From assembly GCF_021401125.1 (NCBI RefSeq), contig NZ_JACBFQ010000001.1:744001-808000 (forward strand): DNA of 64,000 nucleotides, written 5' to 3'. This DNA comes from Xanthobacter sp. NM-59. GTDB lineage: Bacteria; Pseudomonadota; Alphaproteobacteria; Rhizobiales; Xanthobacteraceae. The position numbers and the translations under genes were made by a program. The notes beneath the pieces were generated by a model. It worked only from the letters and a program-made list of their open reading frames with translations, had not been told where the DNA came from and ran no database searches. Below are positions 1 through 64,000 of this stretch, piece after piece (within the stretch, counting starts at the first letter, position 1; every line of letters begins with the position of its first letter).

Positions 1-1394
1 GAGGACATCTGCGCATGCTCGCGCTTGGCGATGGACGCCGAGACGAAGATGCCGAGATGGCCGACCTTGTCATGCACCATGTAGACGATGCGCTGACCGC
101 GAATGCGGATCTCCGTCTCGTCCGCATAGGTGTCCATGATCCAGTTGATGGCCTGCTTCACCGGCGTGATGTTGTCGCCGTGGCTGGCGAACACGATGAT
201 CGGCGAGCGGATCTGCTTCACGTCCAGCACGCGGCCGTGCTCGAGGCGCGCCTCGTTGCGGGCCAGCTTGTTGCCCACGAAGAGCTGGCGCACGATCCAG
301 CTGATTTCGGGCTCGTTGAGCAGGAAGAAGCCGCTCCACCAGCGTTCGAATTCCAGGAAGCGCCCGCGCTCGGTGTCCACCTTCTCGAACAGGTCGTAAT
401 ATTTGCGGAACCAGGTCCGGCTGGGGTTCAGCATCTCGAAGTTCAGAACCAGCCACGCGCCGTCGAAGACGCCGTCGCCATAATCGGACCAGAACATGGG
501 CTGGATCTGCCCGCCCAGCAGGCCGGCATTGTAGCGCATGGGGTTGGCGCCCACGTCGCCGGACCAGGTCTCGACGGGGGCCCCGTTCAGGACCAGCGGG
601 CCGGTAATGTCCGGATTGGCGGCACCGAGGATGAGGGTGGCCCAGCCGCCCTGGCAGTTGCCGATCACCACCGGCTTCGGCGCGTCCGGGTGCTGCTCCT
701 GCACATAGCGCACGAAAGTGGCTTCGGCGCGCGAAACATCGGCCAGCGTCTGGCCAGGTTCGGGATTGCGGCTGAAGCTGACGAAGTAGACTGGATGGCC
801 GCCCTTCAGCGCCACGCCCACCTGGCTGTCGGACTTGAAGCCGCCGATGCCGGCGCCGTGTCCCGCGCGCGGATCGATGATCACGTAGGGGCGCTTCCAG
901 GGATAAACCTCGACCCCGGCGGGCGGCGTGATCTTCAGCAGCGCATAGTTGCACGGCCGCGGCAGGGTGCGACCATCCATGGCCACTTCATAGTCGTAGA
1001 TGAGCACCGGCGGGCAGCCGGCGGCTTCGTGCTCAAAGAAATTGTCACCACGCTGGCGCAGCGTGTCCATGGTGAGGACCATGCGCTGGGTACGGTCGAT
1101 GGCGTAGGCCTGCGCTTCCTTCACCCGATCGGAGAGCGAACGGCCCGTGCTGGTCACGGTGCCCACCAGAGCGGTGAGCTCGTTGAAGGTCTCCCGCAGG
1201 CGCTCGCCATGGGTGGCCGAGATGTTCATGAAGTGCCGGCCGGCAGCCTTCGAGGTGAGCTGGCTCATGGTGGAGAGCTCGGAGAGCTGGGCGGTCATGG
1301 CCAGCGCGCGCTGGCGCGCGGTCCAGGCGTTCCCGTCCGTCACCTTGGCGAAGAACGGGTTCGTGAACTTCGAGGCTGAAAGCTGAGCGTTCAA
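1..1394 (-). CDS. DUF3141 PHA-synthase-like alpha/beta hydrolase (partial, runs off the left edge)
   Basis: The gene reads leftward and is open at base 1, so the C-terminus is missing; about 464 codons are visible. The start is read as TTG at 1394, with GGGGAGG about six bases upstream; the nearby ATG lies in another frame. Around residue 246 is the lipase box GNCQGG, which has the Cys nucleophile (G-x-C-x-G) seen in polyhydroxyalkanoate synthases. An HxGxG-like stretch (GHGAGIGG) lies further upstream in the protein, and FASHGDN near the visible end probably holds the catalytic Asp. These features and the overall sequence fit the DUF3141 family, PhaC-like proteins common in Rhizobiales whose substrate is not established. 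It could have hydrolase or acyltransferase activity; no phasin or phaB neighbour supports true PHA synthesis here. Confidence 0.8.
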   Translation of the reverse strand, partial: MNAQLSASKFTNPFFAKVTDGNAWTARQRALAMTAQLSELSTMSQLTSKAAGRHFMNISATHGERLRETFNELTALVGTVTSTGRSLSDRVKEAQAYAIDRTQRMVLTMDTLRQRGDNFFEHEAAGCPPVLIYDYEVAMDGRTLPRPCNYALLKITPPAGVEVYPWKRPYVIIDPRAGHGAGIGGFKSDSQVGVALKGGHPVYFVSFSRNPEPGQTLADVSRAEATFVRYVQEQHPDAPKPVVIGNCQGGWATLILGAANPDITGPLVLNGAPVETWSGDVGANPMRYNAGLLGGQIQPMFWSDYGDGVFDGAWLVLNFEMLNPSRTWFRKYYDLFEKVDTERGRFLEFERWWSGFFLLNEPEISWIVRQLFVGNKLARNEARLEHGRVLDVKQIRSPIIVFASHGDNITPVKQAINWIMDTYADETEIRIRGQRIVYMVHDKVGHLGIFVSASIAKREHAQMS

Positions 1395-1609
1395 GCGGTC
1401 CTCCCCGCCGCATGGGCGGCGTGTTCCGGTTCGGCCGTTCTCCAGCCGGGGCCGCCGGAGAATACTGCACCGCACAATACTAGACACGGCCTGTTGCATA
1501 AAGATGGCAGTCGCGCTGTACCACCCCGCGCCTCGCGCAATGGTTGACGACATGTCGACGCCCGCGGCCCGCCGTGCGATAGGAATGGGAAACCTGAGGG
1601 AGGCGCCAG

Positions 1610-1894
1610 ATGAACGACACCGTTTCCGCACGGCAAATCAAGGCCGCGCGCGCCATTCTCGGCTGGCGGCGCCAGGATCTGGCCTCCCGCGCCGGCATGA
1701 GCCCGGCCACCGTAAAAGTCGTGGAAACCGACGAGGACGCCCTGCCCGCCCTCGCCCCCACCCGCGCGCGGCTCGTGAAGGTGCTGGAGGCTGCGGGTAT
1801 CAGATTCCTGCTGGGCAGCGCGCCGGGCGTTCAGCTCATTCCGGCCGAAGAGGGCCTGCGGGCCGAGGACCTCAACGCCTCCAACGACGACTGA
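1610..1894 (+). CDS. Small XRE-family helix-turn-helix regulator
   Basis: This 94-residue protein has a lambda-repressor-type helix-turn-helix across roughly residues 7-55 (ARAILGWRRQDLASRAGMSP, then TVKVVE). The rest is a short hydrophobic tail and an acidic C-terminus. The pattern is that of stand-alone XRE regulators with no sensor domain. GAGGGAGG lies about 10 bases before the ATG. It is oriented away from the DUF3141 gene and its target is not evident. It could be autoregulatory or an antitoxin-like repressor, but there is no toxin partner beside it. Confidence 0.8.
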   Translation: MNDTVSARQIKAARAILGWRRQDLASRAGMSPATVKVVETDEDALPALAPTRARLVKVLEAAGIRFLLGSAPGVQLIPAEEGLRAEDLNASNDD

Positions 1895-1991
1895 CCGCGC
1901 GAGGCCCAGCGACGGTATAAACGCCGCCAAAAGCGGGTGCCCTTCAGTCACGCCTGTGCTTTGCTGCGGCTCCATCACATCGGACGGACCC

Positions 1992-2084
1992 ATGATTCTC
2001 CACAAAATCGCGGCGCGGCACTACATCGTGGTCGCCATCATCCTCATCGTGGCGGTGCTGGCCTATCTGGGCAGCTGGTCCTGA
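1992..2084 (+). CDS. Putative 30-residue single-span membrane peptide
   Basis: This short reading frame encodes a basic head (MILHKIAARHY), about 16 hydrophobic residues (IVVAIILIVAVLAYLG) and SWS before the stop. This is the usual shape of a small inner-membrane protein. It lies in the gap between the XRE gene and the convergent O-methyltransferase. A modest GGACGGAC ribosome-binding candidate precedes the ATG. No family is recognised. The support is composition and position only, so it may be fortuitous. Confidence 0.4.
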   Translation: MILHKIAARHYIVVAIILIVAVLAYLGSWS

Positions 2085-2088
2085 GCCT

Positions 2089-2769
2089 TCAGGCCTCGCC
2101 CACGCGGATCAAGGCGAAGCCGTCATAGCCCTTGGCCCCCACCGTCTGAATGGCGGTGGCGGTCAGCCTTCCGTCCGCCGCCACGTCATCCAGCAGGCGG
2201 CGCACGCCCTGGACCGCGGCGTCCGCGCTACCCTCCTGAACGACGGCGCCGTTGCGCACCACATTGTCGCAGATGATGATGCTGCCCGGCCGCGTCAGGC
2301 GCAGGGACCAGCGCAGATAGTCCGCATTACTGGGCTTGTCGGCGTCGATGAAGACGAGATCGAAAGGCCCCGCCCCTTCAGCCTCCAGCTTCGGCAGGGT
2401 TTCCAAGGCGGGGGCGACGCGCAGGTCGATCTTGTCCGCAAGCCCCGCGCGCCTGAAATTGGCAGCGGCCACCTCCGCGTGGTGGGGCATGGCCTCCAGC
2501 GTCACCAGCTGTCCGTAGGCCGGTAGGGCGCGGGCGAGGAAGATGCTGCTGTAGCCGCCGAGGGTCCCGATTTCGAGAATGCGCCGCGCCCCCACCATCT
2601 GCGCGAACAGGTGCAGCATCTGGCCCTGGGTGGCGGACACCGCGATGGCCGGCAGGCCTGCGGCCTCACTCGCCTCCAGGGCCTGCCGCAGCACCAGATC
2701 ATGGGGCAGCAGGCGATCCGCGAAATAGTCGTCCACTGCGCTCCACACGGCTGCATCCTGCCCGCTCAT
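2089..2769 (-). CDS. Class I SAM-dependent O-methyltransferase
   Basis: This 226-residue enzyme is of the caffeoyl-CoA/catechol O-methyltransferase type (Methyltransf_3). The SAM-binding motif ILEIGTLGGYSS is at about residues 64-75. VFIDADK holds the expected metal-binding and catalytic Asp residues, and IICDNVVRNG follows, as in the family. The start at 2769 (MSGQ) is preferred over an in-frame one upstream because it follows the stop of the preceding gene by 16 bases and has a GGGAGA-type ribosome site. It is the last gene of a three-gene minus-strand run that begins with the 3-hydroxyisobutyryl-CoA hydrolase. The methyl acceptor cannot be told from sequence. Confidence 0.88.
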   Translation of the reverse strand: MSGQDAAVWSAVDDYFADRLLPHDLVLRQALEASEAAGLPAIAVSATQGQMLHLFAQMVGARRILEIGTLGGYSSIFLARALPAYGQLVTLEAMPHHAEVAAANFRRAGLADKIDLRVAPALETLPKLEAEGAGPFDLVFIDADKPSNADYLRWSLRLTRPGSIIICDNVVRNGAVVQEGSADAAVQGVRRLLDDVAADGRLTATAIQTVGAKGYDGFALIRVGEA

Positions 2770-2785
2770 GGCCCGTCTCCCGGCT

Positions 2786-3217
2786 TCAGTTTTCGTCGCT
2801 CTCACGCGCAGCGCGGATGGAAAGCACCGCATAGACCAGCACCAGCCCCAGCTCCACCAGGGTGAACAGCAGCAGCGGCGTCATGCCCGAGGGGGCCCAG
2901 GCGGCGAGCACCGCCTGCGTCAGGGTGGCGATCAGCCACAGCACGATGGCCCAGCCGGCGCGCAGCCACAGCCCCACTCCGGCGATGGGATCCACGATGG
3001 CCGCCCAGATCACGGCCCCCTGCGCCGCCATGGGTAGCTGCTCGAACCAGGAGGGCGTGCCCTCGCCGACACCGACGATGACCACCCAGTGAATGACGCC
3101 CTCGACCAGCAGGAACACGGCCACCGCGCGCAGGAAGAGGAACAGCCGCCGCCGCCAGGGCGAAAGGCTCTCCAGATGCGCGCGGGCGCTGGCGTCGATG
3201 GGATCGTAATGGCTCAT
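2786..3217 (-). CDS. Small four-span membrane protein (DUF6163-like)
   Basis: This 143-residue protein has a short basic cytoplasmic head (SPWRRR) and about four hydrophobic segments, at roughly residues 24-50, 62-75, 82-105 and 112-132. It resembles the small Rhizobiales membrane family DUF6163; that family name is from memory and should be checked. Its start overlaps the stop of the upstream 3-hydroxyisobutyryl-CoA hydrolase by four bases (ATGA), and it ends 16 bases before the O-methyltransferase start. It is therefore almost certainly co-transcribed and translationally coupled. Function unknown. Confidence 0.8.
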   Translation of the reverse strand: MSHYDPIDASARAHLESLSPWRRRLFLFLRAVAVFLLVEGVIHWVVIVGVGEGTPSWFEQLPMAAQGAVIWAAIVDPIAGVGLWLRAGWAIVLWLIATLTQAVLAAWAPSGMTPLLLFTLVELGLVLVYAVLSIRAARESDEN

Positions 3218-4290
3218 GCGCCGGGTGCCAGCAGCTCGAGTTCGTCGGGAATCGGGTCGAAATGGGCGGCGATGGCGGCCGGGTCGACCTGCGCGAGGGT
3301 TTCCGGCTTCCAGCGCGGGGCATTGTCCCGGTCCACCAGCACGGCGCGCACGCCTTCATAGAAATCGTGGCCCGCGGCCACCCGCGTCACGACCCGGAAC
3401 TCCGCCTGGAGACATTCGCCGAGATCCAGCGCGGGACCGCGCCGCATCTGCTCCATGGCGATGGACAGGCTGGTGGGCGACTTCGTGCGCATGTCCTTGG
3501 CGGTGGCCGCCGCGAAATCCGCGAACGGCCCGCCGGCCGCGCCCGCGGCCTCCAGCGCGGCGAGGATCGCCTCGAGACTGCCGCGGGAGAACAGGTCGGC
3601 GATGATCTCGGCCCGGTCGGCGAAGGCGCTGGGGGCGGGCGCCGTCGTATGGGCGGCAATGGCGGCGTCTACATCGCCGCCGGCGCACAGGGCCTCCTCC
3701 AGCGCCGGGAAGGCGGCGGAGGGGGCGAATGCGGTGGCCAGGCCGCAGGCGCAGGCCTCGGGCGCGCGGAGTCGCGTGCCCGTCAGCGCCAGGAACACAC
3801 CGAACGCGCCGGGCAGGCGTGGCAGAACGTGGGTGCCGCCCACATCCGGAAACAGGCCGATATTCACCTCCGGCATGGCGAACAGATACCGCTCGCCCGC
3901 CACCCGGTGCGGGCCGTGGGCCGAGAGGCCGAAGCCGCCGCCCATGCAGATGCCGTCGATGAGCGACACGTAAGGCTTTGGAAAAGTGCCGATATAGTGG
4001 TTCAGCACATATTCCTCGCGCCAGAAATCCAGCGCCTCGGCGGTGTGGCCCGCCCGGCCGAGATCATAGAGCGTGCGCACGTCGCCGCCCGCGCAAAATG
4101 CCTTCTCGCCGGTGGCCTTGATGATGACGCGGGTCACGGCCGGATCGTTCGCCCATTCGCGCAGCCGCGGCAGAATCTCGCGCACCATCGCGAGGTTGAG
4201 GGCGTTGAGCGCCTTTGGCCGATTGAGCGTGATGACCCCGGCCTCTCCCTTCCGCTCCAGGATGACTTCGGGTTCCGGCCGGATCTCCAT
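3214..4290 (-). CDS. 3-hydroxyisobutyryl-CoA hydrolase (crotonase superfamily)
   Basis: This enzyme hydrolyses 3-hydroxyisobutyryl-CoA to free 3-hydroxyisobutyrate, a step of valine degradation. The 358-residue length fits HIBCH rather than the roughly 260-residue enoyl-CoA hydratases. The oxyanion-hole segments CAGGD (residues 66-70) and MGGGFG (116-121) are visible. FAMPEVNIGLFPDVG carries the hydrolase-type Glu141 and Asp149 pair. The C-terminal part has the HIBCH-specific FYEGVRAVLVDRD motif. It is the first gene of the minus-strand run and overlaps the next gene by four bases. The side-by-side membrane protein and methyltransferase do not suggest a dedicated valine operon. Confidence 0.92.
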   Translation of the reverse strand: MEIRPEPEVILERKGEAGVITLNRPKALNALNLAMVREILPRLREWANDPAVTRVIIKATGEKAFCAGGDVRTLYDLGRAGHTAEALDFWREEYVLNHYIGTFPKPYVSLIDGICMGGGFGLSAHGPHRVAGERYLFAMPEVNIGLFPDVGGTHVLPRLPGAFGVFLALTGTRLRAPEACACGLATAFAPSAAFPALEEALCAGGDVDAAIAAHTTAPAPSAFADRAEIIADLFSRGSLEAILAALEAAGAAGGPFADFAAATAKDMRTKSPTSLSIAMEQMRRGPALDLGECLQAEFRVVTRVAAGHDFYEGVRAVLVDRDNAPRWKPETLAQVDPAAIAAHFDPIPDELELLAPGA

Positions 4291-5666
<1,376 letters not shown>

Positions 5667-5674
5667 AGACACCG

Positions 5675-6466
5675 GTGGCCGCGCCCTTTCGCGATGGGCT
5701 GAGGCGCCATGGCGAGCCCCCTTACCGCGTCGCCGTGCTCCATGGTGGGCCCGGCGCCGCCGGTGAGGTCGCTCCTGTGGCGCACGCGCTGGCGGCGCGG
5801 GGCTATGGCGTGCTCGAGCCGGCTCAGAGCGCGCGGTCGGTCTCGGGCCAGGTCCGCGAACTGAAGGAGGTCCTGGAGCGGCACGGCAGCCCTCCTCTTG
5901 CCGTCATCGGCTGGTCCTGGGGGGCATGGCTCGCCTGCCTGCTGGCCGCCGATTCACCCACCCTGGTGTCCCGTGTGATCCTGGTGGGAAGCGGCCCGTT
6001 CACGCCCGAATACGCCGCCACCATTCTCCCCACACGCTTGTCCCGCCTCACCGCGGCGGATGCCCGGTTCCTGAAGACCTGCCTTGAGAACAACGACATG
6101 GGCGGCCCTGCCAGCCAGGCCCGCATCATGGCGCTTCTCGCCGCCTGTGATACCTGGCGGGCGATCCCGCAGGCCGAGGCCGAAGCGGACTTCGACCCGG
6201 CCATCTATGAAAGCGTGTGGCCGCAGGCTGCCGAGCTTCGCCGATCAGGCGAATTGCTGCGGCTCACCGGCACCATCCGCTGCCCTATCGTCGCGATCCA
6301 CGGCGATTACGATCCGCATCCGGCGGCGGGTGTAGAGGAGCCGCTGCGCGCCGTCGCGCGGGACTTCCGGTTCGTGCCGCTGCCACGGTGCGGCCACCGG
6401 CCGTGGGTGGAGCAGGAGGCGCGCGACATTTTCTACCGCGAGCTGGAGCGGGCCCTCACCGGCTGA
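5675..6466 (+). CDS. Alpha/beta-fold hydrolase, proline-iminopeptidase-like
   Basis: This protein of about 263 residues starts at a GTG (5675) placed eight bases after hemB; the frame is open further upstream but only inside hemB. The oxyanion motif HGGPG (residues 23-27) is typical of the proline iminopeptidase subgroup. The nucleophile elbow is GWSWGA with Ser81. GDYDPH and RCGHRPW supply the expected acid and His of the triad. The substrate is unknown; family members include peptidases, esterases and lactonases. The start has only a weak ribosome site, consistent with translational coupling to hemB. Confidence 0.82.
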   Translation: MAAPFRDGLRRHGEPPYRVAVLHGGPGAAGEVAPVAHALAARGYGVLEPAQSARSVSGQVRELKEVLERHGSPPLAVIGWSWGAWLACLLAADSPTLVSRVILVGSGPFTPEYAATILPTRLSRLTAADARFLKTCLENNDMGGPASQARIMALLAACDTWRAIPQAEAEADFDPAIYESVWPQAAELRRSGELLRLTGTIRCPIVAIHGDYDPHPAAGVEEPLRAVARDFRFVPLPRCGHRPWVEQEARDIFYRELERALTG

Positions 6467-6526
6467 AGTGGCCAGATCGCGGCAACTCCCATAATCTGAC
6501 GCCCCAAGTGGCGGGAAGGAACGCTC

Positions 6527-7810
6527 ATGCCCCAGTCTACGTCCCCGTCCCTCGCGCAGCCGGCCTCTCAGCCCGTCATGGCCGATCTGCCCGTGACCCT
6601 TGCCGACGTGGAAGCCGCCCGCCCGCTGCTCGCCGGTGCCATTCTGCACACGCCGACCCTGCGCGCCCCCCGGCTCTCCGCCCTCACCGGCGCCGATGTG
6701 TGGGTGAAATACGAGAACTTTCAGGTCACCGCCTCCTTCAAGGAGCGCGGCGCGCTGGTGAAGCTCTCCCGCCTGTCGGCGGAGGAGGCGGCGCGGGGCG
6801 TCATCGCCATGTCGGCGGGCAATCACGCCCAGGCGGTGGCCTATCACGGGGCGCGCCTCGGCATCGCCACCACCATCGTGATGCCCGAAACCACCCCCCA
6901 GGTGAAGGTGAGCGCCACCGAGGCCTTCGGAGCGCACGTGGTGCTGTTCGGGGACACCGTCGCCGATGCCCAGGCGGAGGCCGAGCGCATTGCCCAGATG
7001 GAAGGGCGCGTCTTCGTCCACCCCTATGACGACCGCGACGTGATCGCCGGCCAGGGCTCCATCGCCCTGGAGATGATGGAGGACGGGCCCGCCTTCGACG
7101 CGGTGGTGGTTCCCATCGGCGGCGGCGGCATGATGGCCGGCATGGCGCTGGCATTCGCCGGCCGCGCGCCGCAAACCGAGATCGTGGGCGTCGAGGCGGC
7201 CCTTTACCCCGCCATGTGGAGCGCCCTGACGGGCGTGGCGCGGCCCTGCGGCGGGCCCACCCTGGCCGAGGGCATCGCCGTGCGCAATGTGGGAGCCCTC
7301 ACCTCGCAGATCATCCGCCGGCTGGTGCCCAATATCGTATTGGTGGATGAAACCGCGCTGGAACGGGCGGTGAATGCCTTCCTGATGCACCAGAAGACCC
7401 TGGCGGAAGGCGCCGGCGCCGCCGGGCTGGCCGCCCTTCTCACCGAGCCGGAGCGCTTCCGGGGCAAGACCGTGGGGCTGGTGCTGTGCGGCGGCAATAT
7501 CGACCCGCGCATGATCGCCGGCATCCTGATGCGCGAACTGGAGCGTGAAAGCCGCATCGTCTCCTTCCGCCTCACCATTCTGGATCGGCCGGGCATGCTC
7601 GGCATCATCTCCACGCTGCTCGGCAAGCTCGGGGCCAATATCCTCGAGGTGCACCACCGGCGCACCTTCCTGGACGTGCCGGCCAAGGGCACCCGGCTCG
7701 ACTTGACCGTGGAGACCCGCGACCAGGCCCATGCCGAGCTGATCCAGAAGGCGCTGGAGGCGGAGGGTCTGCCCGTGCAGCGCCTGGGGGCCGGCGGCGC
7801 CGAGTGGTGA
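6527..7810 (+). CDS. ilvA: Threonine ammonia-lyase (threonine deaminase) with ACT domain
   Basis: This PLP enzyme converts L-threonine to 2-oxobutanoate and ammonia, the entry step of isoleucine synthesis or threonine breakdown. In 427 residues the order is a PLP fold-type II domain with the Schiff-base lysine in TASFKERGA (Lys72), the phosphate-binding loop PIGGGGMMAG, then an ACT domain from about residue 345 (SFRLTILDRPGMLG). The single ACT domain matches the short TdcB/IlvA1-like class rather than the two-ACT E. coli IlvA. GGAAGGA precedes the ATG. The symbol is by function; tdcB would be an alternative. Confidence 0.92.
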   Translation: MPQSTSPSLAQPASQPVMADLPVTLADVEAARPLLAGAILHTPTLRAPRLSALTGADVWVKYENFQVTASFKERGALVKLSRLSAEEAARGVIAMSAGNHAQAVAYHGARLGIATTIVMPETTPQVKVSATEAFGAHVVLFGDTVADAQAEAERIAQMEGRVFVHPYDDRDVIAGQGSIALEMMEDGPAFDAVVVPIGGGGMMAGMALAFAGRAPQTEIVGVEAALYPAMWSALTGVARPCGGPTLAEGIAVRNVGALTSQIIRRLVPNIVLVDETALERAVNAFLMHQKTLAEGAGAAGLAALLTEPERFRGKTVGLVLCGGNIDPRMIAGILMRELERESRIVSFRLTILDRPGMLGIISTLLGKLGANILEVHHRRTFLDVPAKGTRLDLTVETRDQAHAELIQKALEAEGLPVQRLGAGGAEW

Positions 7811-7904
7811 AGCCGCCTTCCCTTGCGCCGGGGGGCGATGCCCCCCACGTTCAAGGGTCATGACGCTCCGCCCCAAGCAAGCTCCGCCCCATGAGGGACA
7901 CCAG

Positions 7905-8447
7905 ATGACCAATACCGGCGATGCCTACCGCGATCCGTACCAAGGCACGGCCGACGGGGTGAAGCCCCATGCCTTCGACCCGGTGACCCAGCCGGAATAT
8001 TTCGAGGGCGTGCTCTCCCGCCGGCTCATCGCTTTCTGCGTGGATGTGGTGATGATTCTCGGCCCCATCGTCGGGCTCGCCATCTTCATCTTCGTGTTCG
8101 GCATTGTGACGCTGAGCCTGGGGTGGATGCTGTTTCCCCTGCTCGGCCCGGCATTCATCATCTGGGCCATCGCCTACAACGCGATCACCCTGGGCTCGCC
8201 GGCCTCGGCAACCCTGGGCATGCGGCTGATGGATATCGAAATGCGGACTTGGTACGGCGCGCCCTGCTACTCGCTGCTGGGCGCGGTGCACGCGGTGCTG
8301 TTCTGGGTGTCGCTAAGCGCGCTCACGCCGCTGATCCTGGTGGTCGCCCTGTTCAACGACCGGCGCCGCCTGCTGCACGATTTCGCGGCGGGAACGGTGG
8401 TGGTGAACTCGGCCGCCCGCGCCAGCATGTTGCGGCGCTCCCAATGA
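7905..8447 (+). CDS. RDD family membrane protein
   Basis: This 180-residue protein begins with a polar head and then the RDD hallmark YFEGVLSRRLIAFCVDVVMI, where the Arg and Asp lie at the edge of the first membrane span. Further hydrophobic segments follow at about residues 45-95 and 125-155, and the RRRLLHD motif sits near the end. The start at 7905 is chosen because GAGGGA lies seven bases upstream; an in-frame start at 7860 would add an unlikely Pro/His-rich leader. RDD proteins are poorly characterised; some have been linked to ion transport. The gene lies in a plus-strand run between ilvA and bpt. Confidence 0.85.
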   Translation: MTNTGDAYRDPYQGTADGVKPHAFDPVTQPEYFEGVLSRRLIAFCVDVVMILGPIVGLAIFIFVFGIVTLSLGWMLFPLLGPAFIIWAIAYNAITLGSPASATLGMRLMDIEMRTWYGAPCYSLLGAVHAVLFWVSLSALTPLILVVALFNDRRRLLHDFAAGTVVVNSAARASMLRRSQ

Positions 8448-8526
8448 AAATCCCGTTGCGGACCATTTCGCCTTTGACGTGCTGTCCCGCTCCAGCGATC
8501 CTGTAGTCTCCTGAGGATCAAGGACC

Positions 8527-9276
8527 GTGAGCGAGCACCCCCGTGATACGCCGCAATTCTATCTGACGGCGCCCGCCCCCTGCCCCTATCTGCCCGACCG
8601 GGAAGAGCGGAAGGTATTCACGCACCTTGTGGGCGAGCGGGCGGCCACGCTCAACGACGTGCTCACCCAGGGCGGCTTCCGCCGCAGCCAATCCATCGCC
8701 TACCGGCCCGCCTGCGAGGGGTGCCGGGCCTGCGTCTCCGTCCGCATCTGCGTCGACGATTTCGTTGAAACCAAGAGCCTGCGCCGGGTCCGCGCCGCCA
8801 ATGCGGACCTTATCGGGGCGGTGCGGTCACCCTCTCCCACATCCGAGCAATACAGCCTGTTCCGCGCTTATGTGACCACCCGCCACGGCGATGGCGGCAT
8901 GGCGGACATGAGCGTGCTCGACTACGCCATGATGGTGGAGGATACCCACGTCGACACACGTCTCATCGAGTATCGCAACCGCAATGTGGATTCGCGGTTC
9001 CTGGGGCGCGGCACCGGAGACCTGATCGCGGTGGCACTGACGGACATCCTCTCCGACGGGCTGTCCATGGTCTATTCCTTCTACAACCCGCAGGTGCCGC
9101 ACCGCTCTCTCGGCACCTTCCTCATCCTCGACCATGTCGCGCGCGCCCGGGACATGGGCCTGCCTTACGTTTATCTGGGCTATTGGGTGCAGGGGTCGCA
9201 CAAGATGGACTACAAGCGCCGGTTCCTGCCCCAGGAGCGCCTTTCGCCCCACGGCTGGGAGCGGGTGGACAAATAG
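8527..9276 (+). CDS. bpt: Aspartate/glutamate leucyltransferase
   Basis: Bpt adds leucine from Leu-tRNA to proteins with N-terminal Asp or Glu, marking them for ClpS/ClpAP (N-degron pathway). The 249-residue protein starts at GTG with AAGGA upstream. It shows the N-terminal [17 protein letters not shown] motif, the [15 protein letters not shown] cysteine cluster of the ATE N-terminal domain, and the C-terminal [18 protein letters not shown] block of the transferase domain, in the expected order and full length. Confidence 0.94.
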
Positions 9277-9294
9277 GAGCGGAAGAGGACCCGG

Positions 9295-9969
9295 ATGAGT
9301 TCCTTCTTCAACGTATTCGTCGCGGTCTATGCCGCGCTCTTTCCCATCGTCAATCCCCTCGGCAGCGCGCCCATCTTCCTCACCCTGGTTCAGCGCTGTT
9401 CCCCCGGCACGCGGGAGCTGGTGGCCCGCAAGGTCGCCCTGTTCGGCTTCCTGCTGCTCGTGGCCACCATGGTCGTGGGAGCAAAGGTTCTGCTCTTCTT
9501 CGGCGTGACGCTGCCGGTGCTGCGGGTGGCCGGCGGCCTGGTGGTGGCATCCGTGGGCTGGCAGATGCTGCACTCGGACGACAAGCCCGCCAACAAGACC
9601 GATGGTAACACCCTCGACGACAGCGAGGCGCTGGACCAGGCCTTCTACCCCCTTACCCTGCCATTGACCGTCGGGCCGGGCGCCATCGCCACCACCATCG
9701 CCCTTTCCGCTGGTCCCGCCGCCATCGCGGCCAACGACCTTACGGACATCATGAGCGAGATCCTCGGCGCCCTGGCCGGGCTCTTCGCTATCTCCCTCAC
9801 GGTCTATTTCTGCTTCCGCGAGGCGCCCACTATCGAGCGGGTTCTGGGGCACACGGGAACCAGCGTGCTGATTCGCCTGTTCGCATTCATCCTGCTTGCC
9901 ATCGGCCTGCAGATCGTCTGGCTCGGCCTGCACGAGCTCATCAATGACATGCGCGCCATGCCGGCCTGA
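9295..9969 (+). CDS. MarC family integral membrane protein
   Basis: This 224-residue protein has about six membrane segments and the family opening AALFPIVNPLGSAPIFL, followed by a polar loop (residues 95-115) and the PLTLPLTVGPGAIATTIAL motif at the start of the second half. The two halves repeat the NP-G and GPG-type motif, as is usual for MarC (UPF0056). MarC was once linked to antibiotic resistance, but that role has been withdrawn and function remains unknown. It follows bpt by 18 bases with an AGAGGA-type ribosome site and probably shares its transcript. Confidence 0.88.
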   Translation: MSSFFNVFVAVYAALFPIVNPLGSAPIFLTLVQRCSPGTRELVARKVALFGFLLLVATMVVGAKVLLFFGVTLPVLRVAGGLVVASVGWQMLHSDDKPANKTDGNTLDDSEALDQAFYPLTLPLTVGPGAIATTIALSAGPAAIAANDLTDIMSEILGALAGLFAISLTVYFCFREAPTIERVLGHTGTSVLIRLFAFILLAIGLQIVWLGLHELINDMRAMPA

Positions 9970-9992
9970 GTCGCGGCCATTCAGCGGACATG

Positions 9993-10015
9993 AAAAAGGG
10001 GGCCACGAGGCCCCC
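9993..10015 (-). terminator. Intrinsic terminator of eno
   Basis: Read on the minus strand, a seven-base-pair stem (GGGGGCC/GGCCCCC at 10015-9998, loop TCGT) is followed by TTTTT. It lies about 60 bases past the eno stop. It may also slow plus-strand transcription from marC, though that side has a poor T-tract. Confidence 0.8.
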
Positions 10016-10075
10016 TCATTCTTCCAGCGCCACCCACCGGCGCGCCCCTCCCGGAGGACGGGCGCGGGACGGGTC

Positions 10076-11709
<1,634 letters not shown>

Positions 11710-12630
11710 GTGACGCAGGACCAGACCGAAGACACCGTGAGTGGTGTGGATGACACATCTCAACTTTATGCAGACGGGCACCCTTATGACGAGGTGCGCT
11801 ATCTTGAAGCAAAAATCATCCTTCAGGGGCTGCGCTTCACATCTGTCCAAAGTTTCTTCGACTTCGCCAAGATCGTGGCAAAGGTTGCCAAGCACCAGGG
11901 TATAGACTTCGATCCGCGCCCTGCCCGGGGACTTCGCCCGCAAATTCGCGAGGTGCTGTTCCTCGATACCCACGATTTCCGTCTCTACAATAACTCCTTC
12001 ATCCTGCGCCGACGCGTCACCTACGAGGATGGCTTTCCCGTGGGCGACCCGGAAATCGTCTTCAAATACCGCCATCCAGACCGCGACAAGGCAGCCGCGC
12101 TGGATGTGCGGCCGCAGATCCAGGGCAGTTACCGCATCAAGTTCAAGGAAGAGACGCTGCCGCTCCGCAATCGGCTGGGTGGCGTGCGCTCCCTGTTCTC
12201 GCACAATGTCGAGTTTCCCTTTCATCCTCGGGGGATCGGCGATCCGCTGAGTCCGGACACGCTGGCGCGGGTCTTTCCCGCCTTGCTGCCGGTACTGGAA
12301 GACTGCGGCGAGCATGTGCAGCTGGTGAACCACACCGCAGTGGAAGAAGTGCTGCAACAGCTCGGCACGCTGGATTTCGGACGAGGCATGATCGCCCCCT
12401 GCAATGTCTCGGTGTGGCGCACACGCGGTGAGCAGCGGCAGCTGGTCGGCGAGTTCGCCTATCAGGTCCATTACGCCCATCAGAGCGACATGAGCCCGAA
12501 GGCACTTCAGCGCAGCGATGCCTTCTTCCGCGCCCTGCAGGATGAGGCGCGGGACTGGGTGCTGCTCGGCACCACCAAGACCGCCGCGGTCTACCGCCTT
12601 CAGGGCAATCCCCCGCAAAACCATGAGTGA
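11710..12630 (+). CDS. CYTH-like domain protein linked to chromate transporters
   Basis: The start is read as GTG at 11710, with GGGGGA about eight bases upstream, giving about 306 residues; an in-frame GTG at 11653 would add 19. The segment VRYLEAKIIL, then FLDTHDFRLYNNSFILRRR and EIVFKYRH, follows the CYTH/triphosphate-tunnel pattern: a charged strand with ExK, then DTxDxxL...LRxR, then a basic strand. The family binds triphosphates or polyphosphate (adenylate cyclase class IV, thiamine triphosphatase, VTC4). The match is by eye and the canonical ExExK is incomplete. The stop overlaps the start of the first chromate transporter half by eight bases, so it is probably translated with it. No signal peptide or membrane span is seen. 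Function unknown. Confidence 0.65.
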   Translation: MTQDQTEDTVSGVDDTSQLYADGHPYDEVRYLEAKIILQGLRFTSVQSFFDFAKIVAKVAKHQGIDFDPRPARGLRPQIREVLFLDTHDFRLYNNSFILRRRVTYEDGFPVGDPEIVFKYRHPDRDKAAALDVRPQIQGSYRIKFKEETLPLRNRLGGVRSLFSHNVEFPFHPRGIGDPLSPDTLARVFPALLPVLEDCGEHVQLVNHTAVEEVLQQLGTLDFGRGMIAPCNVSVWRTRGEQRQLVGEFAYQVHYAHQSDMSPKALQRSDAFFRALQDEARDWVLLGTTKTAAVYRLQGNPPQNHE

Positions 12631-13240
12631 GCAGCCTGCGCCGCGGCCCGAAACGCTGCAGGTGAGCCTGCGCGAGATTTTCGTGGGCTTCCTCATCATC
12701 GGCGCCACCAGCTTCGGCGGCGGCGTCGTGGCCTATCTGCGCACCGGCCTGGTGGGGCGCCGCAAATGGATCGCCGACGAAACCTTCGTCGAGCTCCTGT
12801 CCATCTGCCAGACCCTGCCGGGGCTCAACGCCTCCAACATGGCGATCCTGGTGGGAGATCGCCTGCGCGGCACTGCCGGCGCGGCGGCGGCGCTGGTCGG
12901 CATCTGCCTGCCGGGCGGCCTGCTGATGTCGGTCGCGGCCGGCGCCTATGCGGCCTCGCAGCACTCCGAGGTGGGCATGCAGGCCGTGCTGCACGGGGTT
13001 TCGGCGGCGGCGGTGGGCCTCGTCTTCTCCGTCACCGTCCAGCTCGGCCGCAAGACGCTGGCGCGCTGGGCGGACTTCATCCTGGTGGCGCTGACCGTCA
13101 TCGGCGTGAACGTGCTGCACCTCTCGGTCCTGCTGGTGCTGGTGCTGGCCGGCGCGGTCGCCATCTACTGGTACCGCCCCAGCCAGCTGGCGGCGGAAAA
13201 GATGCAAAGCGAGAAGACGCAGGAGCAGACAGGGTCATGA
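12623..13240 (+). CDS. chrA: Chromate transporter, short-chain subunit 1 (CHR domain)
   Basis: This 205-residue membrane protein has a single CHR domain. Its hallmarks are FLIIGATSFGGGVVAYL in the first span, the LLSICQTLPGLNASNMAI motif, and GDRLRGTAGAAAALVGICLP. Short-chain CHR proteins work as pairs of homologous halves with opposite membrane topology, replacing the roughly 400-residue ChrA. The family exports chromate by proton exchange, but most members have untested substrates. The ATG overlaps the upstream gene by eight bases, and the stop overlaps the next gene by four. Confidence 0.9.
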   Translation: MSEQPAPRPETLQVSLREIFVGFLIIGATSFGGGVVAYLRTGLVGRRKWIADETFVELLSICQTLPGLNASNMAILVGDRLRGTAGAAAALVGICLPGGLLMSVAAGAYAASQHSEVGMQAVLHGVSAAAVGLVFSVTVQLGRKTLARWADFILVALTVIGVNVLHLSVLLVLVLAGAVAIYWYRPSQLAAEKMQSEKTQEQTGS

Positions 13241-13758
13241 GCCAGCTTCCAGCCCTGATCGGCGTCTTCGCCTACCTCTCACTGCTCACGGTGGGCGGCG
13301 GCATGGCCGCGTTCCCGGAAATGAAGACCCTGGTGGTGGACACCTTCCACTGGATGACGGTGCCGCAGCTCGTCCACATCTACAGCGTGGGCCAGGTATC
13401 GCCCGGCCCGAACATGATGATGATCGCGGGCGTCGGCCAATGGGTCGCGGGCCCGGTGGGCGCGGTTGCCGTGGTCGCGGCCTTCTTCCTTCCCACCGGC
13501 CTGTTCACCCTGTGGGTTGGTCGGTTGTGGAACCGGCTGGACCATTGGCCCTGGCGCGCCTCCATTCAGCGGGGCCTTGCGCCGGTTTCCATCGGCCTGC
13601 TCCTGGCCGGCTCCATCAGTATCGCCCGCAGCACCGTGACCGGGTGGGAAGGGGCCATGATTGCGCTGGGCGTGTTCGGCATCCTGCTGGCGACGCGGAT
13701 GAACCCCATTCCCCTCATCGCCGCCTCCGGCGCCATCGGCTATTTCCTTTTCCGCTGA
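13237..13758 (+). CDS. chrA: Chromate transporter, short-chain subunit 2 (CHR domain)
   Basis: This 173-residue second half of the CHR pair has its signature SLLTVGGGMAAFPEMK in the first span and HIYSVGQVSPGPNMMMIAGVG, matching the position of the TLPG motif in the partner. About five membrane segments follow. The ATGA overlap with the first half makes paired synthesis near certain. No chrB regulator is beside it, so the true substrate (chromate, sulfate or another oxyanion) is open. Confidence 0.9.
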   Translation: MSQLPALIGVFAYLSLLTVGGGMAAFPEMKTLVVDTFHWMTVPQLVHIYSVGQVSPGPNMMMIAGVGQWVAGPVGAVAVVAAFFLPTGLFTLWVGRLWNRLDHWPWRASIQRGLAPVSIGLLLAGSISIARSTVTGWEGAMIALGVFGILLATRMNPIPLIAASGAIGYFLFR

Positions 13759-13875
13759 GGCGGCCGCCCGATGCGGTTGACCTTGGAGGCCGCCCGCGCA
13801 AACTGCGGCCCGCACCGGCCCAATTCGCCCTGAGCCACGGCCGGCGCCGCGTGCCAGGACAAGGACCCACGACCC

Positions 13876-14328
13876 ATGACCGACCGACCGCTACAGCTCG
13901 GCGCACATACGGACCTGCCCCCCTCGCCAGAGGCGGCGGTGCTCGACCGGGTGCCGAACCCCCATGCGGATACCGACTACGTGGCCCGCTTCACCTGCCC
14001 GGAGTTCACATCCCTGTGTCCGGTAACGGGGCAGCCGGACTTCGCCCACCTGGTCATCGACTATGTGCCGGACCAGTTTCTGCTCGAATCCAAGTCGCTG
14101 AAGCTGTACCTCGCCAGCTTCCGCAATCACGGCGCGTTCCACGAGGACTGCACGGTGGCCATCGGCAAGCGCGTGGCGAACCTTCTCTCGCCGCGCTTCC
14201 TGCGTATTGCCGGCTATTGGTACCCCCGCGGCGGTATTCCGATCGATGTTTTCTGGCAGACGGGAACCCTTCCCGCCGGAGCGTGGTTACCCGACACGGG
14301 GGTGGCATCCTATCGCGGACGCGGCTGA
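13876..14328 (+). CDS. queF: NADPH-dependent 7-cyano-7-deazaguanine reductase
   Basis: QueF reduces preQ0 to preQ1 in queuosine tRNA-modification synthesis. The 150-residue protein is of the short (YkvM-type, unimodular) class. [14 protein letters not shown] contains the Cys nucleophile (Cys48) and the conserved Asp, and [17 protein letters not shown] is the NADPH-binding QueF motif. It is full length. No preQ1 riboswitch-like sequence was recognised in the 117 bases before it. Confidence 0.95.
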
Positions 14329-14423
14329 GTGCGGCGCAGGCGAGCAGCCTGTCTCACGCACAGGCCTCTCGCCCTCCGCTCCAAGGACGCTGCCAGGACA
14401 CGCTGCCACAGGAGGAATTGTGC

Positions 14424-15434
14424 ATGCCGAAGCTCATCGTCACCAATGGCGACGCGGCTGTAGAGCGGCTCCAGGCGGCGCATATCGCCGGTCATCTCCT
14501 GCCGTGGCAGGACATGCTGCATGATGGCCCGGTGCCCGGCAGCGCCCTGCTGGACGAGGTTTCCGACACCCGCGCGGACTTCCTGTCAGCCGCCCTCGGC
14601 CTGCCTTTGGACAGCGTGCGCGCCGACTTCGCCCACCGTGATGCACAGCTCGATGTGCATTCCGCCTACACCGAGGTGGAGCTGTGGTTCGAGCACGACC
14701 TCTATGACCAGCTCCAGCTCATCCAGCTGCTGCATTATTTCTCCCATGAGCCGGAGCGCATGGGCCTCTTTCTGGTGCAGGCGAATCACTACATCGGGGT
14801 GATGGAGCCGGCCGAGCTGCAGGCGATGCAGCATCGCCGAATGCCGGTCACCGCCCTTCAGATCGAAACCGCGCGCGAGGCCTGGGACGCCTTCACCGCC
14901 CCAACCCCGACCGCGCTCGCCACCTTCGCGGCGAAGCCCCATGAGGCGTTGCCCTATCTGGTGTCCGCCTTGCGGCGGCTGCTGGCCGAGCTGCCGGCAC
15001 CGCGCTCTGGCCTGTCCCTCACCGAGCAGCGGATTCTGGAAGAATTGGCCGACGGACCGCGCAAGGTCGCGCACCTGTTCGCCGCCGTTCATTCCATGGA
15101 TGAGGCCCAGTTTCTGGCGGACCTGCCCTTCTTCCTGCGCCTTGATGGGCTGGCCTTCGCCCACGAGCCGCTGATCTCCGGCCTTCCGTTCCAGACCAGC
15201 GAGTGCGGCGCCCTCGCCTTTGCGCCGGGAGACGGCAGCCCGGCGGAGCGCAGCTACCGCGCCTATGCCTCCGCCGAGATCAGCTTGACCAAGGCGGGCG
15301 TGGCCGCCCTGAAGGGCCGCTTCGACCATGCGTGCGAAAACACGGTCGAGCGGGCTATGGGCGGCTTCCAGGTGATGCCCGGCGCCATGTGGCGCTATGA
15401 CCGCGCGCGCGGCGAGCTCCTGGCCCCCAACTAG
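14424..15434 (+). CDS. DUF1835 domain protein
   Basis: This 336-residue soluble protein opens with KLIVTNGDAAVERLQAA and LPWQDMLHDGPVP, the DUF1835 signature. FEHDLYDQLQLIQLL follows, and a C-terminal half with a winged-helix look (LTEQRILEELADGPRKVAHL) corresponds to the associated DUF3658-type region. An earlier in-frame opening exists far upstream, but GGAGGA eight bases before the ATG at 14424 and the conserved first residues fix the start. Function is unknown; the family is widespread in soil bacteria. Confidence 0.85.
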   Translation: MPKLIVTNGDAAVERLQAAHIAGHLLPWQDMLHDGPVPGSALLDEVSDTRADFLSAALGLPLDSVRADFAHRDAQLDVHSAYTEVELWFEHDLYDQLQLIQLLHYFSHEPERMGLFLVQANHYIGVMEPAELQAMQHRRMPVTALQIETAREAWDAFTAPTPTALATFAAKPHEALPYLVSALRRLLAELPAPRSGLSLTEQRILEELADGPRKVAHLFAAVHSMDEAQFLADLPFFLRLDGLAFAHEPLISGLPFQTSECGALAFAPGDGSPAERSYRAYASAEISLTKAGVAALKGRFDHACENTVERAMGGFQVMPGAMWRYDRARGELLAPN

Positions 15435-15586
15435 CTGGCCCCCAACCAGACCGCTTCAGTTCCTCATGGACGCGCGGAGGCACGCGACCTCGCGCTTCTG
15501 CGCGCGTCCGTCACGCGAACGGGTTTCCACTTCACCCGGGAAACGCTCCGGGGTGACCGCAGTGACAGGCCAAGGCGCCGGGACGC

Positions 15587-15904
15587 TCAGTGCGTGACCA
15601 GCTTCAGCCCCACGATCCCCAGCGCCACGAGGCCGATCGAGACCAGCCGTAGGATGTCGGCCGATTCCGCGTAGAACATAATGCCCACAAGGGCCGTGCC
15701 GACCGTTCCGATGCCGGCCCACACGGCGTATGCGGTGCCCAGGGGGATGCCCCGCAGTGCCAGAGACAGCAGAAGCAGGCTCAGTGCGATCGCGCCGATG
15801 GTGAGAACACTCGGCCAAAACCGCGTGAAGCCTTCAGAATATTTGATGCCGACGGCCCAGGCGATTTCAGTGAAACCGGCCGCGAGCAGATACACCCATG
15901 CCAT
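15587..15904 (-). CDS. gdx: Guanidinium exporter, small multidrug resistance family
   Basis: This 105-residue protein has four membrane spans and the SMR active-site Glu13 in the first (GFTEIAWAVGIKYSEGFTRF). The GFTR-x-P loop after span 1 and PLGTAYAVWAGIGTVGTALVG mark the SugE/Gdx branch, which exports guanidinium, rather than the EmrE drug branch. The guanidine-II riboswitch directly upstream supports that substrate strongly. The start codon has no good Shine-Dalgarno sequence, as might be expected if access is set by RNA structure. It is convergent with the DUF1835 gene. Confidence 0.93.
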   Translation of the reverse strand: MAWVYLLAAGFTEIAWAVGIKYSEGFTRFWPSVLTIGAIALSLLLLSLALRGIPLGTAYAVWAGIGTVGTALVGIMFYAESADILRLVSIGLVALGIVGLKLVTH

Positions 15905-15921
15905 TGGGGAACACCAGGGAA

Positions 15922-15969
15922 GCGGGGTCGTCCCCGCCGCACGAGGGAGAACAGCGCGGCCGTCCGCGC
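15922..15969 (-). ncRNA. Guanidine-II (mini-ykkC) riboswitch controlling gdx
   Basis: Read on the minus strand, two hairpins stand in tandem. GCGCGG-ACGG-CCGCGC lies at 15969-15954 and GCGGGG-ACGA-CCCCGC at 15937-15922, separated by 16 bases and ending 17 bases before the gdx ATG. Two GC-rich stems, each capped by an ACGR loop, define the guanidine-II class, and such RNAs are known to precede SMR guanidinium exporters. In addition, UCCCC two bases before the ATG (15910-15906) could pair with GGGGA of the second hairpin (15935-15931). This suggests that ligand-stabilised hairpin 2 frees the start region; that mechanism is inference. Confidence 0.9.
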
Positions 15970-15971
15970 TC

Positions 15972-15994
15972 GGCGGGGACCGCCTGTCCCCGCC
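15972..15994 (-). other. Third hairpin just upstream of the riboswitch
   Basis: An eight-base-pair perfect stem (GGCGGGGA/TCCCCGCC) with a seven-base loop lies three bases before the first riboswitch hairpin. It lacks an ACGR loop. It may be a 5' stabilising structure or part of a leader attenuator. Confidence 0.45.
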
Positions 15995-16053
15995 CTTCTC
16001 CTTTACCCGATCGCGCCTTCACGACCAGAGGCCCAGCTGAAAAAAATGCCGCA

Positions 16054-16935
16054 CTATGCGCTTTTGTCGTCGGTGACCTCGAACACCAGCGTAGCACCCG
16101 CGGCGGACCGTGGCGGCACCACCACCACACCGGCAATGGATTCCTCCACCATGCGCCGCGCCGCGAGCGAGCGCCGCAGCTCTTCCGCGCCGGTCGTCGC
16201 GAATCGAACCGCAGCCACGCGCAGGCCCGGCCCCTTCGGCGCGGGCACGCCATAGCGCTCGGTGAACAGCGGCCGGCTCATCACGTCGATCTGCCCGCGC
16301 GGCGTCTGCGCCACGTACCAATCATCCCGCGCGCGCAGGAGGGGCACATCGGTCAGAGTGTTCACGAAGGCTTGGTGCTCCACCGGCGTGTCGGCCACCA
16401 GCACCACCCCGCTCACCCCTGACACCATGTTTGAATGGCGCTGCAGGTCGACCGACCAGAAGTTCTCCGGGTGCGTCTGGGTGCAGGTGAAAGCCGCGAA
16501 ATCCGGAGAGGCGGGCTCCTGCGCGAATGCGAGTGCGAAGCCGACATCCACCTCCTGCCCATCTGGCCGGCGCGCCTTCCGGGAGAACTCCACCGGCTCA
16601 AAGCCACCGAAGCCAGCCTGATCGAACAGGGCCTGCTCAGCGGCGGCATTAGTGCCTTCCAGGACCATCATGGACAAGCCTTCGCCACAGGTGGAAAGGA
16701 AGTTGGCATTGAAGGCGCCGAACGAGAAGTGACCGGGCTCGGCCGCCGGAATCTTGGCGGCATCGGTGATCTGCAACAGCTCGATGAAAAATCCAGGGGT
16801 CTGGACGATGCGGTTTTCGGTGCCCCACGGGTGCGCATTGCGCGACCCCACCGTGAAGCCCAGCAGGTCGTAGGTTTCGCCTGCTGCGTCGAGGTCACGG
16901 ACGAGGTGAACCACGTGATCGAGGCCGCGTCGCAT
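16054..16935 (-). CDS. VOC superfamily protein with glyoxalase-like domain
   Basis: This 293-residue soluble protein opens with LDHVVHLVRDLDAAGETYDLLGF, the first beta-alpha-beta unit of a vicinal-oxygen-chelate fold with its metal His. The middle (TQTHPENFWSVDLQRHSN) carries another module. It fits the two-module glyoxalase_3-like proteins (PF13468 type) whose substrates are mostly unknown. The gene stands alone: 363 bases separate it from pyrG upstream, and gdx downstream has its own leader. Confidence 0.82.
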   Translation of the reverse strand: MRRGLDHVVHLVRDLDAAGETYDLLGFTVGSRNAHPWGTENRIVQTPGFFIELLQITDAAKIPAAEPGHFSFGAFNANFLSTCGEGLSMMVLEGTNAAAEQALFDQAGFGGFEPVEFSRKARRPDGQEVDVGFALAFAQEPASPDFAAFTCTQTHPENFWSVDLQRHSNMVSGVSGVVLVADTPVEHQAFVNTLTDVPLLRARDDWYVAQTPRGQIDVMSRPLFTERYGVPAPKGPGLRVAAVRFATTGAEELRRSLAARRMVEESIAGVVVVPPRSAAGATLVFEVTDDKSA

Positions 16936-17298
16936 GGCATCTCCTTTGTTTCAAGGGTGTCCGGCCGGGGCGAAGCGCAGCGGAAGACCGGACTTTGAAC
17001 GCAAGTTTGAATGCGTCGGGCCAAGGCCCTCGGCGGCCGCCAATGTCATTCGCCCACGCACGCTTGGCATGCGTTGCCGGCACGGCCGGGAGACGGAAGG
17101 ATCACGCAGAATGTAGATCCGCGGCGCAAAAGCGCCCCGCTCCTGCGGCGAGCTTAGCCGCAGGATGCCATGTTTGCGAAATGAAAATGTGGCGCGCAGC
17201 CGCAATGACGGCACCCTGATGCCACAATCAATGGCCCACGAAGCACGCGCCAGCCGCCCGAAACCCAAGCTCTGGAACGCGTCTCAGGCAGCTGCCGA
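16936..17298. other. Intergenic region between pyrG and the VOC gene, with two hairpins
   Basis: No convincing gene is present. Two neighbouring perfect hairpins stand out: GGCGC-aaaa-GCGCC at 17123-17136 and CCTGCGGC-gagctta-GCCGCAGG at 17142-17164. Neither is followed by a T-run on either strand, so they are not called as intrinsic terminators. The VOC promoter should lie between them and 16936. Confidence 0.5.
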
Positions 17299-19038
<1,740 letters not shown>

Positions 19039-19449
19039 TCACTGTGACTGCGGAACCTGCGGACCCGAAGGAGCCGTGGGGGCAGGCGTGGCCGGAGCCT
19101 CCTGCGCACCGCTACCCTGCGGGCGAATCTGATCAAGGATCGTCGCGCCACCGCTCTGCGGCGCGGCGGGCGCGCCCTGGCTCTGGCCGGCCGGCACCAG
19201 GATGGAGCCGGGAGAACGCCCCCAGCCAGCCACGATGGTCAGCGCCAGCGACGTAATGAAGAACAGCACGGCCAGAATGGCGGTCGCGCGGGTCAGCATG
19301 TTGGCGGTGCCGCGGGCGGTGAAGAAGCCACCGCCGCCACCACCGCCGCCACCAATGCCTAGCCCGCCCCCCTCGGAGCGCTGGATCAGCACCACGCCAA
19401 TAAGCGCAAGCACCACCAACAGGTGAATGACGATCAAAACCGTTTGCAT
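19039..19449 (-). CDS. secG: Preprotein translocase subunit SecG
   Basis: SecG is the small accessory subunit of the SecYEG channel. The 136-residue protein has two membrane spans: QTVLIVIHLLVVLALIGVVL, and ATAILAVLFFITSLALTIV at about residues 53-71. They are separated by QRSEGGGLGIG and a run of nine glycines. A long Pro/Ala/Gln-rich C-terminal tail is typical of alphaproteobacterial SecG. ATG at 19449 (MQTVL) is preferred; an in-frame ATG at 19461 is possible. In related genomes it sits between tpiA and pyrG. Confidence 0.92.
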   Translation of the reverse strand: MQTVLIVIHLLVVLALIGVVLIQRSEGGGLGIGGGGGGGGGFFTARGTANMLTRATAILAVLFFITSLALTIVAGWGRSPGSILVPAGQSQGAPAAPQSGGATILDQIRPQGSGAQEAPATPAPTAPSGPQVPQSQ

Positions 19450-19767
19450 GGAATCCATCATCTTCGCGCCGCAGCCGGAGGGCCGGGCACGCCAGTTGCG
19501 GGTCATCTACACGAAGCCGCCGCCGGATGGAAGGCCCGCCGGACACCCTATCGTGAGCTCCCCGCCTCACCGCGCACGCACACAGGCACCGCAAAATGCG
19601 CGGAACTGGCTAATTTTCACGCTGTGGAGCGGACTGGAGCTGTGGTAACGTGAGGCCATCAGAATCCCCACCGCCTTCCTATGCGGTCGACATGATGTCG
19701 GCACCGGTTTCCGAGCCCGCGCGCACATGATGAGCCTTGCGGGCTCCACGCCTCCGAGGAGGGGCGC
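19450..19767. other. Divergent intergenic region between secG and an unknown gene
   Basis: These 318 bases hold promoters for secG (minus) and the plus-strand gene at 19768. No repeat, strong hairpin or further gene is supported. The plus-strand gene has a GAGGAGG ribosome site at its edge. Confidence 0.4.
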
Positions 19768-20499
19768 ATGGTGACGCTTGTTGACAGCTCCCTGAATCTT
19801 TTGTCCTCGCGCCCTGCGACGCAGGACCTGGGCTTGGCGGTAAATGGCGCCACCGCTGGAGCGGATGGGGGCCAGGCCGGCCAGATCGGCGCCGCGACCA
19901 GCCCTGCCTGGCTCCGCGGAACCAGCGTCGCGACCGACGCCTGGATCTCCAGCACCCATGCGACCGACACCGAATCGGACGTCAAAGGTGTGGGCGAATC
20001 GAAGCCGGCCGCCGATCTCGGCACCGCAACGGCCGCCTCCAGCATGCGCTCGAAAAAGCTGTCCATCGCCAGCGAGGACATGCTGATCGACGCGATCATC
20101 ACCTTCAACCAGACGCTGCAGAAGCTCCCAGCCCTGCAGCAGCAGCTCCAGGGCTTCCAGGCCAGCCTGGGCGCGGCGACCGACGATCGGATGGTCACCT
20201 ATCTCAATCAGATGATCGCCTCGACCATCAGCGCCATCAGCCAGGCCAACGCCGTGGTGGCCAACGGCCCGGGCGCGATTGAGGATGGGCTGGCGGAAAT
20301 CAAGCGCTCGCGCGGGGTGACCGGCACCATCTACACGCGCAACCCCGACGGCTCATTCAGCTTCGGCCAGTTCTCAATCCATGTGCGGGTTCCCAACGGA
20401 GCCAAGATGGTGAGCTGGAGCCACGACGGCAGCGGAACCGCAGTGAAGAACGTCTACGGCGAAAACGGCACCCAGAGCACCGAGGTGAAGCTGGCCTGA
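19768..20499 (+). CDS. Unrecognised 243-residue protein
   Basis: The gene is preceded by GAGGAGG about seven bases before the ATG, so it is very likely translated. The N-terminal 85 residues are low-complexity (Ala, Gly, Ser, Thr). Residues 95-175 form a likely helical, Gln-rich stretch (LIDAIITFNQTLQKLPALQQ, then QLQGFQASLG). The C-terminal 60 residues look like beta structure (TGTIYTRNPDGSFSFGQFSI). There is no signal peptide or membrane span. The shape recalls secreted or surface-associated non-Sec proteins, but no family is recognised. It is convergent with the purine permease, 17 bases away. Confidence 0.7.
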   Translation: MVTLVDSSLNLLSSRPATQDLGLAVNGATAGADGGQAGQIGAATSPAWLRGTSVATDAWISSTHATDTESDVKGVGESKPAADLGTATAASSMRSKKLSIASEDMLIDAIITFNQTLQKLPALQQQLQGFQASLGAATDDRMVTYLNQMIASTISAISQANAVVANGPGAIEDGLAEIKRSRGVTGTIYTRNPDGSFSFGQFSIHVRVPNGAKMVSWSHDGSGTAVKNVYGENGTQSTEVKLA

Positions 20500-20516
20500 C
20501 GTCCGCGGGCCCCGCT

Positions 20517-21815
20517 TCACCCCACTGCCAGCATCAACGCGGCGGCAGCAGCGATGAGCCACACGGCGCCTCCAATCTCCCTCCAGCGACCGGCGATGGC
20601 CTTCACGCCCACATAGGTGATGAAGCCCAGCCCGATGCCGGTGGCGATGGAGAAGGTGAAGACGATGCCCAGCGCGGTTACGGCCGCGGGCAGCGCCTCC
20701 GTCGCATCCTCCCACCGGATGTCCCGAACCGCGCCGAGCATGGAGCACGCCACATAGAGCAGCGCCGGTGCGGTGGCGAAGGCCGGCACCGCCAGCGCCA
20801 GCGGCGAGAACAGCAGGCAGAGCAGGAACAGCCCCGCCACCACCACGGCCGCGAGGCCCGTTCGCCCGCCGGCGGCGATGCCGGACGCGCTTTCAATGTA
20901 GGACACGGTCGGCGACGTACCGAGCAGGCTGCTCACCAGCGCTCCGCCAGAATCGGCCAGCAGCACTTGGCGCAGGCGCGGCACCGTGCCGTCGGCGCGC
21001 ATCAGGCTGGCGCGATGCAGGGTGGCGATGAGGGTGCCCATGTTGTCCAGCAGGTCCACCAGGAAAAAGGCGAACACGACCGAGGCGATGCCCACACTCA
21101 GTGCGCCCGCCACATCGAGCTGAAGCAAAGTGGGCAGGAGCGAGGGCGGCGGCGCCACTACGCCCGTGAACGTCACCAGGCCCAGGGGAACGCCCGCCAG
21201 GGTCACAGCCCCGATGGCGATCAGAATCGCCCCCGGCACCCGCCGCGCCGCAAGACCCGCCATCAGAACGAACCCGACGCAGGCGAGCAGGGTGGACGCG
21301 GTGCCAAGCGGCCCCAGCGCCAAAAGCGTGGCTGGCTTCGCCACCACCACCCCCATGCCGTGCAGCCCCAGCAGGCCGAGGAACAGGCCGATACCGGCCC
21401 CAATGCCGAGCTTGAGAGAGAGCGGAATGGAATTCACCAGCCACTCGCGCAGGCGCAACACGCTCACCAGCAGGAACAGGCATCCGGAAAGGAACACCGC
21501 CCCGAGCGCCGTCTGCCAGGGCACGCCCATGGCCCCCACCACGGTGAAGGCGAAATAGGCATTGATGCCCATGCCGGGCGCGAGAGCGATGGGGTAGTTG
21601 GCCACCAGCCCCATGGCGAGGCTGCCGAGCGCCGCGGCAAGGCACGTGGCCACGAAAGCCGCGCCCTGGTCGATGCCCGCGGCGGCCAGAATCTGCGGGT
21701 TCACCACGATGATGTAGCTCATGGTGAGGAAGGTGGTGACCCCCGCCCCCACCTCCACAGGCACGGAAGTGCCGTTTTCCCCGAGCCTGAAAATGCGATC
21801 CAGCGCGGCGCCCAT
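20517..21815 (-). CDS. NCS2-family purine (guanine/hypoxanthine/adenine) permease
   Basis: This 432-residue transporter has 12 or more membrane segments. It shows the AzgA/PbuG-subfamily features RLGENGTSVPVEVGAGVTTF, FLTMSYIIVVNPQIL and NYPIALAPGMGINAYFAFTV in the first half. FFLVDLLDNMGTLIATL and LLGTSPTVSYIESASGIAAG lie in the second half; the latter is a substrate-site motif of the family. Members import adenine, guanine or hypoxanthine with protons. Which base is used here cannot be read from sequence. No purine riboswitch-like element was seen in the 125 bases upstream. Confidence 0.93.
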   Translation of the reverse strand: MGAALDRIFRLGENGTSVPVEVGAGVTTFLTMSYIIVVNPQILAAAGIDQGAAFVATCLAAALGSLAMGLVANYPIALAPGMGINAYFAFTVVGAMGVPWQTALGAVFLSGCLFLLVSVLRLREWLVNSIPLSLKLGIGAGIGLFLGLLGLHGMGVVVAKPATLLALGPLGTASTLLACVGFVLMAGLAARRVPGAILIAIGAVTLAGVPLGLVTFTGVVAPPPSLLPTLLQLDVAGALSVGIASVVFAFFLVDLLDNMGTLIATLHRASLMRADGTVPRLRQVLLADSGGALVSSLLGTSPTVSYIESASGIAAGGRTGLAAVVVAGLFLLCLLFSPLALAVPAFATAPALLYVACSMLGAVRDIRWEDATEALPAAVTALGIVFTFSIATGIGLGFITYVGVKAIAGRWREIGGAVWLIAAAAALMLAVG

Positions 21816-21940
21816 GGCGGCCCTCCCCCTGTGGAGAAAGCTAAGCCATTTTACCGCCGGAACGATACCGCCTCACGCGGGCAAAACGCTCAGGCGCCCG
21901 ACCTGACACCGCCGCGCGCGAACCATCACCCGTGGCGCGG

Positions 21941-22489
21941 TCACTCGATCTTTTCGTCGGGATAGACGCCGAAGAGCTGGGACTGCTGCACATAGCCGTC
22001 GAAGCCCTCGCCCGTCAGCCGGCAGAACTTGCCATCGCATTTCTTCACATTGCCCAGCACGCCGGGCTCCAGGCGGGCCACCACCCGGGCGTCCGCGTTG
22101 GGCTCGGCGCGCAGAACCACGGTCTCGTTCTTCAGCCAGGGTGCCACCAACGCGGTGCGGCGCAGGGAGAGCATGGAGTGATAGACCCACCCCTCCGCGC
22201 CATCGGCATCGCGGATGCGCCGCCAGGTCTCGAACTCAGCCGTCACCTCCACCGGCAGGCCGGAGCGGGAGAACACCCAGGCCACGTCCTGGTCCTTGTT
22301 CGGCCCGTTGCGCACATTCACCTTGTCCGCCTTGAGCGAGACGAAGCGCGGCACCGGCAGGCCCGAGGTTCCGTCCTCGGCGGCGACGGCCATTCCCGCC
22401 CCGGCCAGGGTCACCACGGCGGCCAGAGCGAGGGCCGTCAGGTTCCGCAGGGGGCTTTTTGGGGGAAGAGCTCGCGCCATCGACAGCAT
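21941..22489 (-). CDS. Secreted protein with two SH3-like repeats
   Basis: The ATG at 22489 has AAAGGA seven bases upstream; a GTG six codons earlier is less likely. The 182-residue product has a basic head and an export signal (ALALAAVVTLAGAGMAVAAED). A bacterial SH3 segment follows (SLKADKVNVRNGPNKDQDVA), then a second related segment (ETVVLRAEPNADARVVARLE) and KKCDGKFCRLTGEGFDGYVQ. Such proteins sit in the periplasm and may bind peptidoglycan. It fits the DUF1058/SH3_4 group of Rhizobiales. It is divergent from the 2-hydroxyacid dehydrogenase. Confidence 0.85.
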   Translation of the reverse strand: MLSMARALPPKSPLRNLTALALAAVVTLAGAGMAVAAEDGTSGLPVPRFVSLKADKVNVRNGPNKDQDVAWVFSRSGLPVEVTAEFETWRRIRDADGAEGWVYHSMLSLRRTALVAPWLKNETVVLRAEPNADARVVARLEPGVLGNVKKCDGKFCRLTGEGFDGYVQQSQLFGVYPDEKIE

Positions 22490-22637
22490 CGGCTGGTCCT
22501 TTCGCACTCAAGATTTTCGGGCAGAGGCAGTGCGCCCCCGGCGGGACATCGTCAAGCGGATGGGCTGCCGGACGCCTTGTGTTTCCCCGCCTGTCTGATA
22601 GACGGGACGAGAAGAGTTAAGAAATGGGGAATGGGAA

Positions 22638-23645
22638 GTGCCCATCGTGCGCCGCAAACCGCTTGTCGTCGTCACGCGCAAGCTGCCCGAATCGGTCGAG
22701 ACGCGCATGCGCGAGCTCTTCGATGCTCGCCTGAACGTGGACGACACGCCCATGGATCAGGCCGCCCTCATCGAGGCGGTGAAAACCGCTGACGTGTTGG
22801 TCCCCACGGTGACCGACCGTATCGATTCCGCCCTGCTCTCGCAGGCAGGGGAGAACCTGCGTCTCATTGCCTCGTTCTCCAACGGCGTCGACCACATCGA
22901 CGTGGCGAGCGCGCTCAACCGCGGCATCACCGTCACCAACACGCCCGGCGTCCTCACCGAGGACACGGCGGACATGACCATGGCGCTCATCCTCGCCGTG
23001 CCGCGCCGCCTCGCCGAGGGCGCGCAGGTCATGATCTCCGAGAAGGACGAGTGGCCGGGCTGGTCGCCCACCTGGATGCTCGGCCGGCGCATTTGGGGCA
23101 AGCGCCTTGGCATCATCGGCATGGGCCGCATCGGCCAGGCGGTGGCGCGGCGCGCCAAGGCCTTCGGCCTGCAGATCCACTACCACAACCGCCACCGGCT
23201 GCCTTCCGGCATCGAGGAAATGCTCGACGCCACCTATTGGGACAGCCTGGACCAGATGCTGGCGCGCATGGACATCATCTCCGTGAACTGCCCGCACACC
23301 CCGGCCACCTATCACCTGCTTTCGGCCCGCCGCCTGAAGCTCTTGAAGAACGACGCCTATGTGGTGAACACTGCCCGTGGCGAAGTGATCGACGAGAACG
23401 CCCTCACCCGCCTGCTGGAGGCTGGGGAGCTCGGCGGCGCCGGCCTCGACGTGTTCGAGCAGGAGCCGGCGGTCAACCCCAAGCTGGTGCGCCTCGCCCG
23501 CCAGGGCAAGGTGGTGCTGCTGCCACACCTCGGTTCGGCCACCCTTGAGGGCCGCATCGACATGGGCGAGAAGGTCATCGTCAACATCAAGACCTTCATG
23601 GATGGCCACCGTCCGCCGGATCGCGTGCTGCCCGCCATGCTGTGA
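22638..23645 (+). CDS. D-2-hydroxyacid dehydrogenase (glyoxylate/hydroxypyruvate reductase type)
   Basis: This 335-residue NAD(P)-dependent enzyme starts at GTG with GGGAA nearby. The order is the catalytic domain, the NAD-binding Rossmann segment GIIGMGRIGQAVARRAKAFG, then the catalytic Arg in NTARGEVIDENAL, the Glu in LDVFEQEP, and the His in LPHLGSATLE. The size and motifs suit glycerate dehydrogenase or glyoxylate reductase. Substrate preference (glyoxylate, hydroxypyruvate) is inference. A clear terminator follows. Confidence 0.9.
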   Translation: MPIVRRKPLVVVTRKLPESVETRMRELFDARLNVDDTPMDQAALIEAVKTADVLVPTVTDRIDSALLSQAGENLRLIASFSNGVDHIDVASALNRGITVTNTPGVLTEDTADMTMALILAVPRRLAEGAQVMISEKDEWPGWSPTWMLGRRIWGKRLGIIGMGRIGQAVARRAKAFGLQIHYHNRHRLPSGIEEMLDATYWDSLDQMLARMDIISVNCPHTPATYHLLSARRLKLLKNDAYVVNTARGEVIDENALTRLLEAGELGGAGLDVFEQEPAVNPKLVRLARQGKVVLLPHLGSATLEGRIDMGEKVIVNIKTFMDGHRPPDRVLPAML

Positions 23646-23669
23646 GGCACAATTCGCGGATTGATCGAA

Positions 23670-23700
23670 CGGCCGGGCTCGTCCCGGCCGTTTCGCTTTG
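23670..23700 (+). terminator. Intrinsic terminator after the 2-hydroxyacid dehydrogenase
   Basis: An eight-base-pair perfect stem CGGCCGGG/CCCGGCCG with loop CTCGT (23670-23690) is followed by TTTCGCTTTG. It begins 25 bases after the stop codon. Confidence 0.8.
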
Positions 23701-23953
23701 TCACCATCGAGAACCGAGGTGGCGGCAGGCCACATGCGGCGCACACCGCCCTTCCCTTGGCGCCGCTCGCGTCGTAGTCTTTCCCGCGCAACCGCCGTGT
23801 GGCCACCGGGTCGTGGGGCGATGGGACGATCGATGATCCTGATGCCTATCCATTTCGAAGACCGCCGCGGCCGCCTCGCGCCGCGCGCAACCGGCGCCGC
23901 CCAGGCGTCCGACCGATGGTGCGAAGCGCGCTGATCTGCTGAGCCGCCTTCGC

Positions 23954-23982
23954 TTGACCCCATCCGTCCGGACCGCTTTAAC
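23954..23982 (+). promoter_or_regulatory. Candidate sigma-70 promoter of trpGDC
   Basis: TTGACC (23954-23959), a 17-base spacer and TTTAAC (23977-23982) give five and four matches to the two consensus hexamers at ideal spacing, about 50 bases before the trpG start codon. It is only a sequence match. Confidence 0.45.
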
Positions 23983-24032
23983 CGGCCGAAAATCGCCGAG
24001 ACAATCGGGCCGGGACCCGCCAGGGAGCCGTT

Positions 24033-24629
24033 ATGACCGCCGTTACGCTGATCGATAACTACGACAGCTTCACCTACAATCTCGTGCATTATCTGGGTGA
24101 GCTCGGCGCCACCGTCACCGTCCATCGCAACGATGCGGTTTCCATCGCCGACGTGCTGGCCGAAAAGCCGGAGGCCATCGTGCTTTCCCCCGGCCCCTGC
24201 ACCCCCACCGAAGCCGGCATCTGCTGCGACCTGATCGCGGCGGCGGGGGCGGATGTGCCCATGTTCGGCGTTTGCCTCGGTCACCAGGCCATCGGCCAGG
24301 TGTTCGGCGGCGATGTGGTGCGCGCGCCCACCCCCATGCACGGCAAGCTTTCTGAGATCCTGCACGAGGGCAAGAGCGTGTTCCGGGGCCTCAACCACTC
24401 CTTCCAGGCCACGCGCTATCACTCGCTGATCGTGAAGCGCGACACCCTGCCGGACACGCTGGAGATCACCGCCCACACGGCGGATGGCCTCATCATGGGC
24501 CTCGCCCACAAGACCCGGCCCATCCACGGCGTGCAGTTCCACCCCGAGAGCATCGCCTCGGAGAACGGCCACGCGCTCCTGCGCAATTTCCTGGAGATCG
24601 CGACCGCCTTCAACGCGGCCAAAGGCTGA
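24033..24629 (+). CDS. trpG: Anthranilate synthase component II (glutamine amidotransferase)
   Basis: TrpG supplies ammonia from glutamine to TrpE to make anthranilate from chorismate. The 198-residue class I amidotransferase has the N-terminal LIDNYDSFTYNLVHYL motif, the oxyanion segment LSPGPCTP, the Cys81 nucleophile in GVCLGHQAIG, and the His170/Glu172 pair in VQFHPES. It leads the trpGDC run, nine bases before trpD. No trpE is adjacent on either side. Some homologues also serve p-aminobenzoate synthase, but the trpD/trpC neighbours favour tryptophan. Confidence 0.96.
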   Translation: MTAVTLIDNYDSFTYNLVHYLGELGATVTVHRNDAVSIADVLAEKPEAIVLSPGPCTPTEAGICCDLIAAAGADVPMFGVCLGHQAIGQVFGGDVVRAPTPMHGKLSEILHEGKSVFRGLNHSFQATRYHSLIVKRDTLPDTLEITAHTADGLIMGLAHKTRPIHGVQFHPESIASENGHALLRNFLEIATAFNAAKG

Positions 24630-24638
24630 GGACGAAAG

Positions 24639-25670
24639 ATGACGGACGAGTTCAAGCCGCTGCTCGGCAAGGTCGCCACCGGCGCCAGCCTCACGCGCGA
24701 CGAAGCGGCCATCGTGTTCGACAAGATGATGTCGGGCGAGGCCACCCCCTCCCAGATGGGCGCGCTGCTCATGGGCCTGCGCGTGCGCGGCGAGACGGTG
24801 GACGAGATCGCCGGCGCCGTCTCCGTCATGCGCTCCAAGATGCTGCCCGTCACCGCCCCGGCCGATGCGGTGGACGTGGTGGGCACGGGCGGCGACGCCT
24901 CGGGCTCCTACAACATCTCCACCTGCGCGTCGTTCATCGTGGCGGGTGCCGGTGCGCCCGTGGCCAAGCACGGCAATCGCGCGCTCTCCTCCAAGTCCGG
25001 CGCCGCCGATGTGCTGGCCGCCCTTGGCGTGCGCATCGACCTGACGCCGGCCGGCATCTCCCGCTGCCTTTCGGAGGCGGGCATCGGCTTCATGTTCGCG
25101 CCCTCCCACCATCCGGCCATGAAGCATGTGGGCCCCACCCGTGTGGAGATGGGCACCCGCACCATCTTCAACCTCATCGGCCCGCTCTCCAATCCGGCGG
25201 GCGTGACGCGGCAGATGGTGGGCGTGTTCGCCAAGTCCTGGATCGTGCCGCTGGCCGAGGTGCTGAAGACCCTGGGCTCGGAGCGCGCATTCGTGGTCCA
25301 TGGCTCGGACGGGCTGGATGAGATCACCATTTCGGGCACCACCGACATCGCCGTTCTGGAGAACGGCAAGATCCACACCTTCCAGGTGACGCCGGAGGAT
25401 GTGGGGCTGACCCGCGCGCCGGCCGAAGCCCTGAAGGGCGGCGATGCCAAGGTGAACGCCGCCGCGCTCACCGCTGTGCTGGACGGCGCCCGCAACGCCT
25501 ATCGCGACGTCTCCCTCTTCAATGCCGCCGCCACCTTGGTGGTCGCCGGCCGCGCCAAGGACCTGCGCGAGGGCGTGGAGATGGCCACCGCCAGCCTCGA
25601 TTCCGGCGCCGCGAAGGCCAAACTCGAGAAGCTCGTGGCGGTTTCCGCGGCAGCGGCGGAGGCGGCGTGA
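24639..25670 (+). CDS. trpD: Anthranilate phosphoribosyltransferase
   Basis: TrpD joins anthranilate to phosphoribosyl pyrophosphate. The 343-residue protein has the phosphate-binding loop [14 protein letters not shown] (about residues 82-95), the [17 protein letters not shown] anthranilate-site motif, and [14 protein letters not shown] and [14 protein letters not shown], all typical and in order. Its TGA overlaps the trpC ATG by one base, implying coupled translation. Confidence 0.97.
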
Positions 25671-26461
25671 TGAGTAACATCCTCACCCGCATCGAGGCCT
25701 ATAAGCGCGAAGAAATCGCCGCCGCCAAGAAGGCGCACCCGCTGGCGGAGATTGAAGCGGCAGCCAAGGCCGCGCCGCGCGTGCGCCCGTTCGCGGAGGC
25801 CCTTGCCCGCAATATCGCGGACGGGCATACCGCCCTTATCGCCGAGATCAAGAAGGCCAGCCCCTCCAAGGGCCTGATCCGGCCGGACTTTGATCCGCCG
25901 AGCCTGGCGCGGGCCTATCAGCGCGGCGGTGCCACCTGCCTTTCCGTGCTCACCGACACCCCCTCCTTCCAGGGTGCGCCGGATTATCTGAAGGCGGCGC
26001 GCGCGGTGGTGAACCTGCCGGTGCTGCGCAAGGACTTCATGTACGACACCTATCAGGTGGCGGAAGCGCGCGCCTGGGGGGCGGACTGCATCCTCATCAT
26101 CATGGCGGGGGTGGACGACGCGCTGGCAGGCGACCTTGCCGCCGCGGCGGTCGCCTACGGCATGGACGCGATCTTCGAGGTGCATGACGACGCTGAGCTC
26201 GACCGCGCCTTGGCCCTGCCCAGCCGCCTCATCGGCATCAACAATCGCGACCTGCGCACCTTCGAGACCACCCTGGCCACCTGCGAACGGCTCGCCCCAC
26301 GCGTGCCAAAGGACCGGCTGGTGATCGGCGAGAGCGGCATTTTCACCGCCGCCGATGTGGCACGGCTGGGACAGGTGGGCATCCATTCCATCCTGGTGGG
26401 CGAAAGCCTCATGCGCCAGGAGGATGTCGCGAGCGCGACTTCGCTCCTGCTTGCGTCCTGA
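25670..26461 (+). CDS. trpC: Indole-3-glycerol phosphate synthase
   Basis: TrpC closes the indole ring to give indole-3-glycerol phosphate. The 263-residue TIM barrel has [19 protein letters not shown] (catalytic lysine), [37 protein letters not shown] and IGESGIF in the expected order. ATG at 25670 overlaps the trpD stop by one base and has GGAGG upstream. It is monofunctional, not fused to TrpF. Confidence 0.97.
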
Positions 26462-26538
26462 TCTTGCCCTATACGTCACTTTCGTCCTTAATGTGCGCAC
26501 CGGCCCGCTGAAGAGGCCGGCGCATAGGGAGAATTGTG

Positions 26539-26961
26539 ATGAAAGTGGCCCTTCTCGGCGCCCTTGCGGGTGCGGCTTGGCTTGTGGCGGGTCCCGCGCT
26601 GGCGGCGGACCCGACCGGCCTGTGGCAGACGCCCACTCGTGGCGGCCAGGTGGAAATCTCCAAGTGTGGCGCCAGCCTCTGCGGGCGCCTGGTCTCCTCC
26701 GAGGGCCTGAAGGCCGATCCGGGGCTGAAGGACGTCCATAATTCCGATGCCAAGCTGCGTGACCGCCCGCTGAAGGGGCTCACCATTCTCAGCGGCTTCA
26801 GCGGCGGGCCGAGCGAGTGGAGCGGCGGCAGCATCTACAATGCCGATGACGGCAAGACCTATTCGGCTTCCATCACCCTGGACGGGGCCGACAAGCTGAA
26901 GCTGAAGGGCTGCGTCATCGTTCCCCTCTGCAAGACCCAGACCTGGACCCGTCTGCGCTGA
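26539..26961 (+). CDS. DUF2147 secreted protein
   Basis: This 140-residue protein has a signal peptide ending in GPALA. The body begins DPTGLWQTPTRGGQVEISKC and contains CGRLV, GLTILSGF and IYNADDGKTYSASITLDG, then LKGCVIVPLCKTQTW, which is the DUF2147 (lipocalin-like) pattern. Four cysteines sit in two pairs. It is expected in the periplasm; function unknown. ATG at 26539 is chosen over the adjacent GTG because GGGAGA lies at ideal spacing. Confidence 0.88.
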   Translation: MKVALLGALAGAAWLVAGPALAADPTGLWQTPTRGGQVEISKCGASLCGRLVSSEGLKADPGLKDVHNSDAKLRDRPLKGLTILSGFSGGPSEWSGGSIYNADDGKTYSASITLDGADKLKLKGCVIVPLCKTQTWTRLR

Positions 26962-26989
26962 TCCCGCCAGCGGAGCGACACCAGAGACC

Positions 26990-27028
26990 AGAGCACTTCC
27001 GCAATTCCCTGAAAGGCGGAAGTGCTCT
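26990..27028. repeat. Intergenic palindrome with ATTCCCTGAAA apex
   Basis: A 13-base-pair perfect inverted repeat (AGAGCACTTCCGC / GCGGAAGTGCTCT) encloses AATTCCCTGAAAG. It lies 29 bases after the DUF2147 stop. There is no T-run, so it is not a standard terminator. The apex resembles that of the palindrome at 41750-41791 while the stems differ. The start AGAGCA is also found at 11515. Confidence 0.75.
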
Positions 27029-27189
27029 ATCCAATTGACTTAGAACACTTTCCACAAGCACACCGCGCCGCTCTCCACCCCATTGCGCTCCGCCGCTGCC
27101 GGAGCCGGGAACAGCCCGGAGGTGGACACGCCCGGCTGCTGGCTCCATCTTGCCCCCGACCCGCAGCGATTCCGGAGGCCAGCGTCCCC

Positions 27190-27672
27190 ATGGCGCGCCT
27201 GACTCATCTCGACGACCAGGGCGCAGCACGCATGGTGGACGTCTCCGAAAAGGCGATCACCGCGCGCGAAGCCGTGGCCCAGGGCCAGGTGATCATGGCG
27301 CCTGAAACGCTGGAGATGATTCTTTCCGGCAATGCCAAGAAGGGCGACGTGCTTGGCGTGGCGCGCATCGCAGGAATCATGGCGTCCAAGCGCACCCATG
27401 AGCTGATTCCGCTCTGCCACCCGCTCATGCTCTCCAAGGTGGAAGTGGAGATTGCCCCAGACAGCGCCCTGCCCGGCCTCGTCGTCACCGCGCGGGTGAA
27501 GACCTCCGGCCAGACCGGCGTGGAGATGGAGGCGCTCACCGCCGTCTCGGTGGCGTGCCTCACCATTTACGACATGGCCAAGGCCGTGGATCGCGGCATG
27601 CGCATTGAAGGCGTCAGCCTCAAGGAAAAGTCCGGCGGGCGCAGTGGCCTGTGGCGCGCGGAAGCCTCATAG
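27190..27672 (+). CDS. moaC: Cyclic pyranopterin monophosphate synthase
   Basis: MoaC works with MoaA to convert GTP to cyclic pyranopterin monophosphate, the first step of molybdenum cofactor synthesis. The 160-residue protein has [16 protein letters not shown], the active-site [16 protein letters not shown] (residues 66-81), and [20 protein letters not shown] plus the C-terminal KEKSGGRSG motif. The start at 27190 is set by the family N-terminus; the frame is open further upstream. moeA follows 27 bases downstream. Confidence 0.96.
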
Positions 27673-27699
27673 CCGGCGAGACAAGGAAGGAACGCGACC

Positions 27700-28914
27700 A
27701 TGGCGCTGATGAGCGTCGAGGAGGCCCTCAGCCGCGTGACCCACTCGGTCACGCCCCTGGGCATCGAAGAGGTTCCGGTGGAACAGGCGGCGGGCCGGGT
27801 GCTGGCCGCGGACCTCATCGCGCGCCGCTCCCAGCCGCCGGCCGACATGTCGGCCATGGATGGCTATGCCGTGCGCGCCGCCGACATCTCGATCACACCC
27901 GCGACCCTCACCGTCATCGGCGAATCCGCCGCCGGCCGCCCGTTTGTCGGCGGCATGGGCCCCGGGCAGGCGGTGCGCATCTTCACCGGCGCCGTGATGC
28001 CGGAGGGCGCCGATACGGTGGTGATTCAGGAGAACACCAGCCGCGACGGCGATCTTGTCACCACCACGGCGGCAACCGCCGCCCTGCGCAATGTCCGCAA
28101 GCTTGGCTGCGATTTCCTGCAAGGCGCCCCTGGGCTGCGCGCCGGCCGCCGCCTCACCAGCCGCGACATCATGCTGGCCGCGGCCATGGACCACGCCACC
28201 ATCCCGGTGGCCCGCCGGCCCCGCGTCGCCATCATCCAGACCGGCGACGAGCTGGTGCTGCCCGGCCGCGGCACCGGCGCCGAGGGTGAAATCGTGGTGT
28301 CCAACGCGTTTGGCCTCGCAGCCCTCGCCAGCCGCGCCGGAGCCGTGGTGACGGACCTTGGGCTGGTGGGCGACGAACTCGCCGACATCCGCGCCGTGGT
28401 CGCCCGTGCCCTCAATGGGGATTTTGATCTTGTAGTGTCGTCTGGCGGTGCCTCGGTGGGCGATCACGACCTGATGGCGCCCGCCCTGCGCGCCGAGGGC
28501 GTGGACCTCTATGTGCACAAGATCGCGCTGCGCCCGGGCAAGCCGCTGATGTTCGGCACCCGCGGCGCCGTACGGTGCCTGGGCCTGCCCGGCAACCCCG
28601 TCTCCTCTCATGTGTGCGCGCTGTTGTTCCTCGAGCCGCTGGTGCGGGCCATGCAGGGCGATGCCGCCGCTGTTGTGCGCACCGCCCCTGCCCGGCTCGC
28701 CGTCGCCGTGCCCGCCAATGATCAGCGGCGAGATTTCATGCGCGCCCATATGGAGCATGACGTCGACGGCTCGGTGCGGGTCACGCCCGCCGCGTCCCAG
28801 GACAGCGCCATGCTGAGCGTGCTCGCGGCGGCCGATTGCCTGCTGGTGCGCCCGCCGTTCGCCCCCGCTGCCAAGGCCGGCGACCCCTGCGAAATCATCC
28901 CATTCCACGATTGA
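27700..28914 (+). CDS. moeA: Molybdopterin molybdenumtransferase
   Basis: MoeA inserts molybdate into adenylylated molybdopterin. The 404-residue protein shows the MoeA N-terminal domains (SQPPADMSAMDGYAVRAAD, then RIFTGAVMPEGADTVVIQE) and the MogA-like domain with IIQTGDELVLPG, VSSGGASVGDHD and CLGLPGNPVSSHVCALLF. A small C-terminal domain completes it. AAGGAACG precedes the start. It forms an operon with moaC and is five bases from the GT90 gene. Confidence 0.96.
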   Translation: MALMSVEEALSRVTHSVTPLGIEEVPVEQAAGRVLAADLIARRSQPPADMSAMDGYAVRAADISITPATLTVIGESAAGRPFVGGMGPGQAVRIFTGAVMPEGADTVVIQENTSRDGDLVTTTAATAALRNVRKLGCDFLQGAPGLRAGRRLTSRDIMLAAAMDHATIPVARRPRVAIIQTGDELVLPGRGTGAEGEIVVSNAFGLAALASRAGAVVTDLGLVGDELADIRAVVARALNGDFDLVVSSGGASVGDHDLMAPALRAEGVDLYVHKIALRPGKPLMFGTRGAVRCLGLPGNPVSSHVCALLFLEPLVRAMQGDAAAVVRTAPARLAVAVPANDQRRDFMRAHMEHDVDGSVRVTPAASQDSAMLSVLAAADCLLVRPPFAPAAKAGDPCEIIPFHD

Positions 28915-28918
28915 TGCC

Positions 28919-29908
28919 ATGGCCACGGGCAATCTGAGCTTCGAGATCGAAAAGGCCGCGCGGCGCGTGACCTATTACGTGCAAGGCCTGCTCCGCGACC
29001 TTGCTCCCCACGCCCTGCACGCCCCGCAGCTCGCCGCCGCGCGCCGCATGGCGCAGGCCCATGGCGCGGATGCGGACCTTGTGTTCCGCGTCAACTACTA
29101 CAACAAACTTGCGGCCGGCGTGCCGCACCCCATCACCCTCATGCCGCGCCCCCACGTGCGGTCGGGCAGCCGCTATTATTACGACCTGATGGAGGCCCTG
29201 CACGCCTTTCCGGCGCCGCTCCGCCCCCGCTATCAGTTCGGTGACGTCATCGCCGTTCCCGACCAGCCCACCATTCTGAAGAGCCGCCCCATTGCCGGCG
29301 ACAACCAGAATTCGGTCCTGTTGAAGCTCGATCGATTCCGCCACTACCAGCTGTACCGCGATCCCCTCTCCTTCGACGAGAAGCGTCCCATGGCGGTCTG
29401 GCGCGGCGGCGGCAATCTCCCGTGGCGCCAACGTCTCGTCGCCCGCCACGCCACCAATCCCCGCTGCGACATTGGCTCCGTCGCCGCATCCCCCGGCGGC
29501 CCGCCGCCGAAGCCCTATCTCTCGCCATTCCAACAGCTCGGCTACAAGTACATCCTCTCCATCGAGGGGAATGATGTGGCCACGAACCTGAAATGGATCA
29601 TGGCGTCGAACTCCCTCTGTTTCATGCCTCCGCCGCGATATGAAACCTGGTTCATGGAAGGCACGCTGAAGCCCGGCATCCATTATGTCGAGCTCCAAGC
29701 CGATTATGACGACCTGGACGAGAGAATAGATTATTTCAATCGACATCCGGATGAAGCGCGCACGATCATTGCCAATGCACAGGCCTATGTTCGGCAATTC
29801 TTCAATCCGAGGCGTGAGCGGCTCATCGCGCTTCTCGTTCTGCAGAAATATTTCGAGCGCACTGGGCAAGCCGAGCCCTGGCCGCAGTCGGCTTCGCTCT
29901 TCACGTGA
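28919..29908 (+). CDS. Glycosyltransferase family 90 (CAP10-like)
   Basis: This 329-residue protein has the GT90 hallmarks FSFDEKRPMAVWRGG-like (SFDEKRPMAVWRGGG), GYKYILSIEGNDVATNLKWI, SNSLCFMPPPRYETWFMEG, and HYVELQADYDDLDERIDYF. There is no signal peptide or membrane span. GT90 proteins include the fungal capsule protein CAP10, eukaryotic O-glucosyltransferases and bacterial LPS-decorating enzymes. A role in envelope polysaccharide is likely but inferred. It is inserted between moeA and lexA, five bases after moeA, in what is otherwise a conserved gene order. Confidence 0.88.
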   Translation: MATGNLSFEIEKAARRVTYYVQGLLRDLAPHALHAPQLAAARRMAQAHGADADLVFRVNYYNKLAAGVPHPITLMPRPHVRSGSRYYYDLMEALHAFPAPLRPRYQFGDVIAVPDQPTILKSRPIAGDNQNSVLLKLDRFRHYQLYRDPLSFDEKRPMAVWRGGGNLPWRQRLVARHATNPRCDIGSVAASPGGPPPKPYLSPFQQLGYKYILSIEGNDVATNLKWIMASNSLCFMPPPRYETWFMEGTLKPGIHYVELQADYDDLDERIDYFNRHPDEARTIIANAQAYVRQFFNPRRERLIALLVLQKYFERTGQAEPWPQSASLFT

Positions 29909-29943
29909 AGAAAGATCGCGCCAAAGAGATCTTCACCCTTGCG

Positions 29944-29958
29944 GAACACAAAAGGAAC
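29944..29958. promoter_or_regulatory. SOS box (LexA operator) before lexA
   Basis: GAAC-ACAAAAG-GAAC matches exactly the alphaproteobacterial LexA site, a direct repeat GAACN7GAAC (equivalently GTTCN7GTTC). It lies about 125 bases before the lexA start, consistent with autoregulation. Confidence 0.85.
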
Positions 29959-29969
29959 AGATAGAAGCT

Positions 29970-29984
29970 GTTCATGATTTGTTT
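29970..29984. promoter_or_regulatory. Second, imperfect SOS box before lexA
   Basis: GTTC-ATGATTT-GTTT has the right seven-base spacing and one mismatch in the second half-site. It is 11 bases from the first box and in the opposite orientation. It may help cooperative binding. Confidence 0.5.
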
Positions 29985-30082
29985 CGCATATTTGCGACAC
30001 CATCGCGCGCTTGCCGCCCCTGCCGAACTGTCCGGCAGGGCCGCACCGCTGGTGGTCGGCGGCACCGGGAACGGGGGGTGAG

Positions 30083-30796
30083 ATGCTGACGCGCAAGCAA
30101 TACGACCTGCTTCGCTTCATCCATGAGCGGCTTAAGGAAACCGGCGTGCCGCCGTCCTTCGATGAAATGAAGGAGGCGCTGGACCTGCGCTCCAAGTCGG
30201 GCATCCATCGCCTCATCACCGCGCTGGAAGAACGCGGTTTCATCCGGCGCCTGCCCAATCGCGCCCGCGCCCTGGAGGTGGTTCGCCTGCCGGACAGCGT
30301 GGCGCCCGGCCTCACGACGCAACGGGGCGCGGGACGCGGCTTCTCTCCCTCGGTCATCGAGGGCAGCCTCGGCAAGGTCCGCCCTGTTGCCGAGGATGAG
30401 GAGGAAAGCGGACAGACCGTCGCGGTGCCCGTCATGGGCCGCATCGCGGCCGGCACGCCCATATCGGCCATTCAGAGCCGCAGCGCCACATTGAACGTTC
30501 CGCCCGAAATGCTGGGCCAGGGCGAGCATTTCGCGCTCGAAGTGCGCGGCGACAGCATGATCGAAGCGGGCATTCTCGACGGTGACACCGTGCTGATCCG
30601 CAAATGCGACAGCGCCGAAACCGGCGACATCATTGTGGCGCTGGTGGACGAAGAGGAAGCAACGCTCAAGCGGCTCCGGAAAAAGGGCGCCTCCATCGCG
30701 CTGGAGGCAGCCAATCCAGCCTATGAAACCCGCATCTTCGGCCCGGACCGGGTGCGCATCCAGGGTCGGCTTGTCGGCTTGATGCGGCGCTACTGA
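30083..30796 (+). CDS. lexA: LexA repressor
   Basis: LexA represses the DNA-damage (SOS) regulon and cleaves itself when RecA is activated. The 237-residue protein has an N-terminal winged helix ([16 protein letters not shown], then [18 protein letters not shown]) and a C-terminal S24 peptidase domain. The cleavage bond is Ala123-Gly124 (RIAAGTPI). The catalytic pair is Ser158 (RGDSMIEAG) and Lys196 (ATLKRL). The long linker (residues 75-112) is usual in alphaproteobacteria. The start is fixed by the conserved MLTRKQ. Confidence 0.97.
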
Positions 30797-30811
30797 GGGC
30801 GGGGCGCGGTC

Positions 30812-33079
30812 TCACTCCGTCGCGGCGTCATCCTCGGCCTCGTTGGCGGCTTCGGTCTTGCCGGGCGGGGCGGGCGGAAGCGGGGGCAGCCAAGGCCGGC
30901 GAATGGAAGGGTCGCGCGTGGGCTGTTCACGCAGGCCCGCTTCGTCTCGGAAGAAGGCCAGCGTACCGGTGCGGTCGAGATCCTTCGGCGTCACGACACG
31001 GGCGGGACATCCCGCAGGCGGTGTGTCTCGGGTCACGACGATGCGGGCGTTGAGGCAATCGGCAGCGAGCCCCTCCGCGCGGCGCGAAATCGCGATCGTG
31101 CCGCCGCCTGGCAGAGGGGCGGCACAACCCATCGGGTCGCAGGCAAAGCCATTGTCGAGTTCGGGCGAGCGCGCCGTGCGGCGGTCGCCCTCGCGGGCCA
31201 ACCATTGCTCCACCAGGATGCGCTGGCCCTTGGCCCCCACCACGGAAAGTCGGCCGTCGCCTCCACGCACCGCCACGGTCGTCGCATTGGGGGCGATCAG
31301 CACATCCGGTGGCTTTAGGGGGCCTGAGGCGGCGAGGGCGAAGGCGAAGGCCGGCACGGCGATGAGGCTCGGTAGCCCGCGCAGCAGGCAGGTGGACAGG
31401 AGGGCGAGGCTGAACCACAGCAGAGCTGCGGTGTTCAGCGTGTCGATTCGAGCATCCGCGCCCGGCAACCCGGCGACGTAATCCGACACCGCCAGCATGA
31501 TCTCGATGCCGGTGCCCATGACGGGCCAGGCTAGCCCGTCCCAGCCAAAGGGCATCAGCAGCACGCCGATAAGGCCGAACGGCATGACCAGCAGCGAGAC
31601 GGCGGGCATGGCGGCGAGATTAGCCAGCAGCCCGTAAGGGGCGAACCTCTGGAAGTGATAGGCGGCGAACGGGCCGCTGGCGGAGCCGGCCACCAGCGCG
31701 GTCACCACGATCCCCGCAAGGAAGACCACCGGCATCATGCCGATTCGCGCCAACAGTCCTTCCGGGCGGGGCAGCGCCCGCAGCGGCTGCAGCCTCTCAT
31801 ATGCGGCCACCAGGGCCAATGTAGCCGCAAACGACATTTGCGGCCCAGGATCGAGCGCCGCCTCGGGCGTCAGGCCGATCACGACGACGGCGGCAACGGC
31901 AAGGGTCCGGAGGGTCAGCGCCCTCCGCCCCATGATCACCCCCGCGAGCACAAGTGCCGTCATCACGAAGGAACGCTGGGCGGGAACATCATTGCCGGAA
32001 AGGATGAGGTAGAAGGCGCTGCCGGCAAGCGCGAGCAGCGCCGCCATGGCCTTGATGGGCCAGCCCAGCGCCAGCGCCGGCACCAGGGCCAGGCCGCCCC
32101 GCGCCAGGGCGAACAGGGTGCCCGCGACCAGCGCCATATGCAGCCCGGATATAGAGAGGATGTGCGTCAGGCCCGATACGCGCATGCCCTCCTCCACCTC
32201 CTTCGGAATCGCGGAACGATCGCCAGCTACAAGCGCAACCGCGATCTCCCCCGGCACACCGTGGAGCACGGCGCGGATGCGCGCCCCGAGTGCTGCACGC
32301 ACGCCATCGACCAGCGTAGCGATCCGCACCGAAAGGGGAGGCTCGTTCGCCGCGAGAACCACCTTAGGGCGGCCAAGACCGAAGCCGACGGCATCAATGC
32401 CCTTGAACCAGAGCGCGCGCCCGAAATCGTGTGATCCGGGCATTGCGGGTCCAAGCGGTGGAAGCAGGCGCGCGAGCTGGGTGATGTGGGCTCCCACCGG
32501 CGGCGCCATGCCCGGCCGGAGCGAAAGCCGCACCAGCCGGGGAGACCCCTCGACGCCGGAAATTGCCCCGCCGTCCAGCCGCAGCAGAATACGATCACTC
32601 CCCACGCGCCGCTCGAGGCTTTCTACATAGCCTGAAAGGCGCACCGGAAAAGCGGGCGCCTTCGCCACCACCTCATGCCAAACCAGGGCCGTGCGCACGC
32701 AGCCGGCGGAGAAGCCAGCGGAGAGGGCCAGCAGGCCCGCGAACACACGCACCATCACGGCATTGCGCCGTCCCGCGAAAAGCGCCCCCGCCAAGGCCCC
32801 AGTGAGAAGCAAGGCGGCGATCAGGGAAGGCTCGTTGGGTGCCGCAAAATAAACCAGCACCCCGACGGCGAACGCCACCGGCAACCACAAGGCGAGACGG
32901 CCGGATTCCGCTTCCGCGACCAGATCCGCCCCCAGGCGCCGGAGCAGCCCGGCCCACAGCAGATCGAAGCGAACAGTACCCGACCGCGCGCCGGCGGCGA
33001 CGGCAACGGCGCGCGCAGCCGATCGCGCCGGCGCCATGCGCCCGCGACCGTGCCCGCTCTCACCCTGCCCGCCCCCCAT
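30812..33079 (-). CDS. comEC: ComEC/Rec2 family DNA-uptake membrane protein
   Basis: This protein of about 755 residues has an N-terminal DUF4131 part ([20 protein letters not shown]), then the competence domain ([20 protein letters not shown], then [17 protein letters not shown]) with many membrane spans. The C-terminal 150 residues correspond to the beta-lactamase-like region, but no HxHxDH metal motif is visible, so that domain looks degenerate. Start at 33079 is chosen for a GGGGTGAG site; 33154 and 33037 are alternatives. It is convergent with lexA, 15 bases away, and divergent from gltX. The role in natural transformation is inferred from family. Confidence 0.9.
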
Positions 33080-33237
33080 CTCACCCCGCCCTGTGTCGCG
33101 ACCATGTTTCTTGTGCGAGGCGCCTATGCTACACGGGCGCCTCGCGCGCGCCACGGCGGACTCATCGGGTGCCGGCGGCGCGCCCTGCCCGTTTCCGTCG
33201 CCTTCGCTCCGCGGGGCGCCCGGCCGTCGAGTTCCCC

Positions 33238-34653
33238 ATGTCCGAGATCGTCACCCGCTTCGCCCCTTCGCCCACCGGCTTCCTGCATATCGGCGGTGCC
33301 CGAACGGCGCTGTTCAACTGGCTCTACGCCAAGGCGAAGGGCGGCAAGATGCTGCTGCGCATCGAGGACACCGACCGTCAAAGGTCCACCAAGGAGGCCA
33401 TCGACGCCATCCTGGAAGGCCTGTCCTGGATCGGCATCGACTGGGATGGCGAGCCCATCTACCAGTTCGCCCGCGCCGAGCGGCATCGCGCCGCGGTGGA
33501 AGAGATGCTGGCCAAGGGCAATGCGTATCGCTGCTATGCGAGCGCCGAAGAGCTCGAAGAGATGCGCGAGCTCGCCCGCAAGGAGGGCCGGCCGCCGCGC
33601 TATGACGGCCGCTGGCGCGATCGCGACCCCTCCGAGGCACCCGCGGGCCGCGCGCCGGTCATCCGCCTGAAGGCCCCGCGCGAGGGTGAGACGGTGATCG
33701 AGGACATGGTGCAGGGCACCGTGACCTTCCCCAACAAGGACCTCGACGACCTCATCCTGCTGCGTTCCGACGGCACGCCCACCTACATGCTCGCCGTGGT
33801 GGTGGACGACCATGACATGGGCGTCACCCACATCATCCGTGGCGACGACCACCTGACCAATGCCGCGCGCCAGACGCAGATTTATCGCGCCCTGGGCTGG
33901 GACGTGCCGCGCATGGCGCACATTCCCCTCATCCATGGCCCGGACGGGGCCAAGCTCTCCAAGCGCCACGGGGCGCTGGGCGTGGATGCCTATCGCGACA
34001 TGGGCTATCTGCCCGCCGCCCTGCGCAATTATCTGGTGCGCCTCGGCTGGAGCCATGGCGACCAGGAAGTCTTCTCCACCGAGGAGATGGTGAGCTATTT
34101 CGACCTGGACAAAGTGGGCCGCTCCGCCGCCCGCTTCGACTTCCAGAAGCTTGAGAACCTGAACGGCCAGTATATGCGCGCCGCCTCCGACGCCGAGCTG
34201 ATGGCCGCCGTGGACGCGCTGGTGCCCCACCTGCCCGACGCCGCGCATCGCCTTGCCCGCATGACGCCGGAGCGGCGCGCCCAGCTCACCGCCGCCATGC
34301 CGGGCCTGAAGGAGCGCGCCAAGACGGTGGTCGAGCTGCTGGACAATGCCGAGTTCATCTTCGAAACCCGGCCCCTGCCGCTGGATGAGAAGGCCAAGAC
34401 CCTTCTTTCCGATGCCGGCCGTGAGCACCTGGGCAAGCTCGTGCCGCTGCTGGAAGCCGCCGAATGGACCGCTGCCGCCACCGAGGCCGCCGTGCGCGCC
34501 TATGCGGAGCAGGCCAGCGTGAAGCTGGGCGCGGTGGCGCAGCCGCTACGCGCCGCGCTCACCGGCAAGTCCACCTCCCCGCCCATCTTCGACGTGCTGA
34601 TGGTGCTCGGCCGCGAGGAGAGCCTTGCGCGGCTGAAGGACCAAGCCAAGTGA
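33238..34653 (+). CDS. gltX: Glutamate--tRNA ligase
   Basis: GltX charges tRNA-Glu. The 471-residue class I synthetase has [19 protein letters not shown] (HIGH-type motif at 17-20), [10 protein letters not shown], and the KMSKS-type KLSKRHG near residue 239. The C-terminal anticodon domain is complete. The start at 33238 is set by the conserved [13 protein letters not shown]; the frame is open 400 bases upstream but that is comEC antisense. It overlaps the TusA-like gene by four bases. Confidence 0.97.
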
Positions 34654-34913
34654 GCGAAACAGGGGATCCAGCGCCCGAGCAGACGCCCGTGGAGCTGGAC
34701 CTCATGGGTTTGAAGTGTCCGCTGCCAGCCCTGCGCACCCGCAAGGCGCTGGCGGCCCTGCCCGTTGGGGTGCGGCTGGTGGTGACCTGCAGCGACCCCC
34801 TGGCCGTGATCGACATTCCGCATGCCGCCCATGAGATGGGGGCGATGCTGGAGAGCCGGACGGTGGAAGATGGTCGCCTCACCTTCACCTTGCGAAAGGT
34901 GCGCCTGACCTGA
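34650..34913 (+). CDS. TusA-like sulfurtransferase
   Basis: This 87-residue protein starts with GTG in a GTGA overlap with gltX. The family motif [20 protein letters not shown] holds the Cys-Pro-x-Pro sulfur-accepting cysteine (Cys23), followed by the alpha/beta sandwich ([20 protein letters not shown]). TusA proteins pass persulfide sulfur to tRNA thiolation, molybdenum cofactor or sulfur oxidation. The specific partner is unknown; coupling to gltX hints at tRNA metabolism, but this is inference. Confidence 0.88.
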
Positions 34914-35054
34914 AGCCCCCGGCCTTTTGTGGGCAACATCACCGGCAGCGTCCCGCGCGGCGTTGCGCACCGGTGTGAGCTATGATGCAGTGCAGTCTCG
35001 GATGAGCCCGGGCCCGGGGGACCTGTTCCCGCCGGCCCGCGCCAGGGGGGATCA

Positions 35055-36095
35055 ATGAAGCTTCCGCGTCAGTTCTTCAAGCCGCTCGCCATCGGCGCGC
35101 CCGCGCCCTATCGCGAACTGCCGGTGCGTCTGGAGCGCATGATTCACTTCGTGCCGCCGCATCTGGAGAAGATGCGCGCCAAGGTGCCGGACATCGCCAA
35201 GCAGGTCGACGTGGTGCTGGGCAACCTTGAGGACGCCATTCCCAGCGACGCCAAGGAAGCCGCCCGCAAGGGCTTCATCGAGATGGCCCAGGCCACCGAT
35301 TTCGGCAGCACGGGCCTGTGGACCCGCATCAACTGCCTCAACAGCCCCTGGGTGCTGGACGACATCACCGAGATCGTCGCCGCCATCGGCAACAAGCTCG
35401 ACGTGATCATGCTGCCCAAGGTGGAAGGCGCCTGGGACATCCATTATCTGGACCAGCTCCTGGCGCAGCTGGAAGCTCGCCATGGCGTGCAGAAGCCCAT
35501 TCTCATCCACGCCATTCTGGAGACCGCCGAAGGCGTGAAGAATGTGGAGGAGATCGCCGCCGCCTCCCCGCGCATGCATGGCATGAGCCTGGGCCCGGCG
35601 GATCTGGCGGCCTCGCGCGCCATGAAAACCACCCGCGTGGGCGGCGGCCACCCCGATTACAAGGTGCTGGCGGACCCGGACGGCGACAAGCCGCGCATCG
35701 GCTTCCAGCAGGACCTCTGGCATTACACCATCGCCAAGATGGTGGACGCCTGCGCTGCCAACGGCATCAAGCCCTTCTACGGCCCGTTCGGCGACTTCGC
35801 CGATCTCGCGGCCTGCGAGAGCCAGTTCCGCAATGCCTTCCTGCAGGGCTGCGTGGGCGCCTGGTCGCTGCACCCCACCCAGATCGACATCGCCAAGCGC
35901 GTGTTCTCTCCCGATCCGGGCGAGGTGGCCTTCGCCCTCAAGATCGTGGAAGCCATGCCCGACGGCTCGGGCGCCGTGATGATTGACGGCAAGATGCAGG
36001 ACGACGCCACCTGGAAGCAGGCCAAGGTCATCGTGGACCTTGCGAAGATCGTCGCAGCCAAGGATCCGGAAATGGGCAAGGTCTACGGCCTGTGA
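35055..36095 (+). CDS. L-malyl-CoA/beta-methylmalyl-CoA lyase
   Basis: This 346-residue HpcH/HpaI-aldolase-superfamily enzyme is close to Rhodobacter Mcl1. It has [38 protein letters not shown] (metal Asp/Glu), [31 protein letters not shown], and [20 protein letters not shown]. It cleaves malyl-CoA to acetyl-CoA and glyoxylate and forms or cleaves beta-methylmalyl-CoA in the ethylmalonyl-CoA pathway. The presence of the rest of that pathway elsewhere is an inference. AGGGGGG precedes the ATG. hspQ follows. Confidence 0.9.
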
Positions 36096-36126
36096 CATAA
36101 TCCGGCAAAGTATGAGGAGGCGGACG

Positions 36127-36558
36127 ATGGGCACACAGGAAAAGACGCGCGCTCTCTCCGCCGTTGGCACTGTGGAGATGGTGGGGGCCATGCCCCCACC
36201 CGTGGAGGTCGCGGCGGACGTCGAGGCCCCGCAGATGCGGATGGCGAAGTTCCGGATCGGCGAGGTGGTGCGCCACAAGCACTTCCCCTTCCGGGGCGTG
36301 GTGTTCGACGTGGACCCCGTGTTCGACAATACCGAGGAGTGGTGGCTGTCGATTCCGGAAGACATCCGGCCCGATAAGAACCAGCCCTTCTACCACCTGT
36401 TCGCGGAAAACGCGGACAGCGAGTATGTGGCCTATGTCTCCGAGCAGAATCTGGAGCCGGACACCTCTGATGAGCCCCTGCGCCATCCCCGGGTGAACGA
36501 GATGCTGCTGGAAGACGGCGATGGCGGCTGGCGGGTGCTTCCGCGCCTTGTGAACTGA
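36127..36558 (+). CDS. hspQ: Heat shock protein HspQ (hemimethylated-DNA-binding-like)
   Basis: This 143-residue protein has a YccV/HspQ domain from residue 39: MAKFRIGEVVRHKHFPFRGV, then VFDVDPVFDN, FYHLFAENADSEYVAYVSEQ and HPRVNEMLLEDGDGGW. In enterobacteria HspQ acts as a Lon adaptor and was first described as binding hemimethylated oriC. The 38-residue N-terminal extension is longer than E. coli HspQ. The start at 36127 has a strong GAGGAGG site; an internal ATG at 36241 would give the classic length. Confidence 0.88.
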   Translation: MGTQEKTRALSAVGTVEMVGAMPPPVEVAADVEAPQMRMAKFRIGEVVRHKHFPFRGVVFDVDPVFDNTEEWWLSIPEDIRPDKNQPFYHLFAENADSEYVAYVSEQNLEPDTSDEPLRHPRVNEMLLEDGDGGWRVLPRLVN

Positions 36559-36568
36559 GCAGCGGCAA

Positions 36569-36593
36569 GGCCCCGAGGTCCCACCCCGGGGCC
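36569..36593 (+). terminator. Likely terminator hairpin after hspQ
   Basis: GGCCCCG / CGGGGCC forms a seven-base-pair stem around an 11-base loop, 10 bases after the stop. The T-run is absent, so termination strength is uncertain. Confidence 0.5.
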
Positions 36594-37068
36594 ATGCGGC
36601 CGCCCAAGTGGGCTCGGCTCTGGGGCGCGGCGGCGCGGTTCCTGCGCGAATGGATGCGACTTGGACGAAGACCGCGCGTGCATGCAATGCAATAAAGCGC
36701 TGTCCCGTGTCGCTGAGATGGGGAAATGCAGCCGATTTCCGCGTTTTGACTTCGGCCGAGGTTCAACGCCGAGAAACCGGCCGCACGCATGTCCCGCCCC
36801 TATTCTCCCCTCATGTACAGATCGCAGCGCTAGCGCCATACACGACCTGCGTCGATCTCCTCCCGTCGATCTCCCCCAGGACGCAGCAAGGCCATGCGCG
36901 TACCGGATGCCCTACGGCGCCGTGAGCTGACCGCCGGGCCGAACCCCCAGCCGTCGCGTCACCACACCGACCCAGGCCCGCGCCGGAGTGTCCTTTCTTC
37001 CTGATGCCGCCGGGCCGCGGAACGGTCTGCCCCATCACCCGGCAGCGTTGGCACCGGGGGCTCTGCTC

Positions 37069-37102
37069 CAAAACAAAACGGCACGCCCTTGCGAGCGTGC
37101 CG
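37069..37102 (-). terminator. Intrinsic terminator of the IalB-like gene
   Basis: On the minus strand the stem CGGCACGC/GCGTGCCG (37102-37079) is followed by TTTTGTTTT. It lies about 110 bases after the stop. Confidence 0.8.
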
Positions 37103-37211
37103 TTCGTCATTTCCCACATCGAGCGCCACCGTAAATCCCGATCCGCGCGGCCGCGCGCCGCATCGGTTCTGGGATCAACCCGGGATCACCCTCAGATCAT
37201 TTGCAGCCAGA

Positions 37212-37937
37212 TCACTTGCCGCTCGTGCCAGCCTTCTCGAGCTCCTGCCCCTTCTTCAGAAGAGCGGCCTTGTTCTGCTCTTCCTGGGCCTGGGCCTTGG
37301 CGCGGGCCTCTTCGAGGCGCTTGCGCTCCTGCTCCATGGCCACCTTGGCGTCCACGCCGGGGCTGTCATAGGTCTTGCCGAAATCGGCGTTGGAAATGGG
37401 CAGGCTGAGGGTGCGACCCACGCCGTTCACCATCTGAAGATAGACCGCATTGGCCTTCTTCAGCTTGGCGATGAAGCTCGCGTCCACCTCAACGTCGCCG
37501 ATGCAGGTGGCGCCGCCGCCCTGGATGGGATTGCAGATGACGAAGGGAATCGACACCGGCTCCTTGTCGAGGGTGATGCGCATGCCGGGCTGCAGGCGCA
37601 TGCCCAGCGGCACGGACACGTTGAGCCGCTTCTTCGCCTCGTCCTTCATCTCGACGATGTCGATCTTGGCGATGGCCTGGCTCTCAACGCCCAGGATCTG
37701 GGTGAGCACGCAGACCTGCTTCTTGTTCTCCGGATTCTCCTGGCAGATCTTCTGCCACGGCGAAGCCGAGAACTTCACCTCCGGTTCGGCGCCGCCCTGG
37801 GCGGGCTTGCCCTGCTGGGCCTGCGCGGCGGGCTTCGCGGGCTGCGCCTGAGAGAAGGCCGGGCCCGCAAGCGCCACAGTGAACAGCGTTGCGGCGACAC
37901 CCGCCGAGAGCCGCGCGATGGAATGGGTCTTGGTCAT
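37212..37937 (-). CDS. Invasion-associated locus B family protein
   Basis: This 241-residue periplasmic protein has a signal peptide ending near ALAGPAFSQA, a Pro/Gln/Ala-rich linker, then the IalB domain: WQKICQENPENKKQVCVLTQ, LGMRLQPGMRITLDKEPVSI, PFVICNPIQGGGATCIGDVE. Four cysteines probably form disulfides. The C-terminal 45 residues are a charged helical coil (EQERKRLEEARAKAQAQEEQ). IalB in Bartonella aids erythrocyte invasion; homologues in free-living Rhizobiales are envelope proteins of unknown role. AGGAAAGG precedes the ATG. Confidence 0.9.
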   Translation of the reverse strand: MTKTHSIARLSAGVAATLFTVALAGPAFSQAQPAKPAAQAQQGKPAQGGAEPEVKFSASPWQKICQENPENKKQVCVLTQILGVESQAIAKIDIVEMKDEAKKRLNVSVPLGMRLQPGMRITLDKEPVSIPFVICNPIQGGGATCIGDVEVDASFIAKLKKANAVYLQMVNGVGRTLSLPISNADFGKTYDSPGVDAKVAMEQERKRLEEARAKAQAQEEQNKAALLKKGQELEKAGTSGK

Positions 37938-38172
37938 TGGGGCCTTTCCTGTGGTCCTGCCGGTCGTTCACCTTCGCGCACGACGGCTGGCCCGCACCTG
38001 CATCATGACCCGGGCTGTCTCCGGACCAATTGAGGCAAGATGGTGGCGGGCCGCGAACTGTGCCTGCCTGGGTCGACTTTGCGTGCTACCTTGCCGACGA
38101 ATGAGGCCAATACACGACCAATATCGAAAAGAACAAGCCGCATCGACGCGGAACGTCGCAAGAGAAGGAACC

Positions 38173-40014
38173 ATGGGGCGCAAATCCACGCGGATCAAGG
38201 GTATCGGGCTGTTCGCCCTGCTGCTCCTCGCCCTCTGCTCGCCCTTACGGGACGGCGCCCGAGCCGAAGAGAATCAGCCCGCGGCAGCCGCCGTCACCGC
38301 GCCAGCCATTGCCATGCGCGGCCTGCCCGATCTCGCGGCAGGCTTCGCCTCCCTGCCCTATGCGAATCCCGAGGCCCCCAAGGGCGGGCGGCTCACGCTC
38401 TCCCAGCTGGGCACGTTCGACAGCCTCAATCCTTTCATCGTTAAGGGATCCGCCCCCGGTTTCGTCCGCAATTACGTGGTCGAGCCGCTGATGGCGCGCT
38501 CGTTCGACGAGCCCTTCACCCTCTACCCCCTGCTGGCGCAGTCGGTCACCACTGATGCCGAACGCAGCTTCGTGGAGTTCACCCTCGACCCACGCGCGCG
38601 CTTTTCCAATGGCGCGCCGGTCACAGCGGACGACGTGCTGTTCTCGTTCGCGCTCCTGCGCGACATGGGGCGGCCGAACCATCGGCTGTATTATGGAAAG
38701 GTGGCCAAGGCCGAAGCGCGCAACATCCACACCGTGCGCTTTACCTTCACCGAGCCGGACCGTGAACTGGCCCTGATCATGGGCCTCATGCCGGTGCTCG
38801 CGCGCGGCAGCGTCGACCCCACCCGCTTTGAGGAAACCAGCCTCGCGCCACTGATCGGCTCCGGTCCCTACACCACCGGGCCCGTGGAAGCGGGAGCCGC
38901 GGTGACGCTGGTGCGCGATCCGCACTACTGGGGGCGTGACCTGCCGTTCAATCGTGGCCTCTACAATTTCGATGAGCTCCGCTTCGTTTATTTCCGCGAT
39001 GCCAATTCCGAGTTCGAGGCCTTCAAGAAAGGCCTGATCGACGCCCGTTTCGAGAGCGACCCCACCCGCTGGGAGACCGGATACGACTTCCCCGCGGTCC
39101 GCGCCGGAGAGGTGGTGAAGGAGGTCATCCCCACCGGCACGCCCAAGCCCTATTCAGCGCTGGTGTTCAACACCCGGCGGCCCCTGTTCGCCGAAATCCG
39201 CGTGCGCCGCGCTCTCATCGAGCTGTTTGATTTTGAATGGCTCGACCGCAATTTCTATCACGGCCTTTACCAGCGCACGGCGAGCTTCTTCCAAGGCTCC
39301 GAACTGTCCGCCCTCGGCCACGGTGCCGATGCGCGAGAGCGTGAGATTCTCGCCCCCTATCCGGATGCCGTGGTGCCGGACGTGCTTGCCGGCACCTATC
39401 GCCCACCGGTCTCCGACGGCACGGGCCGTGATCGCGAGCGCCTGCGCGCCGCGCTCGCCCTGCTGGGCGAAGCGGGCTGGCACCTCAAGCAGGGCGCCCT
39501 GGTGAATGGGGAGGGCACGCCGTTCGCCTTCGAGATCATGGTGGCGACGCGGGACCAGGAGCGGCTTGCGCTCGCCTATGCCGCCCAGCTCAAGCGGGCC
39601 GGCATCGCGGCGCGGGTGCGGTTCGTGGATGCGGTGCAGTTCGATGCCCGGCGCAATGCCTATGACTTCGACATGGTTCCCTTCATCTGGAGCCAATCCC
39701 TGTCCCCCGGCAACGAGCAGGCCTTCTATTTCGGCTCCGCCGCCGCCGACACGCCCGGCACGCGCAATTATATGGGCGCGAAGAATCCCGCTGTGGATGC
39801 CGCCATCGCCGCCCTCCTCGCGGCCCACGACGAAGGGGACTACATCTCGGCCGCGCGCGCCCTCGATCGAGCCCTGATCTCCGGCGCCTATGGCGTGCCG
39901 CTGTTCCATACCCCGGGCCAATGGCTGGCGCGCTGGACGCGCATCGCCCGACCGGAGCGGGCCTCCCTTTATGGCACCCTGCCCGAGACGTGGTGGCGCG
40001 CGCAGAATCATTGA
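38173..40014 (+). CDS. Periplasmic oligopeptide-binding protein (SBP family 5, YejA-like)
   Basis: This 613-residue solute-binding protein has a Sec signal peptide (GIGLFALLLLALCSPL, then RDGARA). It then shows the family 5 features GGRLTLSQLGTFDSLNPFIV, FTLDPRARFSNGAPVTADDV, IGSGPYTTGPVEAGAAVTLV and NYMGAKNPAVDAAIAALLAA. Length and the PEAPKGG motif near the N-terminus match the YejA group (peptide or microcin C uptake). No permease or ATPase genes accompany it, so it is an orphan binding protein here. The ribosome site is AGAAGGA. Confidence 0.9.
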   Translation: MGRKSTRIKGIGLFALLLLALCSPLRDGARAEENQPAAAAVTAPAIAMRGLPDLAAGFASLPYANPEAPKGGRLTLSQLGTFDSLNPFIVKGSAPGFVRNYVVEPLMARSFDEPFTLYPLLAQSVTTDAERSFVEFTLDPRARFSNGAPVTADDVLFSFALLRDMGRPNHRLYYGKVAKAEARNIHTVRFTFTEPDRELALIMGLMPVLARGSVDPTRFEETSLAPLIGSGPYTTGPVEAGAAVTLVRDPHYWGRDLPFNRGLYNFDELRFVYFRDANSEFEAFKKGLIDARFESDPTRWETGYDFPAVRAGEVVKEVIPTGTPKPYSALVFNTRRPLFAEIRVRRALIELFDFEWLDRNFYHGLYQRTASFFQGSELSALGHGADAREREILAPYPDAVVPDVLAGTYRPPVSDGTGRDRERLRAALALLGEAGWHLKQGALVNGEGTPFAFEIMVATRDQERLALAYAAQLKRAGIAARVRFVDAVQFDARRNAYDFDMVPFIWSQSLSPGNEQAFYFGSAAADTPGTRNYMGAKNPAVDAAIAALLAAHDEGDYISAARALDRALISGAYGVPLFHTPGQWLARWTRIARPERASLYGTLPETWWRAQNH

Positions 40015-40224
40015 CAGCACACCCTGCGCGCGTACCATCACACCACCTTCGGGGCATAGATCAGCCGTAATCACGGGCCAGTTTCACACACGTTTTCGCG
40101 AGACGGCTGCGGCCGACATTGCTAGGGCCTTTCCTTGGGGCATCATCGGGAATCGAAGGACGTCGCCGCGCATCAGGCGGCGACCGGCCATCCCTATCGG
40201 GATCGGCCCGTCGAGGAGGGAGTG

Positions 40225-41019
40225 ATGGCCGACCCCCGGCGTTCGCACGAGGATACAGTCTTCGAGCGAACCGCAGCGTCGTCACAAGCCACGTCGCCAC
40301 CGCGTCGCGCCGCGCCCGACCAGGGGGTGCGGCCACGCATAGGCCGCGGGCCGCGTCGCACCAGGCGCAAAACCGTCGCGCGCGTCGACGCGGGGGTGGC
40401 TCTGCGCTCCGCTGCCATTTCGGCGGCAGTGGCGGTGTTCGTGCTCGGCGGCTTTTTTGCGCTGCAAAGTCTCGGAATCTGGCGTGACCACGAGGCCGCG
40501 CTCGGGCGGGAAAAGCTGATGGATCCGCCATCCAGCGTGGCTGCCGGTGGGCTGGTGCCGACGACTGCTCCGGCGCCGACAGAAAGCAGCCTGGAGGTCC
40601 GCCGCTCCGCGTCGCTCCTCGGCAAAGAGCCAGCGGCCGAGCCACCCGCGAACACCGCGCCATCGGCAGCGGCTGCGGAGACTGCGCCCGAACCCAAGCC
40701 CGGCCAACCCACTGCCGCGGATTTCGAACGCCCCGCCTTTCTGGAGCCTCTGGAAGCGGACGAAGAGCCTAACGAAACTGGCGGTGCCGCAGCGGCTGCG
40801 TCGCGTGCGGCCGGTTCCGCGCCCTCCTCCAGCGACAATGGCCGCGAGGGGCGCATCAACACGCCCATCAATCTGCGCAACGCCCCGCAGCGGGGCGCCA
40901 CTGTGCTCGCGACCCTGGCCGCCGGCACCAAGGTCACAATCTACGGATGCAAGTCCTGGTGCGAGGTAGCGGCCGACGGCAAGCGGGGCTATGTATATCG
41001 GCGTGCGGTGGATCAATGA
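40225..41019 (+). CDS. Membrane-anchored SH3 domain protein
   Basis: This 264-residue protein has a basic, Arg-rich cytoplasmic head of about 65 residues, one membrane span (AISAAVAVFVLGGFFALQSL), a long disordered Ala/Pro/Glu-rich region, and a C-terminal bacterial SH3 domain. The SH3 domain reads GRINTPINLRNAPQRGATVL, then KVTIYGCKSWCEVAADGKRG. The SH3 domain should lie in the periplasm and may bind peptidoglycan. GAGGAGGGAG precedes the start. Function unknown. Confidence 0.82.
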   Translation: MADPRRSHEDTVFERTAASSQATSPPRRAAPDQGVRPRIGRGPRRTRRKTVARVDAGVALRSAAISAAVAVFVLGGFFALQSLGIWRDHEAALGREKLMDPPSSVAAGGLVPTTAPAPTESSLEVRRSASLLGKEPAAEPPANTAPSAAAAETAPEPKPGQPTAADFERPAFLEPLEADEEPNETGGAAAAASRAAGSAPSSSDNGREGRINTPINLRNAPQRGATVLATLAAGTKVTIYGCKSWCEVAADGKRGYVYRRAVDQ

Positions 41020-41115
41020 TCCGCACCGGATCGCCACGAGCGCGGGCACGTCTTCGACACCAAGATGCCCAAAGGTCATGTGGCATTCGAAACGACGAAC
41101 AGGAAAGGATCTGCC

Positions 41116-41469
41116 ATGAAGAAGAGCATTGTTGCGGGAGCAGCACTTCTGGCTCTGGCACTGGCTTCCGGCGCGGCCTCGGCGCAGGGCGTCGTGAAGG
41201 GGGCCGAGCAGGGCGCCGATAAGGGCGCGGCGGCCGGCGACAAGGCGGCGGGTCCGGTCGGCGGCGCCGTGGGTGGCACCGTGGGTGCCGTGGGCGGCGC
41301 GGTCGGCGGTGGCGTCGTGGGCGGCGTCAAGGGCGCCGGCCAGGGCGCCGAGAAGGGCGCGCAGGCCGGTGAGAAGGCCGCGGGCCCCGTGGGCGCCGTC
41401 GTGGGCGGCACGGTGGGCGCTGTCGGCGGCACCGTCGGCGGCATTCTGGGCGTCGACGGCAAGAAGTGA
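41116..41469 (+). CDS. Secreted glycine-zipper protein with an internal duplication
   Basis: This 117-residue product has a signal peptide (KKSIVAGAALLALALASGAA, then SAQ) and a body made almost only of Gly, Ala, Val and Lys. Two 40-residue units (residues 26-66 and 70-110) repeat with a 44-residue period: KGAEQGADKGAAAGDKAAGP versus KGAGQGAEKGAQAGEKAAGP, each followed by a GGTVGAVGG zipper. Glycine zippers often insert in membranes or self-associate. No named family is recognised. AGGAAAGGAT precedes the ATG and a strong terminator follows. Confidence 0.8.
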   Translation: MKKSIVAGAALLALALASGAASAQGVVKGAEQGADKGAAAGDKAAGPVGGAVGGTVGAVGGAVGGGVVGGVKGAGQGAEKGAQAGEKAAGPVGAVVGGTVGAVGGTVGGILGVDGKK

Positions 41470-41517
41470 GCCCCACAGGCTCGGGCCCGATCAAGGCCTC
41501 GTCCCTGAAGTGACATG

Positions 41518-41552
41518 CACCGGCTGTTCCGGAAGGGAGCAGCCGGTGTTTT
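41518..41552 (+). terminator. Intrinsic terminator after the glycine-zipper gene
   Basis: The nine-base-pair stem CACCGGCTG/CAGCCGGTG with a 13-base loop is followed by TTTTC. The loop TTCCGGAAGGGAG resembles the SRP RNA tip by chance. Confidence 0.85.
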
Positions 41553-41749
41553 CATAGCTGCACAGTGTCCGGAAAGGCGTCTCGCCGCCATTACCCAAGG
41601 CGGCGCCGAGTGCATCGCACCCCGCGCGGTGTGGGCCGCATGGGGCGCGGGCCCTTCGCCACGGCTCACGTGTTTGCCAAGTCCAATGGGGCACCGAGCG
41701 CTCCACCTGCCCCCCGGTCGAGCGGCCAACCTAAAGCATGAGCGCGCAG

Positions 41750-41791
41750 CCCAAGTCTTTTCCCATTTTCTGAAACGGGAAAAGACTTGGG
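41750..41791. repeat. Intergenic palindrome with ATTTTCTGAAA apex
   Basis: A 15-base-pair perfect inverted repeat (CCCAAGTCTTTTCCC / GGGAAAAGACTTGGG) surrounds ATTTTCTGAAAC. It shares the ATTnnCTGAAA apex with the palindrome at 26990 but has a different stem. Confidence 0.75.
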
Positions 41792-41850
41792 CCTATTGGG
41801 CCGGAGCGTTTTCTCAACGCAAACCGGAAACCGCTTCGCACAAAAGGGCC

Positions 41851-44800
41851 TTAGAGCCCCTTCTTCTGGGCCAGGGCCGCCAGCTTCTTGAGCACTGTCA
41901 GCGTGCCCTTCAGCCGCGCTTCCGGATTCGCCCAATCGCGCAGGAACACCACCTTGAAGTCCGGCCGCACCTTGGCCTGCGAGCCTTCCTGGGCGATGAG
42001 CTTTACCAGCCCTGACGGATCGGCGAACTCGTTGCCACGGAAGCCCAGCACCACGCCCTTGGGGCCGGCATCCACCTTCTCCACATTGGCCGCGCGCGCC
42101 AGCGCCTTGATCTTCGCGAGCTGGAGCAGGTGACCCACCTCCTCCGGCGCGGGGCCGAAGCGATCGGTAAGCTCGGCGCCGAAGCCGTCGATCTCCTGAT
42201 CTTCCTGAAGGTCCGCGAGCCGGCGATACAGGGCCAGCCGCACATGCAGGTCCGCCACATAATCCTCGGGGATGAGGACCGGCGTGCCGATGGTGATGTT
42301 GGGCGACCACTTGTCGTCCACATAATCGGTGATGCCCGCCTTGATGTGGGCGATCGCCTCGTGAAGCATCTCCTGGTAGAGTTCGTAACCGACTTCCTTG
42401 ATGTGGCCGGACTGCTCGTCGCCCAGAAGATTGCCAGCGCCGCGAATGTCGAGATCGTGACTCGCCAGCTGGAAGCCCGCGCCCAAAGTCTCCAGCGATT
42501 GCAGCACCTTGAGCCGCCGCTCCGCCTGATGGGTGATGGCCTGGGCCGCCGGCACGGTGAAGATGGCATAGGCCCGCGCCTTGGCCCGGCCGACACGCCC
42601 GCGCAGCTGGTAAAGCTGGGCAAGGCCAAACATATCGGCCCGGTGCACGATCAGCGTGTTGGCATTAGGCACGTCGAGGCCCGATTCCACGATGGTGGTG
42701 GACAGAAGAACATCATACTGGCCATCGTAAAAGGCCGTCATGATGTCCTCGAGCGCACCGGCGGACATTTGCCCATGGGCCACCGCCACCTTCACTTCAG
42801 GCACAGAGGCAGAAAGGAACTCCTGCACCTCCGCCAGATTTTCAATGCGCGGCACCACATAGAAGCTCTGGCCGCCGCGATAGCGCTCGCGCAGCAACGC
42901 CTCGCGCACGATCAGGGGATCGAAGGGCGTCACGAAAGTGCGCACCGCCAGGCGGTCCACCGGCGGGGTGGCGATGATGGAGAGCTCGCGCACCCCCGTC
43001 ATGGCCAGCTGCAGCGTGCGCGGAATGGGCGTGGCGGTGAGGGTGAGCACATGCACCTCGGCGCGCAGCTGCTTCAGCCGCTCCTTGTGGGCCACGCCGA
43101 AATGCTGCTCCTCGTCCACGATAACAAGGCCCAGGTCCTTGAACTGGATGGTCTTTCCGAGCAGCGCGTGGGTGCCCACCACGATGTCGATGGTACCCTC
43201 CGCGAGCCCCTTCTTCACGGCGGTGAGCGCCTTACCCGTCACCATGCGCGAGGCCTGGGCGATGTTCACCGGCAGGCCCTTGAAGCGCTCGGAGAAGGTC
43301 TTGAAATGCTGGCGCGCCAGCAGGGTCGTGGGCACCACCACAGCCACCTGCTTGCCGGAAAGCGCCGCCACGAAGGCCGCCCGCAGCGCCACCTCGGTCT
43401 TGCCGAAGCCCACATCGCCGCACACCAGCCGGTCCATGGGATGGCCGGAGCCGAGGTCGTCGACCACGGCCTCGATGGCGGCTTCCTGGTCGTCCGTCTC
43501 CTCATAGGGGAAGCGGGCGCGGAACTCGTCGTAAAGGCCGGTGGCGACGGTGAGCTTGGGCGCCTCGCCGAGCTGGCGCTGGGCCGCGATCTTGATGAGC
43601 GCGGACGCCATCTCGCGGATGCGCTTCTTCATCCGCGCCTTGCGCGCCTGCCAGGCGCCGCCACCCAGCTTGTCGAGCTGGGCCTCGGTCTCCTCGGAGC
43701 CGTAGCGGCTCAGCAGCTCCAGGTTTTCCACCGGCAGGAACAGCTTGTCGCCGCCCGCATAGTGGATTTCCAGGCAGTCATGGGGCTCGCCCATGGCCTC
43801 GATGGTCTTCAGGCCGATGAAGCGGCCGATGCCGTGGTCCACATGCACCACGAGATCGCCGGCGGTAAGCGCCGTCAGCTCGGAAATCACGTCCTGCGGC
43901 TTGCGCGCCTTGCGCTTGGGGCGCACCAGCCGATCGCCGAGAATGTCCTGCTCGCCGATCAGGGCGAAATCCGGGGTCTCGAAGCCGGCTTCCACGCCGT
44001 AGACTGCCAGCGCCGCCTGGGTCTTGGGGAAAGCCGAGATGCTCTCGAAGCGGGAGATGGCGGCGGCGCCGGTCAGGCCATGGTCCGCCAGAACCGTGCC
44101 CAGGCGCTCGCGCGAGCCTTCCGACCAGCCGGCCAGGATGACCTTCTTCTCCTTCTGCAGCTCGCGCACATAGGCCACGGCGGCATCGAAGACATTGCCG
44201 TCCGGGTCCGCCCGTTCGGCGGCGAAGGAGCGGCCCTTCACGCCACCCACGTCGATCACCTCGCCCGCCTTGCCTTCCGGAAAGGCGAACGGCGACAGGC
44301 TCGCGACCCGCGCGGCACCGATGCGCGCGGTCCATTCCGGTCCGGTCAGATAGAGCCGGTTGGTGGGCAGCGGATTGTAGATGGGCCCGCCCGCCGGGTG
44401 CTCCAGCGCTTCCTTGCGGGCGGCATAATAGTCGCCGATCTGGGCGATGCGCTCGCCGGCCGCTTCCTCGATCAACGGATCGAGCACCAGCGGGCTTTCC
44501 GAAACATAGTCGAACAGGGTGTCCATGCGCTCGTGAAAGAGCGGCAGCCAATGCTCCATGCCCGCATGGCGCCGCCCCTCGCTCACCGCCTCATAGAGGG
44601 TATCGCCCTTCTGCGCGGCGCCGAACTCGGCCACATAGGCCATGCGGAAGCGCTTCATGGTCGAGGTGGTGAGCTGGAACTCGGCCATGGGCACCAGATC
44701 CAGCGAGCGCAGCTGCCCGGTGGTGCGCTGGGTTTCCGGGTCGAAGGCGCGGATGCTTTCCAGCGTGTCGCCGAAGAAGTCGAGCCGGATGGGCGCGTCG

Positions 44801-45366
44801 AGGCCCGGCGGGAACAGATCGATGAGGCCGCCGCGCACCGCATATTCGCCGGTGTCGCGCACCGTGGGGGTGCGCAGGAAGCCGTTCTGCTCGGCCCATT
44901 GGGTCACGCCATCGAGGGCGATGGCGTTGCCTGGGGCGGCCGAAAGGGACTGCGCCGCCACCAGCGCCTTCGCAGGCACGCGCTGCACCGTGGCGTTCAC
45001 GGTGGTGAGCAGCACGCTCGCCTTGCCGCCCTTCACCCGCGCGAGGCGGGCCAGCGTTGCCATGCGGCGGGCGGAAATGCTCGCATTGGGCGAGGCGCGG
45101 TCATAGGGCAGGCAATCCCAGGACGGGAAGCTGTGGACCTCGACTTCCGGAGCGAAGAAGGCCAGCCCCCGCTCCAGCGCCGCCATGCGCTGGCCGTCGC
45201 GACAGACCACCACGAGGCTCGGCCACGGCGCGTTCTTCTCGGCCGCGACCGACCGGGCGAGGTCTCCCACCACCAGGCCCTCCATGCCCTCCGCAACGCG
45301 GGAAAGGGTCAGGGGCCGGCCTTGCACCAGCGCTTCGGCGAGCGGGCGGGGACGCTTCACTTTCAA
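41851..45366 (-). CDS. mfd: Transcription-repair coupling factor
   Basis: Mfd removes stalled RNA polymerase from damaged template and recruits UvrA. The 1171-residue protein has the N-terminal UvrB-like region, the CarD-like polymerase-interaction domain (AGDLVVHVDHGIGRFIGLKT), and SF2 helicase motifs: Walker A GDVGFGKTEVA at about 648-658, DEEQHFG near 749, LTATPIPRTL, and VESGLDVPNANT and QLRGRVGRAKARAYA in motifs V-VI. The C-terminal TRCF domain is complete. sdhE lies just upstream in the same direction. Confidence 0.97.
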   Translation of the reverse strand: MKVKRPRPLAEALVQGRPLTLSRVAEGMEGLVVGDLARSVAAEKNAPWPSLVVVCRDGQRMAALERGLAFFAPEVEVHSFPSWDCLPYDRASPNASISARRMATLARLARVKGGKASVLLTTVNATVQRVPAKALVAAQSLSAAPGNAIALDGVTQWAEQNGFLRTPTVRDTGEYAVRGGLIDLFPPGLDAPIRLDFFGDTLESIRAFDPETQRTTGQLRSLDLVPMAEFQLTTSTMKRFRMAYVAEFGAAQKGDTLYEAVSEGRRHAGMEHWLPLFHERMDTLFDYVSESPLVLDPLIEEAAGERIAQIGDYYAARKEALEHPAGGPIYNPLPTNRLYLTGPEWTARIGAARVASLSPFAFPEGKAGEVIDVGGVKGRSFAAERADPDGNVFDAAVAYVRELQKEKKVILAGWSEGSRERLGTVLADHGLTGAAAISRFESISAFPKTQAALAVYGVEAGFETPDFALIGEQDILGDRLVRPKRKARKPQDVISELTALTAGDLVVHVDHGIGRFIGLKTIEAMGEPHDCLEIHYAGGDKLFLPVENLELLSRYGSEETEAQLDKLGGGAWQARKARMKKRIREMASALIKIAAQRQLGEAPKLTVATGLYDEFRARFPYEETDDQEAAIEAVVDDLGSGHPMDRLVCGDVGFGKTEVALRAAFVAALSGKQVAVVVPTTLLARQHFKTFSERFKGLPVNIAQASRMVTGKALTAVKKGLAEGTIDIVVGTHALLGKTIQFKDLGLVIVDEEQHFGVAHKERLKQLRAEVHVLTLTATPIPRTLQLAMTGVRELSIIATPPVDRLAVRTFVTPFDPLIVREALLRERYRGGQSFYVVPRIENLAEVQEFLSASVPEVKVAVAHGQMSAGALEDIMTAFYDGQYDVLLSTTIVESGLDVPNANTLIVHRADMFGLAQLYQLRGRVGRAKARAYAIFTVPAAQAITHQAERRLKVLQSLETLGAGFQLASHDLDIRGAGNLLGDEQSGHIKEVGYELYQEMLHEAIAHIKAGITDYVDDKWSPNITIGTPVLIPEDYVADLHVRLALYRRLADLQEDQEIDGFGAELTDRFGPAPEEVGHLLQLAKIKALARAANVEKVDAGPKGVVLGFRGNEFADPSGLVKLIAQEGSQAKVRPDFKVVFLRDWANPEARLKGTLTVLKKLAALAQKKGL

Positions 45367-45411
45367 AGACTCCGAGGAAGGGGACGCGGGCAGGAAAGTC
45401 GGGAGCGGGGC

Positions 45412-45708
45412 CTATTCCGGCACGCCCCGGCCCTCATCGTGGAAGGCCTTCATGCGGGTGAACAGGGGCGTGTCATATTCCCCCGGCACCGGCTTCGTCT
45501 CGGAGATCCAGGAAAAAATGTCATGGTCCTGGGCATCGATGAGATTCTCGAACGCGTCGAGCTCGGCATCGGAGAGATTTCCGATCTCCGCATCCGCGAA
45601 CTTGCCCATGATGAGGTCCATCTCCCGCATTCCGCGATGCCAGGCGCGATAGAGGAGGCGTCGGCGGCGCGGATCGAGATCGGCGCTGGAGCGCTGGGTG
45701 CCCGACAT
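45412..45708 (-). CDS. sdhE: FAD assembly factor SdhE (succinate dehydrogenase assembly factor 2)
   Basis: SdhE promotes covalent attachment of FAD to SdhA. The 98-residue protein has RRRRLLYRAWHRGMREMDLI with the RGxxE flavinylation motif (RGMRE), then GKFADAEIGNLSDAELDAFE. ATG at 45708 gives the usual size; the frame is open further upstream. sdhE next to mfd is a common alphaproteobacterial arrangement, often with recG, which is not here. Confidence 0.93.
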   Translation of the reverse strand: MSGTQRSSADLDPRRRRLLYRAWHRGMREMDLIMGKFADAEIGNLSDAELDAFENLIDAQDHDIFSWISETKPVPGEYDTPLFTRMKAFHDEGRGVPE

Positions 45709-45886
45709 GAGATGACCTTTCGGCAGTGAACGGCACGAACGGCCGCACCCGAAAAGGAAGCGTCCGCAGGTTTCCACGCCGCCGCTTATAGAGGCAATGG
45801 CCCAGCATTGGCCAGCCTTCCGCGCAGCGCCCTTCTGGGGCGGCGCATTTGCCCCAGGCGCGCCGTCTCCCCCCCGCGGCGAAGTG

Positions 45887-46360
45887 CTAGCGGCCCTCCC
45901 CCTCGTGCGAGGAGGTGAGGAGCACGGCGCCCGGGCCACATGTGGCGAGGGTGTCATCGGGATTACGGAGCGGACAATCGTCCAGGGACAGGCAGCCGCA
46001 GCCGATGCAGCCCTCCAGGTGGTCGCGCAGCTCGGTCAAGCCGTCGATCCGGGCCTGAAGCGCGGCCTTCCAGTTGGCGGCCATGGCGCGCACATCCGCC
46101 GCGCTGGGGTTTCGTCCCGGCGGGATGGGGCGCAGCAGCGCCGCGATCTCCGCCAGCGACACGCCGAGCCGTTGGGCCACGCGGATGATGGCAACGCGCC
46201 GCAGAATATCGCGCGAATAGCGGCGCTGGTTGCCGCCGCTGCGCTGCGAGGCGATCAGCCCCTTCGCCTCATAAAAATGCAGGGTGGAGATATTCACCCC
46301 GCTGCGCCGCGCCACCTCGCCCACCGAAAGCAGGATGGGCGCCCTTGCCGCACCGACCAT
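45887..46360 (-). CDS. soxR: Redox-sensitive transcriptional activator SoxR
   Basis: SoxR is a MerR-family [2Fe-2S] sensor of redox-cycling compounds. The 157-residue protein has the MerR winged helix (LSVGEVARRSGVNISTLHFY), a dimerisation helix, and the iron-sulfur motif CIGCGCLSLDDC with Cys118, Cys121, Cys123 and Cys129 (C-x2-C-x-C-x5-C). The start at 46360 is chosen from the family N-terminus. A perfect SoxR operator begins 18 bases upstream, shared with the divergent dehydrogenase. No soxS is present, as expected outside enterics. Confidence 0.95.
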   Translation of the reverse strand: MVGAARAPILLSVGEVARRSGVNISTLHFYEAKGLIASQRSGGNQRRYSRDILRRVAIIRVAQRLGVSLAEIAALLRPIPPGRNPSAADVRAMAANWKAALQARIDGLTELRDHLEGCIGCGCLSLDDCPLRNPDDTLATCGPGAVLLTSSHEGEGR

Positions 46361-46373
46361 GCCCGTGCCCGCC

Positions 46374-46404
46374 TTGACCTCAACTATGGTTGAGGTTTTA
46401 TACG
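46374..46404 (+). promoter_or_regulatory. SoxR-controlled promoter of the divergent dehydrogenase
   Basis: TTGACC (46374-46379) and TATACG (46399-46404) are separated by 19 bases, the long spacer typical of MerR-family activated promoters. The spacer holds the SoxR operator. Confidence 0.8.
46378..46395. promoter_or_regulatory. SoxR operator (soxbox)
   Basis: CCTCAA-CTATGG-TTGAGG matches the E. coli soxS operator half-sites CCTCAA/TTGAGG with the same six-base centre length. The halves are perfectly palindromic. Confidence 0.9.
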
Positions 46405-46524
46405 AGGTGTTGGCTTGCACGCGCAAGCTCTCCGGGCCATCTGGCCACGGGGTTCCAACAGCAGCCGACGCCACGGTCCATTTTGCCCGCGGGCGCGCCT
46501 GTCGCACTTCGGAGCGGATTTGTG

Positions 46525-47250
46525 ATGGACCATTTTCCCGCCATTGCCCTCGTCAGCGGCGCCAATCGTGGCATCGGCCTGGCCATCGCCACCGGCCTGG
46601 CAAAGGCCGGCATCCTCGTGCTGATGGGCGCGCGTGATCTTGCCCGCGGTGAAACCGCCGCCGCCGCGCTCACCGCCCAAGGCCTGAAGGCGCGCGCGGT
46701 GCAGCTGGACACCACGGACGAGGCCAGTATTGCCGCCCTCGCCCGCCTGATCGCGCAGGATTACGGGCACCTCGACAGTCTCATCAACAATGCCGGCATC
46801 GCGCTGGATTTCGCGCCGGACCTCACGGTGAGCGAGCGCATGGAGCGCACCCTTGCGGTGAACGTGGTCGGCACCGTGCGGCTCACGGAGGCCATGGTGC
46901 CGCTGCTGACGCGCTCCGGACGCGGGCGGATCGTCAATGTGTCGTCGGAGCTGGCGTCGTTCGGCCTGCGGGCGCGGGCGGACTGGCCCTATGCGGAATT
47001 CGCCTTGCCCACCTATGCCGCCTCCAAGGCCGCCGTGAACGCGCTGACGGTGAGCTATGCCCGGCAGCTCGCGGCGGCGGGCATCAAGGTCAATTCCATC
47101 TGCCCCGGCTACACCGCTACGGAGGCCACCAATTTCGCGGGGGACCGCACACCCGAGCAGGCCGCCGTCATCGCCATCCGCTTCGCGCAGCTGGACGATG
47201 AGGGACCGACCGGCGAGTTCGTCAACGAAGCGGGCGAGCTGCCCTGGTAG
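46525..47250 (+). CDS. Short-chain dehydrogenase/reductase, predicted SoxR target
   Basis: This 241-residue classical SDR has the cofactor loop SGANRGIG (residues 11-18), NNAG (89-91 region), Ser140/141 in VNVSSELAS, and the catalytic Tyr164/Lys168 in PTYAASKAAV. ICPGYTATEATNF is the usual substrate-loop lead. ARD after the second strand favours NADP. Its promoter lies across from soxR and overlaps the soxbox, so it is probably induced by redox-active compounds and may reduce a quinone or carbonyl. The substrate is unknown. The start has only a distant GGAG site. Confidence 0.9.
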   Translation: MDHFPAIALVSGANRGIGLAIATGLAKAGILVLMGARDLARGETAAAALTAQGLKARAVQLDTTDEASIAALARLIAQDYGHLDSLINNAGIALDFAPDLTVSERMERTLAVNVVGTVRLTEAMVPLLTRSGRGRIVNVSSELASFGLRARADWPYAEFALPTYAASKAAVNALTVSYARQLAAAGIKVNSICPGYTATEATNFAGDRTPEQAAVIAIRFAQLDDEGPTGEFVNEAGELPW

Positions 47251-47259
47251 GCGCTGCCC

Positions 47260-48027
47260 TTACTTGCCCTCGAACAGCAGGGCGAGCCGTGTCATCAACG
47301 GCTCGTCCGTCATGTCGAGGCGCAGCGGGGTGACGGAGATGCGCCCCTCATCCAGGGCACGCAGATCGGAGCCGGGAGCCGTCTCGAAGATGCGGCGCTC
47401 GAAGGCGATCCAATAATAGGGGTTGTTGCGCCCGTCGCGGCGCGGCTCAATCCGCATGAGCTTCTGGTCCCGCCGGCCCTGGGCGGTGGCGGCGACCCCG
47501 GTGATCTCCTCCGGCGCGCGGTCGGGAAAATTCACGTTCATGACGATGCCGGCCGGAATCCCCTCCTCCAGCAGCGCGCGGATAATGCGCGGGCCGTGGG
47601 TCTCGGCGGTGAGATAATTGGGGTTCTCCCGGCTCTTGATGCCGAAGGCCTGGGACAAGGCGATGGAGGGAATGCCCAGGATGGTGCCCTCGATGGCGCC
47701 CGCCACGGTACCGGAATAGCTCACATCCTCAGCGATATTCTGGCCCCGGTTGATGCCGGAAAGCACCAGATCCGGCGGCTGGTCGGCCAGGATGTGGCGC
47801 ACCGCCATGATGACGCAATCGGTGGGCGTGCCCTTCACCGCGAAGCGGCGCTCGTCGATCTGCCGCAGGCGCAGCGGGTCCGAAAGGGACAGCGAATGAG
47901 CGACGCCCGATTGGTCGAACTCAGGCGCCACCACCCACACGTCGTCGGAAAAGGTGCGCGCGATGCGGGCGCAGGCATCGAGGCCGGAGGCGTGAATGCC
48001 GTCGTCGTTGGTCACCAGAATACGCAT
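47260..48027 (-). CDS. surE: 5'/3'-nucleotidase SurE
   Basis: SurE dephosphorylates nucleoside monophosphates and is a stationary-phase survival protein. The 255-residue enzyme has the metal-binding MRILVTNDDGIHASGL, APEFDQSGVAHSLSL, GTPTDCVIMAV and LSGINRGQNIAEDVSYSGTV. It follows serS by 68 bases on the same strand. The pcm gene that usually follows surE in relatives is absent; the next gene is convergent and nine bases away. Confidence 0.96.
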   Translation of the reverse strand: MRILVTNDDGIHASGLDACARIARTFSDDVWVVAPEFDQSGVAHSLSLSDPLRLRQIDERRFAVKGTPTDCVIMAVRHILADQPPDLVLSGINRGQNIAEDVSYSGTVAGAIEGTILGIPSIALSQAFGIKSRENPNYLTAETHGPRIIRALLEEGIPAGIVMNVNFPDRAPEEITGVAATAQGRRDQKLMRIEPRRDGRNNPYYWIAFERRIFETAPGSDLRALDEGRISVTPLRLDMTDEPLMTRLALLFEGK

Positions 48028-48095
48028 GTGTCTCCCGCCTTCTCGCCGCGCCCGAAAGAAAGGCGGCGCCCCCTGACGCCGCCTGCCCGCTCGCT

Positions 48096-49565
48096 CTACT
48101 TCAGCTTCTCGATGGTCTTGAGCCCGCCCATATAAGGAGCCAGGGCATCGGGCACCGCCACGGCGCCATTCTCCTGCTGGTAGGTTTCCAGCACTGCCAC
48201 CAGAGCACGGCCCACGGCCACGCCCGAGCCGTTCAGCGTGTGCACGAAACGCGGCGCGGCCTTGCCGTCCTTGCCCTCGGCGGGGCGATAGCGGGCATTC
48301 ATGCGCCGCGCCTGGAAGTCGCCGCACACCGAGCACGAGGAAATCTCGCGGAACGCCCCCTGCCCCGGCAGCCACACCTCGATGTCGTAGGTCTTCTGCG
48401 CCCCAAAGCCCATGTCGCCGGTGCACAGGGTCACCACGCGATAATGCAGGTCCAGCTTCTTCAGCACCGCCTCGGCGCAGGCCAGCATGCGCTCGTGCTC
48501 CTCGCCCGATTTCTCGGGCGTGGTGACGGAAACCAGCTCCACCTTGTTGAACTGGTGCTGGCGGATCATGCCGCGCGTGTCGCGCCCCGCCGCACCTGCC
48601 TCGGCCCGGAAGCAGGGGGTGAGCGCCGTCATGCGCAAAGGCAGCTCTTCCTCGGAAAGAATGCTTTCACGCACCAGATTGGTCAGCGGCACCTCGGCAG
48701 TGGGCACCAGCCACAGGCGGTTGGCCACCTGCACCTTGCGGATATGGGCCGCCAGGTCCACCCGATCGAGTGCGCTCGGCACATCGAGCCCGGAGGCGAG
48801 CAGCCCCGTAATCTCCTGCGCGGCAATGTTCTGCGCCTCGGTCAGGGCGGCGGAGAACTCCACGGCGCGGGTGGTGGAGAACTGGTCATCCTCGAATTTC
48901 GGCAGCTGGGCGGTGCCGTACATGGCCTCGTCCCGCACCAGAATGGGCGGGTTCACTTCCATGTAGCCGTGCTCGCCGGTGTGGGTGTCGAGGAAGAACT
49001 GGCCGAGCGCCCGCTCCATCCGCGCCAGCGGCCCCTTGTTCACCACGAAGCGCGCGCCGGAAATCTTCGCGGCGGTCTCGAAGTCCATCTGGCCGAGACC
49101 CTCTCCCACCTCGAAATGCTGCTTGGTCTCGAAGGCGTAGCCGCGCGGGGTGCCGTGGCGGTGGCGCTCCACATTGTCGTGCTCGTCCTTGCCCACGGGC
49201 ACGTCCGGCAAGGGCACGTTGGGAATGGCGGCAAGCTCGGCTTCGAGCTCCTGCTCAACCGACTTCACCTCGGCCTCGAGCGCCGGCACGTCTTCCTTGA
49301 TCTTGGCGACCTCGGCCATCAGCGCCTGGGCGCGGGCCTCGTCCTTCTGCGCCTTGGCCTGGCCAATCTCCTTGGAGGCGGCGTTGCGCCGCGCCAGCAG
49401 GCCTTCCAGGCTGGTGAGCGCGGTGCGGCGCTGCTCATCAAGGCCGATGATCTTCTTCACCAGGAGGTCGGCGACCAAGCGCGCCTCCGCGGCCTCGCCG
49501 CCACGCCGGGCGAGGGCGTCCACCAGGCCCTCGGGCTGTTCGCGGATCCACTTGATATCGTGCAT
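48096..49565 (-). CDS. serS: Serine--tRNA ligase
   Basis: SerS charges tRNA-Ser and tRNA-Sec. The 489-residue class II synthetase begins [21 protein letters not shown] long coiled-coil arm follows (about residues 30-105), then the class II core with [40 protein letters not shown] and the [20 protein letters not shown] signature. It is full length. Start 49565 is set by the family N-terminus. Confidence 0.97.
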
Positions 49566-49672
49566 GTGCCGGCCTCTTTGCTTGCCGCATAGGGCCGGGC
49601 TTGGGCGGCCCGCATGGGCCGCACCCCCGTCCCCGTCCAAATCGCGATGGTCTGGAAGACGCTTCGCCGCGC

Positions 49673-50479
49673 TCAGCCCGCGGAGATGTCGGCCGCCTCG
49701 CGCGCCGCCTCTTCCGCCGCCCGCCGCTTTTCGACGACGCCAACCAGATAGACGGACACCTCGTAGAGAAGCAGCGTCGGCAGGGCAAGGGAGAGCTGGC
49801 TGATGACGTCCGGCGGCGTGAGCACCGCGGCAGCGATGAACACGCCAACGATGGCGTAGCGCCGCGTTTTCCGCAGCATGTCCTGCGTCACAACGCCAAT
49901 GCGGCCCAGCAGCGTCAGCACCACCGGGAGCTGGAAGCAGATGCCGAATGCCAGGATCAGCGTGGTGATGAGCGACAGATATTCCGACACGCGCGGCAGC
50001 AGCGAGATTTCTGCGTGCCCGTCGCCGCCGGCCTGCTGCATGTTCAGGAAGTAGGTCATCGCCAGCGGCATGGCGACGAAATAGACGAAGGCCGCGCCGA
50101 TGAGAAAACAGATGGGCGTGGCGATGAGATAAGGGCGGAAGGCCGCCTTCTCATGCTTGTAGAGGCCCGGCGCCACGAACATGTAAAGCTGCGCCGCCAC
50201 CACGGGAAACGACAGGAACGCCGCCCCGAACATGCCCAGCTTGATCTGCGTGAACAGGAATTCCTGCGGGGCCGTATAGATGAGCTTGATGCCCGGCGCG
50301 AAGCCCGAGGCAAACTCATAAGGCCACAAGAGCAGGTTGTAGATCTGCTTGGCGAAGGTGAAGCACAGGAAAAACGCCACCAGAAAGGCGACCAGCGACT
50401 TGATGAGGCGCGCGCGCAGCTCGATCAGGTGATCGATCAGCGGGGCCTTCGATGCGTCGATATCGTCCTCGTCGCTCAT
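49673..50479 (-). CDS. tatC: Sec-independent protein translocase TatC
   Basis: TatC is the twin-arginine signal receptor of the Tat pathway. The 268-residue protein has six membrane spans and the conserved [20 protein letters not shown], the periplasmic-loop Pro in [13 protein letters not shown], and [19 protein letters not shown]. The C-terminus is extended and Ala/Glu-rich. It overlaps tatB by four bases (ATGA). Confidence 0.96.
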
Positions 50480-50982
50480 TGCTGACTCGTGCTGGGCGCT
50501 GGGGTCTGGGCGGGCGACGGCGCGGGCACCGGCGAGGATTCGACAGGGAAGACAGGCGGCGGCAGCGGCTCATCCGATGGCGGGGGAATCAGCGCCTCCA
50601 CCGGCGCCTCGGGCGCGGTCGGCGCGGGGCCTGGCGCACCAGTGGCGGTCTCCGCCGCAGCCTTGGGCGGGGCTGCGCCCTCCACCGTGGCCCGAATCTC
50701 CTCGCGAATCGACTTTAGCGGGTCGAACGCCTCCCCGGCGCCGACGCTCGTCATGGACGAGCGGGCGGTGTCGGTGATGTCGGTGATTTCCTTGCGCATA
50801 TCGGCGATATCCGCCTCGCGCAGGGCTTCCTGGAACTGCCCCTGGAACTCGCCGGCCATGCGGCGCAGTTTCGTCACGGTGCGGCCCACGGTGCGCAGCA
50901 CCGAAGGCAGCTCCTTGGGGCCGATGACGATCAGCGCCACGATGCCGATCAGCATCAGCTCGGACCAGCCGATATCGAACAT
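50476..50982 (-). CDS. tatB: Sec-independent protein translocase TatB
   Basis: TatB forms the receptor complex with TatC. The 168-residue protein opens [20 protein letters not shown], with the TatB-specific Glu in the span, followed by [20 protein letters not shown], an amphipathic helix, and a long Pro/Ala-rich tail. It sits between tatA and tatC. Confidence 0.95.
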
Positions 50983-51042
50983 AAGCGCCTCACGCCGGCG
51001 GCCGCACGGCCGCCTTTCTCAACGCAAAAGGGGAACGGACCG

Positions 51043-51276
51043 TCAGACGGCCTTCTTCTCGCCCTCGGTGGCGGCGCTGGTGGTCTGGCTCGGCAACGGG
51101 CGCGGGGGCTCGGATGCGGCCGGCTTCGCGGGCTCGTCGTCCTCGGCCATGCCCTTCTTGAAGGACTTGATGCCCTTCGCCACGTCACCCATCAGGTCGG
51201 AGATCTTGCCCCGGCCGAACAACAGGAGCACCACGGCCAGCACCACGATCCAGTGCCAGATGCTCATCGAACCCAT
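51043..51276 (-). CDS. tatA: Sec-independent protein translocase TatA
   Basis: TatA oligomers form the Tat translocation path. The 77-residue protein has one span ([20 protein letters not shown]) and the amphipathic helix [20 protein letters not shown], then an acidic/Pro tail. ATG at 51276 has GGAGG at good spacing; ATG at 51267 (MSIWHW) is the alternative. It leads tatABC. Confidence 0.95.
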
Positions 51277-51376
51277 TCCGGTCATCCTCCGAAAGGTCTC
51301 AGGACCCCCATACCGCAGCATTGGGGTATTCGGAATCTGACACTAGGCCCCAGGCGCGGCGAAAACAAGGACGCCC

Positions 51377-51414
51377 GCCATGTCCACAGGCCCCGGCCAT
51401 GTCCACAGGCCCCG
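51377..51414. repeat. Two tandem copies of a 19-base unit
   Basis: GCCATGTCCACAGGCCCCG occurs twice, back to back and identical, between scpB and tatA. It may be a recent slippage duplication. The TGTCCACA core recalls a DnaA box but differs at key positions. Confidence 0.8.
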
Positions 51415-51433
51415 TGGTGGCGGCGCGCCCCGA

Positions 51434-52144
51434 TCAGCCCTCGTCGTCACCGGGCGGTGGCGAAAGCGTGAAATCGAGGGGCTCCGGCTCCAGCGGCTCC
51501 TCGTCCTCCCGCAGGGTGATGTCATCGGACGGCAGGGGAATCGCGAATCCAGCCGGAATGCGCCCATCCAGCAGCCCGGCGCCTTTCAGCTCGTCCATGC
51601 CCGGCAGGTCGGAAACCGCATCGAGGCCAAACTGCACCAGGAAGGCGCTGGTGGTGCCGTAGGTGACCGGCCGGCCGGGGGCCTTGCGGCGGCCGCGCAG
51701 GCGGATCCACCCCGTTTCGAGCAGCACATCCAGCGTGCCCTTGGAGGTGGAGACGCCGCGGATCTCCTCGATTTCCGCCCGCGTCACCGGCTGGTGATAG
51801 GCGATGATGGCGAGCACCTCCACAGCCGCGCGGGAAAGCCTGCGCTGCTCGGGCACAAGGTCCGCCAGCGCCGGCGCAAGATCGGGCGCGGTGCGCAGCA
51901 TCCAGCCGCCGGCCACCTTCACCACGTTCACCCCCCGCCGCGCATAGTCGGCCGCCAGCGCATCGGTCAGGGCGCCGATGTCCGCGCCTTCAGACAGATG
52001 CGGGCGCATCGCGCGCGCGTCGACTGGCGCCGAGGAGGTGAACAGCAACGCCTCCACCACCCGCAGGTCGCGCACGAACGTGGCGGCGCGCTCGTCATCG
52101 GGGCGCACGTCGAACAGATCGATGCGCGGCGCCGGCTTCTTCAT
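51434..52144 (-). CDS. scpB: Segregation and condensation protein B
   Basis: ScpB partners ScpA and SMC in the chromosome-compacting condensin. The 236-residue protein contains two winged helices: RDLRVVEALLFTSSAPVDAR and LADLVPEQRRLSRAAVEVLA, then IIAYHQPVTRAEIEEIRGVS and VTYGTTSAFLVQFGLDAVSD. It overlaps scpA by four bases and has a longer acidic C-terminus than average. Confidence 0.95.
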   Translation of the reverse strand: MKKPAPRIDLFDVRPDDERAATFVRDLRVVEALLFTSSAPVDARAMRPHLSEGADIGALTDALAADYARRGVNVVKVAGGWMLRTAPDLAPALADLVPEQRRLSRAAVEVLAIIAYHQPVTRAEIEEIRGVSTSKGTLDVLLETGWIRLRGRRKAPGRPVTYGTTSAFLVQFGLDAVSDLPGMDELKGAGLLDGRIPAGFAIPLPSDDITLREDEEPLEPEPLDFTLSPPPGDDEG

Positions 52145-52947
52145 GTGTTCTCTCCCGCCCCGCGTGCCCGCGCGCGCAGCCACAAGGGCGCGAATGGAGC
52201 CTCCTGGCGGATGTCGACAAGCCCCTCGCGCACCATCTCCAGCGTTGCAGAGAAGCTGGAGGCCAGCGCCGTCGCCCGCTGGTCGGGCCGGGTGAGATAC
52301 TCTACCAGAAATTGGTCGAGCCGCATCCAGTCGGTCAGCAGATCGCGGCCCAGCAACCGCTCCAGCCGCTCGCGCGCCTCCGCCAGGGACCACACCGCAC
52401 GCATCTTCAGGGTGACTGTGGACAGAGCCTGTGTCTGCCGCTGCCGCGCATAGGCGGAAAGCAGGTCGTAGAGGGTCGCGGTGTAGGCTACCGGGCGCTG
52501 CGGCAGGCTCGCGGGGTCCGGGCGGGCGCGGGCGAAGACCTCCCGCTCCATCTGCGGGCGCGCCATGAGCTGCTCGGCCGCCTTGCGAATGCGCTCCAGG
52601 TGGCGCAAGCGCCGGGCGAACGCCTCCGCCAGCTCCTCCGCGCTCGGGCCCTCTTCCTGCGGCGGGGCGGGCAGAAGCAGCCGCGACTTGAGATAAGCAA
52701 GCCACGCCGCCATCACCAGATAGTCGGCCGCCAGCTCCAGCCGCCCGCGCCGCGCTTCCTCAATGAAGGTGAGATACTGGTTGGCCAGGGCCAGGATCGA
52801 GATGCGGGTGAGGTCCACCTTCTGCGTGCGCGCAAGGGCCAGCAGCAGGTCGAGCGGCCCCTCGAACCCGTCGAGATCCACCACGAAGGCTTCTTCCCCG
52901 CTCTCCGGGCGCTCGTCGCCAAGCTCGGGGAAGTCGCCGCCGGCCAT
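52141..52947 (-). CDS. scpA: Segregation and condensation protein A
   Basis: ScpA is the kleisin subunit of SMC-ScpAB. The 268-residue protein has the N-terminal SMC-binding motif VDLDGFEGPLDLLLALARTQ, then KVDLTRISILALANQYL and ADYLVMAAWLAYLKSRLLLP. The C-terminal winged helix (FLVEYLTRPDQRATALASSF) is present. nagZ ends two bases upstream, and scpB starts within its stop. Confidence 0.95.
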   Translation of the reverse strand: MAGGDFPELGDERPESGEEAFVVDLDGFEGPLDLLLALARTQKVDLTRISILALANQYLTFIEEARRGRLELAADYLVMAAWLAYLKSRLLLPAPPQEEGPSAEELAEAFARRLRHLERIRKAAEQLMARPQMEREVFARARPDPASLPQRPVAYTATLYDLLSAYARQRQTQALSTVTLKMRAVWSLAEARERLERLLGRDLLTDWMRLDQFLVEYLTRPDQRATALASSFSATLEMVREGLVDIRQEAPFAPLWLRARARGAGENT

Positions 52948-52949
52948 GG

Positions 52950-53963
52950 TCAGGCCGTGGCGCCCAGCCGGTGCGCCACCTCGGCCCGCAGGGCCGCCGC
53001 GTCAACCTGCCCGGCCGGCTGGCGCAGAGCCAAGGCGCGCGCGGCACGCTCGGCGGCAAGCCCCTCCAGCAGCGGCGCGGCGCCGGCCACCTGCTCCATC
53101 TCCTCCATTTTGCCATTGCAGTGCAGGAGAAGGTCACAGCCCGCCGCGAGAGCGGCACGGCTGCGGCTCTCCAGCGTGCCCGCCAGGGCGCCCATGGACA
53201 GGTCGTCGCTCATGAGCGCGCCCGCAAAGCCAATGCTGCCGCGAATGATGTCGCGCATCACCACCTGGGAGGTGGTCGCCGGGTGTTCCGCGTCGATGTC
53301 CAGGTAGACCACATGTGCCGTCATGCCGAGCGGAATGTCCGCCAGGGCGCGGAAGGCGGCAAAGTCGGTCGCCTCCAGCTCGGCCCGGGACGCGCGGACC
53401 ACCGGCAGCTTCTCATGGCTGTCGGCCGGGGCGCGGCCATGGCCGGGAATGTGCTTCACCACAGGCAGCACGCCCCCTTCCAGCAGCCCTTCCGCCGCCG
53501 CGCGCGCGAGCGCAGCCACGGCGACCGGCTCGGTTCCATAAGCGCGGTTGCCGATGATGCCGTGCCCGTCCGGATGGCGAAGGTCGGCCACCGGCAGGCA
53601 GTCCACATCGATGCCGAGAGCGGCAAGATCGGCTGCGATGGCGCGCGAGTTCAGCCGCGCCGCCACCAGCGCGGAGGCGGGATCGGTGAGGTAAAGGTTG
53701 CCGAACGCCTCGGCCGGCGGGTCGTCGTGCCAATGGGGCGGGCGCAGGCGCTGCACGCGGCCGCCCTCCTGGTCGATCAGCACCGGCGCCGCCCAGCCGA
53801 CCGCATCGCGCAGCTCGCTCACCAGGGTGCGCACCTGGTCCGGGCTTTCCACATTGCGCGCGAACAGGATGAAGCCCCACGGCGCGGTGGCGGCGAAGAA
53901 GCGCCGCTCCTCAGCCGTGATGCGGAGGCCGGAGCAACCGGCGATGAAGGCCCGTGACGACAT
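52950..53963 (-). CDS. nagZ: Beta-N-acetylhexosaminidase (GH3), peptidoglycan recycling
   Basis: NagZ removes N-acetylglucosamine from imported anhydromuropeptides. The 337-residue GH3 enzyme has LFARNVESPDQVRTLVSELR, LIDQEGGRVQRLRPP, the NagZ loop KHIPGHGRAPADSHEKLP (catalytic His/Asp dyad), and MSDDLSMGAL with the catalytic Asp nucleophile. Recycling products influence ampC induction where present. It leads the nagZ-scpA-scpB run, with a terminator upstream separating it from the LytM gene. Confidence 0.95.
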   Translation of the reverse strand: MSSRAFIAGCSGLRITAEERRFFAATAPWGFILFARNVESPDQVRTLVSELRDAVGWAAPVLIDQEGGRVQRLRPPHWHDDPPAEAFGNLYLTDPASALVAARLNSRAIAADLAALGIDVDCLPVADLRHPDGHGIIGNRAYGTEPVAVAALARAAAEGLLEGGVLPVVKHIPGHGRAPADSHEKLPVVRASRAELEATDFAAFRALADIPLGMTAHVVYLDIDAEHPATTSQVVMRDIIRGSIGFAGALMSDDLSMGALAGTLESRSRAALAAGCDLLLHCNGKMEEMEQVAGAAPLLEGLAAERAARALALRQPAGQVDAAALRAEVAHRLGATA

Positions 53964-54014
53964 GATCTGCCCCTATAAGCGCTCCCGCGTCGCGTCAAGG
54001 CGGTGCGGCGCCCA

Positions 54015-54043
54015 AATAAAAACGGCCGGGACAAGCCCGGCCG
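54015..54043 (-). terminator. Intrinsic terminator of the LytM lipoprotein gene
   Basis: On the minus strand the eight-base-pair stem CGGCCGGG/CCCGGCCG (54043-54023) is followed by TTTTTATTT. It lies 25 bases past the stop. Confidence 0.85.
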
Positions 54044-54067
54044 AAGGCGGTTCTGTTGCGGACCGGC

Positions 54068-55276
54068 TCAGAGCCCGGCCACGTATCGCGACGGATCGAC
54101 AGCGGTCGAACCCTTGCGGATCTCGAAGTGGAGCTGCGGGCTCTGCACGCCGCCGCTTTGGCCAGCCTTGGCGATGATCTGCCCGCGCCGCACAGTGTCG
54201 CCGCGCTTCACGTCCAGCTCGCTGGCATGAGCATAGGCGGTGACATAGCCGTCGGAGTGCTTGATCAGCACCAGATTGCCGTAGCCCTTCAGCTCGTTGC
54301 CGGCATAGGCCACGACGCCGTCTTCCGCGGCGCGCACGGCGGTGCCCTCGGGCACGGCGAAGTTCACGCCATCATTGCGGGCGCCACCAGGCTTCGGCCC
54401 GAAGGAGGAGATCACGCGACCGCGAACGGGCGCGCGGAACTGCGGACCGCCGCCCGCGGTGCGCGGCGCATCATCCGCATCGGCGACGGCGGACACCTTG
54501 GCGGCCGTCTCCACCTTGGGAGACGCCGCCGGAGACGGGGCCGCGGCAGCCGTCTTCAGGGGCTCCGGCGCAGGAGAAGCCACCACAACCGGAGTGGGCT
54601 TGGCGGACGTGGGCGGCACCGGCGCCGGCTTGGCAGCCGCGACGGTGGGCGCAGGGGCGGGAGCAGGCGCGGGCATGGTCCCCAGCGTGCCCGAGCCGCG
54701 CGGCGCGGCGGCTGCCGGGGCCTGCGCCACGGCCGCCCCATGGCCACCCGGAGGAATGACGAGGGTCTGACCGGTGCGCACGGTGTTGCCCGGCGCGATG
54801 CCGTTGGCGGCACCGAGGGCCGCCGGCGTCACATTATATAGACGCGCGACCGAATTGAGGGTCTCACCCCCCTGCACCGTGTGGGTGCCGCCGGCGACGC
54901 GCGGGGCCACCGGTGCCGAGGGAGGCGTGTAGCCGGGCGCCACATAGCTGCCGGAGGCCAACGAGCCGCCCTGGCCACCATAATTCGGTGCGCCATAAAG
55001 CGGCTGGCCAGCGCCGGACGAGGCATAGGAATTGGGGCCGCCGGTGGGCGGTGGAGGCAGCGCGGACGAATCGACGCGCCCAGTGGGCGCGCTTCGCACC
55101 GACCCCGTCACATCCGGCGCGGGGGCCGCGGACTGGGTGTTGCCAAAGCCGAAATCGGGAATGCCGGCAAACCGGGACGTATCGGAGCTGCAGGCGGCCA
55201 CTGTCCCGGACATGAGCCCGATCACGGCCAGTCGCGCGACGACGCTGCGCCCCTTGGTCTCGCTGAAATTACGCAT
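54068..55276 (-). CDS. NlpD-like lipoprotein with LysM and degenerate LytM (M23) domains
   Basis: This 402-residue protein has a lipoprotein signal with lipobox TVAAC (Cys29), a Pro/Gly-rich linker, a LysM peptidoglycan-binding domain (about residues 131-176), an Ala/Pro linker, and a C-terminal M23/LytM domain (about 278-402). The metal sites look lost: RNDGVNFAVPEGTAV has Asn where the active H-x3-D should be, and PQLHFEIR has Gln in place of the first His of HxH. Such inactive LytM proteins (NlpD, EnvC) activate cell-wall amidases during division. An amidase-activator role is therefore likely. Start 55276 is less certain. Confidence 0.88.
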   Translation of the reverse strand: MRNFSETKGRSVVARLAVIGLMSGTVAACSSDTSRFAGIPDFGFGNTQSAAPAPDVTGSVRSAPTGRVDSSALPPPPTGGPNSYASSGAGQPLYGAPNYGGQGGSLASGSYVAPGYTPPSAPVAPRVAGGTHTVQGGETLNSVARLYNVTPAALGAANGIAPGNTVRTGQTLVIPPGGHGAAVAQAPAAAAPRGSGTLGTMPAPAPAPAPTVAAAKPAPVPPTSAKPTPVVVASPAPEPLKTAAAAPSPAASPKVETAAKVSAVADADDAPRTAGGGPQFRAPVRGRVISSFGPKPGGARNDGVNFAVPEGTAVRAAEDGVVAYAGNELKGYGNLVLIKHSDGYVTAYAHASELDVKRGDTVRRGQIIAKAGQSGGVQSPQLHFEIRKGSTAVDPSRYVAGL

Positions 55277-55508
55277 GTGACCGTACTCGCACGCAACAGA
55301 ACTGTGGCCCATTAGAGGTCGCAGGCGTAAATGCCGGCTTAAGCCAACGCAGGGTCAGCGCCTGCACACACACTTTCCGCACGCCGTTGCAGAATCGACA
55401 CAGTCCGTGAGCGAGGCCTTGACCCGCGACCCAAATCGGGTTCCCACAGTGGCGGATGTTTCGGGCGCGGCCATGGCGGCTTGGCCCGACAAGGGAAAAG
55501 CATCGCTG

Positions 55509-56297
55509 ATGGCTTTGAAGCCGCTCGCCGAAGACATCGTGACCGCCCTGCGCTTCTATTCGCGCCTGCCGCTGCCGGAATGGGGGGAAGCCCCCCACGC
55601 CGCCCCTAATCTAGACCGCCTGGCCTATGCGATTCCGCTGGCGGGCGCGGTGCTGGGGGCGCTGGGCGGGCTGGTGCTGCTGGCGGCGGCCAGCGGGCTG
55701 CACCTCTCGCCCTTCCTGTCCGCTGCGCTGGCGGTGACCACGCTCGTGCTCATCACCGGCGCGCTGCAGGAGGATGCCCTTGCCGACACGGCCGATGGAT
55801 TCGGCGGCGGGCGCGATCGCGAGAGGCGCCTCGCCATCATGCGCGACAGCCGCGTGGGCTCGTTCGGCGCGACGGCGCTGGTGCTGGCGCTGCTGCTGCG
55901 GGTCGGCATCCTCGAAGCCCTCATCGCCCGCGCGGACCCGGGGCGCGCCGCGCTGGCCCTCCTCGCGGCGGCTGCGGCCTCCCGCGCCACCGGCATATTG
56001 ATGCTGCGCGCTTTGCCCTCCGCGCGGGCGGACGGCGCCTCCGCATCGGTGGGGCAGCCGGCGCCGCGCGCCGCCGTTTCATGCGCCTTGGTTGCCGCCC
56101 TGGTTGTGGTGCTGGTGCTGGTGCCGTGCTTCGGCGTCACCACGGCCTTCGCCGGCCTGCTGGCGCCGCTCGCCGTGCTGGCGGTGATGGGCCTCCTCTC
56201 GGCCCGCCTGCTGGGCGGGCAGACGGGCGACGTTGCGGGGGCCACCCAGCAGATCAGCGAGATTGTCTTCCTGCTGGCCGTGCTTATCTTTGCGTGA
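55509..56297 (+). CDS. cobS: Adenosylcobinamide-GDP ribazoletransferase (cobalamin synthase)
   Basis: CobS joins adenosylcobinamide-GDP and alpha-ribazole to make adenosylcobalamin (phosphate form). The membrane protein of about 262 residues has FYSRLPLPEWGEA, the catalytic ALQEDALADTADGFGGGRDR, ERRLAIMRDSRVGSFGA and ARLLGGQTGDVAGATQQI. The start is uncertain: 55509 has AAGGGAAA upstream, while GTG 55407 or ATG 55473 would extend it. cobT, often divergent from cobS, is not adjacent. No cobalamin riboswitch was recognised. Confidence 0.92.
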   Translation: MALKPLAEDIVTALRFYSRLPLPEWGEAPHAAPNLDRLAYAIPLAGAVLGALGGLVLLAAASGLHLSPFLSAALAVTTLVLITGALQEDALADTADGFGGGRDRERRLAIMRDSRVGSFGATALVLALLLRVGILEALIARADPGRAALALLAAAAASRATGILMLRALPSARADGASASVGQPAPRAAVSCALVAALVVVLVLVPCFGVTTAFAGLLAPLAVLAVMGLLSARLLGGQTGDVAGATQQISEIVFLLAVLIFA

Positions 56298-56313
56298 AGC
56301 TGAGGTCACTTTC

Positions 56314-56520
56314 GTGTCGCACCCCTCCTCGCCCGCGCCCATGACCACGCCTTGCGTGAAGCGCTGCGCGGTGCACCCCACGCACCGCCTGTGCACCGGC
56401 TGCGGGCGCAGCCTGCAGGAGATCACCGGCTGGGCCTCCATGTCCGCGAGCGAGCGGCAACGCATCATGTCGGAGCTCGCCGGCCGGCTGGCGCGCGCGG
56501 CCGCCCCGGCGGGCTGCTGA
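56314..56520 (+). CDS. DUF1289 small cysteine-rich protein
   Basis: This 68-residue protein starts at GTG with GAGG upstream. The family motif CVKRCAVHPTHRLCTGCGRS then LQEITGW has four cysteines that likely bind a metal or iron-sulfur cluster. It sits 16 bases after cobS and 17 bases before the aspartic protease, a conserved trio in Rhizobiales. Function is not known. Confidence 0.85.
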   Translation: MSHPSSPAPMTTPCVKRCAVHPTHRLCTGCGRSLQEITGWASMSASERQRIMSELAGRLARAAAPAGC

Positions 56521-56537
56521 GGGCCGGGGGCGACGAA

Positions 56538-57266
56538 ATGGGCTATCGCGGCGATCGCATGCTTTGGGTTCTGCTCATCATCCTGCTGATTGGGCTGGTG
56601 GTGCTGGTGGCCCACCACGACCAGGGCGAGGTCGCGGGGCTGAGCCTCGACAAGTTCGGCGCGCTGGTGGCGCTCGGCTCCATCGGCATCTGGATCGGCT
56701 CCGGGCTGCTCTCCCGCTTCCAGGGCCGCTTCACCGATGCGGTGCTGGCAGCGGTGTTCTGGCTGCTGCTGGCGGTTCTGCTGGGCGGCGTCTACATCTA
56801 CCGCCTGCCGCTTCAAGCCTTCGGCGACCGCTTCATGTCCCAGCTGGTGCCCGGCCGGGCGCTGACGGTTTCCGGCGGCGGAGACGTGACGGTGGAGATC
56901 GAGCGCGGGGCCGACGGCGACTTTTCGGTGTGGAGCACGGTGAACGGGGCCTCCGTTCACATGCTGGTGGACACCGGCGCCTCGTCCGTGGTGCTGACAC
57001 AGGAGGACGCCCGCGCCGCCGGCCTGCCCCTGGACTTCATCACCTATGACGTGCCGGTGGACACCGCCAATGGCCGGGTGAAGGCCGCCGCCGTGCAGAT
57101 CGACAACATCATCGTCGGCGGCATCGTCGAACGGCGGGTGCGAGCCCTGATCTCGCCCCCCGGCGCGCTGCGCAACTCGCTGCTGGGCATGAGCTTCCTC
57201 TCCCGCCTGGAAGCGTTCGAGTTCCGCGGCAACCGCCTCATCATGCGCGGCGCCCGCGCACCCTGA
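56538..57266 (+). CDS. Clan AA aspartic protease, TIGR02281 type
   Basis: This 242-residue protein has three membrane spans in its first 90 residues, then a retropepsin-like domain with the active-site Asp in HMLVDTGASSVVL (DTG 145-147). VPVDTANGRVKAAAVQIDNI and LLGMSFLSRLEAFEFRGNRL follow. It probably works as a dimer on the periplasmic face. Its substrate is unknown. The stop lies in a 14-base palindrome shared with the convergent neighbour. Confidence 0.9.
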   Translation: MGYRGDRMLWVLLIILLIGLVVLVAHHDQGEVAGLSLDKFGALVALGSIGIWIGSGLLSRFQGRFTDAVLAAVFWLLLAVLLGGVYIYRLPLQAFGDRFMSQLVPGRALTVSGGGDVTVEIERGADGDFSVWSTVNGASVHMLVDTGASSVVLTQEDARAAGLPLDFITYDVPVDTANGRVKAAAVQIDNIIVGGIVERRVRALISPPGALRNSLLGMSFLSRLEAFEFRGNRLIMRGARAP

Positions 57267-57276
57267 TCGCGATCAG
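57263..57276. repeat. Palindrome containing two convergent stop codons
   Basis: CTGATCGCGATCAG is a perfect palindrome that spans the TGA of the protease and the TGA of the minus-strand reductase, which end six bases apart. Confidence 0.7.
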
Positions 57277-58106
57277 ATCATCTCCAGCTCGACCTTGCCG
57301 GCCGGCGGGGGGAAATCCCGGTCGATCTCCGCGAGATCATCGGCATCGAGCACGATTTCGAGGGCGCGCGCATTGGCCTCCACATGGGCGATGCGAGTCG
57401 CCTTGGGAATGGCGATCACGTCCGGCCGGCGCATCACCCACGCCAGCGCCACCTGGAACGCATCCACCCCATGCTTGCGCGCGACGCGCCCCAGCGCCCC
57501 CTCACGCGGCAGGCGCCCCTGCTCGATGGGGCTATAGGCCATCACCGGAATGCCGGCCGCCGACAGATAAGGGAAAAGGTCGAACTCCGGTCCGCGCCGG
57601 CTGGCATTGTAGAGCACCTGGTTGGCGGCGCAGGCCCCACCCCCGGCCGCCTTCAGCTCCTCCATGTCCGCGACGTCGAAATTGCTGACGCCCCAATGGC
57701 GGATCTTGCCGGCCTGCTGCAGCGTCTCGAAGCCGGCAATGGTTTCACGGAGCGGATGCTCGCCGCGCCAGTGCAGAAGATAAAGGTCGATGCGGTCCGT
57801 CCCCATGCGCCGCAGGCTGCGCTCGCAGGCGGCCACCACGCCGGCGCGGCTCGCATTATGGGGATAGACCTTGCTGACGAGGAAAACGCTATCCCGCCGC
57901 CCGGCAATGGCCTCGCCCACCACCTCTTCCGCGCCGCCCTCACCATACATCTCGGCGGTGTCGATGAGATCGATCCCGAGATCGAGCCCGGCGCGCAGGG
58001 CCGCGACCTCCGCCGCGCGCTGCTCCGCCCGCTCCCCCATGTACCAGGTGCCCTGCCCCAGCGCGGAAACCGTCTCTCCGCCGGGAAGTTGAACCGTCTT
58101 GCGCAT
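57273..58106 (-). CDS. Aldo/keto reductase (intact)
   Basis: This 277-residue NADPH reductase has LGQGTWYMGERAEQ, the catalytic DTAEMYGEGGAEEV (Asp/Tyr), LVSKVYPHNAS (Lys), YLLHWRGEHPL (His), WGVSNFDVADME and a C-terminal cofactor segment with IAIPKATRIAHVEANA. The length is at the short end of the YdbC/AKR5-like range. ATG at 58106 has GAGG upstream. The substrate is unknown. It lies downstream of the TetR gene on the same strand. Confidence 0.88.
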   Translation of the reverse strand: MRKTVQLPGGETVSALGQGTWYMGERAEQRAAEVAALRAGLDLGIDLIDTAEMYGEGGAEEVVGEAIAGRRDSVFLVSKVYPHNASRAGVVAACERSLRRMGTDRIDLYLLHWRGEHPLRETIAGFETLQQAGKIRHWGVSNFDVADMEELKAAGGGACAANQVLYNASRRGPEFDLFPYLSAAGIPVMAYSPIEQGRLPREGALGRVARKHGVDAFQVALAWVMRRPDVIAIPKATRIAHVEANARALEIVLDADDLAEIDRDFPPPAGKVELEMI

Positions 58107-58211
58107 CTGCCGTCCTCGCCGGGTCGCGAACCATGGCTCCACTGATAGAGCATTGCGGCGATTCCCGAAAAGCACCGCGCCACCGCCGACCGCCCCCCGC
58201 CAACGCGCCGC

Positions 58212-58814
58212 CTAGGGACCTTCCCCTTTGATGAGACCCTCCAACATGTTCTGGAAAAGCGCCGCCGCGGGCTGCCGATCAGCCTGCGGGGCCCGAAGGC
58301 TAAGGGCCTTCAGCCCATCCACCACGGCGACGGCGACGGTGGCCGCCTGTTCCACATCGAGATCGGCGCGCACATCGCCGCGCTTCTGCCCCGTCCGCAA
58401 GACGTCGGCGATGATGGCGCGCAGGCTGCGGCTGTGCGCCTGAATGATCTCCCCCATGGCCGGATTGCGCGTGCTTTCCGCCAGTATCTCGAAAACAAGT
58501 TCCGTTCCGGAATTGGGGCCGCTCGGCGCCAGTCGTCCAATCTCGACCACCAGCGCCGCGGCAACATTCCCTTCCAGCGCGGACAAGCCCTCGAACCGTT
58601 CGCGCGTCCGGGAGAGCCAGGCCTCGGACAGCGTGGCGATGATCGCGTCCTTGCTCTGGAAGTAATGATAGAGGTGTCCAGGGCTGATGCCCGCCTCCTT
58701 GCAGATATCCGAGATCGACGCGCCCTTGAGGCCACTGCGCTCGAAACAGCGGTTCGCCGCCGCCAGGATCTCCTGCCGCTTCTCCTCGTGCCGGATGGGG
58801 TCGAGCTTACGCAT
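58212..58814 (-). CDS. TetR/AcrR family regulator
   Basis: This 200-residue repressor has an N-terminal helix-turn-helix (RQEILAAANRCFERSGLKGA, then SISDICKEAGISPGHLYHYF) and an all-helical ligand domain. The open frame runs far upstream, but MRKLDPIRHEEKRQEI at 58814 is the natural start. Two palindromic operators lie 19 and 73 bases upstream, between it and the divergent aldo/keto reductase remnant, so it probably represses both itself and that gene. Confidence 0.92.
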   Translation of the reverse strand: MRKLDPIRHEEKRQEILAAANRCFERSGLKGASISDICKEAGISPGHLYHYFQSKDAIIATLSEAWLSRTRERFEGLSALEGNVAAALVVEIGRLAPSGPNSGTELVFEILAESTRNPAMGEIIQAHSRSLRAIIADVLRTGQKRGDVRADLDVEQAATVAVAVVDGLKALSLRAPQADRQPAAALFQNMLEGLIKGEGP

Positions 58815-58832
58815 GGGGTCCTTGAAAATTAT

Positions 58833-58848
58833 TAGAGCGATCGCTCTA
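58833..58848. promoter_or_regulatory. TetR operator 1
   Basis: TAGAGCGATCGCTCTA is a perfect 16-base palindrome, 19 bases before the tetR start. Confidence 0.75.
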
Positions 58849-58886
58849 TCCATCTTGACGACGAAGGGAGCCTGCTCGCATTTAAA

Positions 58887-58902
58887 TAGAGCGAGCGCTC
58901 TA
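58887..58902. promoter_or_regulatory. TetR operator 2
   Basis: TAGAGCGAGCGCTCTA matches operator 1 except at one central base. Centre-to-centre distance is 54 bases. It sits 17 bases before the reductase start. Confidence 0.75.
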
Positions 58903-58918
58903 ACAATGGGGCTCCCCG

Positions 58919-59915
58919 ATGAAAACCCATCGTCTGGGCGAAACGGTCCCGAGCTTCCGTCGCTTGGTCTGGGCTGCATGGGCATGTCGCCGCTGCGCCC
59001 CAGCTGGGCCGGCATGACGCAGCACAGGATGGCGAGAGCATCGCCACCATCCAGGCAGCTCTTGATGCAGGCCTGCGGCTGATCAACACCGGCGACTTCT
59101 ATGGCATGGGCCATAATGAACTCTTGGTGCGGGAGGCCCTGCGCGGCCGTCGCGAGCAGGCGTTCCTCGGCGTGAAGTTTGGGATGATGGTCGCCCCGAG
59201 CGGCCAGCCACTGGGCTTGGACATCCGCCCCCGCGCGGTCAAGAACTTCTGCTCCTACTCGCTGGATCGCCTGGATACCGAGGTTATCGATCTCTACCAG
59301 CCCGGCCGCGTCCCAACCTCGGTTCCGATCGAGGATACGGTGGGGGCCATCGCGGAGCTGATCCAGGAGGGCAAGGTCCGCCATCTGGGCCTGTCCGAGG
59401 TCACCGGCGACCAGCTGCGCCGCGCCCACGCGGTTCATCCCGTGACGGCGGTGGAGCTTGAGTATTGGCTGGCCGGCCGCGCCATCGAGGATGACCTGCT
59501 GCCGGTGGCGCGCGAACTCGGCGTCGGTATCGTCGCCTACAGCGTCGCCGCGCAAGGTCTTCTGGCGGGTGGCATCAAGGGGCCCCTCGCCGCGGACGAT
59601 CCGCGCAACTGGACGCCGCGGCTGCAGGGCGAAGCGCTGACCAGAAACCTGAAGGTGGTCGCCCGGTTCACCGCGTTCGCGCAGGCGAAAGGCTGGACCC
59701 CGACGCAGCTCGCCGCCGCCTGGGTCCTGGCGCAGGGGAAAGACATCGTCGCGCTGGTGGGCATGAGCCGGCGTGGCCGCATCGCCGAGAATCTGTCGGC
59801 CATGGATATCGACCTGTCGGCGGAGGATCTTGCCGCGCTCGACAGCATGTTTGCGCCCGGCGCCATCGCAGGTGGCCGCTACGCCCCGCAGATCCCTCAG
59901 ATGTGGCGATCTTGA
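58919..59915 (+). pseudogene. Aldo/keto reductase broken by two frameshifts near its 5' end
   Basis: Three reading frames together spell one aldo/keto reductase. MKTHRLGETV starts at 58919, LPSLGLGCMGMSPL is in a second frame (to about 58995), and DGESIATIQAALDAGLRLIN then TGDFYGMGHNELL is in a third from about 59028, which runs intact to 59915. Each step equals a one-base loss. The first ATG in the third frame (59106) comes after the catalytic Asp/Tyr of TGDFYG, so a product from it should be inactive. The rest (DLYQPGRVPTS, KVRHLGLSEVTGDQLRRAHA, AYSVAAQGLLAGGI) is well preserved, so decay is recent or the two shifts are sequencing errors. It lies divergent from tetR behind the operators. 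Confidence 0.75.
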
Positions 59916-59937
59916 CCAGAAGCCAAGGAGACATTGC

Positions 59938-60858
59938 ATGACCAGCCGCCCATCGGGCTTCACTGCCGCCGACGTTCCGGATCAGTCGGGCAAGTGCTTC
60001 GTCGTCACCGGGGCCAATACGGGCCTGGGCTTCGAAGCCTCCCGCGTGCTCGCCGCCCGCGGCGCGCGCATCATTCTCGCCTGCCGCGACGAAGCCAAGG
60101 CGAACGAGGCGATCGGCAGGATCACAGCGGAGGCACCCGGCGCCGATCTTCGTCACCTCCTTTATGATCAGGGGGATATCGACAGCATTCGTCGCGCCGC
60201 CGCGGAGCTGGTGCGCGAGCCGCGCATCGACGCGCTGGTGAACAATGCCGGCGTGATGGTGCCGCCGCTGATGCGCACGAAACAGGGTTTCGAGCTTCAG
60301 TTCGGCGTCAATCACCTCGGGGCCTTTGCGTTCACCGCTCTGCTGCTGCCCAAGCTCGCGCAGACGCCGGGGGCACGGGTGGTGGTCACCGGCAGCGTCG
60401 CCCACATCTGGGGCCGGATCGACTGGGACGATCTCAATGCCCACAAGGGCTACAGGAGATGGCCGCGTTACAACATGAGCAAGCTGGCCAACCTGCTGTT
60501 CCTGTTCGAACTCGACCAGCGCCTGCGCGCCGCCGGTTCGCCGGTGACGGCGGTGGGCTGCCATCCGGGCTTCGCCGCCACCGACCTCGGCCGCCACATG
60601 CCCGGCATCGGTCTCCTGTGGCCAATCTTCAGCCCCTTCTCGAATTCTGCCGCCATGGGTGCCTGGCCAACCCTGCAGGCCGCCACCGGCGAAATCCGTG
60701 CCGGTGCGTATTACGGCCCGCTGGGGTTCCGTGAGATCAGGGGAAGATCCGGCATGGCGCGGCGGGCGCCACAGGCCACCGATGCAGTATCCGCGTGCCG
60801 GTTGTGGAACGCCTCGATTGCCATGACGGGCATCGATCCCGGCCTCCCGCCCGCGTGA
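59938..60858 (+). CDS. Short-chain dehydrogenase (retinol-dehydrogenase-like)
   Basis: This 306-residue SDR has TGANTGLG (24-31), ACRDEAKANEAI, VNNAGVMVPP, Ser153 in VTGSVAH, and Tyr178/Lys182 in RYNMSKLANLLF. The long C-terminus and the sequence around Tyr match the group annotated as oxidoreductase or retinol dehydrogenase-like. AAGGAG lies eight bases before the ATG. It is 22 bases after the reductase remnant and likely in its transcript under TetR control. The substrate is unknown. Confidence 0.9.
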   Translation: MTSRPSGFTAADVPDQSGKCFVVTGANTGLGFEASRVLAARGARIILACRDEAKANEAIGRITAEAPGADLRHLLYDQGDIDSIRRAAAELVREPRIDALVNNAGVMVPPLMRTKQGFELQFGVNHLGAFAFTALLLPKLAQTPGARVVVTGSVAHIWGRIDWDDLNAHKGYRRWPRYNMSKLANLLFLFELDQRLRAAGSPVTAVGCHPGFAATDLGRHMPGIGLLWPIFSPFSNSAAMGAWPTLQAATGEIRAGAYYGPLGFREIRGRSGMARRAPQATDAVSACRLWNASIAMTGIDPGLPPA

Positions 60859-61100
60859 GCAGCATCACCACCGCACGATGCAGGCGCAAATCCCAATGGC
60901 CTTCGCGCCGGGGCTGCCCCCCGCGAGGGCCGTCGCTCCAAGCATCCCGCACGAATTCGCGGCGCGAGAGCGTGTTGCGCACCAGATGGCAACGCCTGGC
61001 GATGGGACAGAGGCTGGATTTGAGCGCCCCCGCATGGAGGCGGATTCTTTGCGCGGGGCGACGACACGCATGTGCGCAGCACGGAACAGGCCTGGTCGTC

Positions 61101-62003
61101 TTAGCGGGCCGCCCAGAGGTCAGAGCGGATTTCTTCCGCCACCTCGAAGAGTGCCGCCACGCTCCTCCGCCGACGGTACGGGAGAAGGCAGAAGACGTCC
61201 TCGTGATGGACGTCGGCGAGCTCGGCCACCTGCAAGCGCACGAGGCCCTCTTGGCGGTTGGTTGCAAGGTCGAACATGAAACCGACGCCGATGCCCTGCG
61301 TCACCGCCTCAATCAAGGCTTCCCGGGTGCCGAGCGTCACCACCGGGTCGGCCGAGAGCTTCGCGCGTGACAGCGCCGCTTCCAGCTTGCGCTGGGTGAG
61401 CGAGGGCGGCGGCCGGAAGATGACAGGGTGTGCGACGACCTCGGCAAGCGGCAGAGGTTGCGGTCGCCGTGCCAGTGGATGATCGGACGCGACGATTGCG
61501 ACGACCCGTTGCGACGCGAAGGAGACCGCGACAACGTCATCGTCCTTGGGCGCCTCGGTTGCGATGGCCACATCGCAGCGCCGCTCACGAATGGCTGCGG
61601 TCACCTCGCCCCAATTGCCGAAACTCGTGGTGATGCGCACCCCGGGGAAGCGGCGGTGATATTCGGCGATCAGCGCCATCGCCGGATTGGGCGCCCCCAC
61701 CGCAATGGACAATTCGCCGCTTTTCAGCGCCCGCGATGCGCCGAGAAGGCTCGCCGCCACATCGGCGATGGTGTCGAGCCCATCGGTCTCGGCATAAAGG
61801 CTGCGGGCGAGCGCGGTTGGGCGCATGCCTGATCCCGTGCGTTCAAAAAGCAGAACGTCGTGGGCGCGTTCGAGGGCACGGATCTGGGCCGTCACCGCCG
61901 GCTGAGTCAGGCCAAGACGGTGGGCCGCTCGGGAAATCGATCCGTCCTTGAAAACGGCATTGAAGGCCCGCAGCTGGGCCCAGCTCGGCAGCTCGCTCGA
62001 CAT
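61101..62003 (-). CDS. LysR-family transcriptional regulator
   Basis: This 300-residue regulator has an N-terminal winged helix (WAQLRAFNAVFKDGSISRAA, then HRLGLTQPAVTAQIRALE) and a periplasmic-binding-like effector domain from about residue 95. GSGMRPTALARSLYAETDGL is reminiscent of regulators for phosphonate or amino-acid uptake. It is divergent from the ABC transporter genes, 103 bases away, and probably controls them. The inducer is unknown. Confidence 0.92.
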   Translation of the reverse strand: MSSELPSWAQLRAFNAVFKDGSISRAAHRLGLTQPAVTAQIRALERAHDVLLFERTGSGMRPTALARSLYAETDGLDTIADVAASLLGASRALKSGELSIAVGAPNPAMALIAEYHRRFPGVRITTSFGNWGEVTAAIRERRCDVAIATEAPKDDDVVAVSFASQRVVAIVASDHPLARRPQPLPLAEVVAHPVIFRPPPSLTQRKLEAALSRAKLSADPVVTLGTREALIEAVTQGIGVGFMFDLATNRQEGLVRLQVAELADVHHEDVFCLLPYRRRRSVAALFEVAEEIRSDLWAAR

Positions 62004-62032
62004 GGTTCGATCTCCCCGATTTTCGGGGGCCC

Positions 62033-62047
62033 ATAAATCATTTTTAT
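62033..62047. promoter_or_regulatory. Candidate LysR binding site
   Basis: ATAAA-TCATT-TTTAT is a perfect inverted repeat of the T-N11-A type (T62034, A62046) in an AT-rich patch between lysR and the ABC ATPase. Confidence 0.5.
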
Positions 62048-62106
62048 ATCATGTCATCGTGACTGCAAATCAATCTTCTATGCCCCTGGCGACGGAAGGA
62101 CGCCAC

Positions 62107-63228
62107 ATGGCACGTATCGAGATTGACGGCATCGAGAAAAGGTTCGGGCGAACGCCCGTATTGCGGGGAATCGACCTTGATGTGAGGGCGGGCGAATTCC
62201 TGTCCCTGGTGGGCCCGTCGGGCTGCGGCAAGTCCACCCTGCTGCGGATCATCGCCGGCCTGACGCGCGAGGATCGCGGCACCATCCGGCTCGCGGGCGC
62301 AAGCGTGGACCAGCTGCCGGCACGTGACCGCGACTTCGCCATGGTGTTCCAGAACTACGCGCTCTATCCGCATCTGACCGTCGCCGAGAACATCGCCGTG
62401 CCGCTCGTCATGCGCCGGCTGACCGCGGCGCAGCGGCTGCCCTTCGTCGGCCGCCATCTTGCGGGAAGCCGTGCCGCCCGGGCCGCGATCGAGGCCGACG
62501 TGACGCGGGTGGCGGAGACGCTGGGCATCACCAAGCTCGCCCACCGCCGGCCGGGCGAACTCTCCGGCGGCCAGCGCCAGCGCGTCGCCCTCGGCCGCGC
62601 CATGGTGCGGCGGCCGAAGGCTTTTCTGATGGACGAGCCGCTTTCCAATCTCGACGCCAAGCTGCGCGTCGAGATGCGCGCCGAGATCGCGTCGCTCCAC
62701 CACCGGCTGGAGACCACCTTCGTCTACGTCACCCATGATCAGGCCGAGGCCATGACCATGTCCGACCGGATCGCGGTGATGATGGATGGAACAATCCTCC
62801 AGATCGGCACCCCGGATGAGGTCTATGCCGACCCGGATACGCTCAGCGTCGCCGAGTTCGTCGGCTCGCCGAAGATCAACGTGATCGCCGCCGACGCGGA
62901 CCTCGCCACGGCACTCGGCCTCGATATCGGGCGCGTTCCCGATCCGCAGGGGCTGCGCCTTGCCTTCCGCGCGGAGGCTGTGGAGCTCGTCGAGGCCGCC
63001 GGCGCCCAGCTCTCCGGTTCGATCGTCCACCTCGAGAATTTCGGCAGCGACCTGATGGTTCATGTGGCGACGGCGACCGCTACCGCGCCGCTCCTGGTGC
63101 GCCGCGATCCGCACGATCCGCGCCCGCGCATCGGCGAGACCTGGGGGCTCTCGATCCGCCCCGACCGGCTGCTCGCCTTCGACAAGGCCGGACGGCGGCT
63201 GCGCTCTGTGGTGGGGGGAAGGGCATGA
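62107..63228 (+). CDS. ABC transporter ATP-binding protein (CUT1/MalK type)
   Basis: This 373-residue ATPase has Walker A GPSGCGKST (36-44), Q-loop FQNYALYPHLTVAENIAVPL, signature LSGGQRQR, Walker B FLMDEPLSNLDAKLR and H-loop VYVTHDQAEAM. A C-terminal TOBE regulatory domain begins near residue 280. The family powers import of sugars, glycerol-3-phosphate or similar. Residues 116-140 carry an insertion in the helical region (RRLTAAQRLPFVGRHLAGSR). The start at 62107 has GGAAGGA. It overlaps the permease by four bases. Confidence 0.93.
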   Translation: MARIEIDGIEKRFGRTPVLRGIDLDVRAGEFLSLVGPSGCGKSTLLRIIAGLTREDRGTIRLAGASVDQLPARDRDFAMVFQNYALYPHLTVAENIAVPLVMRRLTAAQRLPFVGRHLAGSRAARAAIEADVTRVAETLGITKLAHRRPGELSGGQRQRVALGRAMVRRPKAFLMDEPLSNLDAKLRVEMRAEIASLHHRLETTFVYVTHDQAEAMTMSDRIAVMMDGTILQIGTPDEVYADPDTLSVAEFVGSPKINVIAADADLATALGLDIGRVPDPQGLRLAFRAEAVELVEAAGAQLSGSIVHLENFGSDLMVHVATATATAPLLVRRDPHDPRPRIGETWGLSIRPDRLLAFDKAGRRLRSVVGGRA

Positions 63229-64000
63229 CCGAGATGTCACGCTCCGCCGCCCTTCCCCGTCAGCCGGTCGAGACCGAGCGCGTGCGCCGTCCCCATGAGG
63301 AGCGCGCCGCGTGGCGACTCGTCGCGCCGGCGGCGATGCTCATCATCCTCATCCTGGCGCTGCCCATGGCCGCCGTGGTGGCGCTCTCCCTCACCGATTA
63401 TCAGCTGGGCGCGGAAGCCTGGCGTTTCGTCGGTGCCGCCAACTATGCCGATCTCGCCGCCGATCCGGTGTTCTGGCGATCGATCGTGAACACCGTGGTC
63501 TATGTGGTCGAGGTGGTCGCCGGATCAACCGCCCTGGGCCTCGCCACGGCGCTGATGCTGCAAGGCAGCAGCATTCTCGCGCCCGTCTGGCGGACGGTAT
63601 TTTTCCTGCCCGTCATGGCCTCGCTGATCGCCATGGCCATCGTCTGGGAATTCATGCTCCATCCCACCTTCGGCCTCGTGAATGGGATGCTCGGCCTAGT
63701 CGGGATCGCCCCGGTCAACTGGCTGCAAAACAGCGCGACCGCGCTTCCCGCCCTCGCCGTCATCGGTATCTGGCAGCAGTTCGGCTTCGCGATGGTGCTG
63801 TTCCTGGCCGGCCTCTCGGGCATTCCCCAGGCGCTTTACGACGCCGCCGAGATGGACGGCGCGCCCTCCGCCTGGTCGCGCTTCCGGCTCGTCACCTGGC
63901 CGCTGCTCGCGCCGGTGACGCTGTTCGTCGTGGTCATCTCGACCATCCGCTCGTTCCAGGTCTTCGACACCGTGCATGCGCTGACCAAGGGCGGCCCCAA
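63225..64000 (+). CDS. ABC sugar transporter permease, MalF-type (partial, runs off right edge)
   Basis: About 258 residues are visible. A 27-residue Arg/Glu-rich cytoplasmic head precedes the first span (LVAPAAMLIILILALPMAAV), then LSLTDYQLG and FVGAANYADLAADPVFWRSI of the MalF-like family. The EAA loop AAEMDGAPSAWSRFRLVTWP, which contacts the ATPase, is present. The product stops mid-span at the window edge. ATGA coupling to the ATPase confirms one operon; the second permease and binding protein should follow. Confidence 0.92.
   Translation, partial: MTEMSRSAALPRQPVETERVRRPHEERAAWRLVAPAAMLIILILALPMAAVVALSLTDYQLGAEAWRFVGAANYADLAADPVFWRSIVNTVVYVVEVVAGSTALGLATALMLQGSSILAPVWRTVFFLPVMASLIAMAIVWEFMLHPTFGLVNGMLGLVGIAPVNWLQNSATALPALAVIGIWQQFGFAMVLFLAGLSGIPQALYDAAEMDGAPSAWSRFRLVTWPLLAPVTLFVVVISTIRSFQVFDTVHALTKGGP

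Follow-up and report, generated by a model that had tools for sequence, protein, structure and literature searches.

A predicted guanidine-II riboswitch upstream of a Gdx-type exporter gene in Xanthobacter sp. NM-59

The window analyzed here is a 64-kb stretch of the Xanthobacter sp. NM-59 genome, the minus strand of which carries a gdx-type SMR gene with a guanidine-II aptamer upstream of it (Table 1). The Rfam covariance model RF01068 (Guanidine-II, mini-ykkC) matches positions 15971-15923 over its full length (model positions 1-48) at 37.0 bits against a gathering score of 32 (E = 9.1e-4 for 4227 families searched on both strands of the 64-kb window), which is the outcome of a check that an earlier note on this DNA had proposed. 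The interval marked by that note, 15905..15969, corresponds to the Rfam-bounded aptamer plus the 17-nt spacer. No other Rfam family exceeded its own cut-off in a scan of the whole window, and a permissive local scan at the leader returned four other families, each far below its cut-off.

Table 1. Features of the gdx leader and gene in the window (RNA features numbered on the DNA).
Feature	Position	Strand	Description or basis
gdx-type SMR gene, 105 aa	15587..15904	-	SMR profile, Gdx-Clo alignment
UCCCC	15906..15910	-	could pair instead with GGGGA (15935-15931) in the P2 5' arm
SD-like GGUG	15912..15915	-	7 nt before ATG; weak but plausible
P2 hairpin, 6 bp, loop ACGA	15922..15937	-	arms 15937-15932 / 15927-15922, loop 15931-15928
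P1-P2 linker	15938..15952	-	15 nt with 7-bp P1, 16 nt with 6-bp P1
P1 hairpin, 7 bp, loop ACGG	15953..15970	-	arms 15970-15964 / 15959-15953, loop 15963-15960
P0 hairpin, 9 bp, loop AGGCG (not ACGR)	15972..15994	-	found in 9/10 genus leaders
GGTAAA, weak candidate -10 element	16002..16007	-	just upstream of P0; inferred from alignment

The two hairpins with ACGG and ACGA loops lie where the earlier note had placed them; the six-base-pair core of P1 that it described (15969-15964 / 15959-15954) extends to seven pairs, and P2 could also be extended to seven by a possible G15938-U15921 pair. Its gap of 16 bases between the hairpins holds when six-base-pair arms are counted (15953-15938), and its 17 bases from P2 to gdx are those at 15921-15905, followed by the ATG at 15904. 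The gene had also been said to have no clear Shine-Dalgarno (SD) sequence, but this statement is not upheld, as an SD-like GGUG is present at a suitable place and its GGU is invariant across nine aligned gdx leaders of the genus.

We examined conservation at the 80 loci kept from a search with the gdx protein. The nearest gdx loci in named genomes come from Xanthobacter species, four of them with 77-78% identity and a fifth with 68%, and RF01068 is present at all five. It exceeds its gathering score at 17 of the 80 loci (10, 2, 1 and 4 per batch of 20) and is lacking at the other 63; all 17 matches are on the coding strand and end 13-40 nt before gdx. When matches anywhere in a genome are counted, 119 of the 296 genomes of the host family have one over the cut-off and 126 have one at E ≤ 0.001. 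Counted in the same way rather than only at gdx, RF01068 matches occur in 12 of the 14 same-genus genomes listed, NM-59 included, and two same-genus genomes (G130 and G183) have one match each. At three Rhodopseudomonas loci (L065, L069 and L071) a cobalamin riboswitch is located just downstream of gdx, at about 2867-3082.

Of the RF01068 places listed in the family search, 30 were supplied with their loci and a further 60 were added. In total, gdx was found in 128 loci and its start codon was located in 126; at 69 of these, two ACGR hairpins lay within 130 nt, giving 63 distinct leaders. The selection rule itself requires pairs 1-4 in both hairpins of the 63 leaders, so these pairs provide no evidence, and pair 5 is the first free pair of P1. 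Counted from the loop, P1 has a standard pair 5 in 98% and a standard pair 6 in 92% of leaders, compared with 46 and 68% with shuffled partners; the corresponding values for P2 are 86 and 78%, compared with 75 and 69%. Ten leaders belong to the genus (that of the window, L003-L006, L008, L094, L116, L120 and L122); five came from the protein search, the RNA search contributed four and the last is that of the window, which means that the set was partly chosen for having the element. The P2 loop is ACGA in all ten, whereas P1 has an ACGG loop in six leaders and an ACGA loop in the other four. The matched stretch of the window is 80% G+C, a composition that favors hairpins, but a chance pair of GC-rich hairpins that is no riboswitch is extremely improbable for a single match over a curated cut-off in the whole window that ends 17 nt before gdx and has counterparts at every Xanthobacter locus from the protein search.

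The gdx product clearly belongs to the SMR family (PF00893, 105.2 bits versus a cut-off of 23.7). The best NCBIfam model is SugE (NF008512) at 123.1 bits, but its cut-off of 126 is not reached, and we therefore file the protein as a Gdx-type SMR rather than as an NF008512 equivalog. Both transport subtypes occur in the SMR family and the SugE score falls 3 bits short, points that would suit a drug exporter of the Qac/EmrE type whose RNA was either inherited or tuned to another ligand. However, the best drug-exporter NCBIfam model reaches only 75.4 bits, and the best solved chain is the 6wk5/6wk9 sequence (E = 1.1e-25, together with a near-identical chain), with the best EmrE-named chain well behind (E = 1.1e-14). 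In the accessible part of PMC9574504, 6wk9 is named Gdx-Clo, and the residues E13, W16, S42, Y59 and W62 are named there and in the accessible part of PMC10829512 as those of the guanidinium site. The alignment to Gdx-Clo covers 103 positions without a gap, 48 of them identical, and all five site residues are kept. A drug exporter is thus very unlikely, and the gene looks like one encoding a Gdx-type guanidinium exporter.

Because the covariance model, the conservation before gdx and the guanidinium-site residues of the exporter agree, we assign the element to the guanidine-II (mini-ykkC) class, of which it is, as predicted from its sequence, an ordinary and well-supported new example before a Gdx-type exporter gene. 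This also bears out the main claim of the earlier note, a guanidine-II RNA in front of a guanidinium exporter. Class membership, guanidine as the ligand and an ON direction of the response form one joint claim, which we hold with high confidence, binding and the effect on expression being predictions. In the portions of the guanidine-II riboswitch literature that were accessible (including PMC3766115 and PMC7266159, and few subscription papers), no description of the NM-59 gdx locus was found, and no literature match joined Xanthobacter with a guanidine riboswitch.

By analogy with the class, two guanidinium ions would bind as both ACGR loops kiss, a contact that would hold P2 closed and stretch the linker; translation of gdx would then rise and guanidine would be pumped out. 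In the free RNA, an OFF form might pair the 5' arm of P2 (GGGGA) with UCCCC, and ACC of P2 (15928-15926) with GGU of the SD (15915-15913). A helix between CUCGUGC of the linker (15945-15939) and GCAUGGG in codons 2-4 (15901-15895), which can pair, would enclose both. That this specific form is the likeliest structure of the free RNA is a tentative proposal from folding models, and one somewhat more apt to be wrong than right. When the leader is folded from 15972, the P2-closed structure has a free energy of -49.9 kcal/mol and the alternative one of -49.5 kcal/mol, a gap of 0.4. The UCCCC and GGGGA sites of the switch put forward in the earlier note are as described there, and its competing hairpin is nearly as stable as P2, but shuffling the spacer yields hairpins that are as good (p = 0.30 by energy and 0.09 by the gap to P2).

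We extended this competition test, in which P2 pairs are penalized and spacers shuffled 300 times, to the 60 of the 63 leaders in which P2 lies no more than 45 nt from the start (10 from the genus and 50 others); the linker and opening tests described below used the same set. The energy test compares only the stability of P2-excluded folds and hence also counts pairing within the spacer and the coding start. In this test, p ≤ 0.05 was obtained for 24 of the 50 other gdx leaders (combined p = 6e-21, a significance overstated by relatedness among the leaders) compared with one of the ten genus leaders (combined p = 0.33, subject to the same relatedness). In the gap-to-P2 test no leader reached p ≤ 0.05 (0/10 in the genus and 0/50 among the others, with median p values of 0.61 and 0.25). 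P2 is favored by 2.8-9.4 kcal/mol in eight of the ten genus leaders, the exceptions being those of NM-59 (0.4) and L122 (0.0). Given the contrast in the energy test, competition between P2 and the ribosome-binding site (RBS), as proposed for Gloeobacter violaceus in the accessible text of PMC5486947, is likely in many relatives, but the shuffle tests gave no support for it in the genus set of ten. The calculations on the 60 leaders thus support a P2-competing, RBS-covering structure in many of them, although the tests do not all agree. In three leaders (L142, L166 and L167) the P2 loop and 3' arm, GACGACCC, exactly complement GGGUCGUC, which overlaps and runs past an SD-like GGAGG and so offers a clear candidate OFF hairpin.

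Pairing of the linker is the other published guanidine-II model, as far as the accessible parts of PMC9094411 and PMC9300104 show. A role of the linker as an anti-SD found no support in these leaders, as shuffling either the linker or the spacer with P2 held gave p ≤ 0.05 in none of the ten genus leaders and none of the 50 others.

We also calculated the energy needed to open the SD region, using as a proxy for the bound state a fold in which P1 and P2 are held and the linker is open. From the free state to the bound proxy, the energy of opening the SD-to-AUG region drops by a median of 2.7 kcal/mol in the 50 other leaders (19/50 at p ≤ 0.05, combined p = 1e-13, again overstated by the relatedness of the leaders) and by a median of 1.3 kcal/mol in the genus set (0/10 at p ≤ 0.05, combined p = 0.28). 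In NM-59 the same energy rises from 3.6 to 5.8 kcal/mol, which is the wrong direction for a switch. The simple translational switch suggested in the earlier note is only partly supported by the folding models. Across 20 settings of ends and temperature, the energy of opening the SD alone drops in every one (3.2-3.5 in the free state and 1.5-3.4 in the bound proxy, a difference of at least 0.1), such that binding would ease SD opening slightly, but that of opening the SD together with the AUG rises in 16 and falls in only four. Because the kissing contact is left out of these calculations, the opening energies cannot decide the mechanism.

The genus leaders share a further feature, the self-contained hairpin P0, which lies directly upstream of P1 in nine of the ten and is absent from L008. 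The 38 nt before P1 fold with a median of -15.4 kcal/mol in the genus set versus -7.4 in the 53 other leaders, and reach -10 kcal/mol or below in 9/10 versus 15/53. With dinucleotide shuffles of these 38 nt, p ≤ 0.05 was obtained in four of the ten genus leaders and six of the 53 others, a moderate signal for the genus stem. Between species both sides of some pairs near the loop change together (pair 1 is C-G, A-U or G-C, and pair 4 is G-C or C-G), although these changes represent in effect three or four sequence groups, with arms aligned by hand. The Azorhizobium leaders L009 and L011 fail the two-hairpin rule, and an upstream hairpin is visible in them by eye.

Three possible roles for P0 were considered and put aside. 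For a degenerate third guanidine hairpin, its 5' arm has the same sequence as the 5' side of P2 in the window, but none of the nine P0 loops is ACGR. Its 3' arm and the 5' arm of P2 are exact complements over 9 nt in the window leader; counted by hand, the complementarity spans 7-9 nt in six P0 leaders and about 5 nt in the remaining three. Pairing between the two arms was nevertheless not retained as the principal mechanism, as P0 is made first and its own fold reaches -20.9 kcal/mol. Finally, P0 is not a plausible terminator for gdx, because the terminator-like site is only on the plus strand, opposite to gdx; it is on that strand that the P0 palindrome scores as terminator-like.

Just before the P0 stem the genus leaders have a TAAA or TTACAT element, and no match to the sigma-70 consensus was found near P0 in the window. 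A -10-like box occurs 6-24 nt ahead of P1 in 28 of the 53 non-genus leaders, compared with about 0.7 for equally long upstream stretches; the pattern was chosen after viewing the leaders and counted on the non-genus ones. The message may well start with P1 in those non-genus leaders, to judge from this box. For the genus, we infer that the message might begin with P0 and be protected by it. The guanidine-II literature, in its accessible portions and with few subscription papers among them, yielded no account of this extra hairpin.

If the aptamer is real but P2 is nearly always closed in the genus, its output there would not be a swap between P2 and the SD, and guanidine would act otherwise, for instance by altering how stable the message is or in which order it folds. 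Such a reading would account for the lack of an energy excess over shuffled spacers (1/10 versus 24/50 in the others), the strong preference for P2 in eight genus leaders, the lack of ligand-linked opening (0/10 versus 19/50) and the presence of a hairpin before P1 with pair changes on both sides. However, ten related leaders give little power, NM-59 itself is one of only two leaders whose gap does not exceed 0.4, the energies omit the kissing contact and a sigma-70 match near P0 is lacking. Moreover, control by message stability is described for guanidine-III and not for guanidine-II in the accessible part of PMC12186494. We regard such an output as unlikely. The fuller scenario, in which the Xanthobacter gdx leader abandoned the P2/RBS swap proposed for related leaders, acquired a conserved 5'-terminal hairpin and turned to another route of output (stability or folding order), is a distinctly long shot. 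If true, a single bacterial family would contain two output mechanisms for one aptamer. The Xanthobacter set lends itself to testing whether this aptamer can be wired in different ways.

Returning to the assignment as a guanidine-II riboswitch, the NM-59 genome contains further guanidine RNAs outside the window. A guanidine-I RNA (C36:137998-138102, 76 bits versus a cut-off of 63) is followed by a gene for a substrate-binding protein (TIGR03427, 537.5 bits) and then by a permease-like protein that scores under the cut-offs of its models and an ATPase-like reading frame recognized by eye. A second guanidine-II RNA (C36:141065-141111, 38.8 bits) is followed by genes of the UAAP1 and UAAP2 types, which we take to be the carboxyguanidine deaminase, a urea-carboxylase-type gene (TIGR02712, 1808.1 bits) and an allophanate hydrolase. 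The whole run, C36:137998-148043 (1499-11544 of L173), thus combines genes of ABC-transporter type with degradation genes and two riboswitch classes, and it resembles an operon for guanidine import and breakdown. Control of guanidine export by guanidine is very likely in a genome that also has an operon of this type.

With respect to known systems, the NM-59 leader has what is typical of the RF01068 class, namely two GC-rich hairpins with ACGR loops, a linker (15-16 nt) within the 7-40 nt given in the accessible part of PMC7544219 and, 17 nt downstream, a gene for a predicted guanidine exporter. It differs from the class in the additional hairpin upstream of P1 and in its weak SD, and the genus set differs in being without a shuffle-supported P2/RBS hairpin. 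The protein is likewise close to Gdx-Clo, of the SMR-Gdx subtype, in its gapless alignment and its five site residues, but 55 of the 103 aligned residues differ and guanidinium transport by the NM-59 protein is putative. For the leaders of both G. violaceus (PMC5486947) and Pseudomonas aeruginosa (PMC9561414), the accessible texts propose an OFF form in which the RBS is covered by a structure in competition with the aptamer or its flanks, and the form proposed here for NM-59 is similar in competing with the aptamer and covering the RBS. The helix named P0 in P. aeruginosa, in the same portion of PMC9561414, is formed by flanking sequences and covers the SD, unlike the NM-59 P0, which is a stem-loop of its own. 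Operons of Raoultella, Erwinia and Klebsiella have, according to the accessible part of the review PMC12186494, a guanidine-I RNA before them and a guanidine-II RNA inside, and the NM-59 run is arranged alike, with guanidine-I ahead and guanidine-II within; in those operons, however, the deaminase genes go with guanidine-I, whereas in NM-59 the UAAP genes follow guanidine-II.
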